DNA from: Bacillus amyloliquefaciens DSM 7 = ATCC 23350
GTDB lineage: Bacteria; Bacillota; Bacilli; Bacillales; Bacillaceae
Assembly: GCF_000196735.1 (NCBI RefSeq)
Contig: NC_014551.1
Coordinates: 810,501 to 874,500, forward strand
Direction of reading: 5' to 3'
Length of the DNA stretch: 64,000 nt
In this document: one piece after another, positions 1 to 64,000 of the stretch
Layout of the letters: each line of letters begins with the position of its first letter
Position numbering within the stretch: the stretch's first letter is position 1
Notes under the pieces: generated by a model
Told to the model about the DNA's origin: nothing
Database searches by the model: none
What the model saw: the letters and a program-made list of their open reading frames with translations, nothing else
Translations under genes and position numbers: made by a program

Positions 1-210
1 TACGGCTTCATCGTCCGACAGCATTGACAGCACAATGTCCGCATGTTCAGCTGCCTGACGGGGCGTTTTGGCATATTCGGCCCCTTTCTCCAGCAGATCA
101 GCCGCTTTTTCTTTCGTCCGGTTATAGACAGTCAGACTGTATCCGGCTTTCATTATATTTTCGGCGATGGGGCGTCCCATATTGCCGAGTCCGACGATGG
201 CGATCTTCAT
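1..210 (-). CDS. yfjR: 3-hydroxyisobutyrate dehydrogenase family protein YfjR (partial)
   Basis: Only the first 70 codons are inside the window; the rest lies to the left. The N-terminus is a Rossmann NAD(P)-binding fold with the glycine motif GLGNMG at residues 7-12, followed by a beta-strand ending in the NRT triplet typical of the 6-phosphogluconate/3-hydroxyisobutyrate dehydrogenase superfamily. A GGAGGG ribosome site precedes the ATG. B. subtilis has yfjR at this place next to yfjQ. The family reduces or oxidises beta-hydroxyacids; the substrate of YfjR is unknown. Confidence 0.85.
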   Translation of the reverse strand, partial: MKIAIVGLGNMGRPIAENIMKAGYSLTVYNRTKEKAADLLEKGAEYAKTPRQAAEHADIVLSMLSDDEAV

Positions 211-259
211 TAGCAGACCCTCCAATGAAATGTTTTCCATCGTTATACATGCAAAACGT

Positions 260-907
260 TTATTCTGCTGTGTGCAGGCTTGCAACTTTTAGGTCAGGTT
301 CTGAAGACCATCCGCTGTCTGATGCGGCTTTCCCTTTATAAAAGCCGGTAAAACGCGTCTTGATGATTGTTTTCGACCGGGGCTTTACAGTGAATGTTTT
401 TGATTTAAATGTGACGCCCTTTACGTTCTCAGATAGATCAGGTGTGACAGATATGGTTTGTTCCCCTTTTCCATAATAATTGATATAAATCGTGCAGCTC
501 ATGCTCGCTTTTTTGCGCTCAATCAGATGACTGCATTCACTGAGGTGCTTCAGATATTCGACAGCCTTTCTTTCAGGCGCGAACTGTTTTAAGGAAAAAG
601 CGGCATATTCAGTGACAGGACTGATGCTGGAAGAGACCCCCATGCTGAGAAAGATCAGAAACAGCCCCTCAGCGGGAAGCGCCCGTCTGAACGAGGCGGC
701 ACACCAGATTAACGCCGCAAAGTATAGCACAACCCCGGGAATGACGGAGATATGGGCTCCATCTTCAGACCAAGAAGAAAAGCCGAGCGACTCAAAGATG
801 TAATCAGACATCGTACAGCCGTTATACAGCGGGGCAATGGACATGACACTGAGAAGCAGAAGGGCGGAAGAAATGGTTTTGTGAGAAAGAATGGTAACGG
901 CGCACAC
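260..907 (-). CDS. Unknown membrane protein with three N-terminal TM segments
   Basis: I do not recognise this 215-aa protein. The first ~115 residues contain about three hydrophobic segments (roughly 10-30, 55-72 and 80-100). The C-terminal ~100 residues are polar, with repeated short Thr/Lys/Val stretches that could form a beta-rich extracytoplasmic domain. The GTG start at 907 overlaps its only visible ribosome site (AGAGGTG), so the true start is uncertain. It lies between yfjR and yfjQ on the same strand, where I recall no equivalent in B. subtilis, so it may be lineage specific. Confidence 0.6.
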   Translation of the reverse strand: MCAVTILSHKTISSALLLLSVMSIAPLYNGCTMSDYIFESLGFSSWSEDGAHISVIPGVVLYFAALIWCAASFRRALPAEGLFLIFLSMGVSSSISPVTEYAAFSLKQFAPERKAVEYLKHLSECSHLIERKKASMSCTIYINYYGKGEQTISVTPDLSENVKGVTFKSKTFTVKPRSKTIIKTRFTGFYKGKAASDSGWSSEPDLKVASLHTAE

Positions 908-949
908 CTCTTTACGTTTTTTTCCAACATATCATGTTTTCACAAAAAA

Positions 950-972
950 AAGAACAGCCGGCAGCCGTTCTT
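950..972 (-). terminator. Intrinsic terminator of yfjQ
   Basis: Read on the minus strand, AAGAAC and GTTCTT arms flank a GC-rich core and are followed by eight T residues. The hairpin overlaps the yfjQ stop codon. Confidence 0.65.
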
Positions 973-1930
973 ACTTGAAAATATTAAACCAGCCTTTCCG
1001 GGCGAACCAAAACAGCATGGCGGCCACAAGAGCGGCCATTACGCCCAAAACGATAAAATACCCGTATTTCCAATGAAGCTCAGGCATGTTATCGAAATTC
1101 ATGCCGTAAACTCCCGCGATGAATGTGAGCGGAATAAAAATGGTCGAGACGATGGTTAACGTCATCATGATGGCGTTCATCCGGTTTGAATTCAGCGTCA
1201 CATAGCTGTCCCGCAGATCTGACGTCATATCACGGTTTGACTCGATCAGCTCAGCCAGTTTTAACAGGTGGTCGTAAATATCGCTGAAATATGCTTTTGT
1301 TTCACGGCTTTCTTTTACATGGTCAAGACTCAAAATCCGGTACATTAAATCGCGCATCGGAATGATCGTCCGCCTCAGGTTCAAAAGATCAGTCCGCAAT
1401 TCAAACACTTCATTCATTAAAGTGCCGTAAGATTTATGTGTTCTGCTGTCTTCAATTTCATTCAGCCGGTCTTCAATTTTGTACAGCACAGGGAAATATT
1501 CATCGACAAGCTGATCCATAATCATATACGTTATGTGTCCGGGCCCTTTTTTGGCTAACCCCGGAGAAGCGAAAAACCGTTCTCTTACTCTCGAGATGCC
1601 GGGCGATTCGTGCAGATGGAAGCTGACGATGAAACGGTCGGACTGAAAAATGTCCACCTCTTCCATTTCCAGTGTGTCCGGGTTCAAGGCGTGGAGCACA
1701 TAAAAACGGTAGCCGTCATAATGGTCGATTTTCGGCCGCTGCATGTGCTGAAAGCAATCCTCAATCGCGAGCGGATGAAAATGGAAATAATCCCGCAGCA
1801 GCTCGGTTTCATGCATCTCGGCTCCGAAAAAATCAATCCAGTACCATGCGATGTCCGGTTGTTCTGTACGTGATAGGGGGATATTATCTAATATCTCATT
1901 ATGTGTTGTGATTGCGGTTATATGTATCAT
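971..1930 (-). CDS. yfjQ: CorA-family divalent metal ion transporter YfjQ
   Basis: A 319-aa CorA-type Mg2+/divalent cation channel of the cytoplasmic membrane. The long N-terminal cytoplasmic domain is helical and acidic. The C-terminus has two transmembrane helices, and the first ends in the diagnostic selectivity motif GMN (in YGMNFDNMPE). The frame stays open upstream to 2062, but the ATG at 1930 has a GGAGGG site and gives the family's usual length. The gene is divergent from yfjP; the two starts are about 107 bp apart, so the promoters must lie in that gap. Confidence 0.92.
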   Translation of the reverse strand: MIHITAITTHNEILDNIPLSRTEQPDIAWYWIDFFGAEMHETELLRDYFHFHPLAIEDCFQHMQRPKIDHYDGYRFYVLHALNPDTLEMEEVDIFQSDRFIVSFHLHESPGISRVRERFFASPGLAKKGPGHITYMIMDQLVDEYFPVLYKIEDRLNEIEDSRTHKSYGTLMNEVFELRTDLLNLRRTIIPMRDLMYRILSLDHVKESRETKAYFSDIYDHLLKLAELIESNRDMTSDLRDSYVTLNSNRMNAIMMTLTIVSTIFIPLTFIAGVYGMNFDNMPELHWKYGYFIVLGVMAALVAAMLFWFARKGWFNIFK

Positions 1931-2036
1931 AAACAACCCTCCGCCTGCCATTATATCATGCGGCGTTATGAAGAAAAGTATACGAATTGCCGTCGGAACG
2001 CTTCGTGATATACTTGGACAAAAAGGGGTGGAGCAT

Positions 2037-2900
2037 ATGTGGGAGGAAACGGTTTCGGTCACGCCGCCGTATCATTTTGATAAAGTGCTTGAAAGGCTGT
2101 CACTCGATCCGCTGAATGCGGTCGATCTTACAGCAAGGTCAATTAAAGTTCCGCTCAGAACACGGGACGGCAAACTGTCGGTCATCACGGTTCAAGCGAA
2201 AGGCACCGCCATAGATCCGGTTTTCCTCGTCAGCGGCGAAACGGACCGCGAGGAGATGATTGAACGGATCAAACACATTTTTCAGTGGGAGCAGCCGCTT
2301 CAGCCTGTGCTTGATCATTTTTCAAAAACAAATCTGTCTGCGCTTTTTGAAGAGCATGCGGGAACCCCGCTCGTGCTGGAATACGATGTGTACAACTGTC
2401 TCATGAAATGCATCATCCACCAGCAGCTCAACCTGTCCTTCGCTTTTACCTTAACGGAACGGTTCGTCCATGCCTTCGGCGAACAAAAAGACGGCGTCTG
2501 GTGCTACCCCGAGCCGAAAACGATTGCGGCGCTTGAGTATCAGGACTTGCGGGAGCTTCAGTTCAGCATGAGAAAAGCGGAATATGCGATTGACCTTTCA
2601 CGGATGATTGCAGACGGAGCGCTCAATCTTGCGGAACTTCCCCAGTTATCGGATGAAGACATTATGAAAAAGCTGATCACCATCAGAGGCATCGGGCCAT
2701 GGACCGTCCAAAACGTCCTCATGTTCGGCCTCGGCCGCCCGAATCTGTTTCCTTTGGCAGATATCGGCCTGCAAAACGCCGTCAAACGCCGCTTCGCCCT
2801 TGAGGATAAACCGTCAAAAGACTTGATGCTTCAAGTAAGCAGGGAATGGGCGCCGTATTTAAGCTACGCGTCCTTGTATTTGTGGAGAAGTATTGAATAA
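2037..2900 (+). CDS. yfjP: DNA-3-methyladenine glycosylase YfjP (HhH-GPD family)
   Basis: A 287-aa AlkA-like DNA glycosylase for base excision repair of alkylated purines. The C-terminal half carries the helix-hairpin-helix segment IRGIGPWTVQ and, about 25 residues later, the catalytic Asp in LADIGLQ. The N-terminal part matches the AlkA_N-like beta domain. The frame is open upstream to 1851, but the ATG at 2037 follows an AAAAGGGGTGGA ribosome site and gives the expected length. It is divergent from yfjQ. Confidence 0.9.
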   Translation: MWEETVSVTPPYHFDKVLERLSLDPLNAVDLTARSIKVPLRTRDGKLSVITVQAKGTAIDPVFLVSGETDREEMIERIKHIFQWEQPLQPVLDHFSKTNLSALFEEHAGTPLVLEYDVYNCLMKCIIHQQLNLSFAFTLTERFVHAFGEQKDGVWCYPEPKTIAALEYQDLRELQFSMRKAEYAIDLSRMIADGALNLAELPQLSDEDIMKKLITIRGIGPWTVQNVLMFGLGRPNLFPLADIGLQNAVKRRFALEDKPSKDLMLQVSREWAPYLSYASLYLWRSIE

Positions 2901-3072
2901 AAACAAGATGGCTTACCGATGGCATTTGATCGCTTCCGAGTATTTTTTGGAAACTTCCGGTGAAAAACATGAAGGAACCGCCGGCTGCATGTTATACTGA
3001 AAAGATGTGATATTTCAAATCAGCCGTTTTCCCATGAGGATGGCTTTATTATAGAAACGGAGAGAATAAAAC

Positions 3073-4473
3073 GTGAATCAACATCAAAAAAAGGCGCCTG
3101 CCGAATTGAAAATCGGACAGACATTTCCGCTGACCATCAAACGCCTCGGCATTAATGGAGAGGGCGTCGGCTATTTTAAGAAAAAGGTTGTCTTCGTTCC
3201 CGGCGCTCTGCCCGGCGAAGAAGTCGTTGCCGAAGCGACAAACGTTCAGCCGAAATTTTCAGAAGCACGCGTCAAAAAAATCCGCAAGCCGTCTGAACAC
3301 CGCGTCACGCCGCCTTGTCCGGTATACGATCAATGCGGCGGCTGCCAGCTTCAGCATCTGGCCTACAGTCAGCAGCTTCGCGAAAAGCGCGATATCGTCA
3401 TTCAGTCTTTGGAACGTCATACGAGATTCAATGTTGAAGAAATGAACATTAAAGAAACGATCGGAATGGACAACCCGTGGAATTACCGGAACAAAAGCCA
3501 GTTTCAAGTCGGACGCTCGCAAAGCGGCAGCATCATTGCCGGCTTATACGGACTTGATTCCCATAAAATTGTTCCGATTAAGGAATGCATTGTCCAGCAT
3601 CCGGCGACGAACAAAACAACGGGTATTGTCCGCCGCATATTGGAAAAACACAACGTATCTGTTTATAACGAACGGACCAAAAAAGGCGATGTCCGCACCA
3701 TCGTGACGAGAGTCGGTTTTGAAACAGGCGAAGTGCAGGTCGTGCTTGTCACGGCGAAAGAGACACTTCCGAATAAAGACGAGATCGTCAAAGCCATTCA
3801 GAATCGTCTGCCCGAAGTGAAATCGATTATTCAAAACATCAACGGCGCGCGCACATCCGTCATTTTCGGGGACAAAACAAAAGCGCTGGCCGGAAGCCAT
3901 GCCATTCAAGAGGTACTTGGTGACGTGTCATTTGAATTAAGCGCCCGCGCTTTCTTCCAGCTCAACCCTGAGCAGACGGTCAAGCTGTATGACGAAGTGA
4001 AAAAAGCGGCGCAGCTGACCGGAAAAGAAAAAGTCGTTGACGCATATTGCGGCGTCGGTACGATCGGCATGTGGGTCTCAAGCGGGGCGAAAGAGATCCG
4101 CGGCATGGACGTCATTAAAGAATCAATTGACGATGCGAAGAAGAACGCCAAAAAACACGGCATCAAAAACGCGGCATATGTCACAGGAACAGCTGAACAC
4201 TGGCTCCCGAAATGGACGAAAGAAGGCTTCCGCCCAGACGTGGTCATCGTCGACCCGCCGAGAACGGGCTGCGACGGAACATTTTTAGATACCATCAAAA
4301 AAGTAAAACCGAAACGCTTCGTCTACGTATCCTGCAATCCTTCCACACTGGCGAAAGACTTGCAGGCGCTGTCGAAGGACTATCGCGTCGAATATATTCA
4401 GCCTGTGGATATGTTTCCGCAGACGGCTCATGTGGAAGCTGTGGCGAAGCTTGTATTGAAATCGTCTAATTAA
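3073..4473 (+). CDS. rlmCD: 23S rRNA (uracil-5-)-methyltransferase RlmCD (YfjO)
   Basis: A 466-aa SAM-dependent RNA m5U methyltransferase. Order of parts: an N-terminal TRAM RNA-binding domain (about residues 10-70); an Fe-S cluster segment with cysteines in [10 protein letters not shown] plus a later KEC; a SAM-binding motif [11 protein letters not shown]; then VDPPRTGC and [12 protein letters not shown], which carries the nucleophilic Cys. In B. subtilis this enzyme modifies two uridines in 23S rRNA. The start is GTG. A -10-like TATACT sits at 2993-2998. In B. subtilis dus1 (yfjN) follows; here about 10.6 kb of foreign DNA separates them. Confidence 0.93.
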
Positions 4474-4888
4474 AAAACGATTCCTGATCAGATCTGGATT
4501 TCGGCAGAATGAACCTTGCCGATTTCCGGGTCTTTTTCATAGGGAGCCTTTGCCCTGACTGTCTTTTCTCAGAGAACTTTATTTTCACTGACGAAAAGAG
4601 CTGAAAAAACGTGCGGAAACCCTCATTTTTTAGATCAATTCCTAAAGCTGTAACATGATTCAACAGTAAAGTTCTATCATGCTGCTCCATAAACATATTC
4701 TTTTTTTCGTTTGGAAACGGTATTACAGACAAAATATGAAGAGCAATAACGACTCGTTCAAGTCTCGTGAATACTTGTAACTCCTGTGAATATTTTGTAA
4801 ACTCCTTTTTTAAAGAGTAAAGCCCCTGTTGCTAACTATACGTGAATAATTGCTCCTTATAATGATCTATCGCTTGATTCATACAATG
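4474..4888. other. Intergenic stretch at the left edge of the island
   Basis: This stretch directly follows rlmCD. I see no credible gene. A minus-strand open frame at 4466-4732 has no ribosome site and no recognisable similarity. AT content rises here compared with rlmCD. A short CGGCA/TGCCG inverted repeat at 4502-4521 is too weak to call a terminator with confidence. Confidence 0.4.
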
Positions 4889-5077
4889 TTAAAGTGCCGA
4901 TAAGGCAATGCGTTTATCCGGATCAGCAGATAAAATCAATATGATCTTTAATTGGACTAGGGGTTTGATAATAGTCAACAATGTAATAACCACTTTTTGG
5001 CTTAGCGTAGACAACATGTGCTGCTCTAGTTCTAGTAAGGCCTTTGCAACTGTCCTATGACAGGTGCATTTTTTCAT
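4889..5077 (-). pseudogene. GntR/MocR-type regulator, N-terminal remnant
   Basis: The open 62-codon frame begins with a winged-helix-like stretch (RTVAKALLELE). If the reading frame is shifted by one base in the middle, the translation continues as KPKSGYYIVDYYQ and then SPIKDHIDFISADPDKR. That is the usual wing-plus-linker of GntR regulators of the MocR/PdxR class, which continue into a PLP-dependent aminotransferase-like domain. That domain is missing. The fragment is therefore a truncated, frameshifted relic at the left side of the island. The family assignment is from motif reading only. Confidence 0.5.
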
Positions 5078-5279
5078 GTATTAATAATAGTTGGCATCGT
5101 TACATTTTGCTTAATTAGCTAATTGTTCACTATGATTATGAAATGGTTTGTTAAGGGTGAATTTGAATGAAAAGCAATATAAAAAGAGGTCTGATAATTG
5201 GATTTATTGGAGCGACTTGTTTTAGTTTACATTACTTGCTTCAAGTATCGCTGTCCCTATTTTGATGAGACAATTGTTG

Positions 5280-5720
5280 GATTGGGTAGGACAGCAAAAG
5301 GGCTGCATACGTGGATTTTGTAAGTATGATTGGGAATGGTATTACAAAGTAACACCGAGAATAAAGCCGAATAAAAAGAGAAAAGCACTGTTGATTGTGA
5401 AGAGGGATAAAGAGTGTTTGGGACTGCTAAAGAAGAAGTAAGAATAGCGGGAATTATTTTAGAAGCAGAAAGAAAACCAACTAGAGTGAGCCCTGCAAAT
5501 TTTAGGAGAACTTTATGAGTTGGTTCATGGTCCCGTAATCAAAATTTAGTCCGTACACAAAATCGTATAGAGGGATTTAGGCTAAGGAAGGTTAAGTGGG
5601 CTATTGAAGATAGATTAAAGCAAGGGAAAGAATTGGTCTGTTTATAAGGTGCTGCTACATGCTGGGTTTTGTGCGATAAAGAAATCAACAATAGCTAAAG
5701 AATTGAATACTCAGGCTGAA
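5280..5720 (+). pseudogene. Probable TnsD/TniQ-like transposition protein, decayed C-terminal remnant
   Basis: No intact frame, but successive frames on the plus strand read as one damaged protein: YDWEWYYKVTPRIKPNKKRK, then KRDKECL, then (after a frame change) TAKEEVRIAGIILEAERKPT, then GFRLRKVKWAIEDRLKQGKE and KVLLHAGF. The order Y-x-x-x-W...P, RD, kPtRv, R-x-x-k-W-a-i-x-x-L-x-x-G and an AGf end resembles the C-terminal domain of TnsD-type target selectors of Tn7-like transposons. At least two frameshifts and several stops are present. The assignment is from memory of the family and should be tested by a profile search. Confidence 0.42.
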
Positions 5721-5734
5721 ATAAAATATGACAC

Positions 5735-5761
5735 AAGCAACTTAGTAATATTAAGTTGCTT
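5735..5761. terminator. Perfect inverted repeat, possible terminator
   Basis: AAGCAACTTA and TAAGTTGCTT form a perfect 10-bp stem with a 7-base loop. It lies between the transposon remnant and the 3' end of the protease gene. No clear T-run follows on either side, so it may be a terminator or a transposon-end relic. Confidence 0.45.
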
Positions 5762-5903
5762 GTGAACTCAACTTATTTGGTTATTCTCAATATCCCGTAA
5801 ATACAATTTATTTCATCTCTACTTCATCATCATTATCGTCTAGTAATCTTTTTTTATTAATCAAAGTATTTTTAGTGAAAGTTCGAGAACTACTTAATAT
5901 CTT

Positions 5904-7286
5904 TTATCTCTCAATATTAAGCAATGATTCGTAAGCATTTACGATACCGCTACCTACTTCATTCTTATCTAAGTTTTCAACGTGGTCTGTGTTCTGATAT
6001 AAGTTTTCTTCAACCTTACGATTTGGCATTTCCTCTCCATATTTTTCGTAGTATTCTGTCTTTAATAGGGCTGCTGTAGCAGTTACTATTGGAGCTGCTA
6101 CACTTGTCCCTAAAGTAGGTTCATATCCCTTTTGAAAGCCTAGTGACTTACTTAGCGGAGTTTGCGGGATATTGACAGGGGAAGTAGTCCATACCAAGCT
6201 ATATAGATCAATCTTATTTGTATCCAGATCACCACCTGGGGCTGCAATTGAGATGTTTTTTCCATAATTTGAGTAAGAAGCTTTTGTATTTTGCGCTGTG
6301 GTGGCAGATACAGTAATTACATCGTTATCTCCACCAGGAAGATGTAGGATATTGTCCTTTGGTTTACCTAATTGTTCTGCAAGTTTTTTTGAATTTGAGA
6401 TATCATATCCATGGTTTCCAGCTGCTGCAACAATTAAAGTATTGTGTTTTCTAGCGAATTTAAAAGCTTTTTCAAAAAGTTTTATAGTCTCTCTATCATC
6501 TTTATCTTTTTTTGATAAAAAAGTAGATAAACTTAAATTAATTACGTCCATATCATCTTCCGTAGCTTTAACAATTGCGCTTATAACCCAACTTCTTTTA
6601 GATTTACCGTTTTTATCAAATACTTTATACGGCACTAAACCAAGATTTGGTCCAACTCCTTTTACATCCCCATTAGCAGCAATTATTCCAGCCACAGAAG
6701 TTCCATGCCCATAAAAGTCTTGTGTATTATCTTCAACTGGAACAAAAGACTCTCCAGTATCTACAATATTTTTTTTGAGGTCTGGATGATTGAAATCTAT
6801 GCCTGAATCGATTATCCCTACTTTTGTATTATGAGATCCTTTATTTATATGATAACTTCGATAATCATTTGTAACTTGCTTGATATTCCATAACCAACTG
6901 TCATAAAGAGTGTCATTACCTTCCGTGAATTGTGATGAAGGTGCCACTTTAGCAGGAATATGTTTACTTTTATCAGGAAGAGAAATTTCTTTATCCTCAA
7001 TAATTTCATTTGCGTCTAATTTTTCTTTAGCAATATCTTTGATTGCTGAGAATTGGCTTGGTTTTATATTATTTATTACCAATAAATCTAGTTCTTTAAT
7101 ATAATTTGTTTCTATATTTGAATACTTTTCCTGAACCTTGTTTATTGTCGATTCACTAATTTTTGAGTCGAGGTTAATTATGATAGATTCATCATAATTT
7201 GATTCTTCAGCACGAGAGCTAACAGGTTGTAAACTGGATACAATTACAAATAAGAAAACTATCGAAATTCTTCTTAAATCCTTCAT
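5904..7286 (-). CDS. Secreted subtilisin-like serine protease, probable lanthipeptide leader peptidase (LanP)
   Basis: A 460-aa S8 peptidase. It has a Sec signal peptide (positively charged start, hydrophobic core about residues 6-20, likely cleavage near SSRAEE), a pro-region to about residue 130, and a subtilase domain. The triad is complete: Asp near 160 (IIDSGIDF), His near 194 (GHGTSVAGI) and Ser near 395 (GTSVAAP). The frame is open upstream to 7355, but the ATG at 7286 has an AGGAG site. It is divergent from the exporter/LanKC/precursor genes. Because the ABC transporter has no C39 peptidase domain, this protease is the best candidate to remove the leader outside the cell; that role is inferred. 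An unrelated secreted protease cannot be excluded. Confidence 0.85.
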   Translation of the reverse strand: MKDLRRISIVFLFVIVSSLQPVSSRAEESNYDESIIINLDSKISESTINKVQEKYSNIETNYIKELDLLVINNIKPSQFSAIKDIAKEKLDANEIIEDKEISLPDKSKHIPAKVAPSSQFTEGNDTLYDSWLWNIKQVTNDYRSYHINKGSHNTKVGIIDSGIDFNHPDLKKNIVDTGESFVPVEDNTQDFYGHGTSVAGIIAANGDVKGVGPNLGLVPYKVFDKNGKSKRSWVISAIVKATEDDMDVINLSLSTFLSKKDKDDRETIKLFEKAFKFARKHNTLIVAAAGNHGYDISNSKKLAEQLGKPKDNILHLPGGDNDVITVSATTAQNTKASYSNYGKNISIAAPGGDLDTNKIDLYSLVWTTSPVNIPQTPLSKSLGFQKGYEPTLGTSVAAPIVTATAALLKTEYYEKYGEEMPNRKVEENLYQNTDHVENLDKNEVGSGIVNAYESLLNIER

Positions 7287-7740
7287 TTTTTTATACTCCT
7301 TTCTCTTTATACATTTCATTATAAGATTGTATATAACCCACCCTTCACATTCCAAAAAAATGAAATATAAGTATATTTAATTCAATTTTATAAAATATAA
7401 GTAAATCAGTCAATGCATATTTTTCTAATTAGAAGTGATTATCCCCGGAAACGTCCCTTTAGTATGATTAATTTAAATTTCTTTTTATTCTTTTATACTA
7501 CGCCTATGGTTTTGTGGGCAGAAATATTAAGAGTGAATATACATTTCGTAATATACAAAAGTAGAATAATGTATAACCAAAGACCTGTTTTTTTATAATT
7601 TGTAAAATTATATATTGACTTACAGTTATTGAGTGTGAAATATTGTTTATAGGAAAATCAGGAAAGATATGGCGTATGTCATTTCAAGAGTCATTCGATA
7701 TAAAAAGTTGAGACATTGGAATTAAACGAAAGAGGTGAAA
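7287..7740. promoter_or_regulatory. Divergent promoter region between protease and ABC exporter
   Basis: The region is very AT-rich and I see no convincing gene. For the protease (minus strand) a perfect -10 TATAAT lies at 7318-7323 with only a weak -35 upstream. For the exporter (plus strand) a TTGACT at 7615-7620 is a plausible -35 with an AT-rich -10 region around 7638-7646. The open frame at 7413-7598 lacks a ribosome site and is not called. Confidence 0.4.
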
Positions 7741-9513
7741 ATGATGACCAACCCTAATTTTAAATCGAAAGAGTTTTTCTTCTTACTGAGTAAAACCAGA
7801 CCGAATATAAGATTATTTATATTGGCAATATTTTTAAGTGGATTAAGCGCAATAGCTTCTACCTTAGTGCCTCATTATTTAAAAAGTCTAATAGACTATT
7901 ACAATATTCATGAAAAGATCAATTTGTGGGACCTATTAGGACTGCTAGGGATATTTTTAAGCAGCGGAGTAATTGGGGCAGTTGGTAGTTATATGTTAAG
8001 TGTAGTAGGATATAATGTTGTCGCAAATCTCAGAAATTTATTATGGGAAAAGATAGTTATACTGCCTGTAGAATTTTACGATAAGAATCGTTCTGCGGAT
8101 ATAGCAAGTAGATTTGTTAATGATACTACGGTGATTTACAACTTAGTAAGTAACTCTTTTTCGCAATTTATCAATGCTATATTAATAGTGCTTTTTTGTG
8201 GATTTTGGTTGTTTTAGTATGATTGGCAATTGACACTAGTGATTGTCGTAGCAATTCCAGTTTATTTATTAATTTTTATACCTTTAGGAAGAATTTTATC
8301 TAAATTATCTAAAATGACGCAAAGCTTAACAGGTGAATTAAATGTAAGAGCTGTTGAAACAATATCTGCAATAAGACTGGTTAAATCTTCAACTGCAGAA
8401 AAATTACAAGTAGAAAAAGGAAAAGAAGATGTTGAAGCTTTAAGAAGCATAGGCCTAAAGCAGACAAAATGGATGGTTATTTTAAACCCTATCATTAATT
8501 TAATGATGATGCTTATCATTATTAGCATAATTGGATTCGGAGGGGTTAAATTAGCCAATGGAAGTTTATCGCCAGGAACGTTTATAGCATTTCTGACACT
8601 TATGTTCTATATCATGGGTCCACTTAATAACTTTGGGCTATTCTTTACTCAAATACAAAAGACAATAGGTGCAACAGAAAGAATTTCTCAATTGATATAT
8701 GAGCAAGGAGAAGATCAGCATAAAGGAAAAGAATTAGCGGAAACCAATAAAGATTTAGTGATTGAAAATTTATCATTTTGCTACAGTAATGAGGATAAAG
8801 CATTTTCCTTGAAAAATATTAATTTAATAATAAAAAGAGGAAGTGTTAATGCCTTAGTAGGTCCTAGTGGTAGTGGTAAAACCACAATCATCTCTATTCT
8901 GGAGAGATACTACAAGCCCAACAGCGGAAATATTTATTTTGGTGACGAGAATATTGAGTTATTTTCATTAAATTCATGGCGTAGCCAAATAGGATATGTA
9001 GCACAGAATCATGATTTAATAAGCGGTACTATTAGAGACAATCTCATCTTTGGTTTAGAAAATCCCCCAAATGAAAAAAGAATAGTAGAAGCATGTAAGA
9101 AGGCATATGCATGGCAATTTATAAGTGAATTGCCTAACAGTTTAGAAACTAATATTGGAGAAAAAGGTCTGAACTTATCAGGAGGACAACGACAAAGAAT
9201 TGCTATTGCGAGAATGTTTCTGAAGAATCCAAATATAATCTTTTTAGATGAAGCAACTGCAAGTCTTGACAGTCATTCTGAACGAATTGTGAACGAAGCA
9301 ATGAAGAAGCTTATGAAGGATAGAACCGCTATTATAATAGCACATAGGTTATCCACCATTATAAATGCTGACAATATCATTTTTATGGAAAACGGTGAGA
9401 TCACAGGTCAAGGGAATCATTGGGAGTTAAAGAATAGTCATAAATTGTATCATCAATTCTGTGAGCAGCAGTTTAAAGAAGATAGTACCGATCCATTAGT
9501 ATTAACCAATTAA
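7741..9513 (+). pseudogene. ABC exporter (fused TMD-NBD) for the lanthipeptide, interrupted by an in-frame TAG
   Basis: The frame reads as one 590-codon type I ABC exporter with a single amber codon at 8215-8217 (codon ~159). On both sides the frame is the same, and the sequence around it (FWLF-stop-YDWQLTL) matches the expected W-x-LTL region between membrane helices. The NBD is complete: Walker A GPSGSGKTT (~375), signature LSGGQ (~479), Walker B IIFLDEAT (~500), H-loop AHRLST. There is no N-terminal C39 peptidase domain. A TTG at 8230 could restart translation of a shortened protein without the first helices. AGAGGTG precedes the ATG at 7741. Either the exporter is dead, the codon is read through, or the base is a sequencing error. 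Confidence 0.85.
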
Positions 9514-9540
9514 GAGCGGCTTAAGAGAGGCGAAAACAAA

Positions 9541-12138
9541 ATGGACAAAAAATTAGTTTATTTCCAACACATGAGTGAAGATTCAAAATACTATATAGAG
9601 AAAAGCCCAAATGCAGAGACTGATCCATATGAAGTACATAATATACCAAATTACTATACTGTTAGTACAGAATACAAATCACCATGGAAGTTTTATAATA
9701 ATCCAAATCATACCCTCAAAGAACAAGGCTGGAAAATACACGTAAGTGCAACAATGAATAATGCTCAGGATATATTAGAAGTTGTGAGTCAAATTATATT
9801 TAAACATCAGATACCATTTAAACATATTAAAGATAAACAATCTCTATTTAATATGAATTCGAAGCATGGTAATCGAACTTCATCTGGAAAATTTATCGCT
9901 ATCTATCCTTCCTCTAATAACATGTTCTTCAGGTTATTGAATGAACTTTATGAAGAATTAAAACATTATGAGAATGGACCATACATACTAAATGATAAAT
10001 CGTGGAAGGACAGCAATATATATTACCGATATGGTGCGTTTAAGAATATTTACAATGAAAGAGGAGAACTTTGTATTAAAGACGAAAATGGAAACCTAAT
10101 TCCGGATAATAGACAGCCGTATTATAAAATACCTGAATTCGTAAGTGATTTTGATCAGTATTTAGATTCCAAGAATAACTTATTAGATACTCAAGATGTA
10201 AGTAATTTTAATGATTATGAGTTCCAAGGAGTCCTTAGGTTTAATAATGGTGGCGGTATATATACTGGAATAAGGAAATTGGATGGGAAAAAAGTAGTAA
10301 TCAAAGAAGGAAGACCTAAAGTAGGGTTAGATGGTCAATTTAATGATGCGATTGATAGATTGAATATAGAATACGAAGCATTAAATAAACTTACAGATGT
10401 TGAAGGTGTTGTTAATGTACTTGATTACTTTAAAGCTTGGAAACATGTATTTTTAGTTGAAGAGTTTGTAGAAGGTGTAACTCTTCAAACCTGGTGTGCA
10501 ATCAATTATCCGTTCAACGTTGAAAATGATAAAAATGAATACATTAGTAAGGTGAAAAAAATAATTAATAGCTTGGTCAAAACAATTAAACTAGTGCATA
10601 GTAAAGATGTTGGTATGGGAGATTTACAACCCCAAAATATAATGATAACCCCCGAATCAAATGTTAAGATTATTGATTTTGAGGCTGCTAGTGCTCTCTC
10701 TGAAGAAAACGGAGCGTTGCAAACAATTGGCTACACAAATAAGAAAAATAAGAATCATAAAGAGCGTGATTGGTATGCACTAAAGAAAGTTTTAAGATTT
10801 TGTATTCTGCCAATAGGTCCGGTTGCTGATATAGAAGAAACCATTAAAAAGAAACATGATATGTGGATAGAGGACGAGTTTGGCAAAGATGTCTATCAAT
10901 ATGTTGTAAATACAGAAAATCTATGTGACAAATACTTATCTGACACCAAAGAAAAGATATTCAAGAATAGTTATGACAGTAAAATACAAAAAGAAATGGA
11001 CATGTCAAAAGTAATAAAAGGATTGAGAAACAGTATAGAGAGTAATATTTTGCCCAACAGCTCGCTAATTCATGGCGATGTACGGCAATTTGTAATGCCA
11101 TCTGGAAAGTTAAATGTACTAACTGGGGGAACTGGAGCTGCATTGGCATTGTACAGATCTGGAAACGTCAGCAAGGAAGTTTGGGATTGGATTGAAAATG
11201 TTTTACTTGAAAAATTGAATGTTCTTAATGATGATGTTGGGTTATTTACAGGACGAGCTGGTATCGCAGCAACATTGTATGAATTGGGATACATAGAGCA
11301 AGCTATGGACTTATTCAATAATCTGTCATATGAAGATATGAAAGATATTTCATTAAGGTCAGGATTGTCGGGAATAGGTCTTTCATTAATTAGCTTATAC
11401 ATGGAAGAAAATAATAATGATTTTTTGGTTACTTCTGAAAAAATTGCTGATCAGATAGAAAAAAGGATTATTGAAGATGATAAATTATCAGTGACTGATT
11501 TTGCAGCAGTACCTATAGGTTTGATTGATGGTTGGTCAGGAATATCTTTATTCTATGCGGCATTATATTCAGTTACTAAGAATGAAAAATATTATTTAAA
11601 ATCAAAAGAATATATTGAGCGAGATTTAAAACATTGTAAGGTAGATGAAGAGACGAATACTTTGCAAACATATGATGATCAAAACCCTCGATTATTACCC
11701 TATTTATCTGGGGGATCAATCGGAATAGGAATTGCTATTTGGTATTTAAATTATGTAAAAAATAATAATTTATTTAGAGAAGAATTAGAGCAAATAATCA
11801 ATTTAAATAAAGTAAGGATCGCATATAGCGGTGGATTGTTTGATGGGATCGGTAGTTTCTTGTTAATCCCGCCAATGACTAAGGAAAAAAATGAAATCAG
11901 TCAGCATATTGAGCTGGCATTGAGAAAACTAGAATTGTTTCTTATCCGCAAAGATGATCAAGTATTATTCCCTGGAAACTTCAGCTTTCGTTTAGCAGAT
12001 GATTACTACTCCGGAAGTGCTGGCATAATATTGGGCATAAACTCTATCCAGTTTTCAAATCCGTTATATTGGTTGCCAATAATAAAAATTGATAGTTTCT
12101 TAAGAAAGACAAAAAAAGAATTGTTATTAAACAATTAA
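9541..12138 (+). CDS. Class III lanthipeptide synthetase LanKC
   Basis: An 865-aa trifunctional enzyme that phosphorylates Ser/Thr of the precursor, eliminates phosphate and cyclises. The N-terminal ~200 residues are the lyase domain, ending in GPYILNDKSW and SNIYYRYGAF, typical of LanKC/LanL. The kinase domain has a Gly-rich loop (~235-243), Lys in VVIKE (~254), the catalytic loop GDLQPQN (~360, with Met-Gly before the Asp instead of His-Arg) and DFE in place of DFG (~379). The C-terminal ~370 residues show the LanC-like glycine repeats (TGRAGIA, SGLSGIG, DGWSGIS, SGGSIGIG, SGSAGI), but the positions of the Cys-Cys-His zinc ligands are not occupied. That separates class III from class IV. 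It lies 27 bp after the exporter and upstream of the precursors. Confidence 0.93.
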   Translation: MDKKLVYFQHMSEDSKYYIEKSPNAETDPYEVHNIPNYYTVSTEYKSPWKFYNNPNHTLKEQGWKIHVSATMNNAQDILEVVSQIIFKHQIPFKHIKDKQSLFNMNSKHGNRTSSGKFIAIYPSSNNMFFRLLNELYEELKHYENGPYILNDKSWKDSNIYYRYGAFKNIYNERGELCIKDENGNLIPDNRQPYYKIPEFVSDFDQYLDSKNNLLDTQDVSNFNDYEFQGVLRFNNGGGIYTGIRKLDGKKVVIKEGRPKVGLDGQFNDAIDRLNIEYEALNKLTDVEGVVNVLDYFKAWKHVFLVEEFVEGVTLQTWCAINYPFNVENDKNEYISKVKKIINSLVKTIKLVHSKDVGMGDLQPQNIMITPESNVKIIDFEAASALSEENGALQTIGYTNKKNKNHKERDWYALKKVLRFCILPIGPVADIEETIKKKHDMWIEDEFGKDVYQYVVNTENLCDKYLSDTKEKIFKNSYDSKIQKEMDMSKVIKGLRNSIESNILPNSSLIHGDVRQFVMPSGKLNVLTGGTGAALALYRSGNVSKEVWDWIENVLLEKLNVLNDDVGLFTGRAGIAATLYELGYIEQAMDLFNNLSYEDMKDISLRSGLSGIGLSLISLYMEENNNDFLVTSEKIADQIEKRIIEDDKLSVTDFAAVPIGLIDGWSGISLFYAALYSVTKNEKYYLKSKEYIERDLKHCKVDEETNTLQTYDDQNPRLLPYLSGGSIGIGIAIWYLNYVKNNNLFREELEQIINLNKVRIAYSGGLFDGIGSFLLIPPMTKEKNEISQHIELALRKLELFLIRKDDQVLFPGNFSFRLADDYYSGSAGIILGINSIQFSNPLYWLPIIKIDSFLRKTKKELLLNN

Positions 12139-12168
12139 AACTCTAACACTTATATTCGATGATAATCA

Positions 12169-12197
12169 TTGAAGATTAGAATTAAAGCAGTTAATAT
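12169..12197 (+). promoter_or_regulatory. Putative promoter of the precursor array
   Basis: TTGAAG (12169-12174), 17 bp, TAATAT (12192-12197), placed between the LanKC stop and the first precursor. It would let the small precursor genes be transcribed more strongly than the enzyme genes. Assigned by eye to sigma-A. Confidence 0.45.
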
Positions 12198-12229
12198 ACA
12201 GAACTTATGAAGGGAGGTGAGAAAAGAAA

Positions 12230-12349
12230 ATGAAAGAGGTGCTGGTACTTCAACAATTTGATGAAAAATCTGAAGTGGAGCCTACGGCATGGACTGTTAC
12301 TCTAACAACTATTTCAGTTACATTATCTACCCTTAGTAATCATTGCTAA
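12230..12349 (+). CDS. Class III lanthipeptide precursor 1 (LanA1)
   Basis: A 39-codon gene with a strong AGGGAGGTGA ribosome site 9 bp before the ATG. The leader begins MKEVLVLQQFDEKSEVE and contains the hydrophobic-L-Q motif (VLVLQQ) by which class III leaders are recognised. The core is TAWTVTLTT...STLSNHC. It has many Thr/Ser and a single Cys as its last residue, and it ends in the S-x2-S-x2-C pattern used for lanthionine/labionin rings. It is the most divergent core of the main array and shares Trp only with precursor 3. Core limits are inferred; leader cleavage is unknown. Confidence 0.85.
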   Translation: MKEVLVLQQFDEKSEVEPTAWTVTLTTISVTLSTLSNHC

Positions 12350-12400
12350 TGAGAGAGAAGGATAATCTAAGAAAGAGTACTTGAAAGGAGGTGAAACTAA

Positions 12401-12529
12401 ATGAAAGATGTATTGGAACTTCAACAACTGAATGAAGGAACTGAAGTAGAAGCTTCAAAAGGCAAAGGTGGCTTACTTACACTAATCACAACGATAGTTG
12501 GCTCATCTACTATTAGCAACAACTGTTAA
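12401..12529 (+). CDS. Class III lanthipeptide precursor 2 (LanA2)
   Basis: A 42-codon gene behind AAAGGAGGTGA. The leader starts MKDVLELQQLNEGTEVE; the core region runs ASKGKGGLLTLITTIVG and ends SSTISNNC. The last seven residues give S-x2-S-x2-C. The core is nearly identical to those of precursors 4, 5 and 6 (differences Ile/Val and Ser/Thr), so these four are recent duplicates. The gene lies 51 bp after precursor 1 and is probably cotranscribed with it. Confidence 0.85.
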   Translation: MKDVLELQQLNEGTEVEASKGKGGLLTLITTIVGSSTISNNC

Positions 12530-12555
12530 GATATTTAAGAGGAGTGGATGAACAA

Positions 12556-12675
12556 ATGAATGAAGTACTAGAGTTGCAACAATTGAGTAAAGGTTCAGAA
12601 GTAGAAACAGCTGGGTGGACACTTCTAACAACACTCATCGGTACATCTACTATTAGCAATAGCTGTAATAAATAA
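12556..12675 (+). CDS. Class III lanthipeptide precursor 3 (LanA3)
   Basis: A 39-codon gene. The ATG at 12556 follows AAGAGGAG; an earlier ATG at 12548 stops at once. The leader starts MNEVLELQQLSKGSEVE, the core is TAGWTLLTTLIGT, then STISNSC with two extra residues (NK) after the Cys. It is the intact parent of the two decayed copies at 12861 and 13137, which keep the AGW core but have lost the leader. Confidence 0.83.
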   Translation: MNEVLELQQLSKGSEVETAGWTLLTTLIGTSTISNSCNK

Positions 12676-12695
12676 TAAAAAGGAGGTGAAATTGA

Positions 12696-12827
12696 ATGAG
12701 AGATGTATTGGAACTTCAACAACTGAGTGAAGGAACTGAAGTAGAAGCTTCAAAAGGCAAAGGCGGCTTACTTACACTAATCACAACGGTAGTTGGCACA
12801 TCTACTATTAGCAACAACTGCGGATAA
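12696..12827 (+). CDS. Class III lanthipeptide precursor 4 (LanA4)
   Basis: A 43-codon gene behind AAAAGGAGGTGA. The leader starts MRDVLELQQLSEGTEVE; the core is ASKGKGGLLTLITTVVG, ending in TSTISNNC plus a terminal Gly. It is the first gene of the tandem repeat and differs from precursor 5 at Ser/Asn11 and in the extra C-terminal Gly. Confidence 0.83.
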   Translation: MRDVLELQQLSEGTEVEASKGKGGLLTLITTVVGTSTISNNCG

Positions 12828-12860
12828 AAGACCAAACATAACAAAAAAAGATTTTCTGCG

Positions 12861-12944
12861 AGTGCTGAAGTAGAAACAGCTGGGTGGGCACTTCTGACAA
12901 CGCTCATCGATACATCTACTAATAGCAATAGCTGTAATAAATAA
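12861..12944 (+). pseudogene. Leaderless degenerate copy of precursor 3 (psi-LanA3a)
   Basis: The frame SAEVETAGWALLTTLID...STNSNSCNK matches precursor 3 from residue 14 onward, but no start codon or ribosome site precedes it; the leader is replaced by the sequence AAAAAAAGATTTTCTGCG. The core also differs: Thr22 to Ala, Gly29 to Asp, and Ile33 to Asn inside the ring motif. It cannot be translated as a precursor. Confidence 0.75.
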
Positions 12945-12964
12945 TAAAAAGGAGGTGAAATTGA

Positions 12965-13093
12965 ATGAGAGATGTATTGGAACTTCAACAACTAAATGAA
13001 GGAACTGAAGTAGAAGCTTCAAAAGGCAAAGGCGGCTTACTTACACTAATCACAACGGTAGTTGGCACATCTACTATTAGCAACAACTGCTAA
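12965..13093 (+). CDS. Class III lanthipeptide precursor 5 (LanA5)
   Basis: A 42-codon gene behind AAAAGGAGGTGA, second copy in the tandem repeat. The leader starts MRDVLELQQLNEGTEVE; the core is ASKGKGGLLTLITTVVG, ending TSTISNNC with Cys as last residue. The core is identical to that of precursors 4 and 6 apart from their terminal Gly. Confidence 0.83.
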   Translation: MRDVLELQQLNEGTEVEASKGKGGLLTLITTVVGTSTISNNC

Positions 13094-13136
13094 TAAAAGA
13101 CCAAACATAACAAAAAAAGATTTTCTGCATATTTCT

Positions 13137-13221
13137 AGTGCTGAAGTAGAAACAGCTGGGTGGACACTTCTTGACAACACTCATCGATACATCTACTATT
13201 AGCAATAGTTGTAATAAATAA
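13137..13221 (+). pseudogene. Leaderless, frameshifted copy of precursor 3 (psi-LanA3b)
   Basis: Same relic as at 12861, with SAEVETAGWTLL at the start. One extra T in CTTCTTGACAACACTC shifts the frame in the middle of the core; the ring motif STISNSC is still readable in another frame. No start codon precedes it. Confidence 0.72.
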
Positions 13222-13241
13222 TAAAAAGGAGGTGAAATTGA

Positions 13242-13373
13242 ATGAGAGATGTATTGGAACTTCAACAACTGAATGAAGGAACTGAAGTAGAAGCTTCAAA
13301 AGGCAAAGGTGGCTTACTTACACTAATCACAACGGTAGTTGGCACATCTACTATTAGCAATAACTGCGGATAA
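13242..13373 (+). CDS. Class III lanthipeptide precursor 6 (LanA6)
   Basis: A 43-codon gene behind AAAAGGAGGTGA, third and last copy in the tandem repeat. The leader starts MRDVLELQQLNEGTEVE; the core ends TSTISNNC plus Gly. The leader is identical to precursor 5, and the core including the terminal Gly is the same as in precursor 4. Confidence 0.83.
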   Translation: MRDVLELQQLNEGTEVEASKGKGGLLTLITTVVGTSTISNNCG

Positions 13374-13428
13374 AAGACCAAACACACTAAAAAAGTACGC
13401 TTGGTCTTCATACATTATATGAAAGCCT

Positions 13429-13462
13429 AAACAGGAAAAGGACCCCAATCCTTTTCCTGTTT
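13429..13462 (+). terminator. Strong terminator after the main precursor array
   Basis: AAACAGGAAAAGGA and TCCTTTTCCTGTTT form a perfect 14-bp stem around a CCCCAA loop. It is placed 55 bp after precursor 6 and before precursor 7, so the last precursor is probably a separate or readthrough-dependent unit. Confidence 0.75.
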
Positions 13463-13627
13463 CTAAAAAAGGAATAAATTTAGTTTTCATATAAATTCTT
13501 TTCACTATCCCATACTTCTTATTTATTGTCAATGGAAAATGAATGAAGTGGGTGACTTAGTTCTTTATTTATATGTAAGACTAAATTCAAATGTTAAATT
13601 TATCAAATGAAGAATGGAGGATTAATT

Positions 13628-13771
13628 ATGAATAACGTATTAGCATTACAACAATTAAATAATAGTGCCGAGGTGGAACCGCAAGTGGGACCAACGATAA
13701 CAACTATTACAGTAATACCTACAATGGTTATATCCTTAATAAGTAATTATTGCGACAATCATGCTTCATAA
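13628..13771 (+). CDS. Class III lanthipeptide precursor 7, divergent core (LanA7)
   Basis: A 47-codon gene with a GGAGG site 7 bp before the ATG. The leader starts MNNVLALQQLNNSAEVE and keeps the L-x-LQQL motif, but the core is unlike the others: PQVGPTITTITVIPTMV, then ISLISNYC followed by five residues (DNHAS). The S-x2-S-x2-C ring pattern (SLISNYC) is preserved. It lies beyond the array terminator. It probably gives a second product; whether the tail after Cys stays in the product is unknown. Confidence 0.8.
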   Translation: MNNVLALQQLNNSAEVEPQVGPTITTITVIPTMVISLISNYCDNHAS

Positions 13772-13834
13772 TATAATGATTTTAGATTGACACTTGGCTA
13801 AAAAAGTATTGCAGAAAAGGAAACTGATAATTAA

Positions 13835-14119
13835 ATGGATAAAGTAAACAAAAAACGACCGTTATATAAAAGAAGTTGGTTTCAAACGGTTTTGGCATTT
13901 TTAGTTTCACAGCTTTATTTTAATTTTGTAGAATTAACGGGATGGGGTCCTAAGTATAGAGAAATGAATGGCTTCCCAGCAAACATAGTTGAACTGGATT
14001 TCTTTCAAAAATATCTTTCATTCTATGAAAATCCATGGTTTAATATTGTCACTGTTTTCTTAGGGGTTTTCACTGTTATACAAATAATCACCGGTATAAC
14101 AAAGGATATTCGAAATTAA
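13835..14119 (+). CDS. Small two-TM membrane protein, YfzA-like; immunity candidate
   Basis: 94 aa with a basic N-terminus (KKRPLYKRSW), one hydrophobic segment at about residues 17-35, a polar loop containing ELTGWGPKY, a second segment at about 70-88, and a charged end. Size and the ELTGW region resemble the YfzA-like family of unknown function (memory-based, unverified). It starts 63 bp after the last precursor on the same strand with a weak AAGGAA site. By position it could protect the producer; this is inference, and no canonical LanFEG or LanI gene is visible in the island. Confidence 0.6.
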   Translation: MDKVNKKRPLYKRSWFQTVLAFLVSQLYFNFVELTGWGPKYREMNGFPANIVELDFFQKYLSFYENPWFNIVTVFLGVFTVIQIITGITKDIRN

Positions 14120-14189
14120 AGCAATAACTTCTGATGCCTTATTTAATTATGAAAGAAAATGAACACTTTCTTATTAATCTTATGAATGA

Positions 14190-14215
14190 AGACTGCGACA
14201 CTTAGTCAGCAGTCT
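14190..14215 (+). terminator. Possible terminator after the small membrane protein
   Basis: AGACTGC and GCAGTCT arms (7 bp) flank a 12-base loop and are followed by ATTTTATT. Confidence 0.5.
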
Positions 14216-14906
14216 ATTTTATTGGCTCTGGATCAGGATTACCGAATCGAAACCATTGAAAGCCAATCGACCCTTAGTACATATACTGTATAGGCCAGAA
14301 AAAAGCAATCTTTGTCAGGTTGCCGCTTGTTCGTTGGTTATTTCTAAACCATAAGCCAAATCCCAAATGATCCAGATTGAAGTTCTTGAATTCTTTTAAG
14401 TTCGAGTTTATTTTCTCTTCCCATCTCATCTCATCCTCTTTACTCCATGTGATTCACAAGCGGCAAGTTAGGGCTTTTTCTTTTTACATTCTCTTGAGTA
14501 TCAGATATACTACCCCAAACTCAATTTGCTTAATCAAATAGCTCTTGAAATTAGTTTTTCCGCAAATGATATTGAGATACGGATATGGTGCAGTGTTAAA
14601 TATTTTCTCTTCGATAACAGGATAATTATTTTGAATTGGTAATAGGGAGAACTCATATGATATTCTATTTGGGTTGGAATACTTTTTATCCAAAAAGTTT
14701 AAAAGTAAGGCTGCTAAGAAAGAGGAAGATCAGCGCTAGTATTAATAAACCACAATATAAATAAAAAATACGTGTAGATAATCATCACACTTTTTTCGCT
14801 CTCGAACCTATTATAAGGTTAAGGAGTTGACTGTGTTTATAGTGACACTCTATTACATTAACTCAATGAAGGTGTTCTATTAGATCTGTTCTATTTCAGT
14901 TAGCTT

Positions 14907-14935
14907 TTTCACTTTTTAACTTGTAAAAAGTGAAA
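14907..14935. other. Perfect 11-bp inverted repeat upstream of dus1
   Basis: TTTCACTTTTT and AAAAAGTGAAA pair perfectly around AACTTGT. Being AT-rich and without a T-run after it, it could be an operator, a weak bidirectional terminator or an island-end relic. Confidence 0.4.
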
Positions 14936-15067
14936 TGTTCAAAATTTACTATCGTTTGATAAGAAATGCTTTCGCGTGCTATAAGTGTAAAAGGAAAGCA
15001 TGGTCAGTTTTTTAATTTTGGAATACATGATACAGCCGTAGTCTCTAATGAAAGGATATGAATTATT

Positions 15068-16051
15068 ATGATAGATAATTTCTGGCGTGAATTGCCACGG
15101 CCATTTTTTGTGCTGGCACCAATGGAAGATGTGACGGATGTTGTTTTCCGCCATGTCGTAAGTGAAGCAGGCAGGCCTGATGTGTTTTTTACTGAGTTTA
15201 CAAACTCAGAAAGCTATTGTCATCCGGATGGAAGGGATAGTGTCCGCGGCCGTTTGACTTTCACGGAGGATGAACAGCCGATGGTTGCCCACATATGGGG
15301 AGACAAGCCTGAAAACTTTCGTCAAATGAGCATTGGGATGGCGGAATTAGGGTTTAAAGGCCTGGATATCAATATGGGCTGTCCCGTACCTAATGTGGCG
15401 GGGAACGGAAAGGGAAGCGGCCTGATCTGCCGTCCTGAAGTTGCAGCCGAATTAATACAAGCAGCGAAAGCGGGAGGACTGCCGGTAAGTGTGAAGACCA
15501 GACTTGGCTACACGGATGTAGACGAATGGCGCGGCTGGCTGACACACGTATTGAAGCAGGATATTGCCAATCTTTCCATTCATCTTCGTACCAGAGCGGA
15601 AATGAGTAAAGTAGATGCGCATTGGGAGCTGATCCCGGAAATCAAGAACCTTCGTGACGAGATAGCGCCAGATACCCTTTTGACGATCAATGGGGACATT
15701 CCTGACCGGGAAACCGGCTTAAAACTTGCCGAACAATACGGTGTTGATGGGATTATGATCGGACGAGGTATTTTTACAAATCCATTCGCCTTTGAAAAGG
15801 AGCCGAGAGAGCATAGCAGTAAGGAATTGCTTGATCTTTTAAGGCTGCATCTGGATCTTCACGATAAATATTCAAAATTAGAAGCACGTCCATACAAACC
15901 TCTTCCTCGCTTTTTCAAGATTTATCTCCGCGGATTTCGAGGAGCAAGTGAATTAAGAAATCAATGCATGAACACAAAGTCAACAGATGAAGTGCGTGCA
16001 TTGCTCGATGACTTTGAGAGAAAGTATCTTGATGGGATGGAGCAGCAGTGA
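15068..16051 (+). CDS. dus1: tRNA-dihydrouridine synthase (YfjN)
   Basis: A 327-aa FMN-dependent reductase of uridines in the tRNA D-loop. The TIM-barrel shows the DUS signatures APMEDVTD near residue 18, [13 protein letters not shown] in the middle, KTRLGY and the phosphate-binding [13 protein letters not shown]. It is the orthologue of B. subtilis YfjN, which directly follows rlmCD there. The ATG is preceded by AAAGGA at 15050. Its GC-richer sequence marks the return to core genome. Confidence 0.92.
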
Positions 16052-16070
16052 TATAAACAATTTCTCATTC

Positions 16071-16103
16071 GGCCCGGATTTCAATACGAATTCCGGGTCT
16101 TTT
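16071..16103 (+). terminator. Terminator of dus1
   Basis: CCCGGA and TCCGGG arms, extended by imperfect pairs, followed by TCTTTTT. Confidence 0.7.
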
Positions 16104-16203
16104 TGTGTGCAGCCTTTACCCCGCCTGCACCCTGATTATTAGTCATGCAGAAATAAGCGGATAGTGGTACATTGATATGAGAAACAACACAAGGGAGAGA
16201 AAC

Positions 16204-16656
16204 ATGAAACGACTATGCATCATCCCATGCGGCAAGAAAAAAATATGGGACATCCATCCGGATACAGGGCCGATAAGGGCGGAAGACGCTTATCTCAGCC
16301 CGTTTCATCAGGCGTGCGAGCGGTATGCGAAAGCATTTTTCGATGAGTGGGTGATTTTGTCGGCGAAGCATGGATTCCTTCGTCCTGATGATACCGTTCC
16401 CGAAAATTACGATGTTACTTTTGGAACAGGCCATCCGGAGATCATGACAGCGGAGGAGCTGCGCCGCCAATTTTATGAAAAGGGCTTTTCTAATACAAAA
16501 GAGCTTATCATGCTTGGCGGGAAAAAATACCGAAGCGTCCTAAACGCCGTCATCGGAGAACATCAGCATCTCAGCTGGCCTCTGTCCTCGTACAAAGGGA
16601 TTGGCTACATGCTTCAAGCGCTGAATCGGGCAGTTGAAGAAAAGCAAGAACTGTAG
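16204..16656 (+). CDS. yfjM: YfjM-like protein (DUF6884-type)
   Basis: A 150-aa protein of unknown function with a conserved N-terminal CGKKKIW motif and the sequence SAKHGFLRPDD around residue 57. These are typical of a small nucleotide-related family (DUF6884). The ATG at 16204 has GGGAGAG upstream; the frame is open to 16177. It sits between dus1 and the aco operon, where B. subtilis carries small yfj genes. The symbol is by recall and less certain than the family. Confidence 0.7.
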   Translation: MKRLCIIPCGKKKIWDIHPDTGPIRAEDAYLSPFHQACERYAKAFFDEWVILSAKHGFLRPDDTVPENYDVTFGTGHPEIMTAEELRRQFYEKGFSNTKELIMLGGKKYRSVLNAVIGEHQHLSWPLSSYKGIGYMLQALNRAVEEKQEL

Positions 16657-16870
16657 CACAGCAAATGCATACGCAAACGGCACGATAGACTGTATGCAGA
16701 AGGACGGGGGCGGCAGTTTCGGTTATGTCAAATATCAATTGATTTTCTTCTGAAAACAGCCATTCAGACAAAAGGTGCAGAAGAATGAAGCGATTAAAAC
16801 ATTTCCGAGGAAATAAATACGTCGATCATTGTCAAAGACCGGGTGATGTCCGGTCTTTTTGTGTGCCTTA
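16657..16870. other. Intergenic region with an orphan terminator
   Basis: No convincing gene. A strong terminator-like hairpin lies at 16834-16858 (AAAGACCGG, 7-base loop, CCGGTCTTT, T-run) about 180 bp after yfjM. It may end the yfjM transcript or insulate the aco promoter. Confidence 0.55.
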
Positions 16871-16874
16871 AAAC

Positions 16875-16928
16875 GAGACAGGTGGATCAGATCGAGACAA
16901 AATGAGACACCTGTCTCAAACTGTCTCA
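16875..16928 (+). promoter_or_regulatory. AcoR-type upstream activating sequence
   Basis: Five GAGACA/TGTCTC half-sites: 16875, 16894 and 16904 in direct orientation, then 16913 and 16923 inverted. The central pair forms the palindrome TGAGACacctGTCTCA (16903-16918). The cluster ends 43 bp before the -24 element, a normal distance for an enhancer of a sigma-54 activator. AcoR is encoded downstream. Confidence 0.7.
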
Positions 16929-16970
16929 CAGTGTAAAAACAAAACCATTGATTTTACGGGCTCAAAAAGC

Positions 16971-16986
16971 TGGCACACTTTTTGCA
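16971..16986 (+). promoter_or_regulatory. Sigma-54 (SigL) -24/-12 promoter of acoABCL
   Basis: TGGCAC, five bases, TTGCA: an exact match to the sigma-54 consensus including spacing, 42 bp before the acoA start. This agrees with the known SigL/AcoR control of the operon in B. subtilis. Confidence 0.9.
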
Positions 16987-17027
16987 TTTATTAATGTGAA
17001 CCCTAAATAGAAGGAGGCGCACAAAAA

Positions 17028-18029
17028 ATGGAATTGTTAAAACGAGAAGGCTTGTCATTAACTGAGGAAAAAGCGCTGTGGATGTACCAAAAGATGCTGG
17101 AAATCAGGGGCTTTGAAGACAAAGTTCATGAACTGTTCGCACAGGGAGTGCTTCCCGGATTCGTCCATTTGTATGCCGGTGAGGAAGCGGTAGCTGTAGG
17201 GGTGTGCGCTCATTTACATGATGGCGACAGTATTACAAGCACGCACAGGGGACATGGCCATTGTATCGCCAAAGGCTGTGATCTGGATGGCATGATGGCG
17301 GAAATATTCGGGAAAGCGACCGGACTGTGTAAAGGAAAGGGCGGTTCAATGCACATTGCCGATCTCAATAAAGGGATGCTAGGGGCAAATGGAATCGTCG
17401 GGGGCGGATTTACGCTCGCATGCGGCTCAGCGCTCACCGCTAAATATAAACAGACTAACAATGTAAGCGTTTGCTTTTTTGGAGACGGAGCAAATAACCA
17501 AGGCACCTTCCATGAAGGGCTGAACTTAGCGGCAGTATGGAACCTTCCTGTCGTATTTGTTGCCGAAAACAACGGCTACGGCGAAGCCACAACATTTGAG
17601 TACGCGTCAGCCTGTGATTCAATCGCTGATCGGGCGGCTGCCTATAACATGCCGGGGGTCAAGGTGGACGGAAAAGATATTTTAGCAGTTTACCAGGCAG
17701 CCGAGGAAGCGATAGAAAGAGCAAGAAACGGCGGTGGCCCGTCTTTGATTGAATGTATGACCTACAGAAACTACGGCCATTTCGAAGGAGATGCCCAAAC
17801 CTATAAAACAAAGGATGAAAGGACTGAGCATATTAAAGAAAAGGATGCGATTCAAGGCTTTAAAAACTATCTTTTAAAAGAAACAGATGCCAATAAACTG
17901 TCCGACATCGAACAGCGTGTCAGCGAATCGATTGAAAAAGCCGTCTCGTTCAGTGAAGACAGTCCATATCCGAAAGAGTCAGAGCTGTTGACAGACGTCT
18001 ACGTGTCATATGAAAAAGGAGGAATGTGA
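17028..18029 (+). CDS. acoA: Acetoin dehydrogenase E1 alpha subunit
   Basis: A 333-aa thiamine-diphosphate-dependent E1 alpha subunit that, with AcoB, cleaves acetoin to acetaldehyde and an acetyl group for AcoC. The TPP motif starts at GDGANNQG near residue 151 and runs to the Asn-rich segment VAENNGYGEAT. The substrate loop GHGHCIAKGCD is also present. The ATG is preceded by AGGAGGCG. It is the first gene of an operon whose next gene starts 2 bp after its stop. Confidence 0.96.
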   Translation: MELLKREGLSLTEEKALWMYQKMLEIRGFEDKVHELFAQGVLPGFVHLYAGEEAVAVGVCAHLHDGDSITSTHRGHGHCIAKGCDLDGMMAEIFGKATGLCKGKGGSMHIADLNKGMLGANGIVGGGFTLACGSALTAKYKQTNNVSVCFFGDGANNQGTFHEGLNLAAVWNLPVVFVAENNGYGEATTFEYASACDSIADRAAAYNMPGVKVDGKDILAVYQAAEEAIERARNGGGPSLIECMTYRNYGHFEGDAQTYKTKDERTEHIKEKDAIQGFKNYLLKETDANKLSDIEQRVSESIEKAVSFSEDSPYPKESELLTDVYVSYEKGGM

Positions 18030-18030
18030 G

Positions 18031-19059
18031 ATGGCGAGAGTCATAAGCATGTCAGACGCGATCAATGAAGCAATGAAGCTTGCGATGAGAAGAGACGAAA
18101 ATGTGCTTTTAATCGGTGAGGATGTCGCCGGGGGAGCGGCTGTCGATCATTTACAGGATGATGAAGCATGGGGCGGTGTACTGGGGGTCACAAAGGGGCT
18201 CGTACAGGAATTCGGACGCAGCCGAGTGCTGGACACACCGATTTCCGAGGCGGGCTACATGGGTGCGGCTATGGCTGCGGCATCAACCGGGCTGAGACCG
18301 ATTGCGGAGCTGATGTTTAATGATTTTATCGGCACGTGCTTTGACCAGGTGATCAACCAAGGGGCGAAATTCCGCTATATGTTCGGCGGAAAAGCGCAAG
18401 TGCCGATTACCGTCCGCACCACATACGGAGCTGGGTTCCGGGCAGCTGCCCAGCATTCACAGGCGCTGTATGGCCTTTTCACCAGCATCCCGGGTCTGAA
18501 GACAGTTGTTCCGTCCAATCCGTATGACGCCAAAGGCCTGCTGCTGGCGGCAATAGAAGACAATGATCCGGTATTCTTTTTTGAAGACAAAACGTCCTAC
18601 AGCATGAAAGGCGAGGTGCCGGAAGGATATTATACAATCCCGCTCGGAAAAGCGGATATCAAACGTGAAGGCGGCGACATCACGCTGTTTGCAATCGGCA
18701 AACAGGTCAATACCGCGCTTGAAGCGGCCGCACAGCTTTCTGAGAAAGGCATCGAGGCTGAGGTGCTTGATCCCCGAAGTCTGTCTCCTTTGGATGAGGA
18801 AGCGATTTTCACATCGTTAGAAAAAACAAACCGGCTGATCATCATTGACGAAGCCAATCCGCGCTGCAGCATCGCTACGGATATTGCAACGATTGTCGCC
18901 GACAAGGGCTTTGATTTGCTTGATGCGCCGATTAAACGAATTACAGCGCCGCATACACCAGTACCGTTTTCGCCAGTGCTTGAAGATCAATATTTGCCGA
19001 CATCAGATCAAATTGTCAGCGTCACGCTTGAATTGCTTGGCGAGCCGGCAATGAATTAA
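18031..19059 (+). CDS. acoB: Acetoin dehydrogenase E1 beta subunit
   Basis: A 342-aa transketolase-like E1 beta subunit, partner of AcoA in the alpha2beta2 acetoin dehydrogenase. Typical segments are GEDVAGGAAV near residue 30, RVLDTPISEAGYMGAAMAAA (60-80), the C-terminal transketolase domain and a DEANPRCS stretch. The frame is open to 18010, but the ATG at 18031 follows AAAGGAGGAATG. A 14-bp gap separates it from acoC. Confidence 0.95.
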   Translation: MARVISMSDAINEAMKLAMRRDENVLLIGEDVAGGAAVDHLQDDEAWGGVLGVTKGLVQEFGRSRVLDTPISEAGYMGAAMAAASTGLRPIAELMFNDFIGTCFDQVINQGAKFRYMFGGKAQVPITVRTTYGAGFRAAAQHSQALYGLFTSIPGLKTVVPSNPYDAKGLLLAAIEDNDPVFFFEDKTSYSMKGEVPEGYYTIPLGKADIKREGGDITLFAIGKQVNTALEAAAQLSEKGIEAEVLDPRSLSPLDEEAIFTSLEKTNRLIIIDEANPRCSIATDIATIVADKGFDLLDAPIKRITAPHTPVPFSPVLEDQYLPTSDQIVSVTLELLGEPAMN

Positions 19060-19073
19060 AGGAGGGATATAGT

Positions 19074-20267
19074 ATGGCTGTAAAAGTAGTAATGCCGAAA
19101 TTGGGAATGGCGATGAAGCAAGGTGAAGTATCAGTCTGGAATAAGAAAGTCGGCGATCCGGTTGAAAAGGGAGAAAGCATCGCCAGCATCAACTCTGAAA
19201 AAATAGAAATGGAAGTAGAAGCGCCCGAAAGCGGCACGCTCCTTCACATTAAAGTCAAAGAGGGAGAAGGAGTTCCGCCGGGAACGGCCATCTGTTATAT
19301 CGGGGAAAACGGTGAAAAGGTGCAGGAGAAGGAGGCACCGGCCCCTGAAAATGCCGGGGAACCACAAGCAGAACCTGAAACTATTCCCGCTCCCAAAGCC
19401 GGGAAAGAGCGTAAACACCGCGTGAAAATATCCCCTGTGGCCCGAAAAATGGCGGAGAAGGCAGGATTGAAAGTTGATACGCTGAACGGGACGGGGCCCG
19501 GGGGCAGAATCGTAAAAGCCGACGTCATAAAGGCGATGAAGACGGAAGCTGAACCGCGGTCTTCGGTTCAGACGGCACAGCCGGAGGGAAAACCGGCCTC
19601 AGCAATGAGAAAAGTGATTGCAGACCGAATGCACAAAAGCCTGCAAAACAGCGCCCAGCTGACACTGACCATGAAAGCGGACATTACGGAGCTTGTGAAA
19701 TGGCAGAAACAGCTGGCCGACAGTGCGAAAAAGCGGAGCGGTGTTAAACTGACGGTCACGCATTTTGTATCCCGGGCCGCGGTGCTTGCGCTGAAACAGC
19801 ATCCTGAGCTGAACAGCTCTTATCAAGAGGAGCGGATCATTACCTATCCGCATGTCCATCTCGGGATGGCAGTTTCTCTTGAAAACGGCCTTGTCGTGCC
19901 GGTGATCCGTGATGCGGAAAAGCTTTCATTCCTTGAGCTTGCGGATCAAATCAGCACATCTGCACGCCGGGCGCGGGAAGGAAATGCTTCCGGAGATGAT
20001 CTTCACGGGTCGACTTTTTCTATTACAAATCTCGGGGGATATGGAATTGAACATTTCACCCCGATCCTTAATCCGCCTGAAGCCGGTATTCTCGGAGTGG
20101 GCGCAAGCTATGAAACGCCGGCGTTCAAAGGAGATGAGCTTGTCAAAAGCACCGTGCTGCCGCTGAGCCTCACCTTTGATCACAGAGTATGTGACGGTGC
20201 TCCGGCTGCGGACTTCCTGAAAACGGTTAAAGCGCTGCTTGAAGAGCCGGCCGGATTGATTTTATAG
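19074..20267 (+). CDS. acoC: Dihydrolipoyl acetyltransferase E2 of acetoin dehydrogenase
   Basis: A 397-aa E2 core that receives the acetyl group from E1 and passes it to CoA. Domains: lipoyl domain 1-78 with the lipoylated Lys in NSEKIEME; an Ala/Pro/Glu linker; a peripheral subunit-binding domain around 115-155 (ISPVARKMAEK ... GPGGRIVKADV); and the catalytic acetyltransferase domain with the active-site motif DHRVCDG near the C-terminus. AAAGGAGGG precedes the ATG. Confidence 0.95.
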   Translation: MAVKVVMPKLGMAMKQGEVSVWNKKVGDPVEKGESIASINSEKIEMEVEAPESGTLLHIKVKEGEGVPPGTAICYIGENGEKVQEKEAPAPENAGEPQAEPETIPAPKAGKERKHRVKISPVARKMAEKAGLKVDTLNGTGPGGRIVKADVIKAMKTEAEPRSSVQTAQPEGKPASAMRKVIADRMHKSLQNSAQLTLTMKADITELVKWQKQLADSAKKRSGVKLTVTHFVSRAAVLALKQHPELNSSYQEERIITYPHVHLGMAVSLENGLVVPVIRDAEKLSFLELADQISTSARRAREGNASGDDLHGSTFSITNLGGYGIEHFTPILNPPEAGILGVGASYETPAFKGDELVKSTVLPLSLTFDHRVCDGAPAADFLKTVKALLEEPAGLIL

Positions 20268-20282
20268 AGAGGGGTGAAGAGA

Positions 20283-21662
20283 TTGACACTAGCCATTATC
20301 GGAGGAGGGCCTGCCGGATATGCAGCTGCCGTGGCTGCCGCGCGGAGGGGAGCAGAAGTCGTTCTGATAGACAAAGGGCCGCTCGGGGGCACGTGTCTCA
20401 ATGAGGGGTGCATCCCGACAAAGTCGCTGTTGGAAAGCGCGAATGTGCTTGATAAAATCAGGCACGCAAATACATTCGGCATCGAACTTCCGCAAAACAT
20501 TACGCTCAATTGGGCCCGGATGCAGGGGCGCAAACGGCAAATCGTCAACCGGCTCGTGCAGGGCATTCAATACTTAATGAAAGCAAATAAAATTAGAGTC
20601 ATCAGCGGCACTGCTTCATTTCTCTCAGATCAAACTTTGCTGATTGAAGGGGAAGGAGGCGAAAAAGAAATTCTGGAAGCCGGCCGGATATTGATCGCAT
20701 CAGGGTCTGAACCCGCGGGGCTGCCTTTTGCCCCCTTTGACGGCGATTGGGTGATCGACAGCAAAGATGTCCTTTCTTTACAGCAGATTCCGTCCTCCCT
20801 TCTCATTGTCGGCGGAGGTGTGATCGGCTGTGAGTTTGCCTCTTTATTCAGCCGTTTTAAAACGAAAGTGACGATGATTGAATCGGCTGACAGGCTGCTC
20901 CCGGCAGAAGACGAAGATATCGCGGCCGCTTTTGAAGACTCTTTACGAGACAGCGGAGTTGATATTCAGACGAAAGCTTCCTTCCAGCGGATTGACAGGG
21001 AAAGAAAAACCGCCGTGTGGACAAAAGACGGAAAAGAAATTGAGGCGCAGGCTGATCACATTCTGGTCGCAATCGGCAGAAAGCCGCGTTTGCAAGAGCT
21101 GAATCTGGAGCAGGCCGGCATCCTTTATTCTCCGCGCGGCATTGAAGTCAATGACCATATGCAGACAAATGTTTCGCATATATACGCGTGCGGCGACGCG
21201 GCCGGAGGAATGCAGCTGGCGCATGCCGCGATTCATGAAGGAATCACCGCCGCTTCGCATGCCACGGGAAAGGACAGCAAAGCCAATATGCGGGCGGTGC
21301 CCCGCTGTATTTATACATCTCCGGAAATGGCCGCTGTCGGGCTGACGGAAATACAGGCGAGAGAGAAATACGGAGATGTAAAAATCGGAGAATGTTCATT
21401 TTCCGCTAACGGCAAGGCATTAATTAAACATCAGCATGGAGGCAAAATGAAAATCATCGCCGAACCGGAATTCGGAGAAATTGTCGGGGTGTCAATGATC
21501 GGGCCTGACGTGACGGAATTGATCGGGCAGGCGGTCATGCTGATGAACGGCGAAATGACGGCGGATATGTCGGAGCACTTTATCACCGCGCATCCGACTC
21601 TTTCGGAAACGCTTCAGGAAGCCCTTCTGAATGTCACCGGCCTCGCTGTGCATTCCGTATAG
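20283..21662 (+). CDS. acoL: Dihydrolipoamide dehydrogenase E3 of acetoin dehydrogenase
   Basis: An FAD flavoprotein of 459 aa that reoxidises the lipoyl group of AcoC with NAD+. FAD-binding GGGPAGYAAA at the N-terminus, the redox disulfide in GGTCLNEGCIPTKSL, the NAD-binding IVGGGVIGCEFAS, and the C-terminal catalytic His in TAHPTLSE. The TTG at 20283 was chosen because AGAGGGGTGA lies at the right distance and the FAD fold then starts at residue 2. A GTG at 20274 in the same frame falls inside that ribosome site. It is the last gene of the operon. Confidence 0.94.
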   Translation: MTLAIIGGGPAGYAAAVAAARRGAEVVLIDKGPLGGTCLNEGCIPTKSLLESANVLDKIRHANTFGIELPQNITLNWARMQGRKRQIVNRLVQGIQYLMKANKIRVISGTASFLSDQTLLIEGEGGEKEILEAGRILIASGSEPAGLPFAPFDGDWVIDSKDVLSLQQIPSSLLIVGGGVIGCEFASLFSRFKTKVTMIESADRLLPAEDEDIAAAFEDSLRDSGVDIQTKASFQRIDRERKTAVWTKDGKEIEAQADHILVAIGRKPRLQELNLEQAGILYSPRGIEVNDHMQTNVSHIYACGDAAGGMQLAHAAIHEGITAASHATGKDSKANMRAVPRCIYTSPEMAAVGLTEIQAREKYGDVKIGECSFSANGKALIKHQHGGKMKIIAEPEFGEIVGVSMIGPDVTELIGQAVMLMNGEMTADMSEHFITAHPTLSETLQEALLNVTGLAVHSV

Positions 21663-21667
21663 CCGGG

Positions 21668-21705
21668 ATACCCTTTCTCAGGACTGAGAAGGGGTATTTT
21701 TCGTT
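21668..21705 (+). terminator. Terminator of acoABCL
   Basis: ATACCCTTTCTCAG pairs with CTGAGAAGGGGTAT (one G-U pair) over a two-base gap and is followed by TTTTTCGTT. Confidence 0.85.
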
Positions 21706-21732
21706 GAAAGCGCTTTACTTTTCCCCTACAAT
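21704..21732 (+). promoter_or_regulatory. Sigma-A promoter of acoR with overlapping cre-like site
   Basis: TTGAAA (21704-21709), 17 bp, TACAAT (21727-21732). The sequence TGAAAGCGCTTTAC at 21705-21718 overlaps the -35 and fits 12 of 14 positions of the catabolite-responsive element, centred on the invariant CG. CcpA bound here would block RNA polymerase, so glucose would silence acetoin use through acoR. B. subtilis acoR is known to be CcpA controlled. Confidence 0.7.
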
Positions 21733-21770
21733 ATATGAAAAGATGGTCTGAACAGGGGGGAGCGAATACA

Positions 21771-23579
21771 ATGAATGTCATTCGGAATGATTTTAAAACC
21801 TGGAAGCGCTTTGTGAAAGAAGGCGTGCTTGATGAATCCTGTATTCAGAAGCGGGTGGCCGCCTCATGGCACCGCTGCAAAAAAGCTGATGTCAATCCTT
21901 ATCTTGAAAAGGGGCCGAATGTGATGCCGGCAGATCATTTAGAAAGGCAGGCCGAGAAGCATGCGTTATTCTTAGCGGCCTCGGCACCGTATGCAGAAAA
22001 AATGAAAACGGCGATGCGGGAAATGGAAATGATGGTTCTCCTGATTGATGCCGACGGCGTTGTCCATTCAGTTGACGGCCACCCGCGCACCATTCATGAA
22101 GCGAACCGCATCAATTTCTTAAAAGGCGCCTGCTGGACAGAAAAGGCGGTCGGCACGAATGCGATCGGTACGGCTCTTTATACAAATGAGCCGGTCATGG
22201 TACACGGTTCTGAACATTATTCGCTCGCTTCCCATCAATGGAGCTGTTCCGCCGCGCCGATCCGTTATGAAGACGGGCGGCTGGCGGGTGTCATTGATAT
22301 TTCCTGCCCCGCCTCCCGCGCTCAGCCTTTTATGCTCGGAATTGCTTCCTCCATCGCCTATACGGCGGAACGGGAGCTTGCCTTAAAGATGAAGATGACA
22401 GAGCTTGACATGATCAGCAAATTCGCCGGGCTTACCCGGTCTCGTGAGCCAATCGTGCTTTGTAATGAAATCAACCGGATTATCGCCGCAAGCCCCCCCG
22501 TTCAGCATTTTACCGGACATATGCTGCGTGAGCTTGAGGAACAGGGCTTTCAAATCAAGCAGGCGAAACGGGAGGAGAACGGCTTCACATGCTTTTATGT
22601 AACCAAACGGGAAGAAAAGCCGGCTTTTATATTTCATGGTGCCGCAGGCAAAAGCCGGTCATCCCGAAATATGCTGCAGCAGCTGGAGCTTGTCGCCCGA
22701 ACGGACGCAACCGTCTGTCTGACAGGGGAAACCGGCACGGGAAAGGAGGTTGCCGCCCGGGCGATTCATAACAACAGCTCCAGAAAGAACGGCCCGTTTA
22801 TCGCCGTCAACTGCGGAGCGGTCCCCGAAAAGCTGATTGAAAGCGAACTGTTCGGCTATATGGAAGGCGCCTTCACCGGAGCGAAACGGAAAGGACAGAT
22901 CGGCGCTTTGCAAAAAGCCGATAAAGGCACGCTTTTCCTCGATGAAATCGGAGAAATATCACATTCCATGCAAGTGGCTTTGTTACGGGTGCTGCAGGAA
23001 CGGAAAGTCACCCCGGTCGGCGGGACAAAAGAAATTCCCATCGACATCAGAATCATCACCGCCGCACACACTGATCTGAGACAGCTTGTCGAAAGCAAAA
23101 AGCTGAGAGAAGATTTATTTTACCGGCTTCACGTCTGTCCGATTCATCTTCCGCCATTAAGAGAACGCACTGAAGACATTCCCGGCCTCTTCTTTGAATT
23201 TCAGCGAAACAGCAGGTGGCCGGGAGAGCTTCCTGATGACTTTTTAGACATATTAAAGGGCTGGAAATGGCCGGGGAATATCAGAGAATTGTTTAATGTG
23301 TTTGAACGTCTTTCCGTCATGTTCCCGGACGGACGGCTGTCCGGACGTCCCCTCGCATCCCTGCTTGAAGCGTCAGGTCTTAAAGAGGCGGCCCAGCCTT
23401 TTGAACAAGAAGAAGCGCCTCCTGTCTCTATACGGGAGCACATTCAGAAAAACATGATCGTAAACGCGCTTGAATCGGCGAAGGGAAATGTCACGCAGGC
23501 CGCCAAAATTGCGGGGATTCCGCGTAGCACGTTTTACAAACGCCTCAAAAAATTCAAACTCACCGCCGGACAATTGTAA
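21771..23579 (+). CDS. acoR: Sigma-54-dependent activator of the acetoin operon
   Basis: A 602-aa bacterial enhancer-binding protein. The N-terminal ~300 residues form a GAF-like sensing region (includes the conserved NAIGTAL segment). The AAA+ domain has Walker A GETGTGKE at about 319, the sigma-54 contact loop GAFTGA at about 366 and Walker B LFLDEIGE. The C-terminal Fis-type helix-turn-helix is at about 570-598 ([20 protein letters not shown]). The ATG at 21771 follows AGGGGGGAG; the frame is open to 21735. It should bind the palindromes upstream of acoA. Confidence 0.94.
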
Positions 23580-23644
23580 GAAACAAGCATACTTCTCTTG
23601 GCTGCCGGACACGTTATGTGTGAGGCCCAAAGGAGGTTTGAGAC

Positions 23645-23827
23645 GTGAATACACAGCGTGCGAAAGACATTGCTGAATCCGCCGCCATGGCGTATGTGAC
23701 GTATGAAGGAGTCCCGATTTATATTCAGCATGTCAACGAAGACAAAGAAACAGCCAGGATTTTTCCGGTCGGAAATCCTCAATTTGAGCAGGAAGTGCTG
23801 CTTTCTGATTTACAAGAGCATTTTTGA
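23645..23827 (+). CDS. sspH: Small acid-soluble spore protein H
   Basis: 60 aa of the SspH family, a minor spore core protein made in the forespore. Recognisable by MNTQRAKDI at the start, the QHVNEDKETARI centre and the acidic end. It starts with GTG behind AAAGGAGGT. A forespore (sigma-G) promoter is expected but I could not pick one with confidence in the short gap after acoR. Confidence 0.88.
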   Translation: MNTQRAKDIAESAAMAYVTYEGVPIYIQHVNEDKETARIFPVGNPQFEQEVLLSDLQEHF

Positions 23828-23828
23828 G

Positions 23829-23858
23829 AAAAGGTCTGCTGATCAAAGCAGACCTTTT
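23829..23858 (+). terminator. Terminator of sspH
   Basis: AAAAGGTCTGCT and AGCAGACCTTTT form a perfect 12-bp stem around GATCAA, overlapping the stop region of sspH. Confidence 0.88.
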
Positions 23859-23967
23859 ATGTTCCTGTGAGAACTTTCCCGCTTTTTGAGAAAAATAACT
23901 AAAAATGATTAAATGATCTAACTCCCCCAAACCCGGTACAGAGAAGCCGTTCTCATGATATAAATAA

Positions 23968-25347
<1,380 letters not shown>

Positions 25348-25357
25348 TGACAATCTT

Positions 25358-25404
25358 CCCCGTTTTCTTCATCTGTTATTCTATATAATAGAAAGAAAAC
25401 GGGG
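25358..25404 (+). other. Long stem-loop that pairs with the malR ribosome site
   Basis: CCCCGTTTTCTT (25358-25369) pairs perfectly with AAGAAAACGGGG (25393-25404) over a 23-base AT-rich loop. The right arm includes part of the GGGGGG that serves as malR ribosome site (start at 25415). The structure could reduce malR translation or protect the mRNA ends between malA and malR. Confidence 0.6.
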
Positions 25405-25414
25405 GGATTTTGGA

Positions 25415-26176
25415 ATGAGTCTTGAAGAACTGGTTAATCAGCATTACGCGAAATTAAATGACAACGATTTTTATATTTTAAAATATATATTGAACAATAA
25501 GCATACGTGCTACCATCTCGGTATCAATGATATGGCGAAAGCCTGCAATGTCTCTCGGTCTTCCATCCTGCGGCTGGCCCAAAAACTCGGCTTCAGCGGC
25601 TACAGTGAATTCCGGGTTTTTCTGAAATGGGAGGATCAGCCTGAAGAGGGCGAGAATATGACGTTTGAAAAGCTTCTGGATGATATTGAAGCCAACGTAA
25701 AATACGTGAAGTCAAAAGATATGACGGAGATGTGCCGGCTGATAGATGAAGCAAAACGGATTTTCGTTTACGGATCGGGCACGGCTCAGAGGGTGTGCGC
25801 CCGTGAGCTGCAGCGGATGTTTGTATCCCGGCGGAAGTATCTGATTTTAATTCAGGACATCACAGAGTTTGATATCATGTGTGACGATTTTAAGGTCGAT
25901 GACGTATTCATCATCATTTCTTTATCCGGGGAAACACCCGAATTAATTCCGCAGGTAAGGACCCTGTCCGCAAAGGGAGTTCCGTTTATTTCAATCACCA
26001 ATCTGAAAAACAACGTACTGGCGCAAACAACGCCGTATAACCTTTATGCGACCAGCAAGCCGGTGACGTTAAGCGATAAAACGGAAATCGTCGCATTTGC
26101 CCCGTTTTTTCTGGTGGGCGAAGCGTTATTCCGTGCATATGTTGATTATGAAGAGCTTGAAAATTTTGATAAATAG
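25415..26176 (+). CDS. malR: RpiR-family activator of the maltose operon
   Basis: A 253-aa regulator with an N-terminal helix-turn-helix of the RpiR type (AKACNVSRSSILRLAQKLGF, about residues 42-61) and a C-terminal SIS sugar-phosphate-binding domain (YGSGTAQ near 112; SLSGETPE near 170). In B. subtilis the orthologue (YfiA/GlvR) activates malA in response to maltose. It is followed after 16 bp by malP. Confidence 0.92.
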   Translation: MSLEELVNQHYAKLNDNDFYILKYILNNKHTCYHLGINDMAKACNVSRSSILRLAQKLGFSGYSEFRVFLKWEDQPEEGENMTFEKLLDDIEANVKYVKSKDMTEMCRLIDEAKRIFVYGSGTAQRVCARELQRMFVSRRKYLILIQDITEFDIMCDDFKVDDVFIIISLSGETPELIPQVRTLSAKGVPFISITNLKNNVLAQTTPYNLYATSKPVTLSDKTEIVAFAPFFLVGEALFRAYVDYEELENFDK

Positions 26177-26192
26177 CGGGAGGTCACATGAA

Positions 26193-27779
26193 ATGATGCA
26201 AAAAGTCCAGCGCTTCGGCAGCGCGATGTTTGTGCCTGTTTTGTTATTTGCATTTTCCGGCATTATTGTCGGTCTGAGTACGCTCTTTAAAAATAAAACA
26301 CTGATGGGGCCGCTGGGTGATCCTGACGGGCTTTGGTATCAATGCTGGTACGTCATTGAACAGGGCGGCTGGACCGTCTTTAATCAAATGCCGCTCCTGT
26401 TTGCGATCGGCATACCTGTCGCTTTAGCGAAAAAAGCGCAGGCGCGGGCTTGTTTGGAAGCGCTTACAGTATATCTGACATTCAATTACTTTATCAATGC
26501 GATTCTGACGGTTTGGGGCGGGGCTTTTCATGTCGATATGAATCAGGAAGTCGGCGGAACGAGCGGGCTGACGATGATCGCCGGCATCAAAACGCTTGAT
26601 ACGAATATTATCGGCGCCATCTTTATTTCATCTATTGTCGTTTATTTGCACAATCGGTATTTTGATAAAAAACTGCCGGATTTCCTGGGAATTTTTCAAG
26701 GATCTTCGTACATCGTCATTATTTCTTTTTTCATTATGATACCGATTTCACTCGCGGTGGCATACGTATGGCCGATGGTTCAGTCCGGAATCGGATCACT
26801 GCAAAGCTTTCTCGTTTCTTCCGGGGCAATCGGCGTGTGGATTTACACATTCTTGGAGCGGATCTTAATTCCGACGGGCCTGCATCATTTTATTTACTCG
26901 CCGTTTGTTTTCGGTCCGGCTGTGGCTGAAGGCGGTATCGTCACCTATTGGGCGCAGCATCTCGGAGAATACTCCCAAAGCGTCAAACCGCTGAAAGAAT
27001 TGTTCCCGCAGGGGGGCTTCGCACTTCACGGCAACTCGAAAATCTTCGGCATTCCGGGAATCGCGCTCGCCTTTTACGCCACGGCTTCAAAGGAAAAGAA
27101 AAAAATCGTCGCCGGCCTGTTGATTCCGGTCACCTTGACATCCATTATCGCCGGGATTACGGAGCCGATTGAATTTACATTCCTTTTTATCTCGCCGTTT
27201 TTATTTGCGGTTCACGCTTTGCTTGCCGCTTCTATGGCAACCGTCATGTATATGGCCGGCGTCGTCGGAAATATGGGCGGCGGCTTGATTGAAACGGCGA
27301 CCTTAAACTGGATCCCGCTGGCGTCAAGCCACGGCATGACGTATGTATACCAGATCATCATCGGATTGTGCTTTACCGCCATTTACTTTTTCGTCTTCCG
27401 TTTCCTCATTCTCAAATTCAACATCGCCACACCGGGCAGAGAAAAAGAAGAAGGGCAGGAAACAAAGCTCTATTCGAAAAAGGAGTACAGAGAACGGAAG
27501 CAGGCTTCAAAAGAAACAGCGGCGGCAGACGAAACACAGCGGGATACAGCCGCTTTGTATATTGAGGCGCTTGGCGGAAAAGACAATATTATGGAGGTCA
27601 CCAATTGCGCCACCCGTCTCCGCGTCACTGTCGCTGATGATTCAAAAGTCAAAAGTGATGCCGATTTCAGAGAGCTGGGCGCCCACGGCGTCGTCAGAAA
27701 AGGCAGGGCGCTTCAGGTCATCGTCGGATTAGGCGTGCCGCAAATGCGGGAGCGTGTTGAGAAAATACTGAACGGTTAG
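26193..27779 (+). CDS. malP: Maltose-specific PTS enzyme IICB
   Basis: A 528-aa phosphotransferase permease that imports and phosphorylates maltose. About ten membrane segments form the IIC part, with the substrate loop GITEPIEF and an FALHGNSKIFG segment. The C-terminal IIB domain carries the phospho-acceptor Cys in EVTNCATRLRV. The open frame runs back to 26097 inside malR, but GGGAGG supports the ATG pair at 26193/26196. No EIIA domain is fused; a general EIIA elsewhere must supply it. Confidence 0.94.
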   Translation: MMQKVQRFGSAMFVPVLLFAFSGIIVGLSTLFKNKTLMGPLGDPDGLWYQCWYVIEQGGWTVFNQMPLLFAIGIPVALAKKAQARACLEALTVYLTFNYFINAILTVWGGAFHVDMNQEVGGTSGLTMIAGIKTLDTNIIGAIFISSIVVYLHNRYFDKKLPDFLGIFQGSSYIVIISFFIMIPISLAVAYVWPMVQSGIGSLQSFLVSSGAIGVWIYTFLERILIPTGLHHFIYSPFVFGPAVAEGGIVTYWAQHLGEYSQSVKPLKELFPQGGFALHGNSKIFGIPGIALAFYATASKEKKKIVAGLLIPVTLTSIIAGITEPIEFTFLFISPFLFAVHALLAASMATVMYMAGVVGNMGGGLIETATLNWIPLASSHGMTYVYQIIIGLCFTAIYFFVFRFLILKFNIATPGREKEEGQETKLYSKKEYRERKQASKETAAADETQRDTAALYIEALGGKDNIMEVTNCATRLRVTVADDSKVKSDADFRELGAHGVVRKGRALQVIVGLGVPQMRERVEKILNG

Positions 27780-27812
27780 CATACCGCAGCAGCAGGCTGT
27801 GTGCAGAACGGG

Positions 27813-27839
27813 AAGAGCGCTGGTTTATCCGGCGCTCTT
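27813..27839 (+). terminator. Terminator of the malA operon
   Basis: AAGAGCGC and GCGCTCTT arms around an 11-base loop, followed by TTTTT. Confidence 0.8.
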
Positions 27840-27959
27840 TTTATGTGTGTTGAAAAAATGTCTGAATTTGTCATACCTTTGCCACCTGTACATGCAGGAG
27901 TGAATGACTTCTGTGATGTTCGGTGTTTTAATTAGCAATTAAAAATAGGAGGCAAACCA

Positions 27960-30284
27960 ATGACAAACTATACGACTTTCTTAGGACTTTACAAACCTGA
28001 TAAAACTGAGGGTGTTGAAGTTGAAAGCATTGCTCAAAACTTTGAAGCGATTGACAGCAAAATCGGTGCCGCCCTTAACGATGGCACGTCAACTTATGAA
28101 AACTTAAACGAAAGACTTAAAATGTATGAAAACAGGTTTGAACACGTTACAGAGCGAAACGTTATGGATTTTGGGGCTAAAGGTGACGGAGTAACAGATG
28201 ATACGCAAGCATTTCATGATGCGATGGCCGACGGAGGTTATGTCGTAACCGTTCCCGCAGGTGTATTCAGAACATCGGGATTGTTTGTTCCGTCAAATAC
28301 AATGCTTGTCGGAGCAGGTAAGAAAAGAACGGTCATTAAGTTATTAGACGAAACACCTGTCGGCCGTTCTGTTCTGACCAACAGTGACTATACGAACGGT
28401 AATGAAAATATTTACGTCGGCCATCTCACGCTGGACTGGAATAAGGATACGCGTCCTGCCGGCTGGAAGATTCCGAAAGGGCCCACTTCAAGCTGTCTGC
28501 TTTTTGCGAATGTGGACTATTCTTTTGTCGAACATGTGTTTGTGAAGAACGGCGGCCTGCACGGCTTTGATTCTACAAGCCCGAACTATAACAGACATGG
28601 AGAAATGGACGACCCGACTTATTATCAGCCCAATGGCTGTAACTTTGTAACGTTTTCTCATTGTGAAGCAACAGGGTCCGGCGATGATAACTTTACTTGT
28701 CATTTCGGGTACCATACTACTTTTAGTCATTGTATTTCCTATCACCCGATGGGAAATGGGAATGGCACGTCAAATTCAAATTGCTTTGAGATCGATGACG
28801 GTTCCCAAGATGTATTTGTAGATAGCTGTGTTGCAATTGGCGGCGCCCGCGGTTTTGAAATTAAGGCGCATGACTATGCACCGGCAGCTAAACGGGTTCA
28901 GCTAGCTAATTGCCGTGCTTACGAAAATGCCATTGGTTTTTGTATTAGACATATTGGCCACCATTTATCGACTGAGCCGACATCAAAAACTGCCCATGAT
29001 GTTCAATTAGTAAATTGCCAGGCAACAAATCCTAAACAAAATTCTATATATAAAGGCGTCGGAGCGAGTGCTTTGGTTGTTTCGGGCTATGATTCAGTTA
29101 ATATAGTGAATTTCCAGGCGATTTGTGAAGATCGATCATATGATTACAGCAATGACACGATCATTATGATTTATTACAAAGGACGGTATGTCAATCTGAA
29201 GAATATTACGGTCCGCGGGTTCCGCTCCGCTGCTCATGATCTTTATGTTCTCGGCGGAGAAAATGCGGTAGGAAAGTGCATGATTGACGGCGTTTTTCTA
29301 GTTGACGGCGGCACGACGGGTCTTGCTTTTGGCGGCGGCGTTGATAATTGCACAGTGAGCAATGTATACGGGCATAGATTGGGAGCCAGCAGCGGAACGG
29401 TCGGACTCTATTCTTCGGGTCCGGATCTGAATATATCAAATATTGATTTTCAGGGATATGAAACAACATTTAATGTAGGCGGTAAAAAAACACCGTATGA
29501 GTTGTTTAAACATAAAGGATCTTCTGTTATGGCATCTAAAGATTCCCACGTTACAGGAACTAATGGCTTTGTCGTCGGTTCTGTCCGGGGACAGGCTGCA
29601 GGTGGTTCTCAATCCGGGGTAATCGGTTCATATAATACGATTAACCCACAAGCTAACTCAACTGTATGGGGCTGGGGTGCCGGCAGCACTCCGTCATCGG
29701 CAAACAGAAAAATTGAGCTTCACGCAAAAGAAGGAACAATTAAGGCTTCGGGAGGCGTAACAGGTTCCTCGACCTTCTCTGACTACGCTGAGTACTTTGA
29801 GAGCCTGAGCGGGGAGAAGATTCCGACGGGAACACTTGTCACACTTGAAGGTGATAAGATCAGACCGGCTGAAAAGGGTGATCTCATGCTTGGGGTTATT
29901 TCCGAGACTGCCGGAGTAATTCTTGGTGAGTCGAGTTTTCACTGGTCGGGACGATACGTAAAGAATGAGTTTGGCGGCTATGTTTATGAAGAACAGAAAG
30001 ATGCAAACGGCCATACGGTCATGGCGCCAAAAGAAAATCCGGACTTTCGGCCTGAAGAAGACTACGCTTCAAGACAAGAAAGAGACGAGTGGAACATTGT
30101 CGGGCTTATCGGTCAGGTATTTGTCAGATGCGATGAGACTGTGGAAGCGGGAGATTTTATTCACGCTCATAATGGGATTGCCACAAAATCCGATTCTCCA
30201 GACCAGCGCTGGCAGGTCATGAAAGTGATCAAAGAGTTTGATGCTGATAAAGGATTCGGGGTCGCTCTCGTTTTTATTCGTTAA
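27960..30284 (+). CDS. Phage tail-spike-like protein: pectate-lyase fold with C-terminal self-cleaving G2 peptidase domain
   Basis: A 774-aa protein. Residues ~1-60 are a short N-terminal adaptor. From ~62 the sequence FGAKGDGVTDDTQAF starts a pectate-lyase-3 type right-handed beta-helix rich in Asn/Gly/Thr turns, running to about 520. A Gly/Ser-rich stretch leads to a C-terminal domain beginning with SDYAEYFE, typical of the peptidase G2/intramolecular chaperone of Bacillus phage neck appendages and of B. subtilis YobO-like proteins. No other phage gene is next to it. A TAGGAGG site precedes the ATG. It probably binds or degrades a polysaccharide; the substrate is unknown. Confidence 0.82.
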   Translation: MTNYTTFLGLYKPDKTEGVEVESIAQNFEAIDSKIGAALNDGTSTYENLNERLKMYENRFEHVTERNVMDFGAKGDGVTDDTQAFHDAMADGGYVVTVPAGVFRTSGLFVPSNTMLVGAGKKRTVIKLLDETPVGRSVLTNSDYTNGNENIYVGHLTLDWNKDTRPAGWKIPKGPTSSCLLFANVDYSFVEHVFVKNGGLHGFDSTSPNYNRHGEMDDPTYYQPNGCNFVTFSHCEATGSGDDNFTCHFGYHTTFSHCISYHPMGNGNGTSNSNCFEIDDGSQDVFVDSCVAIGGARGFEIKAHDYAPAAKRVQLANCRAYENAIGFCIRHIGHHLSTEPTSKTAHDVQLVNCQATNPKQNSIYKGVGASALVVSGYDSVNIVNFQAICEDRSYDYSNDTIIMIYYKGRYVNLKNITVRGFRSAAHDLYVLGGENAVGKCMIDGVFLVDGGTTGLAFGGGVDNCTVSNVYGHRLGASSGTVGLYSSGPDLNISNIDFQGYETTFNVGGKKTPYELFKHKGSSVMASKDSHVTGTNGFVVGSVRGQAAGGSQSGVIGSYNTINPQANSTVWGWGAGSTPSSANRKIELHAKEGTIKASGGVTGSSTFSDYAEYFESLSGEKIPTGTLVTLEGDKIRPAEKGDLMLGVISETAGVILGESSFHWSGRYVKNEFGGYVYEEQKDANGHTVMAPKENPDFRPEEDYASRQERDEWNIVGLIGQVFVRCDETVEAGDFIHAHNGIATKSDSPDQRWQVMKVIKEFDADKGFGVALVFIR

Positions 30285-30302
30285 ATGAAATGACAAAGCA
30301 TA

Positions 30303-30344
30303 AATGACTAGCGGACGCCTTTTTAAAGGCTCCGCTAATTCATT
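30303..30344 (+). terminator. Terminator after the tail-spike-like gene
   Basis: A long stem: AATGA, TAGCGGA and GCCTTT pair with AAAGGC, TCCGCTA and TCATT, with two single-base mismatches. Confidence 0.8.
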
Positions 30345-30564
30345 TTAAAATCAAGGCTCCGGTTCAGAAAGCTGGTAAAAAGAAAAGACAGCCTCCATAT
30401 ATCTGCATCCCTTATTCTTCAATTTTGGTCTTCAATGATTTCCGTTTTTTCTTCATAAAGTACATAATAAAAGTGCGGGTTCAAGGGTTAATCCTTTATT
30501 CATTTACGACAAACAAATAAAATAAATATACATACAACTGAACAAAGAATTTGGAGGCTTACAC

Positions 30565-32298
30565 ATGTCAAAGGCTTTATCATATGTAAAACCGTATTCT
30601 CTGTTGGCGGGGATCGCTCTGTTTTTCATGCTCATCGAGCTTGCGGTAGAGCTGATACAGCCCCTGCTGATCGGGAAAATCATTGACGAAGGAATTTTGA
30701 AGCAGGAGCTCGGAACGGTCTGGCTGTGGGGCGGCGTGATGATCGGACTGACCGTTGTTTCATTCGCCTCGGGCATTTTAAATTCTTTCTACTCCGCCCA
30801 TATCAGCCAGAGCTATGCGTATGATACGCGAAAAGGACTTTTTCAAAAAATTCAATCCTTCTCCTATTCGACGTTTGCGCAATTCTCATCCACATCATTT
30901 ATCACTAGGCTGACAAACGATGTGACGCAGGTCCAGAATATGCTTTTTATGAGTCTCCGATTTATGCTCCGGGCGCCGTTAATGATCGCGGGCGGTATTA
31001 TTCTCTCGCTGACCGTCAATGCGAAACTCGGGTTTTTTCTGCTGGTCACGGTGCCGATTTTACTTTTGTTTTTACTGTGGGTGCTGAAAAGAGGCGGCGC
31101 GCTGTTTCGATCTGTACAAAAGCGGCTCGATCAGGTCAACACGATCATGCAGGAAAACCTGACGGCGATCAAACTGATTAAAGCGCTCCTCCGTGCAAAC
31201 CACGAAGTGAAACGTTTTTTGCAATCAAATACGAAGCTGATGGAAAAGACAGTCTCCGCTTTTCGGCTCGTGGAAGCGGCGATGCCGATCTTAATGCTGT
31301 TGATGAACATTTGCATTTTATTTATCTTATGGTTCGGCGCCAAAAGCATTGATCAGGGCGGAGCGCAGGTCGGCGATGTCGTTTCCGTCATTAACTATGC
31401 GACGCGGATTACAGGCGCGCTGTCCGTCCTTCCTTTTCTTATCATGGTATTTTCCCGGGCGAAAGCTTCCGGAGAAAGAATCGGCGAGGTGCTGGAAACA
31501 GAAGGCGGCGAGGGGACGGGGCACGACCCGGCACAGACGCTTGAAGGCGGCGTTGAGTTTCGCGAAGTGTCCTTCCGCTATCCGGGCATGGAAAAAGACG
31601 CGCTGCATCACGTTTCCTTTTCTGCCAATCCGAAAGAGACGGTTGCCATTATGGGCGCGACGGGCTCAGGAAAATCAACGCTCTTTCAGCTGATTCCGCG
31701 CCTGTACACGGCTGATTCGGGCAGTATTTTCATTGACGGCAAACCGATCAGTGAATTCTCCGCTCATGGACTGCGCAGGGAAATCGGCTATGTTCCGCAG
31801 GAAGTACTCCTGTTTTCAGGCACAATCCGTGAAAATATCGCATGGGGGCGGGAGGATGCTTCACTAGATGAAGTAATGGAAGCGGCCAAAGACGCGCAAA
31901 TCCATGAAACCATTATGAAGCTGTCAAACGGATACGACACGGTGCTGGGACAGCGGGGCGTCAATTTGTCAGGCGGGCAGAAGCAGCGTATTTCCATCGC
32001 GCGCGCTTTTATCAGAAAGCCGTCCCTCCTGCTGTTAGATGACAGTACGAGCGCGCTGGATCTTCAGACGGAAGCAAAGCTTTTAAAGGCGATCAGGTCT
32101 TATGAATGTACGACACTGATTATTACACAAAAAATAACGACCGCGATAAAGGCTGACACCATCTTATTGCTTGAAGACGGCGAGCTGCTGGCAAAAGGCA
32201 CGCACCAAGAGCTGATGGCAGAGTCTCATTTGTACCGGCAGATTTATGAATCACAATTCGGAAAGGAGGGAGCTGACAGTGCAGAAAGACATTCGTAA
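30565..32298 (+). CDS. yfiB: ABC exporter half-transporter YfiB
   Basis: A 577-aa TMD-NBD protein. Six N-terminal membrane helices; Walker A GATGSGKST, signature LSGGQ, but Walker B LLLLDDSTSALD with Asp in the place of the catalytic Glu, and Gln in place of the H-loop His (IITQKITT). These changes mark the degenerate half of a heterodimeric exporter, with YfiC as the catalytically complete half. The NBD sites therefore differ as in BmrCD-type transporters. Substrate unknown; drug or lipid export is the family norm. GGAGG precedes the ATG; it overlaps yfiC by 20 bp. Confidence 0.9.
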   Translation: MSKALSYVKPYSLLAGIALFFMLIELAVELIQPLLIGKIIDEGILKQELGTVWLWGGVMIGLTVVSFASGILNSFYSAHISQSYAYDTRKGLFQKIQSFSYSTFAQFSSTSFITRLTNDVTQVQNMLFMSLRFMLRAPLMIAGGIILSLTVNAKLGFFLLVTVPILLLFLLWVLKRGGALFRSVQKRLDQVNTIMQENLTAIKLIKALLRANHEVKRFLQSNTKLMEKTVSAFRLVEAAMPILMLLMNICILFILWFGAKSIDQGGAQVGDVVSVINYATRITGALSVLPFLIMVFSRAKASGERIGEVLETEGGEGTGHDPAQTLEGGVEFREVSFRYPGMEKDALHHVSFSANPKETVAIMGATGSGKSTLFQLIPRLYTADSGSIFIDGKPISEFSAHGLRREIGYVPQEVLLFSGTIRENIAWGREDASLDEVMEAAKDAQIHETIMKLSNGYDTVLGQRGVNLSGGQKQRISIARAFIRKPSLLLLDDSTSALDLQTEAKLLKAIRSYECTTLIITQKITTAIKADTILLLEDGELLAKGTHQELMAESHLYRQIYESQFGKEGADSAERHS

Positions 32299-34096
32299 AC
32301 CTTTCCGATATCCGAAAATACCGCTCAAATCAAATGAAGGCGGCAGAAAACGCGCGAAAGCAAAAGATACAAAAGGCACGCTGCGCAGGATCTGGTCTTA
32401 TGTAGCCGAGAAAAAAGGGCTTTTGTCCCTCGTGATCATCATGGTAGTCATAAGCGCCATATTTGGCCTCCTCGGACCGTTCGTCATCGGGAAAGCGATT
32501 GATCATTTCATCGTCGGGCGGACGACAGACGGATTGGCGGGGGTGCTGTTCATACTGTTTGGGATTTACCTCGTGCAATCATTGTCCTTATGGTTTCAAA
32601 ACTATTGGATGATCAATATTTCTCAAAGCACCGTGTTTAAAATGCGGAGCGAGCTGTTTACTCATCTGCATGAACTGCCGATTCCGTTTTTTGATAAACA
32701 GCGGCTCGGCGACTTGATGAGCCGGGTCACCAATGATATTGAAAATGTCAGCTCCACTTTAAATACATCAGTCATTCAGGTGCTGTCGAGCGTCATTACA
32801 TTCGTCGGCACAATCGCCGTCATGCTGTACATGAGCCCGCTTTTAACATTGATCACGCTCTTGATTATTCCGATCATGTTTTTGAGCATTAAATGGATCA
32901 CCAGCCGGACGGGACTGCTCTTTAAGCAGCAACAGAAAAACCTCGGCGAGCTGAACGGTTTTATTGAAGAGTCGATATCAGGAGCGAAAGTCATTAAAGC
33001 CTACTCGAGGGAAGACCGCGTCATGGAGCAATTTTTAGAAAAAAACGCGGCGTTAAAATCATCGGGATTTTGGGCGCAGACCATTTCGGGATTCATTCCG
33101 AAAGTAATGAACTCTTTAAACAATTTAAGCTTTACGATTATAGCGGCGGTCGGCGGGCTGTTTGCGCTGAAAGGGTGGATCTCAATCGGTTCCATCGTCG
33201 TATTCGCCGAATACTCACGGCAGTTCACGCGCCCTCTGAATGATTTAGCCAATCAGTTCAACACGATGTTATCGGCCATCGCCGGGGCTGAACGGGTGTT
33301 TGACGTGCTTGATGAAAAAGAGGAGCGGGAAGACGAAGAGCATGCGCTGTACCAGCCGATCAAAACGGGAGAGATTGAATTCCGAGATGTCTCCTTCGGC
33401 TATCAGGAAGACAGCCTGATCTTAAAACATCTGTCCTTCAGCGTTCCGCAAGGACAGTCAATCGCCTTTGTCGGCCCGACCGGAGCGGGTAAAACAACCG
33501 TCACAAGTCTGATCGCCCGCTTTTACGAGCCGAATGAAGGGAAAATTCTTATCGACGGAACGGACATCAAAAAACTGACGAGATCCAGTCTGAGAAAAAA
33601 TATGGGGTTTGTCCTGCAGGATTCATTTCTTTTTCAGGGCACCATCAGGGAAAATATCCGCTACGGCCGCTTGGATGCATCTGACTTAGAGGTGGAGGAA
33701 GCCGCTAAAGCCGCCAATGCCCACGGATTCATTGAACGGCTCCCCAAAGGCTACGATACCGTTCTTACCCAAAACGGCGCGGGCATCAGCCAAGGCCAAA
33801 AACAGCTCATTTCCATTGCGAGAGCTGTGCTGGCCGACCCGGTTCTGCTCATTTTGGATGAAGCGACAAGCAACATTGATACGGTGACGGAAGTGAAAAT
33901 ACAAGAAGCGCTCGGCCGTTTAATGGCGGGCAGAACAAGCGTCATCATCGCTCACAGGCTGAATACGATTCAAAAAGCCGATCAGATTCTTGTGCTGAAA
34001 GACGGCGAAATGGCTGAAAAAGGAACCCATGCCGAACTTCTCAGCCAGAACGGTTTTTACCGGGAATTATATGAAAGCCAGTTCAGGGAATCATAA
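32279..34096 (+). CDS. yfiC: ABC exporter half-transporter YfiC
   Basis: A 605-aa TMD-NBD protein, partner of YfiB. Walker A GPTGAGKTT, signature ISQGQ (a common variant in this subfamily), Walker B LLILDEATSNID with the catalytic Glu, and H-loop AHRLNT. An N-terminal cytoplasmic tail of about 35 basic residues precedes the first helix. The GTG at 32279 has a GAAAGGAGGGAG site; the open frame to 32246 is not needed. The start inside yfiB suggests coupled translation. Confidence 0.9.
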   Translation: MQKDIRKPFRYPKIPLKSNEGGRKRAKAKDTKGTLRRIWSYVAEKKGLLSLVIIMVVISAIFGLLGPFVIGKAIDHFIVGRTTDGLAGVLFILFGIYLVQSLSLWFQNYWMINISQSTVFKMRSELFTHLHELPIPFFDKQRLGDLMSRVTNDIENVSSTLNTSVIQVLSSVITFVGTIAVMLYMSPLLTLITLLIIPIMFLSIKWITSRTGLLFKQQQKNLGELNGFIEESISGAKVIKAYSREDRVMEQFLEKNAALKSSGFWAQTISGFIPKVMNSLNNLSFTIIAAVGGLFALKGWISIGSIVVFAEYSRQFTRPLNDLANQFNTMLSAIAGAERVFDVLDEKEEREDEEHALYQPIKTGEIEFRDVSFGYQEDSLILKHLSFSVPQGQSIAFVGPTGAGKTTVTSLIARFYEPNEGKILIDGTDIKKLTRSSLRKNMGFVLQDSFLFQGTIRENIRYGRLDASDLEVEEAAKAANAHGFIERLPKGYDTVLTQNGAGISQGQKQLISIARAVLADPVLLILDEATSNIDTVTEVKIQEALGRLMAGRTSVIIAHRLNTIQKADQILVLKDGEMAEKGTHAELLSQNGFYRELYESQFRES

Positions 34097-34104
34097 ATAG
34101 GAAC

Positions 34105-34133
34105 AAAGACCTCCGACAGAGTGCGGAGGTCTT
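34105..34133 (+). terminator. Terminator of yfiBC
   Basis: AAAGACCTCCG and CGGAGGTCTTT arms followed by further T residues. Confidence 0.85.
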
Positions 34134-34166
34134 TTTTTGCGGGGATAACTAGTACTTTTAAGTTAT

Positions 34167-34236
34167 TTTCGTTAAATGTAACGAAATTACTTGACGTAAA
34201 TAAGTTATGTATATATACTAGCTTACATAAAGTAAG
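34167..34236 (+). promoter_or_regulatory. catDE promoter with two CatR-type operators and an upstream palindrome
   Basis: TTGACG (34191-34196), 17 bp, TATACT (34214-34219) is a good sigma-A promoter. Two TTAC-N5-GTAA palindromes occur: TTACttgacGTAA at 34187-34199 over the -35 and TTACataaaGTAA at 34223-34235 just after the -10. This is the arrangement I recall for the MarR/DUF24 repressor CatR in B. subtilis. A third, different palindrome, TTTCGTTAaatgTAACGAAA at 34167-34186, lies directly upstream. Confidence 0.75.
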
Positions 34237-34262
34237 TGATAATAATTTTCAAGGAGGATTTT

Positions 34263-34667
34263 ATGAATAAATCATTCGAAACAGGAACACTGCTTTTAAG
34301 AGTTGTAACAGGTATTATCTTTTTTGTTCACGGTTTATCCAAGTTTCAAGGTTTAGAAGGCACAACGCAATTTTTCCAGAGCATCGGGATTCCGGCCTTT
34401 ATGGTCTATGTCATCGCAACGATTGAACTGGTTGGCGGGGTTCTGATCTTTTTCGGCTTGGCAACGCGCATTATCGGCGTTCTGTTTGCCATCACATTAG
34501 TCGGCGCCATCTTCACGGCGAAGCTTTCCTCACCGTTTATGGGCGGATCGGAATTTGATTTCATCTTGCTGGTTGCGTCAATTCACTTAGCGCTTTCAGG
34601 AAGCCGTCTGCTTTCATTGGATCAGCTCCTTTTCAAATCAAAAAAGGGAGAAACTTTTTCAGCATAA
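34263..34667 (+). CDS. catD: DoxX-family membrane protein CatD
   Basis: A 134-aa membrane protein with four hydrophobic helices (LLLRVVTGIIFFVHG, the ELVGGVLIFFGLATR region, LFAITLVGAIF, and a last helix near FDFILLVASIHLALSG). It belongs to the DoxX family linked to quinone and thiol stress. It is the first gene of the catechol/quinone-responsive operon with catE, 16 bp apart. AAGGAGG precedes the ATG at 34263; the frame is open to 34236. Confidence 0.9.
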   Translation: MNKSFETGTLLLRVVTGIIFFVHGLSKFQGLEGTTQFFQSIGIPAFMVYVIATIELVGGVLIFFGLATRIIGVLFAITLVGAIFTAKLSSPFMGGSEFDFILLVASIHLALSGSRLLSLDQLLFKSKKGETFSA

Positions 34668-34683
34668 GAAAGAAGGCGTTCAG

Positions 34684-35541
34684 ATGACCGGCATTCATCA
34701 AGATACGGCACTGGGTTATGTCAAATTGACCATCAAAAATATGGAGCGGTCGCTCGACTTTTATCAAAATGTGATCGGCTTTCAAGTCATCTCGCAAACC
34801 GATCGTTCCGCAGAACTGTCAGCAGACGGAAAACGCGTCCTGCTGGTGCTTGAAGAAAATCCAGGCGCCGTCATTCTGCCGGAGCGGTCTGTCACCGGCC
34901 TTTACCATTTCGCGATTCTTCTGCCTGATCGGAAAGAACTCGGCATCGCATTGGCCCGGCTGATTGAAAACGGCATCGCGCTCGGTCAGGGGGATCACGC
35001 GGTCAGTGAGGCTCTTTACCTGTCTGATCCGGACGGAAACGGCATTGAAATATACGCCGATCGTCCCCGCAGCACGTGGCAGCGCGATGCAGAGGGCAAT
35101 TACGTCATGCAAACGGCGCCCGTCGATGTGGACGGGCTTTTGGAAGAAGCCGGAGCTGAACGGAAAAGCCGTCTCCCGGAAGGAACCGTTATCGGGCACA
35201 TTCATCTCCATGTGACGGATTTACAGGAAGCCAAGGCTTTTTACACCGATATTCTCGGTTTTGACATTGTCGGCAATTACGCGGCCATGTCCGCGCTGTT
35301 TGTTTCAGCGGGAGGATATCACCATCACATCGGTCTGAATATATGGGCCGGAAAACACGCGCCGCCGAAACCGGGAAACGCAAGCGGGCTGGATTATTAC
35401 ACCATCGTGCTTCCGCATCATGAAGAGCTGTCACGTGTGACAAAAGCGCTGACTGATGCCGGCTTTGAAATTGAAGAAAAAAACGATGGCATATTCGTCA
35501 AAGACCCTGTGTCAGGGGCGGATATCGCATTTACACTGTAA
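34684..35541 (+). CDS. catE: Catechol-2,3-dioxygenase
   Basis: A 285-aa extradiol dioxygenase of the vicinal oxygen chelate superfamily with two glyoxalase-like modules (about 8-125 and 165-285). Metal-ligand candidates are His in GHIHLHVTD near 175, His in the later DYYTIVLPHHEE region, and a Glu near the C-terminal strand. It opens the catechol ring to remove toxic catechol and quinones. Its regulation is by the operators upstream of catD. Confidence 0.92.
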   Translation: MTGIHQDTALGYVKLTIKNMERSLDFYQNVIGFQVISQTDRSAELSADGKRVLLVLEENPGAVILPERSVTGLYHFAILLPDRKELGIALARLIENGIALGQGDHAVSEALYLSDPDGNGIEIYADRPRSTWQRDAEGNYVMQTAPVDVDGLLEEAGAERKSRLPEGTVIGHIHLHVTDLQEAKAFYTDILGFDIVGNYAAMSALFVSAGGYHHHIGLNIWAGKHAPPKPGNASGLDYYTIVLPHHEELSRVTKALTDAGFEIEEKNDGIFVKDPVSGADIAFTL

Positions 35542-35548
35542 GAAAAAA

Positions 35549-35572
35549 ACCTTGCCATCAATGGCAAGGTTT
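35549..35572 (+). terminator. Terminator of catDE
   Basis: AACCTTGCCAT and ATGGCAAGGTT around a CA loop, followed by TTTTT. Confidence 0.85.
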
Positions 35573-35830
35573 TTTATTTGAAAACTTCCCCGAAAACAAA
35601 AACGATACGGGATTAGCCTTCTTAATGCCCGTGTTTGAAATTGATCTGCTCGCTTCAAGCCGGATCAGGGAGTTTTATGGGCAGATTTTGAATAGTAAAG
35701 GAAATGAGCCGCATCCGGTCAAGATGCGGCTTTTTATATATAATTTACAATTGTGTGAAAAATAGACAGAATGAATTGTGATTCCTGATTCTTCCTGATA
35801 TGATAAGCCGAAAAAGGAGAACCCGAACAA
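35573..35830 (+). promoter_or_regulatory. Intergenic region with gene relic, terminator and heme O synthase promoter
   Basis: A short frame around 35624-35697 (VFEIDLLASSRIREFYGQIL) has no start signal and looks like the 3' end of a lost gene. It is followed by a terminator at 35708-35730 (GCCGCATC, 7-base loop, GATGCGGC, T-run). A promoter follows: TTGTGA (35776-35781), 17 bp, TATGAT (35799-35804), then AAAAAGGAG before the next gene. Confidence 0.6.
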
Positions 35831-36777
35831 ATGAATTCAAATGCAGCACGGACGGAACAGCCGATGAAGCATAACGGAAACCGGGTGACGGTCAAGGACT
35901 TTATCATTCTTGCCAAACCGGGAATTATCATCTCAAATTCACTCGCCGCATTGGGCGGATTTTGGATCGCATGGCTTCAGTCTGAAAGGACGGGCGAAGG
36001 GCCCGGTATATTTGCCGCTATGACGATCGCCATGATCGGAACGGCGCTTGTCATGGCATCAAGCACTGTTTTTAATAACTTCTTTGACCGCGGCATGGAT
36101 GCCAAGATGGCGCGAACCCGCACCCGTGCAAGCGTCACGGGTAAAATACCGCCGCCGGTTATGATCCTATACGGCGCCTGTCTCGGCGCATGCGGATTCA
36201 TCATGCTTGCTTCGCTTCATGTACTGACCGCCGTTCTCGGCCTGCTTGCATTTTTGCTGTATGCCGTCGTTTATACGCTTTGGTTTAAAAGACAATCCGT
36301 CTGGGCACATTTGTCGGCAGCTTTCCGGGGGCGGCTCCGCCCTTGATCGGCTATTGCGCCCTGACCGGGTACATTGATATGCCGGCGGTGTTGTTATATG
36401 CGATTATGTTTTTGTGGCAGCCGCCGCATTTTTGGGCGATCGGAATCAGGCGAAAGGAAGAGTATCGTGCTGCCGGAATTCCGCTTTTGCCGATTATAAA
36501 AGGCAATCGTGTCACAAAAATAAAAATGCTGCGCTATATCGCCGTTCTGACTGCGGTTTCGCTGCTCGTCCCTCTTTATATCGATGTCAGCCCGTTTTAT
36601 ACCGCGACCGCTCTCCTGCTCGGAGCCATCTGGCTGTACCGGAGCGTCAAAGGTTTTCGAGCAGCGGATGACACGCAATGGTCGAAAGGGATGTTTTTTT
36701 ACTCGATTGTTTATTTCAGTCTGCTTTTTCTTATTTTAATGGCAGATTCGTTTATTACGGCGGGTCTCAGAACGTAA
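35831..36777 (+). pseudogene. Protoheme IX farnesyltransferase (heme O synthase, CtaB/CtaO type), frameshifted
   Basis: A UbiA-family prenyltransferase that makes heme O for cytochrome oxidases, split by one missing base. The first frame (from 35831) carries the prenyl-diphosphate motif NNFFDRGMDAKMARTRTRAS and ends wrongly at 36346. The correct continuation TFVGSFPGAAPPLIGYCALTG is in the next frame and runs to 36777. The lost base lies near 36300-36306 (GTCTGGGCACATTT). About nine membrane helices are present in total. B. subtilis has two heme O synthases, so loss of one can be tolerated. A sequencing error is the alternative. Confidence 0.85.
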
Positions 36778-36812
36778 ACAGGCGGCTTGCATACAGAGCC
36801 GCCCCGTTTTGT

Positions 36813-37364
36813 TTATGCTTTTTTGATGAGAGCCAAAATATGCTCAAGCCAGGAAATATAATTCCTTTCCCGCTCCAGCGCTTTTGTCAGCACGAGATAA
36901 TGGCCGAAATCCGGAGAAGAAAAGGAATCCGCCTCCTCGGAGGATGTCATCAGTTCATGATAACTGTTTTCCAGATCGGACAACTTCTCCTTTCGCTTTA
37001 CGAGCTGATCGGTGAATAGCTCATCCGCTTCTTCATTCGTCAAAGCTGAGATAAAATAAGCCTTCAGCATAAATTCATCCTTCACCGTTTCCGGAATCGG
37101 ATCTTTTTTCGTCAGCCATGCACAAAGCTCCCGCTCTCCATTGTCAGTCAGCGTGTACATTTTTTTCTCCAGCTTCGTTCCCTGAATCGCAGTGCGGAAC
37201 GTAATGAATCCCTCAGCCGTCAGCTTTTTTAATTCCGGATAAATCTGGCTGTGCTTTGCGCTCCAAAACTGGCCTAGCTCTTCTTTAAAATAGCTCGATA
37301 TATCATATCCGCTCAATTCGCCTTTTCGCAAAAGTCCTAAAATCGCGTACTTTAAAATTCTCAT
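36813..37364 (-). CDS. PadR-family transcriptional regulator
   Basis: 183 aa with the PadR winged helix (YAILGLLRKGELSGYDI, then QIYPELKKLTAEGFI, about residues 4-60) and a coiled C-terminal half (Vir_C-like) for dimerisation. The ATG at 37364 has GGAGG; an earlier start at 37382 overlaps that site. It is divergent from the flavodoxin-like oxidoreductase gene and probably controls it; that is inferred from position. Confidence 0.85.
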   Translation of the reverse strand: MRILKYAILGLLRKGELSGYDISSYFKEELGQFWSAKHSQIYPELKKLTAEGFITFRTAIQGTKLEKKMYTLTDNGERELCAWLTKKDPIPETVKDEFMLKAYFISALTNEEADELFTDQLVKRKEKLSDLENSYHELMTSSEEADSFSSPDFGHYLVLTKALERERNYISWLEHILALIKKA

Positions 37365-37602
37365 GTTGTCCTCCAAGCCCATTCATTTGACAGCTAGTAT
37401 ACCATACGGCTGCTTAAAAACGCAGAAGTGTCGGATACCGCATTTCAATCCTGTTTAAAACGAATCAAAATGCTGCCGGAAACAGACAGAAGGGAAGGCC
37501 GCCGTTTCAGTCGGCGAAAAAGCCTTTCATCATGTCTTTGCCTTATTCATACTGCATAATGATATAATCATTGTAAAAATTAAAAAATACTGGGAGGGAC
37601 AT
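37365..37602 (+). promoter_or_regulatory. Divergent promoter region, padR-type gene / quinone reductase
   Basis: No gene. A perfect -10 TATAAT lies at 37563-37568 for the rightward gene, but no good -35 is at the standard distance, which would fit a regulated promoter. Confidence 0.4.
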
Positions 37603-38205
37603 ATGAAGACGGTGATTGTGTATGCAAATCCGGATGAGAACAGTTTCAATGCGGCGATCGTCAAATACGTCGCCATGGCTTTAAAGGACAGCGGACGAAG
37701 CTATACCGTCATTGACTTATACGCCGATCAATTTGATCCCGTGCTGAAGGTCGGAGATGAAAAAAAGCGGAGGGATATGAACCGGGACGCTGAAACAAAG
37801 AAATACCGGAAACTGATGAAAGAAGCGGATCATCTCATTTTCATTTACCCGCTGTGGTGGGGAGGCGTTCCGGCGATTCTGAAAGGCTTTTTTGACAAAG
37901 TGTTTGTCGCCGGAGAAGCCTACACATTTGAAAACGGCCGTGTAAAAGGACTGCTCCGGGCAGAGACGGCACAGGTGTTTTATACGGCGGACTCCCCGAA
38001 CCGGCACTTAAAGTGGTTCCGGAAAAACGCGGACTGGATTACGCTGAAAAAAGGCATTCTGCAATTTTGCGGCATTCAAAAAGCCGAACGGAACTTTATG
38101 TCCGCCGTCAAAACGAGCACACCCGAGCTGCGGGAAAAGCGGCTGCGCCAGGCGTACGCCAAAGTCCGCCGTGCTTGTGAAAAAGGAGCGGCCGCATGCA
38201 GATAA
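37603..38205 (+). CDS. Flavodoxin-like NAD(P)H dehydrogenase (quinone)
   Basis: 200 aa of the NAD(P)H:quinone oxidoreductase/modulator of drug activity family. It starts with the flavin-binding strand VIVYANPDENSFNAAIV, has the YPLWWGGVPAILKGFFDKVF segment that is diagnostic of the family, and lacks other domains. It reduces quinones by two electrons with FMN or FAD. GGGAGG precedes the ATG. It overlaps yfiQ by 10 bp. Confidence 0.85.
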   Translation: MKTVIVYANPDENSFNAAIVKYVAMALKDSGRSYTVIDLYADQFDPVLKVGDEKKRRDMNRDAETKKYRKLMKEADHLIFIYPLWWGGVPAILKGFFDKVFVAGEAYTFENGRVKGLLRAETAQVFYTADSPNRHLKWFRKNADWITLKKGILQFCGIQKAERNFMSAVKTSTPELREKRLRQAYAKVRRACEKGAAACR

Positions 38206-39284
38206 AAGAAATTTTCGTGATCCGCTGCCTGTCCTGCTTAAGTGTCGTTCTGCTGCACGTGATGTCAATGGTGCTGATGATTCAGGAAGAGTCCTTAGCA
38301 AGCGCCGCCCATACGGTTGATGCGTTCCGGACCTTGCTGATGTTCAGCACGCCGGCGTTTATCTTTATCTCGGAATTTCTGCTTGCCAGGTCCTATCCGG
38401 AAGGCGTGCCCGCGGGTTTCTTAAAGAAAAGGGGGAAAGTCATTTTCGTGCCGTTTCTGTTTATTGCCGCGGTGGATGCCATTTTAATGAAAAGCGTGGC
38501 AGAAGAAGGCGCCGGTTTCGTTTCAGTGATGGGTAAATTTTTAGAAAATGTCTTTTTGGGAAACTTTATCGGCTACTTCATTCTTGTGATCTTTCAATTT
38601 TACATTCTCCATATGCTGCTGCACCGCTGGCTGAACAAAACATCTCCCGCATGGGTGCTGTCTGTTTCTTTTATCATCAATGCCGTCTATCTCGGCTATT
38701 TTTCAATTCTTCATCCGCCGGCGTCATCGGGGCTTGATTCTATTTTTCCGTTCTTTTGGGTTCCGTTTCCGGGCTGGCTGTTTTATTTCTGTCTGGCATT
38801 TTATTGCGGAAAGGAATACCGGCGTTTTTTAGCGCTCATCAATCAGTACCGCTATGCGGTTTACTTCAGTGCGGCCGTATCGGCGATATTGATTGTGGCC
38901 GTTTCATATGTCAGCGGCGGCTCCATTTCTTCTAAGCGTCCGGATATTATGATTTATGCGGTCAGTATTATTTTTCTGTGCTTTCATCTGTTTTCAAAGC
39001 TCAATAAAGTGCCCGCGATGGTGATGATGATCAGCAACTATTCGTTTTCAATCTATCTGCTCCACTCCTACTTTTTAATCAGCGGGTACCTCCTGGAAAG
39101 CTATCTGCGGTCAATGCCCTTGCCGGCTGCCATCCTGCTGTTATTTTTGATCTGCACGCTCGGTCCCATTTTCGTATCGTGGGGATGCAACCATTTCAGG
39201 TACGGATACCTGTTTGTCGGAAAAGTGTATCAGCCGAAGCACAGCAAAAGAAGCACGGCGGCGTCCCCGGGCCGCACAGTCTGA
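38196..39284 (+). CDS. yfiQ: Membrane acyltransferase YfiQ
   Basis: A 362-aa polytopic protein of the acyltransferase-3 family with about ten membrane helices. The N-terminal family signature is present: IRCLSCLSVVLLHV with the conserved Arg and His. Members acylate exported polysaccharides or cell-wall polymers; the substrate of YfiQ is unknown. Its start inside the previous gene with GGAG suggests an operon. Confidence 0.85.
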   Translation: MQIKEIFVIRCLSCLSVVLLHVMSMVLMIQEESLASAAHTVDAFRTLLMFSTPAFIFISEFLLARSYPEGVPAGFLKKRGKVIFVPFLFIAAVDAILMKSVAEEGAGFVSVMGKFLENVFLGNFIGYFILVIFQFYILHMLLHRWLNKTSPAWVLSVSFIINAVYLGYFSILHPPASSGLDSIFPFFWVPFPGWLFYFCLAFYCGKEYRRFLALINQYRYAVYFSAAVSAILIVAVSYVSGGSISSKRPDIMIYAVSIIFLCFHLFSKLNKVPAMVMMISNYSFSIYLLHSYFLISGYLLESYLRSMPLPAAILLLFLICTLGPIFVSWGCNHFRYGYLFVGKVYQPKHSKRSTAASPGRTV

Positions 39285-39287
39285 AAA

Positions 39288-39309
39288 AAGGCGGCGTTTC
39301 GGCCGCCTT
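39288..39309 (+). terminator. Terminator of yfiQ
   Basis: AAGGCGGC, GTTTCG loop, GCCGCCTT, then CTTTAT. Confidence 0.75.
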
Positions 39310-39477
39310 CTTTATATGGATCAGCTCTGTTAAAAAAGCAGCGCAGCCGGGCAAATCCAATCTGCAGCCGTCCGAGACAGGAGGACATCGTCCAGCTGAA
39401 ACCGGGGCAGAATCCGGCCATTTCTGAAGAGAAAAATGGTAAACTGATAGAATAAAATCATAAGAAAGGAGCCGCAC

Positions 39478-39750
39478 ATGAAAAAAGCAGTCATTAACGG
39501 GGAACAAATCAGAAGTATCAGCGACCTCCACCAGACATTGAAAAAGGAGCTTGCCCTTCCGGAATACTACGGTGAAAACCTGGACGCTTTATGGGATTGT
39601 CTGACCGGATGGGTGGAGTACCCGCTCGTTTTGGAATGGAGGCAGTTTGAACAAAGCAAGCAGCTGACTGAAAATGGCGCCGAGAGTGTGCTTCAGGTTT
39701 TCCGTGAAGCGAAAGCGGAAGGCTGCGACATCACCATCATACTTTCTTAA
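39478..39750 (+). CDS. Barstar, barnase inhibitor
   Basis: A 90-aa cytoplasmic inhibitor that blocks the active site of the secreted ribonuclease barnase. The sequence agrees, as far as I recall it, with the classical B. amyloliquefaciens protein: the barnase-binding helix [18 protein letters not shown] with the key Asp35 and Asp39, and both cysteines (40 and 82). GAAAGGAG precedes the ATG. The barnase gene is not in this window. This gene is a strong marker for the B. amyloliquefaciens group. Confidence 0.97.
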
Positions 39751-39774
39751 TACGATCAATGGGAGATGAACAAT

Positions 39775-40317
39775 ATGGAAACACAAACCCTCAGCTATCC
39801 GATTGGAGAATATCAGCCGCCTGAATCGATTTCAGCCGGACAGAAACAAGAATGGATCAATACGCTGGAACACGCTCCGGCCAAACTGAAACAAGCTGTC
39901 AGAGAGATGTCGGACAGTCAGCTCGATACGCCGTACCGCGAAGGGGGATGGACTGTGCGCCAAGTGGTTCACCATCTGGCGGACAGCCACATGAACAGCT
40001 ATATCCGGTTTAAATTGAGCTTAACGGAGGATGAACCGGAAATCCGTCCTTATGATGAAAAAGGCTGGGCCGATCTCCATGATTCCAAAACCGCCGCTTG
40101 CGGGGATACGCTTGAGCTGTTAACGATCCTGCACAGAAGGTGGGCCGCTCTTTTGCGCTCCATGACGGAAGCTCAATTCAAACGGACATTTTTCCATCCT
40201 GTATCTAAGGAGACGGTTACGCTGGAACAGGCGCTCGGATTATATGTCTGGCACTCTGAACATCACATCGCCCATATTACTGAGCTTTCCCGGCGGATGG
40301 ACTGGCATTTTTCTTAG
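39775..40317 (+). CDS. yfiT: DinB/YfiT-family metal-dependent hydrolase-like protein
   Basis: A 180-aa four-helix-bundle protein of the DinB/BstA fold. Metal-ligand histidines are seen in VHHLADSHMNS and WHSEHHIAHI. The function is unknown; members include thiol transferases and hydrolases. The GGGAGATG ribosome site favours the ATG at 39775; that at 39766 overlaps the site. Its 3' end overlaps the convergent yfiU by 41 bp. Confidence 0.9.
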   Translation: METQTLSYPIGEYQPPESISAGQKQEWINTLEHAPAKLKQAVREMSDSQLDTPYREGGWTVRQVVHHLADSHMNSYIRFKLSLTEDEPEIRPYDEKGWADLHDSKTAACGDTLELLTILHRRWAALLRSMTEAQFKRTFFHPVSKETVTLEQALGLYVWHSEHHIAHITELSRRMDWHFS

Positions 40318-41869
40318 AGGATGCCGGCTTCCGGAAATACGCCAAAACAGCCGCAGACACAATCGTGCATAACGAAATGACGGCGGCTGCCGTATAAAGA
40401 TGGTGGTAGCCGCTGGCAACGCCCGCTTCAATCGCATCAGAAACCGCTTTTTTGACGGCGGGGACGGGGATTCGGCTTACCTGTTCCTGCAACGAAGAAA
40501 GTCCGCCGCCGATATCGGGCATTTGCGCCTGATCAGCGGGAATGCCGCTTTTCGCTAAACGGTTTTTGATGTCATCTCCGATCCGGTCAAAGCCGCCTGT
40601 AATGAAGCCGGCATATAAGGCCGGAGCGAGCGTCAGCCCGACCTGCCTCACGAGTGACAGCGTGCCGAGCGCTGTCCCTTTGTTTTGACCCGCCGTTTCT
40701 GATACAAGCACATTCAGCGGAGCTCCGAGCAGAAATCCGAAACCGATCCCCGCAATCACACTCGCCGTGACAAATTCCCATTTATCCGTCACCCATAACG
40801 GAAACAGGCTGAATCCGGTAAAGGCAATGACGCCTGATACAACCGCAGAGAAGACCGGCCCTTTTTTATCCGTGACCGCCCCGCCGAGCCATGCCCCGAT
40901 GCCTGACGCCAAAGCGAGCGGCGTCATCCAATAACCTGCTTTTTCCGCCGATACATGCAAATACTGCTCCGCGTAAGAAGGAATAAAAATCACCGCAGCG
41001 AGCAGCCCGCCTGATAAAAATCCGATGACGAGCGTCCATTGAAACACTTTATTCTGCAGGAGCGAGCAGGCGAGAATCGGATCGCCCCCGCGGTTTTCAA
41101 CCCGTTTTTCGACTTTAAGCAGCGCCGCAAAGAGAAGTCCCGCCCCCAACAGATACCCGTACACCTTTACGTCCATTATGCTTTCTGACAGCTTCGCCCC
41201 ATCGAGATTCGTAATACCGATCATGCAGGATAAGATCGCAAGAGACAGCATCATCGTGCCGGCGAGATCAAGCTTTTTCACCTCAGGCTCTTTCGTTTCA
41301 GCGATAAACAAACCGCCGCACACAACCAAAGCGGCGGCAATCGGCAGATTAATCAAAAACAGCCAATGCCACGACCCGGTTACATCAAGCAAAAAGCTTC
41401 CGATATTCGGTCCGAGGACGGCCGCCATACCGTTCATCGCTCCTAAAAGCCCGAGAGCTTTTCCCTGTTTCTCCTTCGGAAGCACAGCCAAGACATGCGA
41501 ACTGCCGATAATAAAAATCCCTCCGCCGCCAAGCGCCTGAATGAGCCGCGCTGCCAAAAACATCGGGAAGCTTTGACTGAGTGCGACAAGCAAAGAGCCG
41601 AGACCGAACACCCCGACTTCAATCATAAACAGCTTTTTCCGCCCGTAACGGTCAGACAGCTTGCCGACAATCGGCACACTGACACTGAGTCCCAAGGTGT
41701 AAAGGGTTACTCCCCACGAGCCCCATGAAGGGGAAACACCAAAAGAGCTGTTAATCGTCGTCAGAGCAGCGGAAATAATTCCGTTGTCCAGCGCCGCCAT
41801 GAACACACCGATCGTAAAGAGAGTGATCGCCCAGCTCTGGTTTTTTTCTGTTTGCAATGGTTCCGGCAT
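40277..41869 (-). CDS. yfiU: MFS drug transporter YfiU (DHA2 family, 14 TM)
   Basis: A 530-aa proton-driven efflux pump. Fourteen hydrophobic segments, the loop 2-3 motif GKLSDRYGRKK, and motif C-like GPNIGSFLLD are present. The N-terminal LDNGIISAALTTI segment is typical of drug:H+ antiporter family 2. The ATG at 41869 lies 10 bp from AGGAGG; a TTG at 41878 is too close to it. It is expressed toward yfiT and next to the MarR gene yfiV, its likely repressor. Confidence 0.92.
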   Translation of the reverse strand: MPEPLQTEKNQSWAITLFTIGVFMAALDNGIISAALTTINSSFGVSPSWGSWGVTLYTLGLSVSVPIVGKLSDRYGRKKLFMIEVGVFGLGSLLVALSQSFPMFLAARLIQALGGGGIFIIGSSHVLAVLPKEKQGKALGLLGAMNGMAAVLGPNIGSFLLDVTGSWHWLFLINLPIAAALVVCGGLFIAETKEPEVKKLDLAGTMMLSLAILSCMIGITNLDGAKLSESIMDVKVYGYLLGAGLLFAALLKVEKRVENRGGDPILACSLLQNKVFQWTLVIGFLSGGLLAAVIFIPSYAEQYLHVSAEKAGYWMTPLALASGIGAWLGGAVTDKKGPVFSAVVSGVIAFTGFSLFPLWVTDKWEFVTASVIAGIGFGFLLGAPLNVLVSETAGQNKGTALGTLSLVRQVGLTLAPALYAGFITGGFDRIGDDIKNRLAKSGIPADQAQMPDIGGGLSSLQEQVSRIPVPAVKKAVSDAIEAGVASGYHHLYTAAAVISLCTIVSAAVLAYFRKPASSKKNASPSAGKAQ

Positions 41870-41892
41870 ATTGATCAATCCTCCTATTTTTA

Positions 41893-41937
41893 ATTCACTT
41901 TGAATATATTATTCATTTTGAATGAATTAAATGTCAA
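41893..41937 (-). promoter_or_regulatory. yfiU promoter with twin MarR-type operators
   Basis: On the minus strand TTGACA (41937-41932), 18 bp, AATAAT (41913-41908). Two identical-pattern palindromes ATTCA-N3-TGAAT lie at 41893-41905 and 41911-41923, with centres 18 bp apart and covering the -10 and part of the spacer. They are good candidate sites for YfiV. Confidence 0.65.
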
Positions 41938-41943
41938 ACAAAA

Positions 41944-41970
41944 AAAGGCCGCCGATCCCGGCAGGCCTTT
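41944..41970 (-). terminator. Terminator of yfiV
   Basis: AAAGGCC/GGCCTTT arms with a GC-rich inner stem; T-runs on both strands. Confidence 0.7.
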
Positions 41971-41977
41971 TTCATCT

Positions 41978-42460
41978 CTATGCCTGATTGGAAGATTCAA
42001 GCGCTCTTGCCAAAATGGCGAGCCCTTGATTGACCGTTTGTTTTTCTTCGACGGTCAGCGTTTCCAATGAACGCTTCAATTTTACATGTCCTTTTTGATA
42101 AAGGCTGCGGAAAATATCTTTTGCATTTTCCGTTAATTGAACGACGACTGAACGGCGGTCTTCTTCTGACGGAGCGCGTGTAATGAAACTTGATTTTTCC
42201 AAACGGTCAAGCAGCCCCGTCGTATTTGAAAGAGAAGCGCCCATTTTTTCCGCGATTTCACTCACCTTCAGTGTCCCGTGGTTGTTCAGAAGCATCAGCA
42301 CTTTCATTTGCGGCATGCTCATATCAAGCTTCATCCACTCCGACACATCGCCGAGTCCCGCCGATGTCATCACTTTCATATACAAAACCCAAATATCCCG
42401 TTCCTCAGGAGAAAAAATATCGCCGCCTAATACCGTTGTATCATGCAGATTATAATCCAT
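41978..42460 (-). CDS. yfiV: MarR-family regulator YfiV
   Basis: 160 aa with the MarR winged helix: LKVSEIAEKMGASLSNTTGL recognition part and the wing RAPSEEDRRSVVVQLT (residues about 65-125). It lies upstream of yfiU on the same strand, separated by a terminator, and probably represses the efflux pump at the twin operators. GAGGAAGTGA precedes the ATG. Confidence 0.88.
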   Translation of the reverse strand: MDYNLHDTTVLGGDIFSPEERDIWVLYMKVMTSAGLGDVSEWMKLDMSMPQMKVLMLLNNHGTLKVSEIAEKMGASLSNTTGLLDRLEKSSFITRAPSEEDRRSVVVQLTENAKDIFRSLYQKGHVKLKRSLETLTVEEKQTVNQGLAILARALESSNQA

Positions 42461-42536
42461 CGTCTCACTTCCTCGTTAATACTCCTGCATACCATATTAC
42501 TGATTTTAATCTGAGAAAGAAAGTTGCAGACGAGTT

Positions 42537-42566
42537 TTGTTTGAATATGAGGTGGTAGTGTATAAT
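42537..42566 (+). promoter_or_regulatory. Putative mprF promoter
   Basis: TTGTTT (42537-42542), 18 bp, perfect TATAAT (42561-42566), 63 bp before the mprF start. Confidence 0.5.
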
Positions 42567-42628
42567 ATGTTGGAGATTATTGGGGGAATTATAATAAATA
42601 AGCTATTTTATGATGATTGGAGAGAACA

Positions 42629-45226
42629 TTGCTGACTAAAAAGAATGCCTTATCGATATTAAAAGTATTATTTCCTATTGCAGTTTTGCTTTTAGTCATT
42701 TATCAGTCCAAAAAGGAATTGACAGATCTTTCTTTTAAACGCACGCTGTACATTATTAATGGGATTGAGCGTTACGATTTATTTATTCTCGTTCTGCTCG
42801 GCCTCCTTGCCGTCAGTGCGATGTCCTTTTATGATTTTGTGCTGAAACGGACGCTGCGTCTCAACATTCCGAATTGGAAAGTGTTCAGGGTTTCCTTTAT
42901 CGCCAATTCCTTTAACAATGTCCTTGGATTCGGCGGTCTGGCGGGTGTCGGACTGCGGACGATGCTTTACAAAGAGCACACGAATGACGTAAAACGTCTT
43001 GTCGCAGGAATCGCTTGGCTTACTTCTTCAGCTCTGCTCGGGCTGTCGGTCTTCAGTATTCTGACCGTCGCCCGGGTGCTCCCGGTGGGTGAAATCACAA
43101 GCGAGAAGCCGTGGCTGTGGGCTGTCATCGCCGGTGTGGCGCTGATTGTGCCGGCAGCTTTAATCGCCGCCCGGATCAACAATAAAAAAGCTGACACAGA
43201 AGATGGTGAAGCCAAGCCGAGGCATCCGGTTTTTTCATACATCGGAGCATCGTTTGCCGAATGGTTTGCGGCAGCCGTCGTCATGTATTATTCACTGTAT
43301 GTCATGGGCATTCAAGCAGATGTCCGCCATGTATTCGGTGTATTTGCCATTGCCGCTATCGGGGGAATCATCAGCCTTGTGCCGGGAGGATTCGGCTCGT
43401 TTGACCTTCTGTTTCTGCTCGGCATGCAGAATATGGGCTTTCCGCAGGAGGCGGTTGTGACATCCATCGTCATCTACCGGATTGTGTATTCATTTATTCC
43501 GTTTGTGTTCGGGCTGTTCTTTGCGGCCGGCGACTTAACGGAAAATACGCTTAAACGGCTGGAATCAAATCCGAAGATGGCTCCTGCCGTGGAAACGACG
43601 AACGTGCTTCTCGTATTGCAGCGCGCCATCTTAATCAGAATGCTTTACGGTTCGCTGGCGCTTTTGGTTTTCGTGTCGGGAGTCGTCGTGCTTGCGTCTG
43701 TCGCCTTGCCGATCGACAGGGAGACGGTCATTCCGCATATTCCGCATCCGGCGCTTCTTGCGTTTAACGCGTTATCGTTAAGCGCGGCTTTGATTCTTTT
43801 AATTTTGCCGATTGAACTATACAAACGGACGAAACGCTCTTATTCAATGGCGGTCGCCGCGCTTGTCGGCGGTTTTGTGTTCAGTTTCTTAAAAGGGTTG
43901 AACATCAGCGCGATCTTTATTCTGCCTGTCGTTATCGTATTGCTTGTGCTGTTAAAGAGGCAGTTTATCAGAGAACAGGCATCGTATACGCTCGGCCAGA
44001 TGATTTTTGCGGCCGCTCTGTTTATTATCGCCTTGTTCAACTACAATCTCATTGCCGGCTTTATCTGGGATAAAATGAATCGGCTGCTGCGCCACGATTA
44101 TTTCGTCCATAACAATTCGCACATTACATACGCCACGATGACGGCCATTATTGTTGTGCCTTTGTTTTTCCTTGTGTTTACGGCAATTTATCATAAAAGA
44201 TCGAAGCCGATCGGGGAAGAGGCCGATCCTGAGCGGCTGAAGTCCTTTTTGGCGGAAGAAGGCGGAAACGCGCTCAGCCACCTCGGCTTTCTCGGGGATA
44301 AGCGGTTTTATTTCTCAAGCGACGGCAAAGCACTTTTATTGTTCGGCCAGATTTCCAGAAGGCTTGTCGTGCTCGGTGATCCGTCAGGCCAGAAAGACTC
44401 TTTTCCGCTTGTAATTGAGGAATTTCTGAATGAGGCGCATAAGCAGGGCCTGAGTGTCATGTTCTATCAGATTGAACGTGAAGACATGGCGCTGTATCAT
44501 GACTTCGGCTATAACTTCTTCAAGCTTGGAGAAGAGGCGCTCGTGGATATGGAGGCATTTACGCTGTCAGGAAAGAAAAAAGCGGGTCTGCGGGCGATTA
44601 ACAACAAATTTGACCGCGAAGGCTACACGTTTCATGTCGGGGAACCGCCGTTTTCCTCAGAGTTTATCGCCAAACTGAAAGATATTTCGGACGAATGGCT
44701 CGGACCGAAAAAAGAGAAAGGCTTTTCTCTCGGTTTCTTCGACCGGGATTATTTGGAACAGGCCCCGATTGCTTACGTGAAAGACACAGAAGGGGAGATC
44801 ATCGCTTTTGCCAACCTTATGCCGATGTATCAGGAAGGCGAGATATCAGTCGACTTAATGCGTTATCGGAAAAACGCGCCGAACGGTATCATGGACGCGC
44901 TTTTCATCCGTCTGTTTCTCTGGGCGCAGGAACAAGGGTACACCACCTTTAATATGGGCATGGCGCCTTTGTCAAACGTAGGAACGGCCTTTTCATCCTT
45001 CTGGTCGGAAAGAATCGCGGCCGTCATCTTTAACAACGTCCGGTATATGTACAGCTTCAGCGGTCTGCGGGCCTTTAAAGAAAAATACAAACCGGAGTGG
45101 CGCGGGAAATACTTGGCGTACCGCAAAAACAGATCGCTGTCCGTCACGATGATTCTCGTCACCCGCCTGATCGGAAAAACCAAAAAAGACGCCGTTAAAA
45201 AGGCGTCTTTTTTTCTGGGTAATTAA
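42629..45226 (+). CDS. mprF: Lysyl-phosphatidylglycerol synthase/flippase MprF (YfiX)
   Basis: An 865-aa membrane enzyme. The N-terminal ~510 residues have about 14 membrane helices including the flippase domain; the C-terminal ~330 residues are the cytosolic transferase (GNALSHLGFLGDKRF; GFSLGFFDRDYL; GIMDALFIRLFLWA) that moves lysine from Lys-tRNA to phosphatidylglycerol. It gives resistance to cationic peptides. The TTG at 42629 has GGAGAG; a TTG at 42617 does not. By recall the B. subtilis protein ends near KKDSV, while this one continues through the terminator hairpin with VKKASFFLGN. Confidence 0.93.
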   Translation: MLTKKNALSILKVLFPIAVLLLVIYQSKKELTDLSFKRTLYIINGIERYDLFILVLLGLLAVSAMSFYDFVLKRTLRLNIPNWKVFRVSFIANSFNNVLGFGGLAGVGLRTMLYKEHTNDVKRLVAGIAWLTSSALLGLSVFSILTVARVLPVGEITSEKPWLWAVIAGVALIVPAALIAARINNKKADTEDGEAKPRHPVFSYIGASFAEWFAAAVVMYYSLYVMGIQADVRHVFGVFAIAAIGGIISLVPGGFGSFDLLFLLGMQNMGFPQEAVVTSIVIYRIVYSFIPFVFGLFFAAGDLTENTLKRLESNPKMAPAVETTNVLLVLQRAILIRMLYGSLALLVFVSGVVVLASVALPIDRETVIPHIPHPALLAFNALSLSAALILLILPIELYKRTKRSYSMAVAALVGGFVFSFLKGLNISAIFILPVVIVLLVLLKRQFIREQASYTLGQMIFAAALFIIALFNYNLIAGFIWDKMNRLLRHDYFVHNNSHITYATMTAIIVVPLFFLVFTAIYHKRSKPIGEEADPERLKSFLAEEGGNALSHLGFLGDKRFYFSSDGKALLLFGQISRRLVVLGDPSGQKDSFPLVIEEFLNEAHKQGLSVMFYQIEREDMALYHDFGYNFFKLGEEALVDMEAFTLSGKKKAGLRAINNKFDREGYTFHVGEPPFSSEFIAKLKDISDEWLGPKKEKGFSLGFFDRDYLEQAPIAYVKDTEGEIIAFANLMPMYQEGEISVDLMRYRKNAPNGIMDALFIRLFLWAQEQGYTTFNMGMAPLSNVGTAFSSFWSERIAAVIFNNVRYMYSFSGLRAFKEKYKPEWRGKYLAYRKNRSLSVTMILVTRLIGKTKKDAVKKASFFLGN
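45183..45212 (+). terminator. Terminator located inside the 3' end of mprF
   Basis: AAAAAGACGCC, 8-base loop, GGCGTCTTTTT, further T residues. The mprF stop codon comes only at 45224-45226, so the hairpin and T-run are coding. Confidence 0.8.
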
Positions 45227-45292
45227 CCGAAAATTCCCGCTTCTTTTGTTATACTGAATAACATGATCATAAGGCGAAAGGAAGATTGATGA

Positions 45293-46177
45293 ATGAAACA
45301 GGCGGACGTATTGAAATACGAAGCGTTTACCGATGTTCCTGATTTGGGAAATCCCGCGGGAATCGTTCTTAACGGAGATGATTATTCAGATGAAGAAATG
45401 CAGATGATCGCCGAAATGGCAGGATACAATGAAACATCATTTCTCTGCAAAAGCGGAGAAGCCGATTTGAAAATCCGCTATTTTACACCCGGCCATGAAA
45501 TGAATTTATGCGGACATGCTACCGTTGCCTCTCTGTATGCATTAATTGAAAAGGGAAAGCTTCAGGCTGATCAGACGTATCAAATTGAAACGAAAGCCGG
45601 CATTCTTCCTGTAAAAGCCGCTGAACGAAAAGGGCGGGTGTACATCACGCTCAAACAGGCTTCCCCGCAATTTCTGCCGTTTACGGGAGACAAAGAAAAG
45701 CTTGCGGCCTCTCTCGGCATTACGGCGGAGGATTTTCACGATGAGCTTCCGATTGTTTACGGATCAACGGGAATTTGGACACTGATTGTTCCGCTGAGAT
45801 CACTGGAAGCATCACGAAATATGGTGCCGGACAACACACAATTTCCCGCCATTTTGCACGATCTCCCGAAAGCGAGCGTTCATCCTTTTTCTCTGGAAAC
45901 CGTGCATTCTGAAAGCGATCTGCACGGACGCCATTTTTCTTCCCCCTTTTCCGGAACGACCGAAGATCCCGTCACGGGAACCGCTTCAGGCGTCATGGCA
46001 GCCTATATGCGGCAATACGGAGGCTCCGGTGCCGAATGGCTGACGATTGAACAAGGTCAGGAAATAGGGAAAGACGGAAAAGTGGAAATCAGGATCACGG
46101 AGGAAGACGGAGAGATGAATATCCAGATGACGGGAACGGCTGTGTATGCCGAATCAATCAATCTTCAGCTTCCGTAA
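45293..46177 (+). CDS. yfhB: PhzF-family isomerase YfhB
   Basis: A 294-aa protein of the PhzF/diaminopimelate-epimerase fold. The first half has GNPAGIV near 20 and YNETSFL with the catalytic Glu; RYFTPGHEMNLCGHATVAS near 62-80 is the family signature, and DPVTGTASG near 227 is the matching loop in the second half. Substrate unknown. A weak GGAAG ribosome site precedes the ATG. Confidence 0.88.
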   Translation: MKQADVLKYEAFTDVPDLGNPAGIVLNGDDYSDEEMQMIAEMAGYNETSFLCKSGEADLKIRYFTPGHEMNLCGHATVASLYALIEKGKLQADQTYQIETKAGILPVKAAERKGRVYITLKQASPQFLPFTGDKEKLAASLGITAEDFHDELPIVYGSTGIWTLIVPLRSLEASRNMVPDNTQFPAILHDLPKASVHPFSLETVHSESDLHGRHFSSPFSGTTEDPVTGTASGVMAAYMRQYGGSGAEWLTIEQGQEIGKDGKVEIRITEEDGEMNIQMTGTAVYAESINLQLP

Positions 46178-46180
46178 CGG

Positions 46181-46230
46181 TTTACAAAAGACGGTTCTAT
46201 CCGTTATATTATAAATGATAATCATTTTCA
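46181..46230 (+). promoter_or_regulatory. yfhC promoter with Fur box
   Basis: TTTACA (46181-46186), 18 bp, TATATT (46205-46210). TGATAATCATTTTCA at 46216-46230 differs at one position from the Fur 7-1-7 consensus and lies just after the -10. Iron-bound Fur would repress. yfhC belongs to the Fur regulon in B. subtilis. Confidence 0.82.
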
Positions 46231-46253
46231 ATTGAATAGGAAGGTGAATCGGC

Positions 46254-46838
46254 ATGCCGAAAACCGAACAATCACAGCAAAACGAGAGACTTAAACATAC
46301 GATCAGAAACAGAAGATCCATCCGGTCGTTTAAACCGGAAACCGTACCTTCTGAAGTCATATTAGATATGCTTGAAACGGCCGTTTACGCACCGAACCAC
46401 AGGCTGACGGAGCCGTGGCGTTTTATTTACGCGGCAAGCGAAGCGGGAAAAGCAAAGCTTGCGGACAGCTACGTCTCATTTTTCAAGAAGATAAAAGATG
46501 ATTTCAACGAGGAAAAAGAGCAGAACATGAGAAAAAACCTCAGCGCCGTTCCGGGATTTTTATTGGTCGTCTTAAAAGAAGATGAAAATGAATTTACGAG
46601 AAACGATGATTTCGCTGCGCTGAGCGGCATGATTCAAAACCTTCAGCTTCTCGCACATGAAAACGGCATCGGCATGGTTTGGAAAAGCGGCCGTATCATG
46701 TATGACAAACAGATGCATCAAGACTTCGGCCTTGCAGACAATGAGCGCTTTGCGGCGATCATTCAAACGGGCTATCCGGATGAACAGCCTAAGGCGAAAG
46801 AACGGACGCCGGCAAAAAGCCTGTTTACCGAACTGTAA
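46254..46838 (+). CDS. yfhC: NAD(P)H nitroreductase family protein YfhC
   Basis: A 194-aa FMN-dependent oxidoreductase. It begins with the nitroreductase signature RNRRSIRSFKPETVP, has PNHRLTEPWRF in the first half, and the flavin-contact GIGMVWKSG near 142. Regulation by iron is indicated by the Fur box upstream. AGGAAGGTGA precedes the ATG. Confidence 0.9.
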   Translation: MPKTEQSQQNERLKHTIRNRRSIRSFKPETVPSEVILDMLETAVYAPNHRLTEPWRFIYAASEAGKAKLADSYVSFFKKIKDDFNEEKEQNMRKNLSAVPGFLLVVLKEDENEFTRNDDFAALSGMIQNLQLLAHENGIGMVWKSGRIMYDKQMHQDFGLADNERFAAIIQTGYPDEQPKAKERTPAKSLFTEL

Positions 46839-46840
46839 AA

Positions 46841-46874
46841 AAATCCCCGTCCTTCAAGAGGCGGGGATTTTGTA
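46841..46874. terminator. Bidirectional terminator between yfhC and yfhD
   Basis: AAATCCCCG and CGGGGATTT arms; A-run on the left and T residues on the right serve both convergent genes. Confidence 0.75.
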
Positions 46875-47066
46875 TTAGCGGTTTTTGCTTTTAGCTCTGT
46901 TGTCAGCGGCTTTCATCCGCGCCTGCGCTTCGCGGTCAGCGGAATCAGCAAGCTCGCTTGAATATTCCTCATATGTGCCGTCCGTTTCGCGTTTCAAAGC
47001 GTCCGGAACTTGAGGAAGCTTTTGTTTGTTTTTATCACGGTTTTTGTGAGTATGATTTCTGCCCAT
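46875..47066 (-). CDS. yfhD: YfhD-like small basic protein
   Basis: 63 aa, highly charged (Lys/Arg/Glu/Asp), no hydrophobic segment. It matches the YfhD family of Bacillus (start MGRNHTHKNRDKN; end KAADNRAKSKNR). The function is unknown; size and composition resemble spore-associated small proteins. A GGGGGCGA site lies upstream of the ATG. Confidence 0.8.
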   Translation of the reverse strand: MGRNHTHKNRDKNKQKLPQVPDALKRETDGTYEEYSSELADSADREAQARMKAADNRAKSKNR

Positions 47067-47136
47067 ATCAATCGCCCCCTGAAAAAAGTGATATCAAACA
47101 AACATAGTATCTGCCCAGTCCCGATCTTTATTCAGC

Positions 47137-47247
47137 TTATTTCCGTTTGGCTGCTTTTTCCGCTTTTTTGAATTCACCGGAATAAAGGACTTCCTGCATT
47201 TTTTTCAGGTTGGCTCCCTGCTGATGTTTTTCGCGCTTCTTTTCCAT
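47137..47247 (-). CDS. yfhE: YfhE-like 36-aa protein
   Basis: A very small gene: MEKKREKHQQGANLKKMQEV then LYSGEFKKAEKAAKRK. It is basic and charged throughout. A strong AAGGAGGAT site precedes the ATG. Position and length match yfhE of B. subtilis between yfhD and yfhF. Function unknown. Confidence 0.78.
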   Translation of the reverse strand: MEKKREKHQQGANLKKMQEVLYSGEFKKAEKAAKRK

Positions 47248-47304
47248 AAAAGAAGATCCTCCTTCAAAACAGAATACCAATAGGATTGGCTTTTATTTCC
47301 GTTT

Positions 47305-48204
47305 TTATGCAGGTAAGAGATCCTTTAAAGCGAAATCAAGCTCTTCATACGTAAATTGAAAACCGGATGTCAGCGCCTGCTTAGGCAGGGCGCGCTGCCC
47401 TTTTACGATCAGCAGGCTCATTTCTCCCAATGCCTTCTCCAGAAAAAATTCCGGTACGGGAATCCAGTGGGGGCGGTGCAGGACGGTTGCGATCGTCTTA
47501 CCGAATTGCTTCATTTCAACAGGGTTCGGCGAGGTCACATTCATCGGGCCGGACAAGTCATCATGCTCCGCCGCATAAGCGATGAGTTCCGCCGCATCAT
47601 CGACATGAACCCATGACAGCCATTGCCGTCCTGAGCCGACGGTGCCGCCCGCCAACAGCTTATAAGGGAGAACCATGAGCGGCAGGGCGCCTTTTTCACC
47701 GAGCATCACGCCGAATCTGGCATATACCGTCCGAATGCCGAGCGCTTCAATTTTCTGGCCTTCACGCTCCCACATATGAGCCGTATGACTGAGGAAGTCT
47801 TCATTTGACGTATCTGACTGCTCAGTGAACGTTTTCTCTGTGCTTGTGCCGTAAATGCCGACGGCGCTTGCCTGAATTAAAGCCCGGGGTTTTTTTGCCT
47901 GCTGCCGGATAATCCGTCTGACTTCTCTCGTCGCTTCTACCCGGCTTGAGATGATTTGTTCCTTCGTTGTGTCCGTCCAGCGGTCAAAGATGGATTTGCC
48001 CGCGAGGTTCACCCATACATCAATAGGGGGAAGCTCGCGCTCAGGCGCCGCGTTTTCGGCCAGCCATTGAACATATGTCACATTTTTTTGTTCGGTTTCT
48101 CTTTGTTTTCTTGATAAAATATAGACATGATGTCCCTGGCGGGTAAACACACCTGTCAGATGCCGGCCCAGAAAACCCGTGCCGCCTGTCATCGCGATAT
48201 TCAT
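47305..48204 (-). CDS. yfhF: NAD-dependent epimerase-like protein YfhF (SDR, DUF1731)
   Basis: 299 aa. Rossmann motif GGTGFLGRHL at residues 7-16 after the first strand, an NLAGKSIFDRWT segment, an Ala/Ser-Val-Gly-Ile-Tyr-Gly active region (QASAVGIYG) and the C-terminal DUF1731 part. The second ATG (48204) fits the AAGGAGAG site; the first (48210) directly abuts it. Related to the SulA/cell-division-linked family; function unclear. Confidence 0.87.
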   Translation of the reverse strand: MNIAMTGGTGFLGRHLTGVFTRQGHHVYILSRKQRETEQKNVTYVQWLAENAAPERELPPIDVWVNLAGKSIFDRWTDTTKEQIISSRVEATREVRRIIRQQAKKPRALIQASAVGIYGTSTEKTFTEQSDTSNEDFLSHTAHMWEREGQKIEALGIRTVYARFGVMLGEKGALPLMVLPYKLLAGGTVGSGRQWLSWVHVDDAAELIAYAAEHDDLSGPMNVTSPNPVEMKQFGKTIATVLHRPHWIPVPEFFLEKALGEMSLLIVKGQRALPKQALTSGFQFTYEELDFALKDLLPA

Positions 48205-48295
48205 ATCCATCTCTCCTTACACGTTGATAAATATACTTTACCTCATTTGCCTAAAAGAAAAACGCCTGAAAATCGGGGCGGGAAAGGAGATCGGG

Positions 48296-49087
48296 ATGCC
48301 GTTTATTACAAAAATATCGACCCAAAAGAAAAATACCGAACGCTTCAACATCTTCCTTGATGAGAAATATGCATTCAGCGTCGACGCCGACGTGCTTGTT
48401 CGTTTTGACCTGAAAAAAGGGAAAGAACTGGACGAGCTTGACATTCTTGAAATCAGTCACGGCGATGAAGTGAAAAAAGCCTTTAACCGCGCCGTCGAAT
48501 TTTTATCATACCGGATGCGCTCTGAAAAAGAAGTCCGGGACCATTTGAAAAAAAAAGAAACACCTGAGATGGTTATTTCTGAAGTCATCCACAAACTGTA
48601 CGATTACCGCTACTTAAATGACAAAGAATTTGCCGAAGCCTATGCGAGCACCCACAAAAAAACAAACGGCAAAGGGCCTGACGTCCTGTTTCGCGAGCTG
48701 AAAGCGAAAGGAATAGACGACGATACCATTAAGGAGACGCTCAGTGCGTTTACGTTTGATGAGCAGATACAGGAAGCGCTGAAACATATCGGAAAAATCC
48801 TGAAAAAAGACAAAAAGCTGTCCACAAAAGAGATCAGACAGCGGGCCCAGATGCAGCTTCAGCGAAAAGGCTTCCCTTTCGACGTCATCAATGCCGCTCT
48901 GGAGCAGACGGAGTATGAGAATGATGACGAAGCTGAGATGGAAGCTTTGAAGACTCATGCGGAAAAAGCAATCAGGAAATACCGCTATGACGGCAGCTAT
49001 GAAAGCGGAATGAAGGTCAAGCAGTACTTATTCAGAAAAGGATTCTCGATTGACGACATTGAACAATTTTTGCAGGAAGAGGAGTAA
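48296..49087 (+). CDS. recX: RecA regulator RecX (YfhG)
   Basis: 263 aa with three-helix RecX repeats: the first contains YRMRSEKEVRDHLKKK, the second YLNDKEFAEAYA, the third QRAQMQLQRKGF, plus an extra C-terminal repeat. RecX modulates RecA filament dynamics in recombination and repair. The open frame to 48179 is longer, but GGAAAGGAGAT supports the ATG at 48296 and gives the usual length. It is followed 6 bp later by yfhH. Confidence 0.9.
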   Translation: MPFITKISTQKKNTERFNIFLDEKYAFSVDADVLVRFDLKKGKELDELDILEISHGDEVKKAFNRAVEFLSYRMRSEKEVRDHLKKKETPEMVISEVIHKLYDYRYLNDKEFAEAYASTHKKTNGKGPDVLFRELKAKGIDDDTIKETLSAFTFDEQIQEALKHIGKILKKDKKLSTKEIRQRAQMQLQRKGFPFDVINAALEQTEYENDDEAEMEALKTHAEKAIRKYRYDGSYESGMKVKQYLFRKGFSIDDIEQFLQEEE

Positions 49088-49093
49088 GCTGAA

Positions 49094-49408
49094 ATGGACA
49101 AACGATACAGTCAAATGACGCCTCATGAACTACAGACGGAAATTGCGGGCCTGACGGAAAAAGCGCGAAAAGCAGAACAGATGGGCATTGTAAATGAACT
49201 GGCCGTGCTTGAACGGAAAATCACGATGGCCAAAGCCTACATGCAGAACCCGGAAGACTTTCTGCCGGGCGCGGAGTATCAGATAGAAGGTACTGATGAT
49301 ACGTTCCGCATTGATTACATGAACGGCGTATTCGCCTGGGGACACAGATCTTCGTCGCCTGATCAGGAAGAAGCACTGCCGATTTCCGTTTTAAAAGAAA
49401 AAAGTTAA
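49094..49408 (+). CDS. yfhH: YfhH family protein (DUF1811)
   Basis: 104 aa: an N-terminal helical hairpin (LQTEIAGLTEKARKAEQMG) and a small beta-barrel-like C-terminal part (GAEYQIEGTDDTFRIDYMNG, then VFAWG). It probably acts with recX as part of the same transcript. Function unknown. Confidence 0.87.
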   Translation: MDKRYSQMTPHELQTEIAGLTEKARKAEQMGIVNELAVLERKITMAKAYMQNPEDFLPGAEYQIEGTDDTFRIDYMNGVFAWGHRSSSPDQEEALPISVLKEKS

Positions 49409-49410
49409 CG

Positions 49411-49434
49411 AAAGAGACCGGATCCGGTCTCTTT
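49411..49434 (+). terminator. Terminator of recX-yfhH
   Basis: A perfect palindrome of AAAGAGACCGG and its complement around an AT centre, followed by TTATTTT. Confidence 0.8.
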
Positions 49435-49544
49435 TTATTTTCGGGCACATTCGTTTCACACTTTCAGTAAAAAATGTTTGAATTCATTTTCGATATCTTT
49501 TAAGATGGAATTCGTTGTTTTTTAGTAAAAGGAGGCGATTAGCG

Positions 49545-50744
49545 TTGAATATCAAAATGAAACAGCCATCTGTGAAATTAATGATTTTTGTTTTAATGAT
49601 TTGCACTTTTTCCATCGGTTATACGGAATATGCTGTCATGGGTATTCTGACGTAGATTGCCGATGACTTTCATATACATGTTTCTTCAGCGGGTATGCTT
49701 GTTACCGCGTATGCGGCAAGCGTCTGCCTGACGGGCCCGATTGTAACGATTATCGCGGTTAAACTTCCGAGAAAGCCGGTGCTGCTCAGCTTGATGGGCA
49801 TCTTTGTCCTTGCCAACCTGATGAGCGTCTTTGCGCCAAACTTCGCCGTGCTGGCGATTTCAAGAATTTTATCCGCATCCATCCACGGAGCCTTTTTTGC
49901 GATCGCCATGGTGTTTGCGAGTGAAATGGTGCCGCCTGAAAAACGTTCCGCCGCAGCTGCGTCCATGAACGGGGGATTAACCGTGGCGCTGATGCTCGGC
50001 GTTCCGTTCGGCTCTTATTTAGGGGATGTTCTTAACTGGCGGGCCGTCTTTTTCATTATTTCCGTTTTAGGCATGATCGGGCTGATCGGCCTGATGCTGG
50101 TCGTACCGAATCGAAAACCGAAAGTGATTCCGATGCTGATGAATGAATGGAGTGTCTTTAAGCATAAGCAAGTGATCTTCTCCTTTGCGATCACCATTCT
50201 CGGCTACTCCGGCGTATTTATTGCTTACACGTTTATTGAGCCGATTTTAAGAGATTCAGCGGGATTCGGCACGGTCGGCATTACAGGCGCATTATTTGCC
50301 TACGGTCTCGGCGGAGTGGCGGGGAATTTCTTCGCAGGGAAAGTGCCGCTCAAACTGCTGACGCGCACAATGATCGGTGTGATGATCGGCTTGATCGGCG
50401 TCTTGGCGATCTTCCCTTATATCGCTGTTTTTCCTGCCGCGGCCGTTTCCGCGACATTTTTATTCGGCGCATGCGCGTTCGGCACGCCGCCGCTTTTACA
50501 GACAAAGGTTATTTCTTCATCTGAAAACGGCACGACAATTGCCGCCGCGGTGAGCGTTTCCGCATTTAACCTTGCAAACGCGCTCGGCGCTTGGCTCGGC
50601 GGATTGATTCTCGGCGGAACGGGATCTTACTCATGGCTGTTTGCAGGCGGTGCGCTGATGACCGCTCTCGGCCTTGTGCTTTCCACATTCGCTCATCTGT
50701 CTGAGAAGAAAGATGTCTATGAATACCAAGTGCATAAAGGATAA
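49545..50744 (+). pseudogene. yfhI: MFS transporter YfhI, interrupted by an in-frame TAG
   Basis: The frame from the TTG at 49545 (AAAGGAGGCG site upstream) reads as a ~400-codon, 12-helix major facilitator related to DHA1-type exporters. One amber codon at 49653-49655 (codon 37) interrupts it: GYTEYAVMGILT-stop-IADDFHIHVSSAGML. Comparison with relatives suggests a Glu codon (GAG) at that place. The rest of the frame is clean to 50744. Translation could restart only after the first helix and conserved motif, so function is doubtful. A sequencing error is the alternative. Confidence 0.83.
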
Positions 50745-50745
50745 C

Positions 50746-50783
50746 AAAAAGCTTGCAGCGGATAATCCGCCTGCAAGCTTTTT
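50746..50783. terminator. Bidirectional terminator between yfhI and ybfJ
   Basis: AAAAAGCTTGCAG and CTGCAAGCTTTTT arms around a 12-base inner region, between convergent genes. Confidence 0.85.
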
Positions 50784-51175
50784 TAATGTTTCAATGTAAA
50801 GCTGATCACCGTATGTTTATCGCTCTCAACTAAGGAAATATTCCGGGTTTCCGGTATGCCGTCTTTTTCAAAAACGACGGCATAGGTTCCTTCCGTCCCG
50901 CTTTTCCAGGCAATATTGCCGTGGTGATCGGTCTTGCCTATTGTCTCTCCGCGGTCTATATTCGGCTGATGATCTGACTCCGCCGCTTTCATCACTGTTA
51001 CCGTCACACCGTCAGCAGGTGAGCCGTCAGCATCCTCAAAATGGAGAGTGACGGGCAGTGTTTTTTTGCCGGCGGCGGAATCATCCGCTTTGCCGCATCC
51101 GCATAAAACAGCCGCGGCGAGAAAGAAAATAAAAACTTTATTGATTTGACCAATATTGAATGTTGTCGAAAACAC
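50783..51175 (-). CDS. ybfJ: YbfJ-like lipoprotein downstream of mpr
   Basis: 130 aa. Hydrophobic signal (VFIFFLAAAV) followed by the lipobox LCGC with the lipidated Cys near residue 27, then a beta-rich domain resembling a small carboxypeptidase-regulatory/SpaA-like fold (VTLHFEDADGSPADGVTVTV; YAVVFEKDGIPETRNI). The GTG at 51175 lies inside the 3' end of mpr in another frame, with AGGGTGA before it, so translation is probably coupled. B. subtilis also has ybfJ behind mpr (symbol from synteny). Confidence 0.72.
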   Translation of the reverse strand: MFSTTFNIGQINKVFIFFLAAAVLCGCGKADDSAAGKKTLPVTLHFEDADGSPADGVTVTVMKAAESDHQPNIDRGETIGKTDHHGNIAWKSGTEGTYAVVFEKDGIPETRNISLVESDKHTVISFTLKH

Positions 51176-52052
51176 TATTTGTCACCCTTGTTCCCAGATT
51201 GTAAGTCGACCCGCCGTTTGTATGAACGGCAATGGCGGTCTGGCCGGTATCGCTGTAATCGTGATAAACGGGCGATCCGCTCTGGCAGCCGAACGTATCT
51301 GTCGTGTAAGTGAGTTTATATGTCTCGGCCGAACGTATCGGCTTGCTGTCAGACCACATGGAACCGGACACTTTGTCGCACGGATATCCCGTCACAGTTG
51401 AAGACAGCCCGGCCGGACTGGAACTGTTGGTCGTCCGGTAGCCGTACCAGCCGACAGTATTCCCGGGCGATCCGTCTACTTTGATTGCCCCGTAATCATA
51501 GTTGGTATCACCGTTTTCTGTCCATCCTTTGACACTGTAGAATGTCTTGCCTGAATATGATCCGTACGGATACGATGAGCCGTTGCGGCCGGGAGCTGCC
51601 GTGATTTTCGATGCCCATCCATTTTTCTGATCATACACACAATGTCCGGCTGTGACGATCGTGTCGGGATTGACAAAAAAACCGGTGCATCCGTAAGTGC
51701 TTGTGCTGCCGCTGTATGTAACGGTCAGCTGTGCTGTCGCGCGATAAGGAAATGATGTTGTCGGAGAAATTCTGATTCGTTCGTCTGCCACTATAATACT
51801 GGAAGGCTTTAATGACTTGATGTCGGCTATGCCGTTGTTTTGTGCAGGCTGTCTTTTGGTGAGGCACGATCCTTCATAAGCGGGAGATGTTTGTGTTGTT
51901 TTTACAGGCTGATTCGGACTTGCGTCAAACTCCTCACCGCTGCTTGAAACAGATGTCTGCGGACTGCCTTGGGCTTCTGCTGAAACAGCAAATAATGAAA
52001 CGGACAGAAAGAATGCGGTAAAGCTCAGCAATCGTTTTGAAACTGTCTTCAT
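51138..52052 (-). CDS. mpr: Secreted glutamyl endopeptidase Mpr
   Basis: A 304-aa preproenzyme of family S1B that cleaves after Glu/Asp. Signal peptide to about residue 31 (FTAFFLSVSLFAVSAEA), a pro-region of about 60 residues, then the chymotrypsin-like domain. The triad is His in TAGHCVYD, Asp in NYDYGAIKVD, Ser in GCQSGSPVY. Cysteines for two disulfides are present. The ATG at 52052 follows AAAGGAGGGGG; the frame is open to 52148. Confidence 0.95.
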   Translation of the reverse strand: MKTVSKRLLSFTAFFLSVSLFAVSAEAQGSPQTSVSSSGEEFDASPNQPVKTTQTSPAYEGSCLTKRQPAQNNGIADIKSLKPSSIIVADERIRISPTTSFPYRATAQLTVTYSGSTSTYGCTGFFVNPDTIVTAGHCVYDQKNGWASKITAAPGRNGSSYPYGSYSGKTFYSVKGWTENGDTNYDYGAIKVDGSPGNTVGWYGYRTTNSSSPAGLSSTVTGYPCDKVSGSMWSDSKPIRSAETYKLTYTTDTFGCQSGSPVYHDYSDTGQTAIAVHTNGGSTYNLGTRVTNSVFDNIQYWSNQ

Positions 52053-52149
52053 TGTATAAAACCCCCTCCTTTTTTGTCTACCGGCTTTCGGTTTAACATT
52101 TAACATATTATGGAATCTGTTTGGCGTTATGACCTTTTTTCGCCGCAAA

Positions 52150-52178
52150 AAAGAGACCGGGCCATTCCCGGTCTCTTT
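52150..52178. terminator. Terminator between sspK and mpr
   Basis: AAAGAGACCGGG, CCATT, CCCGGTCTCTTT; perfect 12-bp stem downstream of sspK (minus strand). Confidence 0.8.
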
Positions 52179-52188
52179 ACGTTATGTG

Positions 52189-52341
52189 TTATCGTCTGCC
52201 TGAAGCTCTCATGCGCTCTTGCGGGTGCGAATTAATTGAACCGTCGGCCCGTTTAGAAGCGTAGTCATCCTTTGCCCGCGGTTCGCCTTCAAACTTATTG
52301 TTGTTCTGATTTGGAAATCCTTTTGCCTTGTTCCGGACCAT
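52189..52341 (-). CDS. sspK: Small acid-soluble spore protein K
   Basis: A 50-aa SspK-family spore core protein: [20 protein letters not shown], then [20 protein letters not shown] and a basic end. GAGGGGGA lies before the ATG. The frame is open far upstream to 52533, but that part overlaps yfhJ and is not expected to be translated. Forespore expression is expected. Confidence 0.88.
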
Positions 52342-52464
52342 TTGTTTTCCCCCTCGGCCAATATCAAAAGGTTGCGCCTTCTGGACTGAAGACGTAAAGT
52401 TAGTATATGCCTGTGACAAGCTGTGTAAAAGCAGCAGGTTTTCCCAAGGAAAGGAGACAGAGAC

Positions 52465-52734
52465 ATGAATACATATATCGACAAACTGACGAATTTGCTG
52501 CTTGAGAAAAATGACATGATCAGCTATTTGCAAGCGCGAACTTGGGTTGAGCTCTTATGGGGAGATTTCGAAGCGACTTACGCAAAAGCCGGCCGCCCGT
52601 ATCAAGGAGAGCAAATGACAGAACGCGTTGTCAAGGAATGGATTGAATCATACGGCAGCAAGCTCCATATGTTCCAAAGCATGCGGGAAGACGTTTCTCA
52701 TTATTTGGATCAAAGCAGGGGTCTCCTGCATTAA
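52465..52734 (+). CDS. yfhJ: YfhJ family protein (WVELL domain)
   Basis: 89 aa with the [20 protein letters not shown] segment that names the WVELL family, a helix-rich protein of unknown function. GGAAAGGAGA precedes the ATG. It is divergent from sspK and ends in a strong terminator. Confidence 0.85.
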
Positions 52735-52747
52735 CATACCAGTGCGT

Positions 52748-52768
52748 CCGCCGGATACAGTCCGGCGG
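52748..52768 (+). terminator. Terminator of yfhJ
   Basis: CCGCCGGA, TACAG, TCCGGCGG, then TTTTTTC. Confidence 0.85.
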
Positions 52769-52865
52769 TTTTTTCTTTTGATAAAAGAAATAGGAAAAAC
52801 ATGTTTGATAACCCGCGGAGTGTGGAAATGTGTAATAACTTATAAAATAGCGGGGAGGAACCACA

Positions 52866-53393
52866 ATGAACATGAAAAAAGGGTTAACCGCATTTATTCC
52901 GGCCGCAGGACTTTGCTTATTTTTAGCCGCAGGCACCGTTTTTTTTGATCCGGCAGCGAATGCCGCACCAGCTCAACAGACAAAACTGGACACCGCAGCA
53001 GATACATATATCGTGAAAGCAGGAGAACTTAACGTCCGTAAAGAACCAAATAAACAAGGGGTGATTGTCGGTACGCTCCGTTCAGAAGATGCCGTAAAGG
53101 TTAAACAGCTTGAAGGGGCAGATTGGGCCGAGATTGACTACAAAGGTCAGAAAGCCTATATCTCCACCCATTTTCTGATGAAGCAGCCGATGAAGGCAGT
53201 GACCGCGAAACAAACCGTTTTTTATACGCCGACTTTGGAAACCGGCAAAAAAAGCTCCGTTAAAGCGGGGGAAACCGTCAATGTGCTCGGCTGGGGATTC
53301 AGCCATGACGGAGGATTTGACCGTAAATGGGCGTACGTCACATACGACGGGAAAGCAGGTTATGTGAAGACGGCCGACTTAGCTCAAAAATAA
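52866..53393 (+). CDS. yfhK: SH3-domain cell-wall protein YfhK
   Basis: 175 aa: signal peptide (hydrophobic core about residues 8-28, cleavage near ANAAPA) followed by two bacterial SH3 domains, the first with the ELNVRKEPNKQGVIVG motif at about 57-72. Such domains bind peptidoglycan peptides. Two ATGs (52866, 52872) are possible; GGGGAGGA favours the first. Confidence 0.85.
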   Translation: MNMKKGLTAFIPAAGLCLFLAAGTVFFDPAANAAPAQQTKLDTAADTYIVKAGELNVRKEPNKQGVIVGTLRSEDAVKVKQLEGADWAEIDYKGQKAYISTHFLMKQPMKAVTAKQTVFYTPTLETGKKSSVKAGETVNVLGWGFSHDGGFDRKWAYVTYDGKAGYVKTADLAQK

Positions 53394-53401
53394 AGATTCA
53401 G

Positions 53402-53419
53402 GCAGGCGGATGAGCCTGC
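53402..53419 (+). terminator. Terminator of yfhK
   Basis: GCAGGC, GGATGA, GCCTGC and seven T residues. Confidence 0.8.
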
Positions 53420-53478
53420 TTTTTTTCTGAAACTTTCCGCCTTTCCTTTCGTATGAAATGAAAAGGAGAGTGACGGAT

Positions 53479-53813
53479 ATGATAATGATAATCGGCGGCC
53501 TTCTGATGGCTGCGGCCGGCATTTTAGTCACACTTTTCCCGCCGAAGTCAATTAACAGCCTGTACGGATACGGACGAAACGCTCTATGGCGGATGAATCC
53601 CAGTGGAGAGAAGGCAACCGTTTCAGTGCGCTCCTCATGATTTTGTTCGGCTTTCTGATGGCTGCAGCCGGATTTGCGGGCAGCCTGCTTATTCAGCTCA
53701 CTCAGCCGTACAGCCTGATCGTTCAAGCCGTATTATTGATCGCGATCAGCGCCCTGATCATAGCCTTAACAGAAAGAAGATTAAAACAAAGGGGAGGAGA
53801 ACCGATTGAATGA
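53479..53813 (+). pseudogene. yfhL: SdpI-like immunity/membrane protein YfhL, frameshifted
   Basis: The intact protein would be about 110 aa with three membrane helices and the SdpI motif NSLYGYRTKRSM followed by WREGNRFSA. Here one C is missing in TACGGATACGGACG (near 53573), so the first frame runs into nonsense and stops at 53640. The correct continuation lies in the frame that ends at 53813. YfhL belongs to the SdpI family that protects against the SDP toxin. GGAG at 53464-53467 precedes the start. A sequencing error is the alternative. Confidence 0.8.
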
Positions 53814-54670
53814 CATCACTTTTCATATGATCGAAACAAACGGGGTGACGCTGCACACGCTTCAGCCGGTCCGAAAGACGGCCCTTTGGCGGTGCTGCTG
53901 CACGGGTTTCCGGAGTTTTGGTACGGCTGGAAGAGCTAGATCAAACCGCTTGCCGATGCCGGATACCATGTTGTCGTGCCTGATCAGCGCGGCTATAATC
54001 TCAGTGATAAACCTGAGGGTATTGAAAATTATACCATTGATACGCTCAGAGACGATATTATCGGGCTGATCACTCATTTTACAAATGACAAGGCCGTCGT
54101 CATCGGGCACGATTGGGGAGGAGCCGTGGCCTGGCACTTGGCATCCACCCGGCCGCAATATGTTGAAAAGTTGATCACGGTCAATATTCCGCATCCGGCG
54201 GTTATGCGGAAGGTCACCCCGTTCTACCCGCCGCAATGGAAGAAAAGCTCTTATATCGCTTACTTTCAGCTTCCCGAAAAGCCGGAACGGAGATTATCTG
54301 AAGACAATTACCGGGTATTGGATCACGCGATCGGCTTATCCGAACGACCAGAGCTTTTTTCACGGGAAGATGTCGACAGCTACAAACAGGCGTGGGACAG
54401 AAAAGGAGCGCTCACAGCTATGCTGAACTGGTACCGGGCGATCAGAGCCGGCGGTTTAGGACCTGCCGTACCGTTTAAAATGCCGTTCCGTACCGATTGA
54501 TATGGGGCGTCAATGACCGCGCGCTAAGCAAAAAGCTCGCCGCGGAAACAAAACGGATGATTCCAAACGGCGAACTAATATTCATCGATGATGCCTCCCA
54601 TTGGGTCATTCACGAAAAACCGCGCATCTTTCTTACCCTTGTAACGAAAAATGGGTTTAAACGACATTAA
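53806..54670 (+). pseudogene. yfhM: Epoxide-hydrolase-like alpha/beta hydrolase YfhM, multiply disrupted
   Basis: The original protein (about 287 aa) is readable across three frames. Lesions: a missing G near 53860 (CTTCAGCCGG for CTTCAGGCCGG), an in-frame TAG at 53937-53939 (WKS-stop-IKPL, Gln expected), and a missing G near 54483. Catalytic landmarks are still visible: HGFPEFW, the nucleophile elbow GHDWGGAVA, DQRGYNLSD, and DDASHWVIHEKP with the catalytic His. The TTG start overlaps the yfhL end. Three independent lesions make this a true pseudogene unless the assembly is locally poor. Confidence 0.88.
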
Positions 54671-54753
54671 AAAAAGGAAAAGCCTTACTGAAGTTTTGCG
54701 GACTATGCCTTTAAGGCCGTACTAAAAAAGAATAATACAAAGAAGGTGCCTTC

Positions 54754-55734
54754 ATGAAACAAAGGTTAATCTCAATTATTATTCCGTCTTACAATGAAGG
54801 GAATAACGTCAAGCTCATTCATGAATCTTTAAAAAAAGAGTTTCAGACGATTCATTATGACTATGAGATTTTCTACATCAATGACGGAAGCGCGGATGAT
54901 ACGCTTCAGCAGATTAAAGAACTGGCCGCCAGAAACCATCGCGTCAAATACATATCTTTTTCCCGCAACTTCGGAAAAGAAGCGGCCATCTTGGCAGGAT
55001 TTGAACACGTGCAGGGCGAAGCGGTAATCGTGATGGACGCCGACCTGCAGCATCCGACGCATCTGCTGAAAGACTTCATTCAAGGCTATGAAGAAGGGTA
55101 TGACCAAGTCATTGCGCAGCGCAACCGAAAAGGGGACAGCCCCGTGCGTTCCGTGCTTTCTTCCCTGTATTATAAATTTATCAACAAAGCCGTCGAAGTG
55201 GATCTGAGTGACGGGGTCGGAGATTTCCGCCTGCTGAGCCGGCAGGCCGTTGATGCCCTTTTGAAGCTGAGTGAAGGGAACCGTTTCTCAAAAGGGCTGT
55301 TCTGCTGGATCGGGTTTGACCAGAAAATCGTATTTTATGAAAATGTCGAAAGGCAGAACGGCACGTCCAAATGGTCATTCAGCAATCTGTTCAACTACGG
55401 AATGGACGGCGTCGTCTCCTTTAACAACAAGCCGCTGAGGGTTTGCTTTTTCACCGGCATTCTGATATTGCTTCTGTCGATGGTTTATATTGTCACGACA
55501 TTTATTCATATTCTGACACACGGCGTGTCCGTACCCGGCTACTTCACGATTATTTCCGCCGTGCTGTTTTTAGGAGGCATCCAGCTTTTGAGTCTCGGCA
55601 TCATCGGGGAGTACATCGGCCGGATTTACTATGAAACAAAAAAACGCCCGCACTATTTAATTAAAGAAGCGAATATTACGTACGGAGAACAAAATGAAAC
55701 GAATTATACAAAAAAGCGCAAGTGGAACCATTAA
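54754..55734 (+). CDS. csbB: GT2 glycosyltransferase CsbB
   Basis: A 326-aa membrane glycosyltransferase with an N-terminal GT-A domain (IIIPSYNEGNN, the DXD motif in MDADLQHP, the acceptor loop GDFRLLSRQ) and two C-terminal membrane helices. It attaches a sugar to undecaprenyl phosphate; in B. subtilis it supplies YfhO for lipoteichoic acid glycosylation and is stress induced. GAAGGTG precedes the ATG. I could not identify the stress promoter confidently. yfhO starts 36 bp later. Confidence 0.9.
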   Translation: MKQRLISIIIPSYNEGNNVKLIHESLKKEFQTIHYDYEIFYINDGSADDTLQQIKELAARNHRVKYISFSRNFGKEAAILAGFEHVQGEAVIVMDADLQHPTHLLKDFIQGYEEGYDQVIAQRNRKGDSPVRSVLSSLYYKFINKAVEVDLSDGVGDFRLLSRQAVDALLKLSEGNRFSKGLFCWIGFDQKIVFYENVERQNGTSKWSFSNLFNYGMDGVVSFNNKPLRVCFFTGILILLLSMVYIVTTFIHILTHGVSVPGYFTIISAVLFLGGIQLLSLGIIGEYIGRIYYETKKRPHYLIKEANITYGEQNETNYTKKRKWNH

Positions 55735-55770
55735 ACAGCCGCCGCTGTGCGCAGGGTATGGAGACGTTGT

Positions 55771-58356
55771 ATGAAAAAAAATAAATGGATCTTGCCGGCT
55801 GCCTGTGTGCTGGCTGCGGCAGCCGCTCATGTCTTTTTCTTAAAAGAGTGGTCGGCAGGCCGCTATATGACGGGGTCTGGAGACGGGATCGCCCAAATGG
55901 CGGTCTTCAAAAAGCTGCTGTTTGACCAATATATGAACGGCAGGCTGTTTTACAGCTATTCGTTCGGACTGGGCGGGGGAGTGTACAGTCAGCTCGGCTA
56001 TTATTTCTCTACTTCTTTTCTTTTTCTGTTTATTTCCGCCGCTGTCCGCATTCTGCAGCTTATTCAGCTGTCGGGCGAGGCAGATGCACTGTTTTGGGCT
56101 CAGGCCTCCGTTTTTATCAGCATCGCCAAGCAGAGTTTCATCATATTCACGGCGGCCTGTGTGTTCCGCTATTTCGTCAAACGGCCGGTGCCTGCTTTTG
56201 TTGGAGCCGTTTTGTATGGGAGTTCGATTATTTACTTCCGGCATGAGGTGTATTGGGACTTTTTCACTGACAGTATGGTGTGGCTGCCGCTGCTCGTGTT
56301 CGGCGCGGAAAAGATCATTAGGGAAAAAAAGCCGGCGTGGTTTATCTTCGCCTGTGCGCTGACATTGATCAACAACTTTTATTTTGCGTATATTAATCTG
56401 ATTTTCATCGGCATTTACATCTTATTCCGGTGGATCATCCGTCTTGAAGACAATGAGGCGAAAAGGCTCACTCAATGCCGGATGTTTATTCTGTCAGGCC
56501 TGCTCGGCTTCGGTATAAGCGCGGTCTCCTTTATCCCTGTCGTTTACGGATATCTTCATAATCTGCGGCCGCCGTATTCACAGCATATTGATTGGCTTGA
56601 TTTTTCCGACAACATTTTATTTTCAAGCCGGATTATCATCCTGCCGGCGGCTTTTTTGCTTTTTCTATTTACATTTTCTTTATACAAAAACCGGTTGTTC
56701 CGGCTGTTTGCGGGAATCAGTCTGCTGTATATTCTGTTTCACTTCAGTCCGTTTGCGGCAAGCGCCTTTAACGGTTTTTCAGCTCCGCAAAACAGGTTTG
56801 AATACGTCCTGTGCTTCACGGTTGCAGGAACGGTTGCAGTAGGGCTTTCTAAGCTTTCGGATATCAGCAGGAAGAGTATGCTGATGTCCGCCATACTCGC
56901 CGTTCTGCTCTATTGGAGCCAGGTGAGGCGGTTCAGCCTGGATATTTCTGATCACGCCTACCTGCCCATCCTGCTTCTTCTGGGGCTGACCATTGCCGCT
57001 TTTTTTGCAGCAAAGGCAAGACTGAAAGGCGCGGTGCCCGCCGTTTATGGCGTCATTCTGCTGACTGCGGTGCTGACGGCCAATACATATGAAAAATATG
57101 CTTTATCAGAAGGCGGGAAGATTTATACGGTATCACATACATTTATGACGGGTCCTGACTATAAAGGCAAAGAACAAGCAGAGCTCATTCAGCGTCTGAA
57201 AGAAAAAGACCCGGACCCCTTTGCCCGTTTAGATTGGATGAACGGCGTATTCAATAATACCCCGATCATATACGGGTTCAACGGATTCAGCGTTTACTCA
57301 AGCATCCTGAACCGCAATCTGCTGTCCTTCTACTGGAATGACCTCCAGATTGACATGGGCAGAGAAAGCGTAAGCCGCTATGCGACATTAGGAAACAGGG
57401 CTAATTTATACAGCCTGCTTTACGGAAAATATTATATGACGGAAAAAACAAACGAGGCCGGCGTGCCGTACGGGTTCAAAAAGATCATGGAATCATCCCG
57501 CTATGCGGTTTATCAAAATCAATATGTACTTCCGTTCGTACGGACAGCCGATCGAGTATATAACGAGGACGACCTGAAAAAAGCGCCCGCCCTAGCCAGG
57601 GAACGGGCAATGCTTGACGGGATCGTCACGGAATCGAACACAACAAAAACGAAAAAACCGCCAGAAGCGGAAAATATCATCCGTCAGGCAGAGATAGCCC
57701 CCGAACATGCGGATTATCGTGACGGCATCCTGACGGTAAACGAAGACGGAGGCGGCCTGATCATTACGCCGCACGGCGCCGCGGCTGACGGCGGAGATTA
57801 TTACGTCAGCTTTTATTTAATGAACAAAGCGAAGGACCAGGGCTTTACATTAAAAGTGAACGATTACACGACAACGAGAAAATCGAATCAATCCATTTAC
57901 AAAACAGGTGTCAACGATCTCACCGTCAGAGTGCCGAAAACAAAAAACATCCAAATCCGGCTGCCGAAAGGATCGTATCAGCTCGACAGACTGGCGCTTT
58001 ACGAAGAACGGTACGCGACGCTGAAAAGCGCATACCGAAAAGCGGAAAAAGAACCGCCAGCCGACCTCAGCTGGCGCGGAAATACGCTTCATATTTCGTA
58101 TGAAAACAAAACCCGCGCGCCGTATATCATGCTTCCGATTCCATATGAAAAAGGCTGGGAGCTGAAAATAAACGGCAGACAAGAACAGATTGAAAAAGCG
58201 GATTATTCCTTTATCGGATTTAAAGCGCAAAAAGGAAAAAATGATATTCAATTAACGTATTATCCGCCGTATTTTAAACCGGCGGCCGCTATATCGGTGA
58301 TCAGTCTCGTGTTTGCCGTCATATATGTGAGAAGACAAAAAAAGCCCGGCTCTTAA
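55771..58356 (+). CDS. yfhO: Membrane glycosyltransferase YfhO (GT-C type)
   Basis: An 861-aa protein with about 12-13 membrane helices in the first ~450 residues (early acidic segment TGSGDGIAQ in the first loop, as in GT-C enzymes) and a large extracytoplasmic C-terminal part, ending with one more helix (AAAISVISLVFAVIYV). It transfers the lipid-linked sugar made by CsbB to lipoteichoic acid in B. subtilis. The ATG at 55771 has GGAG; the frame is open to 55747. Confidence 0.9.
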   Translation: MKKNKWILPAACVLAAAAAHVFFLKEWSAGRYMTGSGDGIAQMAVFKKLLFDQYMNGRLFYSYSFGLGGGVYSQLGYYFSTSFLFLFISAAVRILQLIQLSGEADALFWAQASVFISIAKQSFIIFTAACVFRYFVKRPVPAFVGAVLYGSSIIYFRHEVYWDFFTDSMVWLPLLVFGAEKIIREKKPAWFIFACALTLINNFYFAYINLIFIGIYILFRWIIRLEDNEAKRLTQCRMFILSGLLGFGISAVSFIPVVYGYLHNLRPPYSQHIDWLDFSDNILFSSRIIILPAAFLLFLFTFSLYKNRLFRLFAGISLLYILFHFSPFAASAFNGFSAPQNRFEYVLCFTVAGTVAVGLSKLSDISRKSMLMSAILAVLLYWSQVRRFSLDISDHAYLPILLLLGLTIAAFFAAKARLKGAVPAVYGVILLTAVLTANTYEKYALSEGGKIYTVSHTFMTGPDYKGKEQAELIQRLKEKDPDPFARLDWMNGVFNNTPIIYGFNGFSVYSSILNRNLLSFYWNDLQIDMGRESVSRYATLGNRANLYSLLYGKYYMTEKTNEAGVPYGFKKIMESSRYAVYQNQYVLPFVRTADRVYNEDDLKKAPALARERAMLDGIVTESNTTKTKKPPEAENIIRQAEIAPEHADYRDGILTVNEDGGGLIITPHGAAADGGDYYVSFYLMNKAKDQGFTLKVNDYTTTRKSNQSIYKTGVNDLTVRVPKTKNIQIRLPKGSYQLDRLALYEERYATLKSAYRKAEKEPPADLSWRGNTLHISYENKTRAPYIMLPIPYEKGWELKINGRQEQIEKADYSFIGFKAQKGKNDIQLTYYPPYFKPAAAISVISLVFAVIYVRRQKKPGS

Positions 58357-58372
58357 ACAGAGCCGAGCTTTA
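58340..58372. terminator. Bidirectional terminator overlapping the stops of yfhO and yfhP
   Basis: AAAGC and CGGCTCT pair with AGAGCCG and GCTTT with one mismatch. The stop codons of the two convergent genes lie inside the hairpin and overlap by 4 bp. Confidence 0.7.
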
Positions 58373-59336
58373 ATTTTTTCTGCAGTTTTTCCTCGCTGAA
58401 AATCCAGCCCGTGTAAGAAGAAAGAACCTCTAAATCATGACTGAGGTGGACGATGGCGACAAAAGGATAGTGGCCTTTGCTCCGGTAGCGCAAATCAATA
58501 AAGCGCACCTCATAATGATCTTTAAAGGTATCGACCTCCCACCTGTAAACGGGGGAAAACGAAAGAAAAGCTGCAATATTTTCATCTTGTTTCGCCGCCT
58601 TCATCACATCGGTTTCCGGAACGGGCACACGGTTGAATGTATCCAATATCACAACATGACCGTCAAGGCTTCTGCCGACATAAAAGGCATGGGCCGTCGT
58701 TACGGCGATACGCCACTGCCTGAATTTCATCGTCGGCGAAATGATGATGGTTTCAATCTCCTCTTCAATCATCTCGCGCAGCCGCAGCTTTATCCGCAGC
58801 TGCATGATAATCCGGACGGCGTAATAACCCGCAAGGATGATATACAGCGTCAAAAATGTCACGCCCGGATGACCTCCGATATACCACACGGCAATCGCGG
58901 CCAAATGACTGATGAAAATAAACGGGTCAAAGGTATTGATTATACCGAGAGCGACCCATTTTCGCGAAAACGGGCGGATGGCCTGCGTTCCGTACGCGTT
59001 AAAAATGTCCACAAATACATGCAAAACGACAGCCAGAAGCGTCCACAGCCACAGGTGCAGCAAGTTCGCTTCCGGGTAAAATATAAACAAAATGCCCGGA
59101 ATCAGAATGGACCAAAATAAAACGGCGGGAATGGAGTGTGTGAACCCTCTATGATTTCGAATATAAACAGCATTATTTTTCAGCTTCAATATGGTATCAA
59201 TATCAGGTGCCTGAGAGCCGGCAAGAGCGGCGATCATAACTGCCTGAGACATGGGGGTATGCATGCCGACGGCAGGATCAAGAGTTGCGATTCCGCCAAG
59301 CGCGATGCCCATGACAACGTGAGTGCCAGTATCCAT
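58353..59336 (-). CDS. yfhP: Membrane metal-dependent hydrolase-like protein YfhP (YdjM/DUF457 family)
   Basis: 327 aa with an N-terminal TGTHVVMGIALGG motif, conserved HRGFTHS near residue 61, four to five membrane helices, and a soluble C-terminal half. The His/Asp pattern (DTGTH; HRGxTH; HVFVDIFNAYG) is typical of the YdjM family. The cellular role is not settled. AGGAGGT precedes the ATG. In B. subtilis mutY lies beyond its divergent promoter; here a prophage begins. Confidence 0.88.
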   Translation of the reverse strand: MDTGTHVVMGIALGGIATLDPAVGMHTPMSQAVMIAALAGSQAPDIDTILKLKNNAVYIRNHRGFTHSIPAVLFWSILIPGILFIFYPEANLLHLWLWTLLAVVLHVFVDIFNAYGTQAIRPFSRKWVALGIINTFDPFIFISHLAAIAVWYIGGHPGVTFLTLYIILAGYYAVRIIMQLRIKLRLREMIEEEIETIIISPTMKFRQWRIAVTTAHAFYVGRSLDGHVVILDTFNRVPVPETDVMKAAKQDENIAAFLSFSPVYRWEVDTFKDHYEVRFIDLRYRSKGHYPFVAIVHLSHDLEVLSSYTGWIFSEEKLQKKLKLGSV

Positions 59337-59556
59337 TGGTGACCTCCTAGCAGGCGTTAAAAATCAGTCCGCCCGCATATTTCCATTATAAGATATTCCC
59401 CATTTTCTGTTTGCCCAATCATGGCGTGTATCAGCCGTTTTCATATGTTTCCGCTTTTTCTTTATCTCTATTGAATGTAACAATAAATGAAAATCCCTTA
59501 AAAATAAAGGGTTTAGCTCGGATATTTTAAAACCCTCCCCCAAAACCTCCCCCAAT
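59337..59556. other. Junction of core genome and prophage (probable attL region)
   Basis: Contains the yfhP promoter region (a perfect -10 TATAAT on the minus strand around 59388-59393) and the sequence up to the 3' end of the integrase gene. The C-rich direct repeat CCCTCCCCCAAAAC / CCTCCCCC near 59533-59552, next to the integrase stop, could be part of the attachment site. The core cannot be fixed without the other prophage end. No tRNA gene is present. Confidence 0.45.
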
Positions 59557-60705
59557 TCAAAGGGCTAAAGCGTCCGCGAAGGCCTCAACGGATTCCTCTT
59601 CAAGTTCTTTGAATGAATGCCCATATGTGTTTAAAACCATTTCAGGGGTATTACCAAGACGATCAGATATAACTTTCACGGGGATTCTCTTACTAATCAG
59701 AATGGTTGCATGAGTATGTCGGAGGCCATGCACTGTTATTCTTTTTAAATTCTCTTTTTTAGTAACACGATCAATTGCATACCTTATTACTGTATGGGAA
59801 ATTGGTTTTGTTGTTGATTTGTTTATGAAAATAAAATCATCTTCTGATAAGTGTTTCCCAAAAGAAATCATTAATTCTTTGCACCATTTACGGTATACTT
59901 TAAGCTGTGTAATCAGTTCCCCAATTACTTTTATAGTGCGGTAGCTATTTTTTGTTTTTGGGGAGCGTATGCCGTTAGCATCTCTTGTTCTGTTGATCGA
60001 AATGGTTAAGCCTTCAAAGTCAACATCAGACCATTTTAAACCCATGGCCTCGCCTCTTCTCATTCCGGTGAATGCTAACAACTCAACCATTGTATAATTG
60101 GTGATATTTTCATATCGCTTAAAGGCTTCAAGAAATTCCCTCAATTCTGAGGCAGTGTAAAAATTTTCTGATTCCTTTTTGGGCTGCGGTATAATTATTT
60201 TATTAAATCTGTTTCGTCGCAGTATTTCAGAATCTACAGCCGCATTAATAGAAATTTTAAAGGTTGCGTGGTATTGCGCGACGCTACCGGGACTGTATTC
60301 TTTAAGCAGCTCATTTATAAATAATCTTTTGTAAGTGACTTTATCTAATTTAGTCAACTTAATTTTCCCAAGTAAAGGTTTTATGATAGTTTCAATAATT
60401 AACTTTCTGTTCTCGCATGTGGAGATTTCCCATTGATTTTTATTTGTTTCATACCATATATCAAGCCATTCACTGATAGTTAAATTTTCATTTTCAACTT
60501 CTTTTATGTCACCGTTTAAAACTGACGTTTTGACTTCCAATAAGGCTCTATATGCTTCATTCTCTTTTTTGAATCCCTGTTTAGACTTCTCACGCCGTTT
60601 TCCAAAAGCATCATAATAGCGATGCCGATATAACCAACGCTTTTCTTTCTTTGCGTTGAAGTAATAATATAAATCATCGTCTTTATCTGCTTTATACATT
60701 TTCAT
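59557..60705 (-). CDS. int: Prophage tyrosine integrase
   Basis: A 382-aa tyrosine recombinase. N-terminal AP2-like DNA-binding domain (about 1-55), SAM-like core-binding domain (70-160), and catalytic domain with Arg in TGMRRGEA near 214, HGLRH near 322 (His-x-x-Arg), and the nucleophile Tyr in NTYGHSF near 364. It integrates and, with an excisionase, excises the element. It lies at the prophage edge with its 3' end toward yfhP. Confidence 0.93.
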   Translation of the reverse strand: MKMYKADKDDDLYYYFNAKKEKRWLYRHRYYDAFGKRREKSKQGFKKENEAYRALLEVKTSVLNGDIKEVENENLTISEWLDIWYETNKNQWEISTCENRKLIIETIIKPLLGKIKLTKLDKVTYKRLFINELLKEYSPGSVAQYHATFKISINAAVDSEILRRNRFNKIIIPQPKKESENFYTASELREFLEAFKRYENITNYTMVELLAFTGMRRGEAMGLKWSDVDFEGLTISINRTRDANGIRSPKTKNSYRTIKVIGELITQLKVYRKWCKELMISFGKHLSEDDFIFINKSTTKPISHTVIRYAIDRVTKKENLKRITVHGLRHTHATILISKRIPVKVISDRLGNTPEMVLNTYGHSFKELEEESVEAFADALAL

Positions 60706-60772
60706 TTGTAACAGCCCTTTCTTTCGTGGACAGACGCATAAAAGGGGCTATGTTTATTTTTGCATCACCTCC

Positions 60773-61237
60773 CTAAAATTCCTCAGACATTTCTATAACG
60801 CCAAGAGGTTGAAAACAGATTGTCAATCCGTTCACCTTTTTAAAAAGTCCGTATTCTTCTTCATATCTTTTTAAGGCCTCTTCTAAAAAAACCTCAGTTA
60901 CATTTAAAAACTCGGCCAATTCATAACGGCTTTTTATTCCCGCTTTTTGGGCATCAATAATTTTAGTTAACGGGACTAATTTTTTATATGCCCAATTTCT
61001 GGCCCGTTTTTCTTGTTTTCGGTTTTCCATCTTGTTCTGATCTAGTATATCTCCATAAGAGGTGAAATGATGTCCTAATTCTTCGGCAAGGGTACAACCC
61101 TTTTCTATTCTTGATTGTTGCCGATTAATCCAGACAATGCCGCTATTATAAAGGCCCTTTAATCTAGGTGGCATAATTCTTTCAATAACTTCAATTCTGT
61201 TACGGGAAGCCTCTAACAATAGATGATCATAAACCAA
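60773..61237 (-). CDS. ImmA/IrrE-type metallopeptidase
   Basis: 154 aa. The zinc-peptidase motif appears as TLAEELGHHFTS, with Glu in place of the first His of HExxH, a form I recall from other phage ImmA proteins. Proteins of this type cleave the phage repressor after DNA damage. It follows the repressor gene on the same strand, as in ICEBs1 and related prophages. The start is TTG. Confidence 0.83.
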   Translation of the reverse strand: MVYDHLLLEASRNRIEVIERIMPPRLKGLYNSGIVWINRQQSRIEKGCTLAEELGHHFTSYGDILDQNKMENRKQEKRARNWAYKKLVPLTKIIDAQKAGIKSRYELAEFLNVTEVFLEEALKRYEEEYGLFKKVNGLTICFQPLGVIEMSEEF

Positions 61238-61251
61238 AACAAATACACCTC

Positions 61252-61566
61252 TTATTTTTTCTCTCTCTTTAAGCGTACGAATTCCTTGAATCGTTCTATT
61301 TCTTCTAGTTCTTCTTCCGTCCAGTCTTCACCGTCATGGTGAGCTGCTATTGTTTCAACAGGAAAATCAGTTCTGCCGAGTAAATAATCAACGGATACAT
61401 TAAAGTAGTCAGCCACTTTTTGAAGTTTATCTACTGCAGGCTTTTGGGTTTTCCATTTGTATAATGAATTAACCCCCATATCTATCCGCTTAGCTAAATC
61501 GGTTAGTGATATCTTACGGTCATCAGCAAGTTTTTTAACCCTATCGAATGCAGTCAATTCAACCAT
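61252..61566 (-). CDS. Prophage repressor (Xre/CI-like)
   Basis: 104 aa with an N-terminal helix-turn-helix (SLTDLAKRIDMGVNSLYKWK, about residues 20-39) and a C-terminal acidic helix (EEELEEIERFKEFVRLKREK). It should bind the 16-bp operators upstream and keep the prophage silent. The ATG at 61566 has only a weak AAGG site; a TTG at 61557 is an alternative start. Confidence 0.88.
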   Translation of the reverse strand: MVELTAFDRVKKLADDRKISLTDLAKRIDMGVNSLYKWKTQKPAVDKLQKVADYFNVSVDYLLGRTDFPVETIAAHHDGEDWTEEELEEIERFKEFVRLKREKK

Positions 61567-61590
61567 CCTTAATAAAGCTCAGGAACTTTT

Positions 61591-61779
61591 TTATCCAAGT
61601 GGATAGAAAATCGTTGACTTTTATCACTTTGGATAATAAACTAAGTCCATAAGCTATTAATTAAGCTTTTTGAGCACTACAAAATTAAAGCCTGTGACCA
61701 CGTTCCCCAACGTACAAGGCTATTCTGTAGGCTTATTCAGCTATGACTTGATTTTATCCGAATGGATAAAAAATGTCAA
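61591..61779. promoter_or_regulatory. Prophage switch region: three TTATCC-N4-GGATAA operators and promoters
   Basis: Operators: TTATCCaagtGGATAG (61591-61606), TTATCActttGGATAA (61621-61636), TTATCCgaatGGATAA (61754-61769). A leftward promoter TTGACA (61779-61774), 17 bp, TAAAAT (61756-61751) contains the third operator between its boxes and would express the repressor. A weaker rightward promoter TTGACT (61614-61619), 17 bp, TAAACT (61637-61642) contains the second operator. An imperfect hairpin (61689-61721) with an ACGTTccccAACGT tip lies between. Confidence 0.75.
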
Positions 61780-61828
61780 CAAAAAGCTAAATAATTCGCA
61801 AAAAAGATAATGCAAAGAGGTGCTTTTA

Positions 61829-62029
61829 ATGGAAATGAACTTCGGGAAGCAAGTTAAAACTTGGCTAATTCTTAATGACATGCAGCAAAAGGAATTGGCT
61901 GAAATGCTCAATATTTCAAATGCTTACTTGTCAGACATATTGTTAGGCAAGCGGCAGGGAAAAAAGGTACGTGAAAAAATAGTGAAAATTGTAAATGAAA
62001 GAGGGGCGTCATGGCTTGCCGACTGTTAA
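61829..62029 (+). CDS. Cro-like helix-turn-helix protein
   Basis: 66 aa with a complete HTH_3 motif ([20 protein letters not shown]). It is the first rightward gene after the operators, so it is the likely Cro counterpart of the repressor. The ATG at 61829 has AAAGAGG at 8 bp; a GTG at 61820 lies in the ribosome site. Confidence 0.83.
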
Positions 62030-62288
62030 ATTTGACGTTGCTGTCAATGAAACCGAAATCCGTGACTATATCAATCAACAATTGGATCAGGCCATAAGGG
62101 AATCACTTTTTGTATGGGATATTGAAACCATGTCAAAAAGAACCTGCATGAGCAAAAGTTTTTTAGAAAATGAATTTTTGCGTGATCCGAGAATGAAATT
62201 GATTGAGCGCCGAAAGGAGAAAGGCAAGCGGTTTTGGTTCTATGAAGAATCCAAACAGGTAATGAAAGACATTATGGACGAATGGTAA
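62016..62288 (+). CDS. DUF771-family phage protein
   Basis: 90 aa from the TTG at 62016 (GAGGGG 9 bp upstream). An ATG at 61995 in the same frame lacks a site. The centre is a DNA-binding-like stretch ([20 protein letters not shown]), followed by a basic [15 protein letters not shown] segment, as in the DUF771 proteins of Gram-positive phages. It overlaps the previous gene by 14 bp, typical of early phage operons. Confidence 0.78.
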
Positions 62289-62337
62289 AAAACAAAAGCG
62301 TGGACAGACGCACTTATAAAATTGGAGGCTTATTAAT

Positions 62338-62487
62338 TTGAAAAAACGAAAAATTTTAGGGGTTTCGCTTTTCCTTTTTGGTTTTGAAATGAGCCTGACA
62401 GCTCAGTGTAAACGAAAAGCAGTAACCCACGATGAAGAGCAGCGCGGCCGCCATTGGAAAGAGTATCTGAAAGGAGAAAAGGCATGA
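62338..62487 (+). CDS. Small phage ORF with one hydrophobic segment (49 aa)
   Basis: TTG start behind TTGGAGG. Sequence starts MKKRKILGVSLFLFGFEMSL, then a charged part (KRKAVTHDEEQRGRHWKEYL). The N-terminus could be a membrane anchor. Its stop overlaps the next start (ATGA), which supports translation. Function unknown. Confidence 0.65.
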   Translation: MKKRKILGVSLFLFGFEMSLTAQCKRKAVTHDEEQRGRHWKEYLKGEKA

Positions 62488-62765
62488 AATTAGATCACTT
62501 CTTAAAATCAGATAGAGTATCAGTTTTACGAAAGCTTTCAACTGCTCAATTTTTATTAAACGAATTACTTCCGGCTGAAATCGAGGATTGCAATTTTGAG
62601 GAATGCATTGATCTTTGTCTATCGGTTGCTGAAATGTTCAAGGAAATCAATCGGATGCACCAACCGAAATCAGTCTCACAATTACATGAAATCGCGTCTC
62701 GTTTTTCTTTAAGAGGGATAGATGTTTCGGTCGTGAAAAGGGGGCTAACAAGTGAACATGTCTAA
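62484..62765 (+). CDS. Hypothetical phage protein (93 aa)
   Basis: The ATG at 62484 overlaps the previous stop and follows AAAGGAG. The protein is helical and acidic in the centre (LLPAEIEDCNFEECIDLCLS). I do not recognise a family. It overlaps the next small frame, as expected in an early phage operon. Confidence 0.7.
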   Translation: MKLDHFLKSDRVSVLRKLSTAQFLLNELLPAEIEDCNFEECIDLCLSVAEMFKEINRMHQPKSVSQLHEIASRFSLRGIDVSVVKRGLTSEHV

Positions 62766-62844
62766 TTCAGTTTCCCCGCAAATCACAAATATATGGCCGG
62801 AGGATGAAAAGTCGAGAGATTTTATATCACTCACTTTTAACTGA
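62758..62844 (+). CDS. Possible 28-aa phage ORF
   Basis: ATG TCT AAT... gives MSNSVSPQITNIWPEDEKSR followed by eight residues. It starts inside the end of the previous gene and ends inside the next one. It could be a leader for translational coupling; evidence is only positional. Confidence 0.3.
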   Translation: MSNSVSPQITNIWPEDEKSRDFISLTFN

Positions 62845-63064
62845 AAATGGCCCGCTCTTCATTTTTCCCAAGGATGCTGCAGACAACAGAGGGGAAAAGG
62901 TGGAGATCATCGAAAGGGCAAAATCAATTTCAGGTAAAGTCCTCATGGAATTTACCCAAGGCGGAACTGATTATTGTATCCAATGGTGCCGGGCTTCTGA
63001 GCAGGAAATTATAAAAGTTAGGCAACGCGAATTAAAGAGAATGGAGGAAGCAGCATGCAATTAA
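62804..63064 (+). CDS. Hypothetical phage protein (86 aa)
   Basis: An alpha/beta small protein (NGPLFIFPKDAADNRG; KVLMEFTQGGTDYCIQWCRA) of unknown family. GGAGG directly abuts the ATG at 62804, which is too close, so initiation may depend on the overlapping upstream frame; no other in-frame start is near. It overlaps the next gene by 10 bp. Confidence 0.62.
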   Translation: MKSREILYHSLLTENGPLFIFPKDAADNRGEKVEIIERAKSISGKVLMEFTQGGTDYCIQWCRASEQEIIKVRQRELKRMEEAACN

Positions 63065-63702
63065 ATTTAGTCGAATCAAACGGACAATATCTTGCTGATA
63101 GCCGGGATGTTGCGGAAATGGTGGGGAAAAATCATTTCCATCTTACGAGAGATATTGAGGGCTACATAAAGGTGATTGAGGAAAATCCAAAATTGGATTC
63201 TCAAACATTTTTCATCCCTAGCACATATCTGACAAAACAGAATAAGGCAGCCAAGCATTATTTAATTACAAAACAAGGGTGTGAAATGGTCGCCAACAAA
63301 ATGACAGGGGAAAAAGGCATACTGTTTACCGCTGCTTACGTGGATCAATTCAATCAGATGGAGCGGAGCTTGCAAAACGATTACTCACAGTTAAGCCCGC
63401 AACTTCAACAGATGATACGTCTCGAACAAAAGCAAAGTGAACACGATAAGCGATTGAACCAACTTGAAAACAATTGGCAAATTGATTCCTTTCAGCAAAA
63501 TGTGATTCAGAAGCAGATACGTAAACGTGTTTATGAAATCCGGGACAATTATGACAATAGCGAGGCAGGCACACGTCGTTTGTTTGCAGGCATACACCGT
63601 AATTTTAGAGACGCGTTCGCCGTCCCGTCGTACAGGGATTTACGCAAACTTGATTTTGAGGACGCTAAATCATGGATTAAATCATGGCGGCCGCTATTTT
63701 AG
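63055..63702 (+). CDS. Rha-type phage regulatory protein (Rha plus ORF6C domains)
   Basis: 215 aa. N-terminal pRha domain (about 5-100: YLADSRDVAEMVGKNHFHLT, then HYLITKQGCEMVANKMTG) and C-terminal ORF6C domain (about 135-215: VYEIRDNYDNSEAG ... RRLFAGIHRNFRDAFAVPSY). Such proteins act as antirepressors or regulators in temperate phages. GGAGG lies upstream of the ATG. Confidence 0.87.
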   Translation: MQLNLVESNGQYLADSRDVAEMVGKNHFHLTRDIEGYIKVIEENPKLDSQTFFIPSTYLTKQNKAAKHYLITKQGCEMVANKMTGEKGILFTAAYVDQFNQMERSLQNDYSQLSPQLQQMIRLEQKQSEHDKRLNQLENNWQIDSFQQNVIQKQIRKRVYEIRDNYDNSEAGTRRLFAGIHRNFRDAFAVPSYRDLRKLDFEDAKSWIKSWRPLF

Positions 63703-63714
63703 GAGGAATGGAAA

Positions 63715-64000
63715 ATGAATACATTTGAGTTTTATAGTCAAGTCAAAGCGTTAAAAGTGGAAGTGAACCATGTTTCTACAGAGTTTCAAGCCTTTATCCT
63801 GAATGCAAATAAAGCCCTTCAAGATGGTCTTGACCGTATAGCAGAATCAAATTTAACGCATCTGTTTGCTGGTGCATCAGAGGGGGATATCCCTGAGGAA
63901 GTTCTTCAAGCATTAAGTAAATCTTTCAACGTAGAAAAGATTATGGCTGTTTCAAAATATAGCCCCTATAACACTATGGTTTGGGTTAAGCGGCTGCAGC
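63715..64000 (+). CDS. Hypothetical phage protein (partial)
   Basis: Starts with MNTFEFYSQVKALKVEVNHV behind AGGAGGAATGG and is cut by the window end after 95 codons. It is helical with an acidic middle (GASEGDIPEEVLQAL). Family not recognised. Confidence 0.7.
   Translation, partial: MNTFEFYSQVKALKVEVNHVSTEFQAFILNANKALQDGLDRIAESNLTHLFAGASEGDIPEEVLQALSKSFNVEKIMAVSKYSPYNTMVWVKRLQ

Follow-up and report, generated by a model that had tools for sequence, protein, structure and literature searches.

A class III lantibiotic island of Bacillus amyloliquefaciens with an interrupted exporter gene and a predicted self-protection gene of the YfzA family

In the window studied here (the whole stretch of 64,000 nucleotides of Bacillus amyloliquefaciens DSM 7 that was analysed, to which all coordinates refer), the genes for a class III lantibiotic lie together on an 8-kb island. 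The island appears to be of the AmyP/LanIII-6 kind, with an interruption in the exporter gene, and we predict a role in self-protection for yfzA, the last gene of the island, a reading to which we assign a probability of about 0.58. The prediction is based on the fact that five relatives devoid of the biosynthetic genes keep yfzA beside scars of the cluster. The cluster itself is known; self-protection by YfzA would be the new part.

Results and Discussion

Layout of the island

The island (5904-14119) has a G+C content of 32% and is flanked by an rlmCD-like gene (3073-4473) and by dus (15068-16051), the two flanking genes having 50% and 47%. The first-pass annotation had described a LanKC, a secreted-type S8 protease and seven class III precursors between rlmCD and dus, and all of them were located by profile matches and motifs. 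The YfzA-family gene (13835-14119), which is the last one in the span so described, had been passed over. The features are as follows.

5904..7355, minus strand: S8 subtilase, likely an AmyP-type leader protease (PF00082, 164.9 bits; catalytic triad motifs)
7744..8217, plus strand: ABC exporter, N-terminal piece, terminated by an in-frame TAG (PF00664, 57.8 bits, on 7735-8217)
8218..9513, plus strand: ABC exporter, remaining frame with the rest of the membrane domain and the ATPase (PF00664 and PF00005, on 8230-9513)
9541..12138, plus strand: class III lanthionine synthetase LanKC, 865 aa (NF038151, 830.9 bits; alignment with the solved ThurKC 8sap)
12230..12349, plus strand: precursor A0, motif SEVE (NF038154, 50.7 bits; ring motif)
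12401..12529, plus strand: precursor A1, motif TEVE (NF038154, 59.7 bits; ring motif)
12556..12675, plus strand: precursor B, motif SEVE (NF038154, 50.0 bits, on 12544-12675; ring motif)
12696..12827, plus strand: precursor A2, motif TEVE (ring and protease motifs)
about 12828..12964, plus strand: decayed B-type precursor copy, leaderless (translation; alignment with the intact B copy)
12965..13093, plus strand: precursor A3, motif TEVE (ring and protease motifs)
about 13094..13241, plus strand: decayed B-type precursor copy, leaderless, core frame broken (translation; alignment with the intact B copy)
13242..13373, plus strand: precursor A4, motif TEVE (ring and protease motifs)
13628..13771, plus strand: precursor C, motif AEVE (NF038154, 52.6 bits, on 13607-13771; ring motif; a homologue adjoins YfzA in a locus of another bacterial family, L082)
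13750..13777, plus strand: promoter-like site TTGCGA, 16, TATAAT (10/12 matches), at the end of precursor C and ahead of yfzA
13835..14119, plus strand: YfzA-family membrane protein, 94 aa, putative immunity protein (PF14118, 72.9 bits, cut-off 27)

Synthetase, precursors and protease

The LanKC protein passes the class III model NF038151 well above its cut-off of 575 bits and holds in a single chain the lyase (RamC_N, PF25816), kinase (PF00069) and LanC-like (PF05147) domains. A class IV synthetase was ruled out by the score of the class IV (LanL) model NF038150 (321.2 bits, under the cut-off of 650) and by the absence of the zinc ligands of that class: in the alignment with ThurKC, the corresponding positions hold S723, F767 and D768, equal to S726, F770 and D771 of this metal-independent enzyme. 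The class III call of the first-pass annotation is thus borne out. The closest LanKC, with 67 member sequences, is 99% identical and bears the species name B. amyloliquefaciens. LanKC proteins named B. nakamurai occur also at 44-45% identity, and these may be of the bacinapeptin type. Relatives of LanKC encoded on plasmids were found in 84 records, all of them below 60% identity.

The seven intact precursors, as had been claimed, all carry an L-x-LQQ leader and the ring motif S-x2-S-x2-C close to the C-terminus, and the four that were scanned match the class III lanthipeptide model NF038154 with 50.0-59.7 bits (cut-off 22). The (T/S/A)EVE motif is likewise present in all seven, and the variants with T, S and A all occur. 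Precursor B has an alternative GTG start at 12544 and precursor C an in-frame ATG upstream at 13607, while the two additional B-type copies are decayed. A species-wide homogenisation of the A-type precursors was considered and found weak, with two fixed sites out of 126 and first copies that differ between both species by only two bases.

Concerning the S8 subtilase, residues D183, H217 and S418 (numbering of the 483-aa ORF) stand in the expected motifs of the catalytic triad and the N-terminus is signal-peptide-like as judged by eye, which, together with the PF00082 match, agrees with the secreted subtilase described before. Translation probably begins at an ATG further inside this ORF. A 94% identical copy occurs in a syntenic locus of B. 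nakamurai (L033); the Pfam scan of the ORF upstream of the protease in that locus (L033:5840-6208) gave no match.

The interrupted exporter

The first-pass annotation had listed an ABC exporter without a C39 domain. The exporter frame is indeed there (7744-9513), and a C39 domain is absent among the Pfam matches of its remaining frame, but it is not one intact gene, as it is split by an in-frame TAG at 8215-8217 (codon 158). Eight exporter homologues (P0121-P0128) read uninterrupted through this point, and two homologues, recorded on 87 and 43 contigs, are identical to the frame of the island except at the TAG codon. Because of the stop codon and of these uninterrupted versions, the strain is probably a non-secretor.

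The exporter could still be functional, and the peptide secreted, if the TAG were a sequence error, if it were read through or if the two pieces cooperated. We consider this unlikely. The frame is otherwise intact, being codon for codon that of the versions just mentioned, and the rest of the cluster is undamaged apart from the two decayed precursor copies; on the other hand, a C-terminal fragment identical to the second half of the exporter (P0135) is recorded on four contigs, a count in which independent strains are not distinguished from repeats of one.

Retention of yfzA after loss of the cluster

The rlmCD-dus site was compared in relatives. There were 34 genomes of the genus with a strong dus match, of which the 17 with at least 95% identity entered the comparison. 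L059, the only one retrieved from the other 17, was left out of the count (its rlmCD match was only 43%), and its genome, G017, was the outgroup. The cluster is present in two of the 17 sites, yfzA without LanKC in five, and neither of them in ten. All five LanKC-less yfzA sites retain pieces of the cluster as scars, with three kinds of junction, and in one of them (L045) the scar consists of no more than some 39 bases from precursor C. The yfzA ORF is intact in all five. The ten compared sites free of cluster and scars have neither YfzA nor its 3′ flank, and for this reason the idea of YfzA as a resident gene that predates the island was ruled out.

It is possible, if somewhat doubtful, that YfzA serves some other purpose, perhaps a general one in the envelope, and is a mere passenger, spared at the end of the island because deletions stop in or beside the precursor array upstream, which is rich in repeats. 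The junctions, of all three kinds, are on the side of the array, as this would require, and the pairwise dN/dS of YfzA ranges from 0.10 to 1.18 (21 pairs), being near 1 in several pairs, partly due to differing C-terminal tails, and 0.93 between two species with the same scar. The ten sites just mentioned, where YfzA is missing along with the cluster, speak against a passenger, and so does the scarcity of indels in yfzA: 0.21 events per 100 aligned sites, whereas four non-coding stretches at its flanks have 1.22-3.56. Substitutions stand at 0.061 in yfzA versus 0.089-0.141 in the same stretches.

Two further observations are at odds with the passenger explanation. One is an apparent passage of the scarred locus, with yfzA as its intact gene, from one clade to another. 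Between G025 and G013, two genomes that the core tree places in separate clades, the scarred DNA is 94.3% identical, rlmCD 83.8% and a 12-kb core region 77.0%. From the excess of the scarred locus over the core it can be said that the locus likely moved horizontally between the two species clades. The other is that YfzA comes after LanKC and precursor C also in another bacterial family, since L082 contains a LanKC (70% identity) and a homologue of precursor C, followed by YfzA (64%).

Among the 15 LanKC loci with readable flanks (L075, on a 3.8-kb contig with flanks too short, was left out), a YfzA-like gene occurs in five, two of them under the Pfam cut-off of 27 (26.3 and 20.5 bits), and in none of the other ten. 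A universal partnership of YfzA with class III systems was therefore rejected. When LanKC is at least 70% identical to that of the island, YfzA is present in three of three loci.

The YfzA protein and its family

The YfzA of the island, encoded next to precursor C, has two hydrophobic stretches starting at residues 16 and 71, of which the first is weak (mean hydropathy of 1.26 over 19 residues). The structure model is also weak, with a mean pLDDT of 57. The TATAAT ahead of the gene is kept in seven of seven aligned loci, and the scan for promoter-like sites returned 30 of them versus a mean of 36.3 in shuffles, i.e. no excess.

The island form clearly belongs to PF14118, the family of B. subtilis YfzA, by its score, although it is only 34-38% identical to the canonical copies. 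We know of no function assigned to this family. Canonical paralogues, with the same 34-38% identity, occur in eight LanKC-less genomes of the bacterial family, as the passenger explanation would have it, so that a link to lantibiotics need not hold for PF14118 in general; no common neighbourhood of these eight paralogues was evident from ORF positions and the comparison from L065. The literature searched, as far as the excerpts go, neither links YfzA to lanthipeptides nor assigns it class III lantibiotic immunity. A role as a sigma-W resistance gene was not supported, because B. subtilis yfzA is, in the excerpted source, slightly up in a sigW mutant (PMC3498285).

Proposed mechanism

Taken together, the retention and the identity pattern suggest YfzA as a candidate immunity protein, whose gene would have been retained and passed on by itself to confer resistance. 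The steps that we infer, comprising the chemistry in the B. amyloliquefaciens strain, the loss of export, the transfer and the immunity, would run as follows. LanKC would phosphorylate and dehydrate Ser and Thr residues of the leader-bearing precursors and close the S-x2-S-x2-C ring (in the published peptides, a labionin). Once the exporter had moved the modified precursor out of the cell, the secreted S8 protease would cleave at the EVE motif and free the active peptide, against which YfzA, with its two hydrophobic stretches, would guard the membrane. In the B. amyloliquefaciens strain the interrupted exporter would block secretion, and the strain would be protected without being a producer. 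The relatives have lost the biosynthetic genes, while yfzA and its promoter-like site were retained and likely moved between species.

A more general proposal, to which we would give even odds on the genomic evidence, is that PF14118 includes a dedicated class III lantibiotic immunity protein which in the Bacillus subtilis group has repeatedly outlived its cluster and travels as a stand-alone resistance gene, many of its carriers being protected non-producers and the strain with the interrupted exporter standing at the first step. If true, a part of PF14118 would gain a function, the tolerance of related biocontrol species to class III peptides that they do not produce would be explained, and a clear case would be at hand of producers decaying to protected non-producers. 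The natural experiments around this 94-residue candidate, with the cluster present, interrupted, or lost with the gene kept, make the question directly testable.

Comparison with known systems

The published class III peptides of B. amyloliquefaciens are, we assume, the 'amylopeptins', and a paper in Angew. Chem. 2022 is reportedly the primary source for AmyP. In the excerpts available, AmyP is the S8 leader protease of B. amyloliquefaciens class III peptides, with the motif (T/S/A)EVE (PMC10885120), and LanIII-6 of the same species is described with an S8 protease in the cluster, two named precursors, one labionin per peptide and an antibacterial effect on E. faecium and S. aureus (PMC9576775). 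The island shares with them the species name, the LanKC class, the in-cluster S8 protease, the motif with its three variants and a ring motif that fits one labionin. It differs in having seven intact and two decayed precursors, versus the two named for LanIII-6, and an interrupted exporter.

The first-pass annotation had presented the cores as unrecognised, which does not stand: judged from these excerpts, the cluster is likely the published antibacterial AmyP/LanIII-6 system, an already characterised family at the family level, with the published precursors compared by description and not letter by letter. A new class III family, distinct from the published peptides of the species, was accordingly rejected at that level and seems very improbable to us; the number of precursors would fit such a family, but the shared features, and the species name of the closest LanKC, do not.

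Locus L033 of B. nakamurai NRRL B-41091 is alike in site, gene order and LanKC (96% identical), and differs in its uninterrupted exporter (592 aa), its six intact precursors plus one decayed copy, and the A-type copies, which read TDVE. The andalusicin system (ThurKC) of B. thuringiensis is, in the excerpted account, also of class III, with seven precursors and the residues of a metal-independent cyclase, but its cluster includes a methyltransferase and its M16B leader proteases are encoded elsewhere, whereas the S8 protease gene of the island lies within the cluster (PMC10604976). Finally, the bacinapeptins of B. nakamurai and the paenithopeptins share with the island the condition of class III peptides of Firmicutes and, according to the excerpts of the source, have M16B-type proteases and a methyltransferase, unlike the island (PMC8960859).

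Layout and class of the island

The window corresponds to positions 810501-874500 of a single 3,980,199-base contig. The island within it has a G+C content of 32% versus 50% in the rlmCD-like gene and 47% in dus, the genes that flank it. Its order is an S8 subtilase (minus strand), an ABC exporter frame, the class III lanthionine synthetase LanKC, the precursor array and a YfzA-family protein of 94 amino acids (PF14118, 72.9 bits):

3073-4473, rlmCD-like gene, one flank of the island
7744-9513, ABC exporter frame
9541-12138 (+), LanKC, 865 amino acids
12828-12964, decayed B-type precursor copy, leader lost
13094-13241, decayed B-type precursor copy, leader lost
13835-14119 (+), YfzA
15068-16051, dus, the other flank

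Upstream of the protease, 4908-5765 holds broken short ORFs; a longer version of them in Bacillus nakamurai (5840-6208 of its locus, L033) gave no match in Pfam.

The placement of LanKC in class III by the first-pass annotation was borne out, with 830.9 bits for the class III model (cut-off 575) versus 321 for the class IV model, under its cut-off of 650. The structures of the metal-independent homologue ThurKC (8sap and related entries) aligned across nearly the whole length of LanKC. At the three positions where other cyclases bind zinc, LanKC has S723, F767 and D768, the counterparts of ThurKC S726, F770 and D771, which are discussed in PMC10604976. The best LanKC relative (99%) is named Bacillus amyloliquefaciens, with 67 member sequences; next, at 94%, come proteins bearing the names B. 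halotolerans and B. velezensis.

The array comprises seven intact precursors of four types (A0, B, C and the four-copy type A) plus the two decayed copies, in one of which the core frame is also broken. Each intact precursor has the L-x-LQQ leader, the (T/S/A)EVE motif and the S-x2-S-x2-C core. Since a B-type copy of B. nakamurai (L033, 13290-13432) has a similarly replaced leader region, the data suggest that this leader loss is older than the split of both species. It is worth recording that B-type copies decay repeatedly through leader loss while A-type copies stay intact (n = 2 in the window, n = 1 in B. nakamurai), and that the protease recognition site varies naturally, with TDVE in place of TEVE in all three B. 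nakamurai A-type copies (12862, 13158, 13433).

An interrupted exporter

The exporter frame contains one internal in-frame TAG (8215-8217), inside the membrane domain. No stop occurs at this position in eight homologues of 589 or 590 amino acids. For two of these, present on 87 and 43 contigs, the TAG codon is the sole difference from the window frame; the exporters of B. nakamurai and of L082, a locus of another family, are also uninterrupted. P0135, recorded on 4 contigs, is a C-terminal fragment with the same sequence as the latter half of the window exporter. Owing to the stop, modified precursors would likely be retained inside the window strain.

YfzA at sites that have lost the cluster

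The rlmCD-dus site was compared in 17 genomes of the genus (the window, L033 and 15 of 16 fetched regions, L059 being excluded because its rlmCD match was distant). The cluster was present at two sites, YfzA without a LanKC gene at five, and neither YfzA nor its 3' flank at ten. Nine of the latter have 317-568 bases between rlmCD and dus, and the tenth, L051, 5.6 kb of other DNA. This stretch (8336-13936, genome G002) may mark the site as an insertion hot spot.

Remains of the cluster were found at all five YfzA-only sites, with three kinds of junction:

L046 and L057: LanKC tail, then the array end
L050 and L055: exporter upstream and start region, then damaged precursor C
L045: only about 39 bases of the precursor C tail

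The YfzA ORF is intact in all five. Compared with four non-coding stretches that flank it, YfzA has fewer indel events (0.21 versus 1.22-3.56 per 100 aligned sites) and fewer substitutions (0.061 versus 0.089-0.141). Pairwise dN/dS ranged from 0.10 to 1.18 (21 pairs), so constraint at the codon level is not established. A TATAAT at 13772-13777 is conserved in 7/7 aligned loci; the promoter scan overall gave no surplus of sites over shuffles.

The core tree has two clades, with L046 (genome G025) in that of B. amyloliquefaciens and L057 (G013) in the other. The intergenic DNA of their shared scar is 94.3% identical (1380 sites), versus 83.8% for rlmCD and 77.0% for a 12-kb core region; from these identities, the locus with the scar, in which YfzA is the sole cluster gene left intact, likely crossed between clades. 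A comparison by eye shows YfzA of L057 to be the same as P0241 (named B. mexicanus), and that of L046 to be nearest P0242 (named B. siamensis, 212 members). A YfzA-like protein of the island type was among the LC-MS/MS identifications of a B. velezensis bacteriocin preparation, at 7% coverage (PMC11897483, available part), which hints that yfzA is expressed.

Linkage of YfzA to LanKC in other taxa

Among 397 genomes of the order, LanKC was found in nine (E <= 1e-150) and PF14118 in 31 (E <= 1e-5). In L082 (genome G176) the uninterrupted exporter, LanKC, precursors, ABC ATPase and permease, a precursor C homologue and YfzA stand in one row, with identities to the window of 70% for LanKC and 64% for YfzA; no AmyP homologue (AmyP being the published S8 leader protease) was found in this stretch, which is partly N. 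Two genomes from another family encode a weakly scoring YfzA-like protein, with LanKC on one side of it and an ABC ATPase/permease pair on the other:

L085, 11890-12222, YfzA-like protein, 26.3 bits (under the cut-off of 27)
L086, 7616-7945, YfzA-like protein, 20.5 bits (under the same cut-off)

With seven more LanKC loci contributed by a class-level search, and L075 excluded as too short, a YfzA-like gene was present at 5 of 15 LanKC loci with readable flanks and at none of the other 10; it was present in all three loci with LanKC at least 70% identical. ATPases of a 284-290-amino acid kind occur at 6 of 13 fetched LanKC loci (L033 not counted). None was seen among the window island genes, which leaves YfzA as the sole visible candidate for protection in the cluster.

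Other features of the compared loci were noted. Canonical YfzA paralogues in eight genomes (L064-L071) have no evident shared neighbourhood. At three loci whose LanKC is 49-50% identical there is a tiny ORF resembling a precursor (L106 8596, L107 8199, L108 10863); it contains one Cys and ends in His-Trp-Pro-Trp-Gly. The class III locus L087 has, by eye, an apparent trypsin-type protease gene (7041-7742) beside its precursors.

We give a probability of about one half to 0.6 to YfzA being a retained, mobile self-protection gene. No link of YfzA to lanthipeptides was seen in the literature searched on YfzA and on class III immunity proteins; most subscription papers were outside this literature, and one of them, the original AmyP publication, may deal with immunity.

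Relation to AmyP and LanIII-6

As far as the available parts of the sources go, the S8 protease AmyP has a role in making class III peptides of B. amyloliquefaciens, and a (T/S/A)EVE motif is important for its activity (PMC10885120). LanIII-6 of the same species comprises two precursors, which undergo 6 and 7 dehydrations and each contain a single labionin, the S8 protease of the cluster cleaves them at a unique site, its peptides inhibit E. faecium and S. aureus, and the results agree with another group's work on the same cluster (PMC9576775). The present locus fits these descriptions, from which we strongly infer that it is the same cluster. The island described in the first-pass annotation is real, but the novelty proposed there is not supported: the island is very likely part of the published AmyP/LanIII-6 system. 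New here are the stop codon within the exporter and the proposal that YfzA is a retained, mobile self-protection gene.
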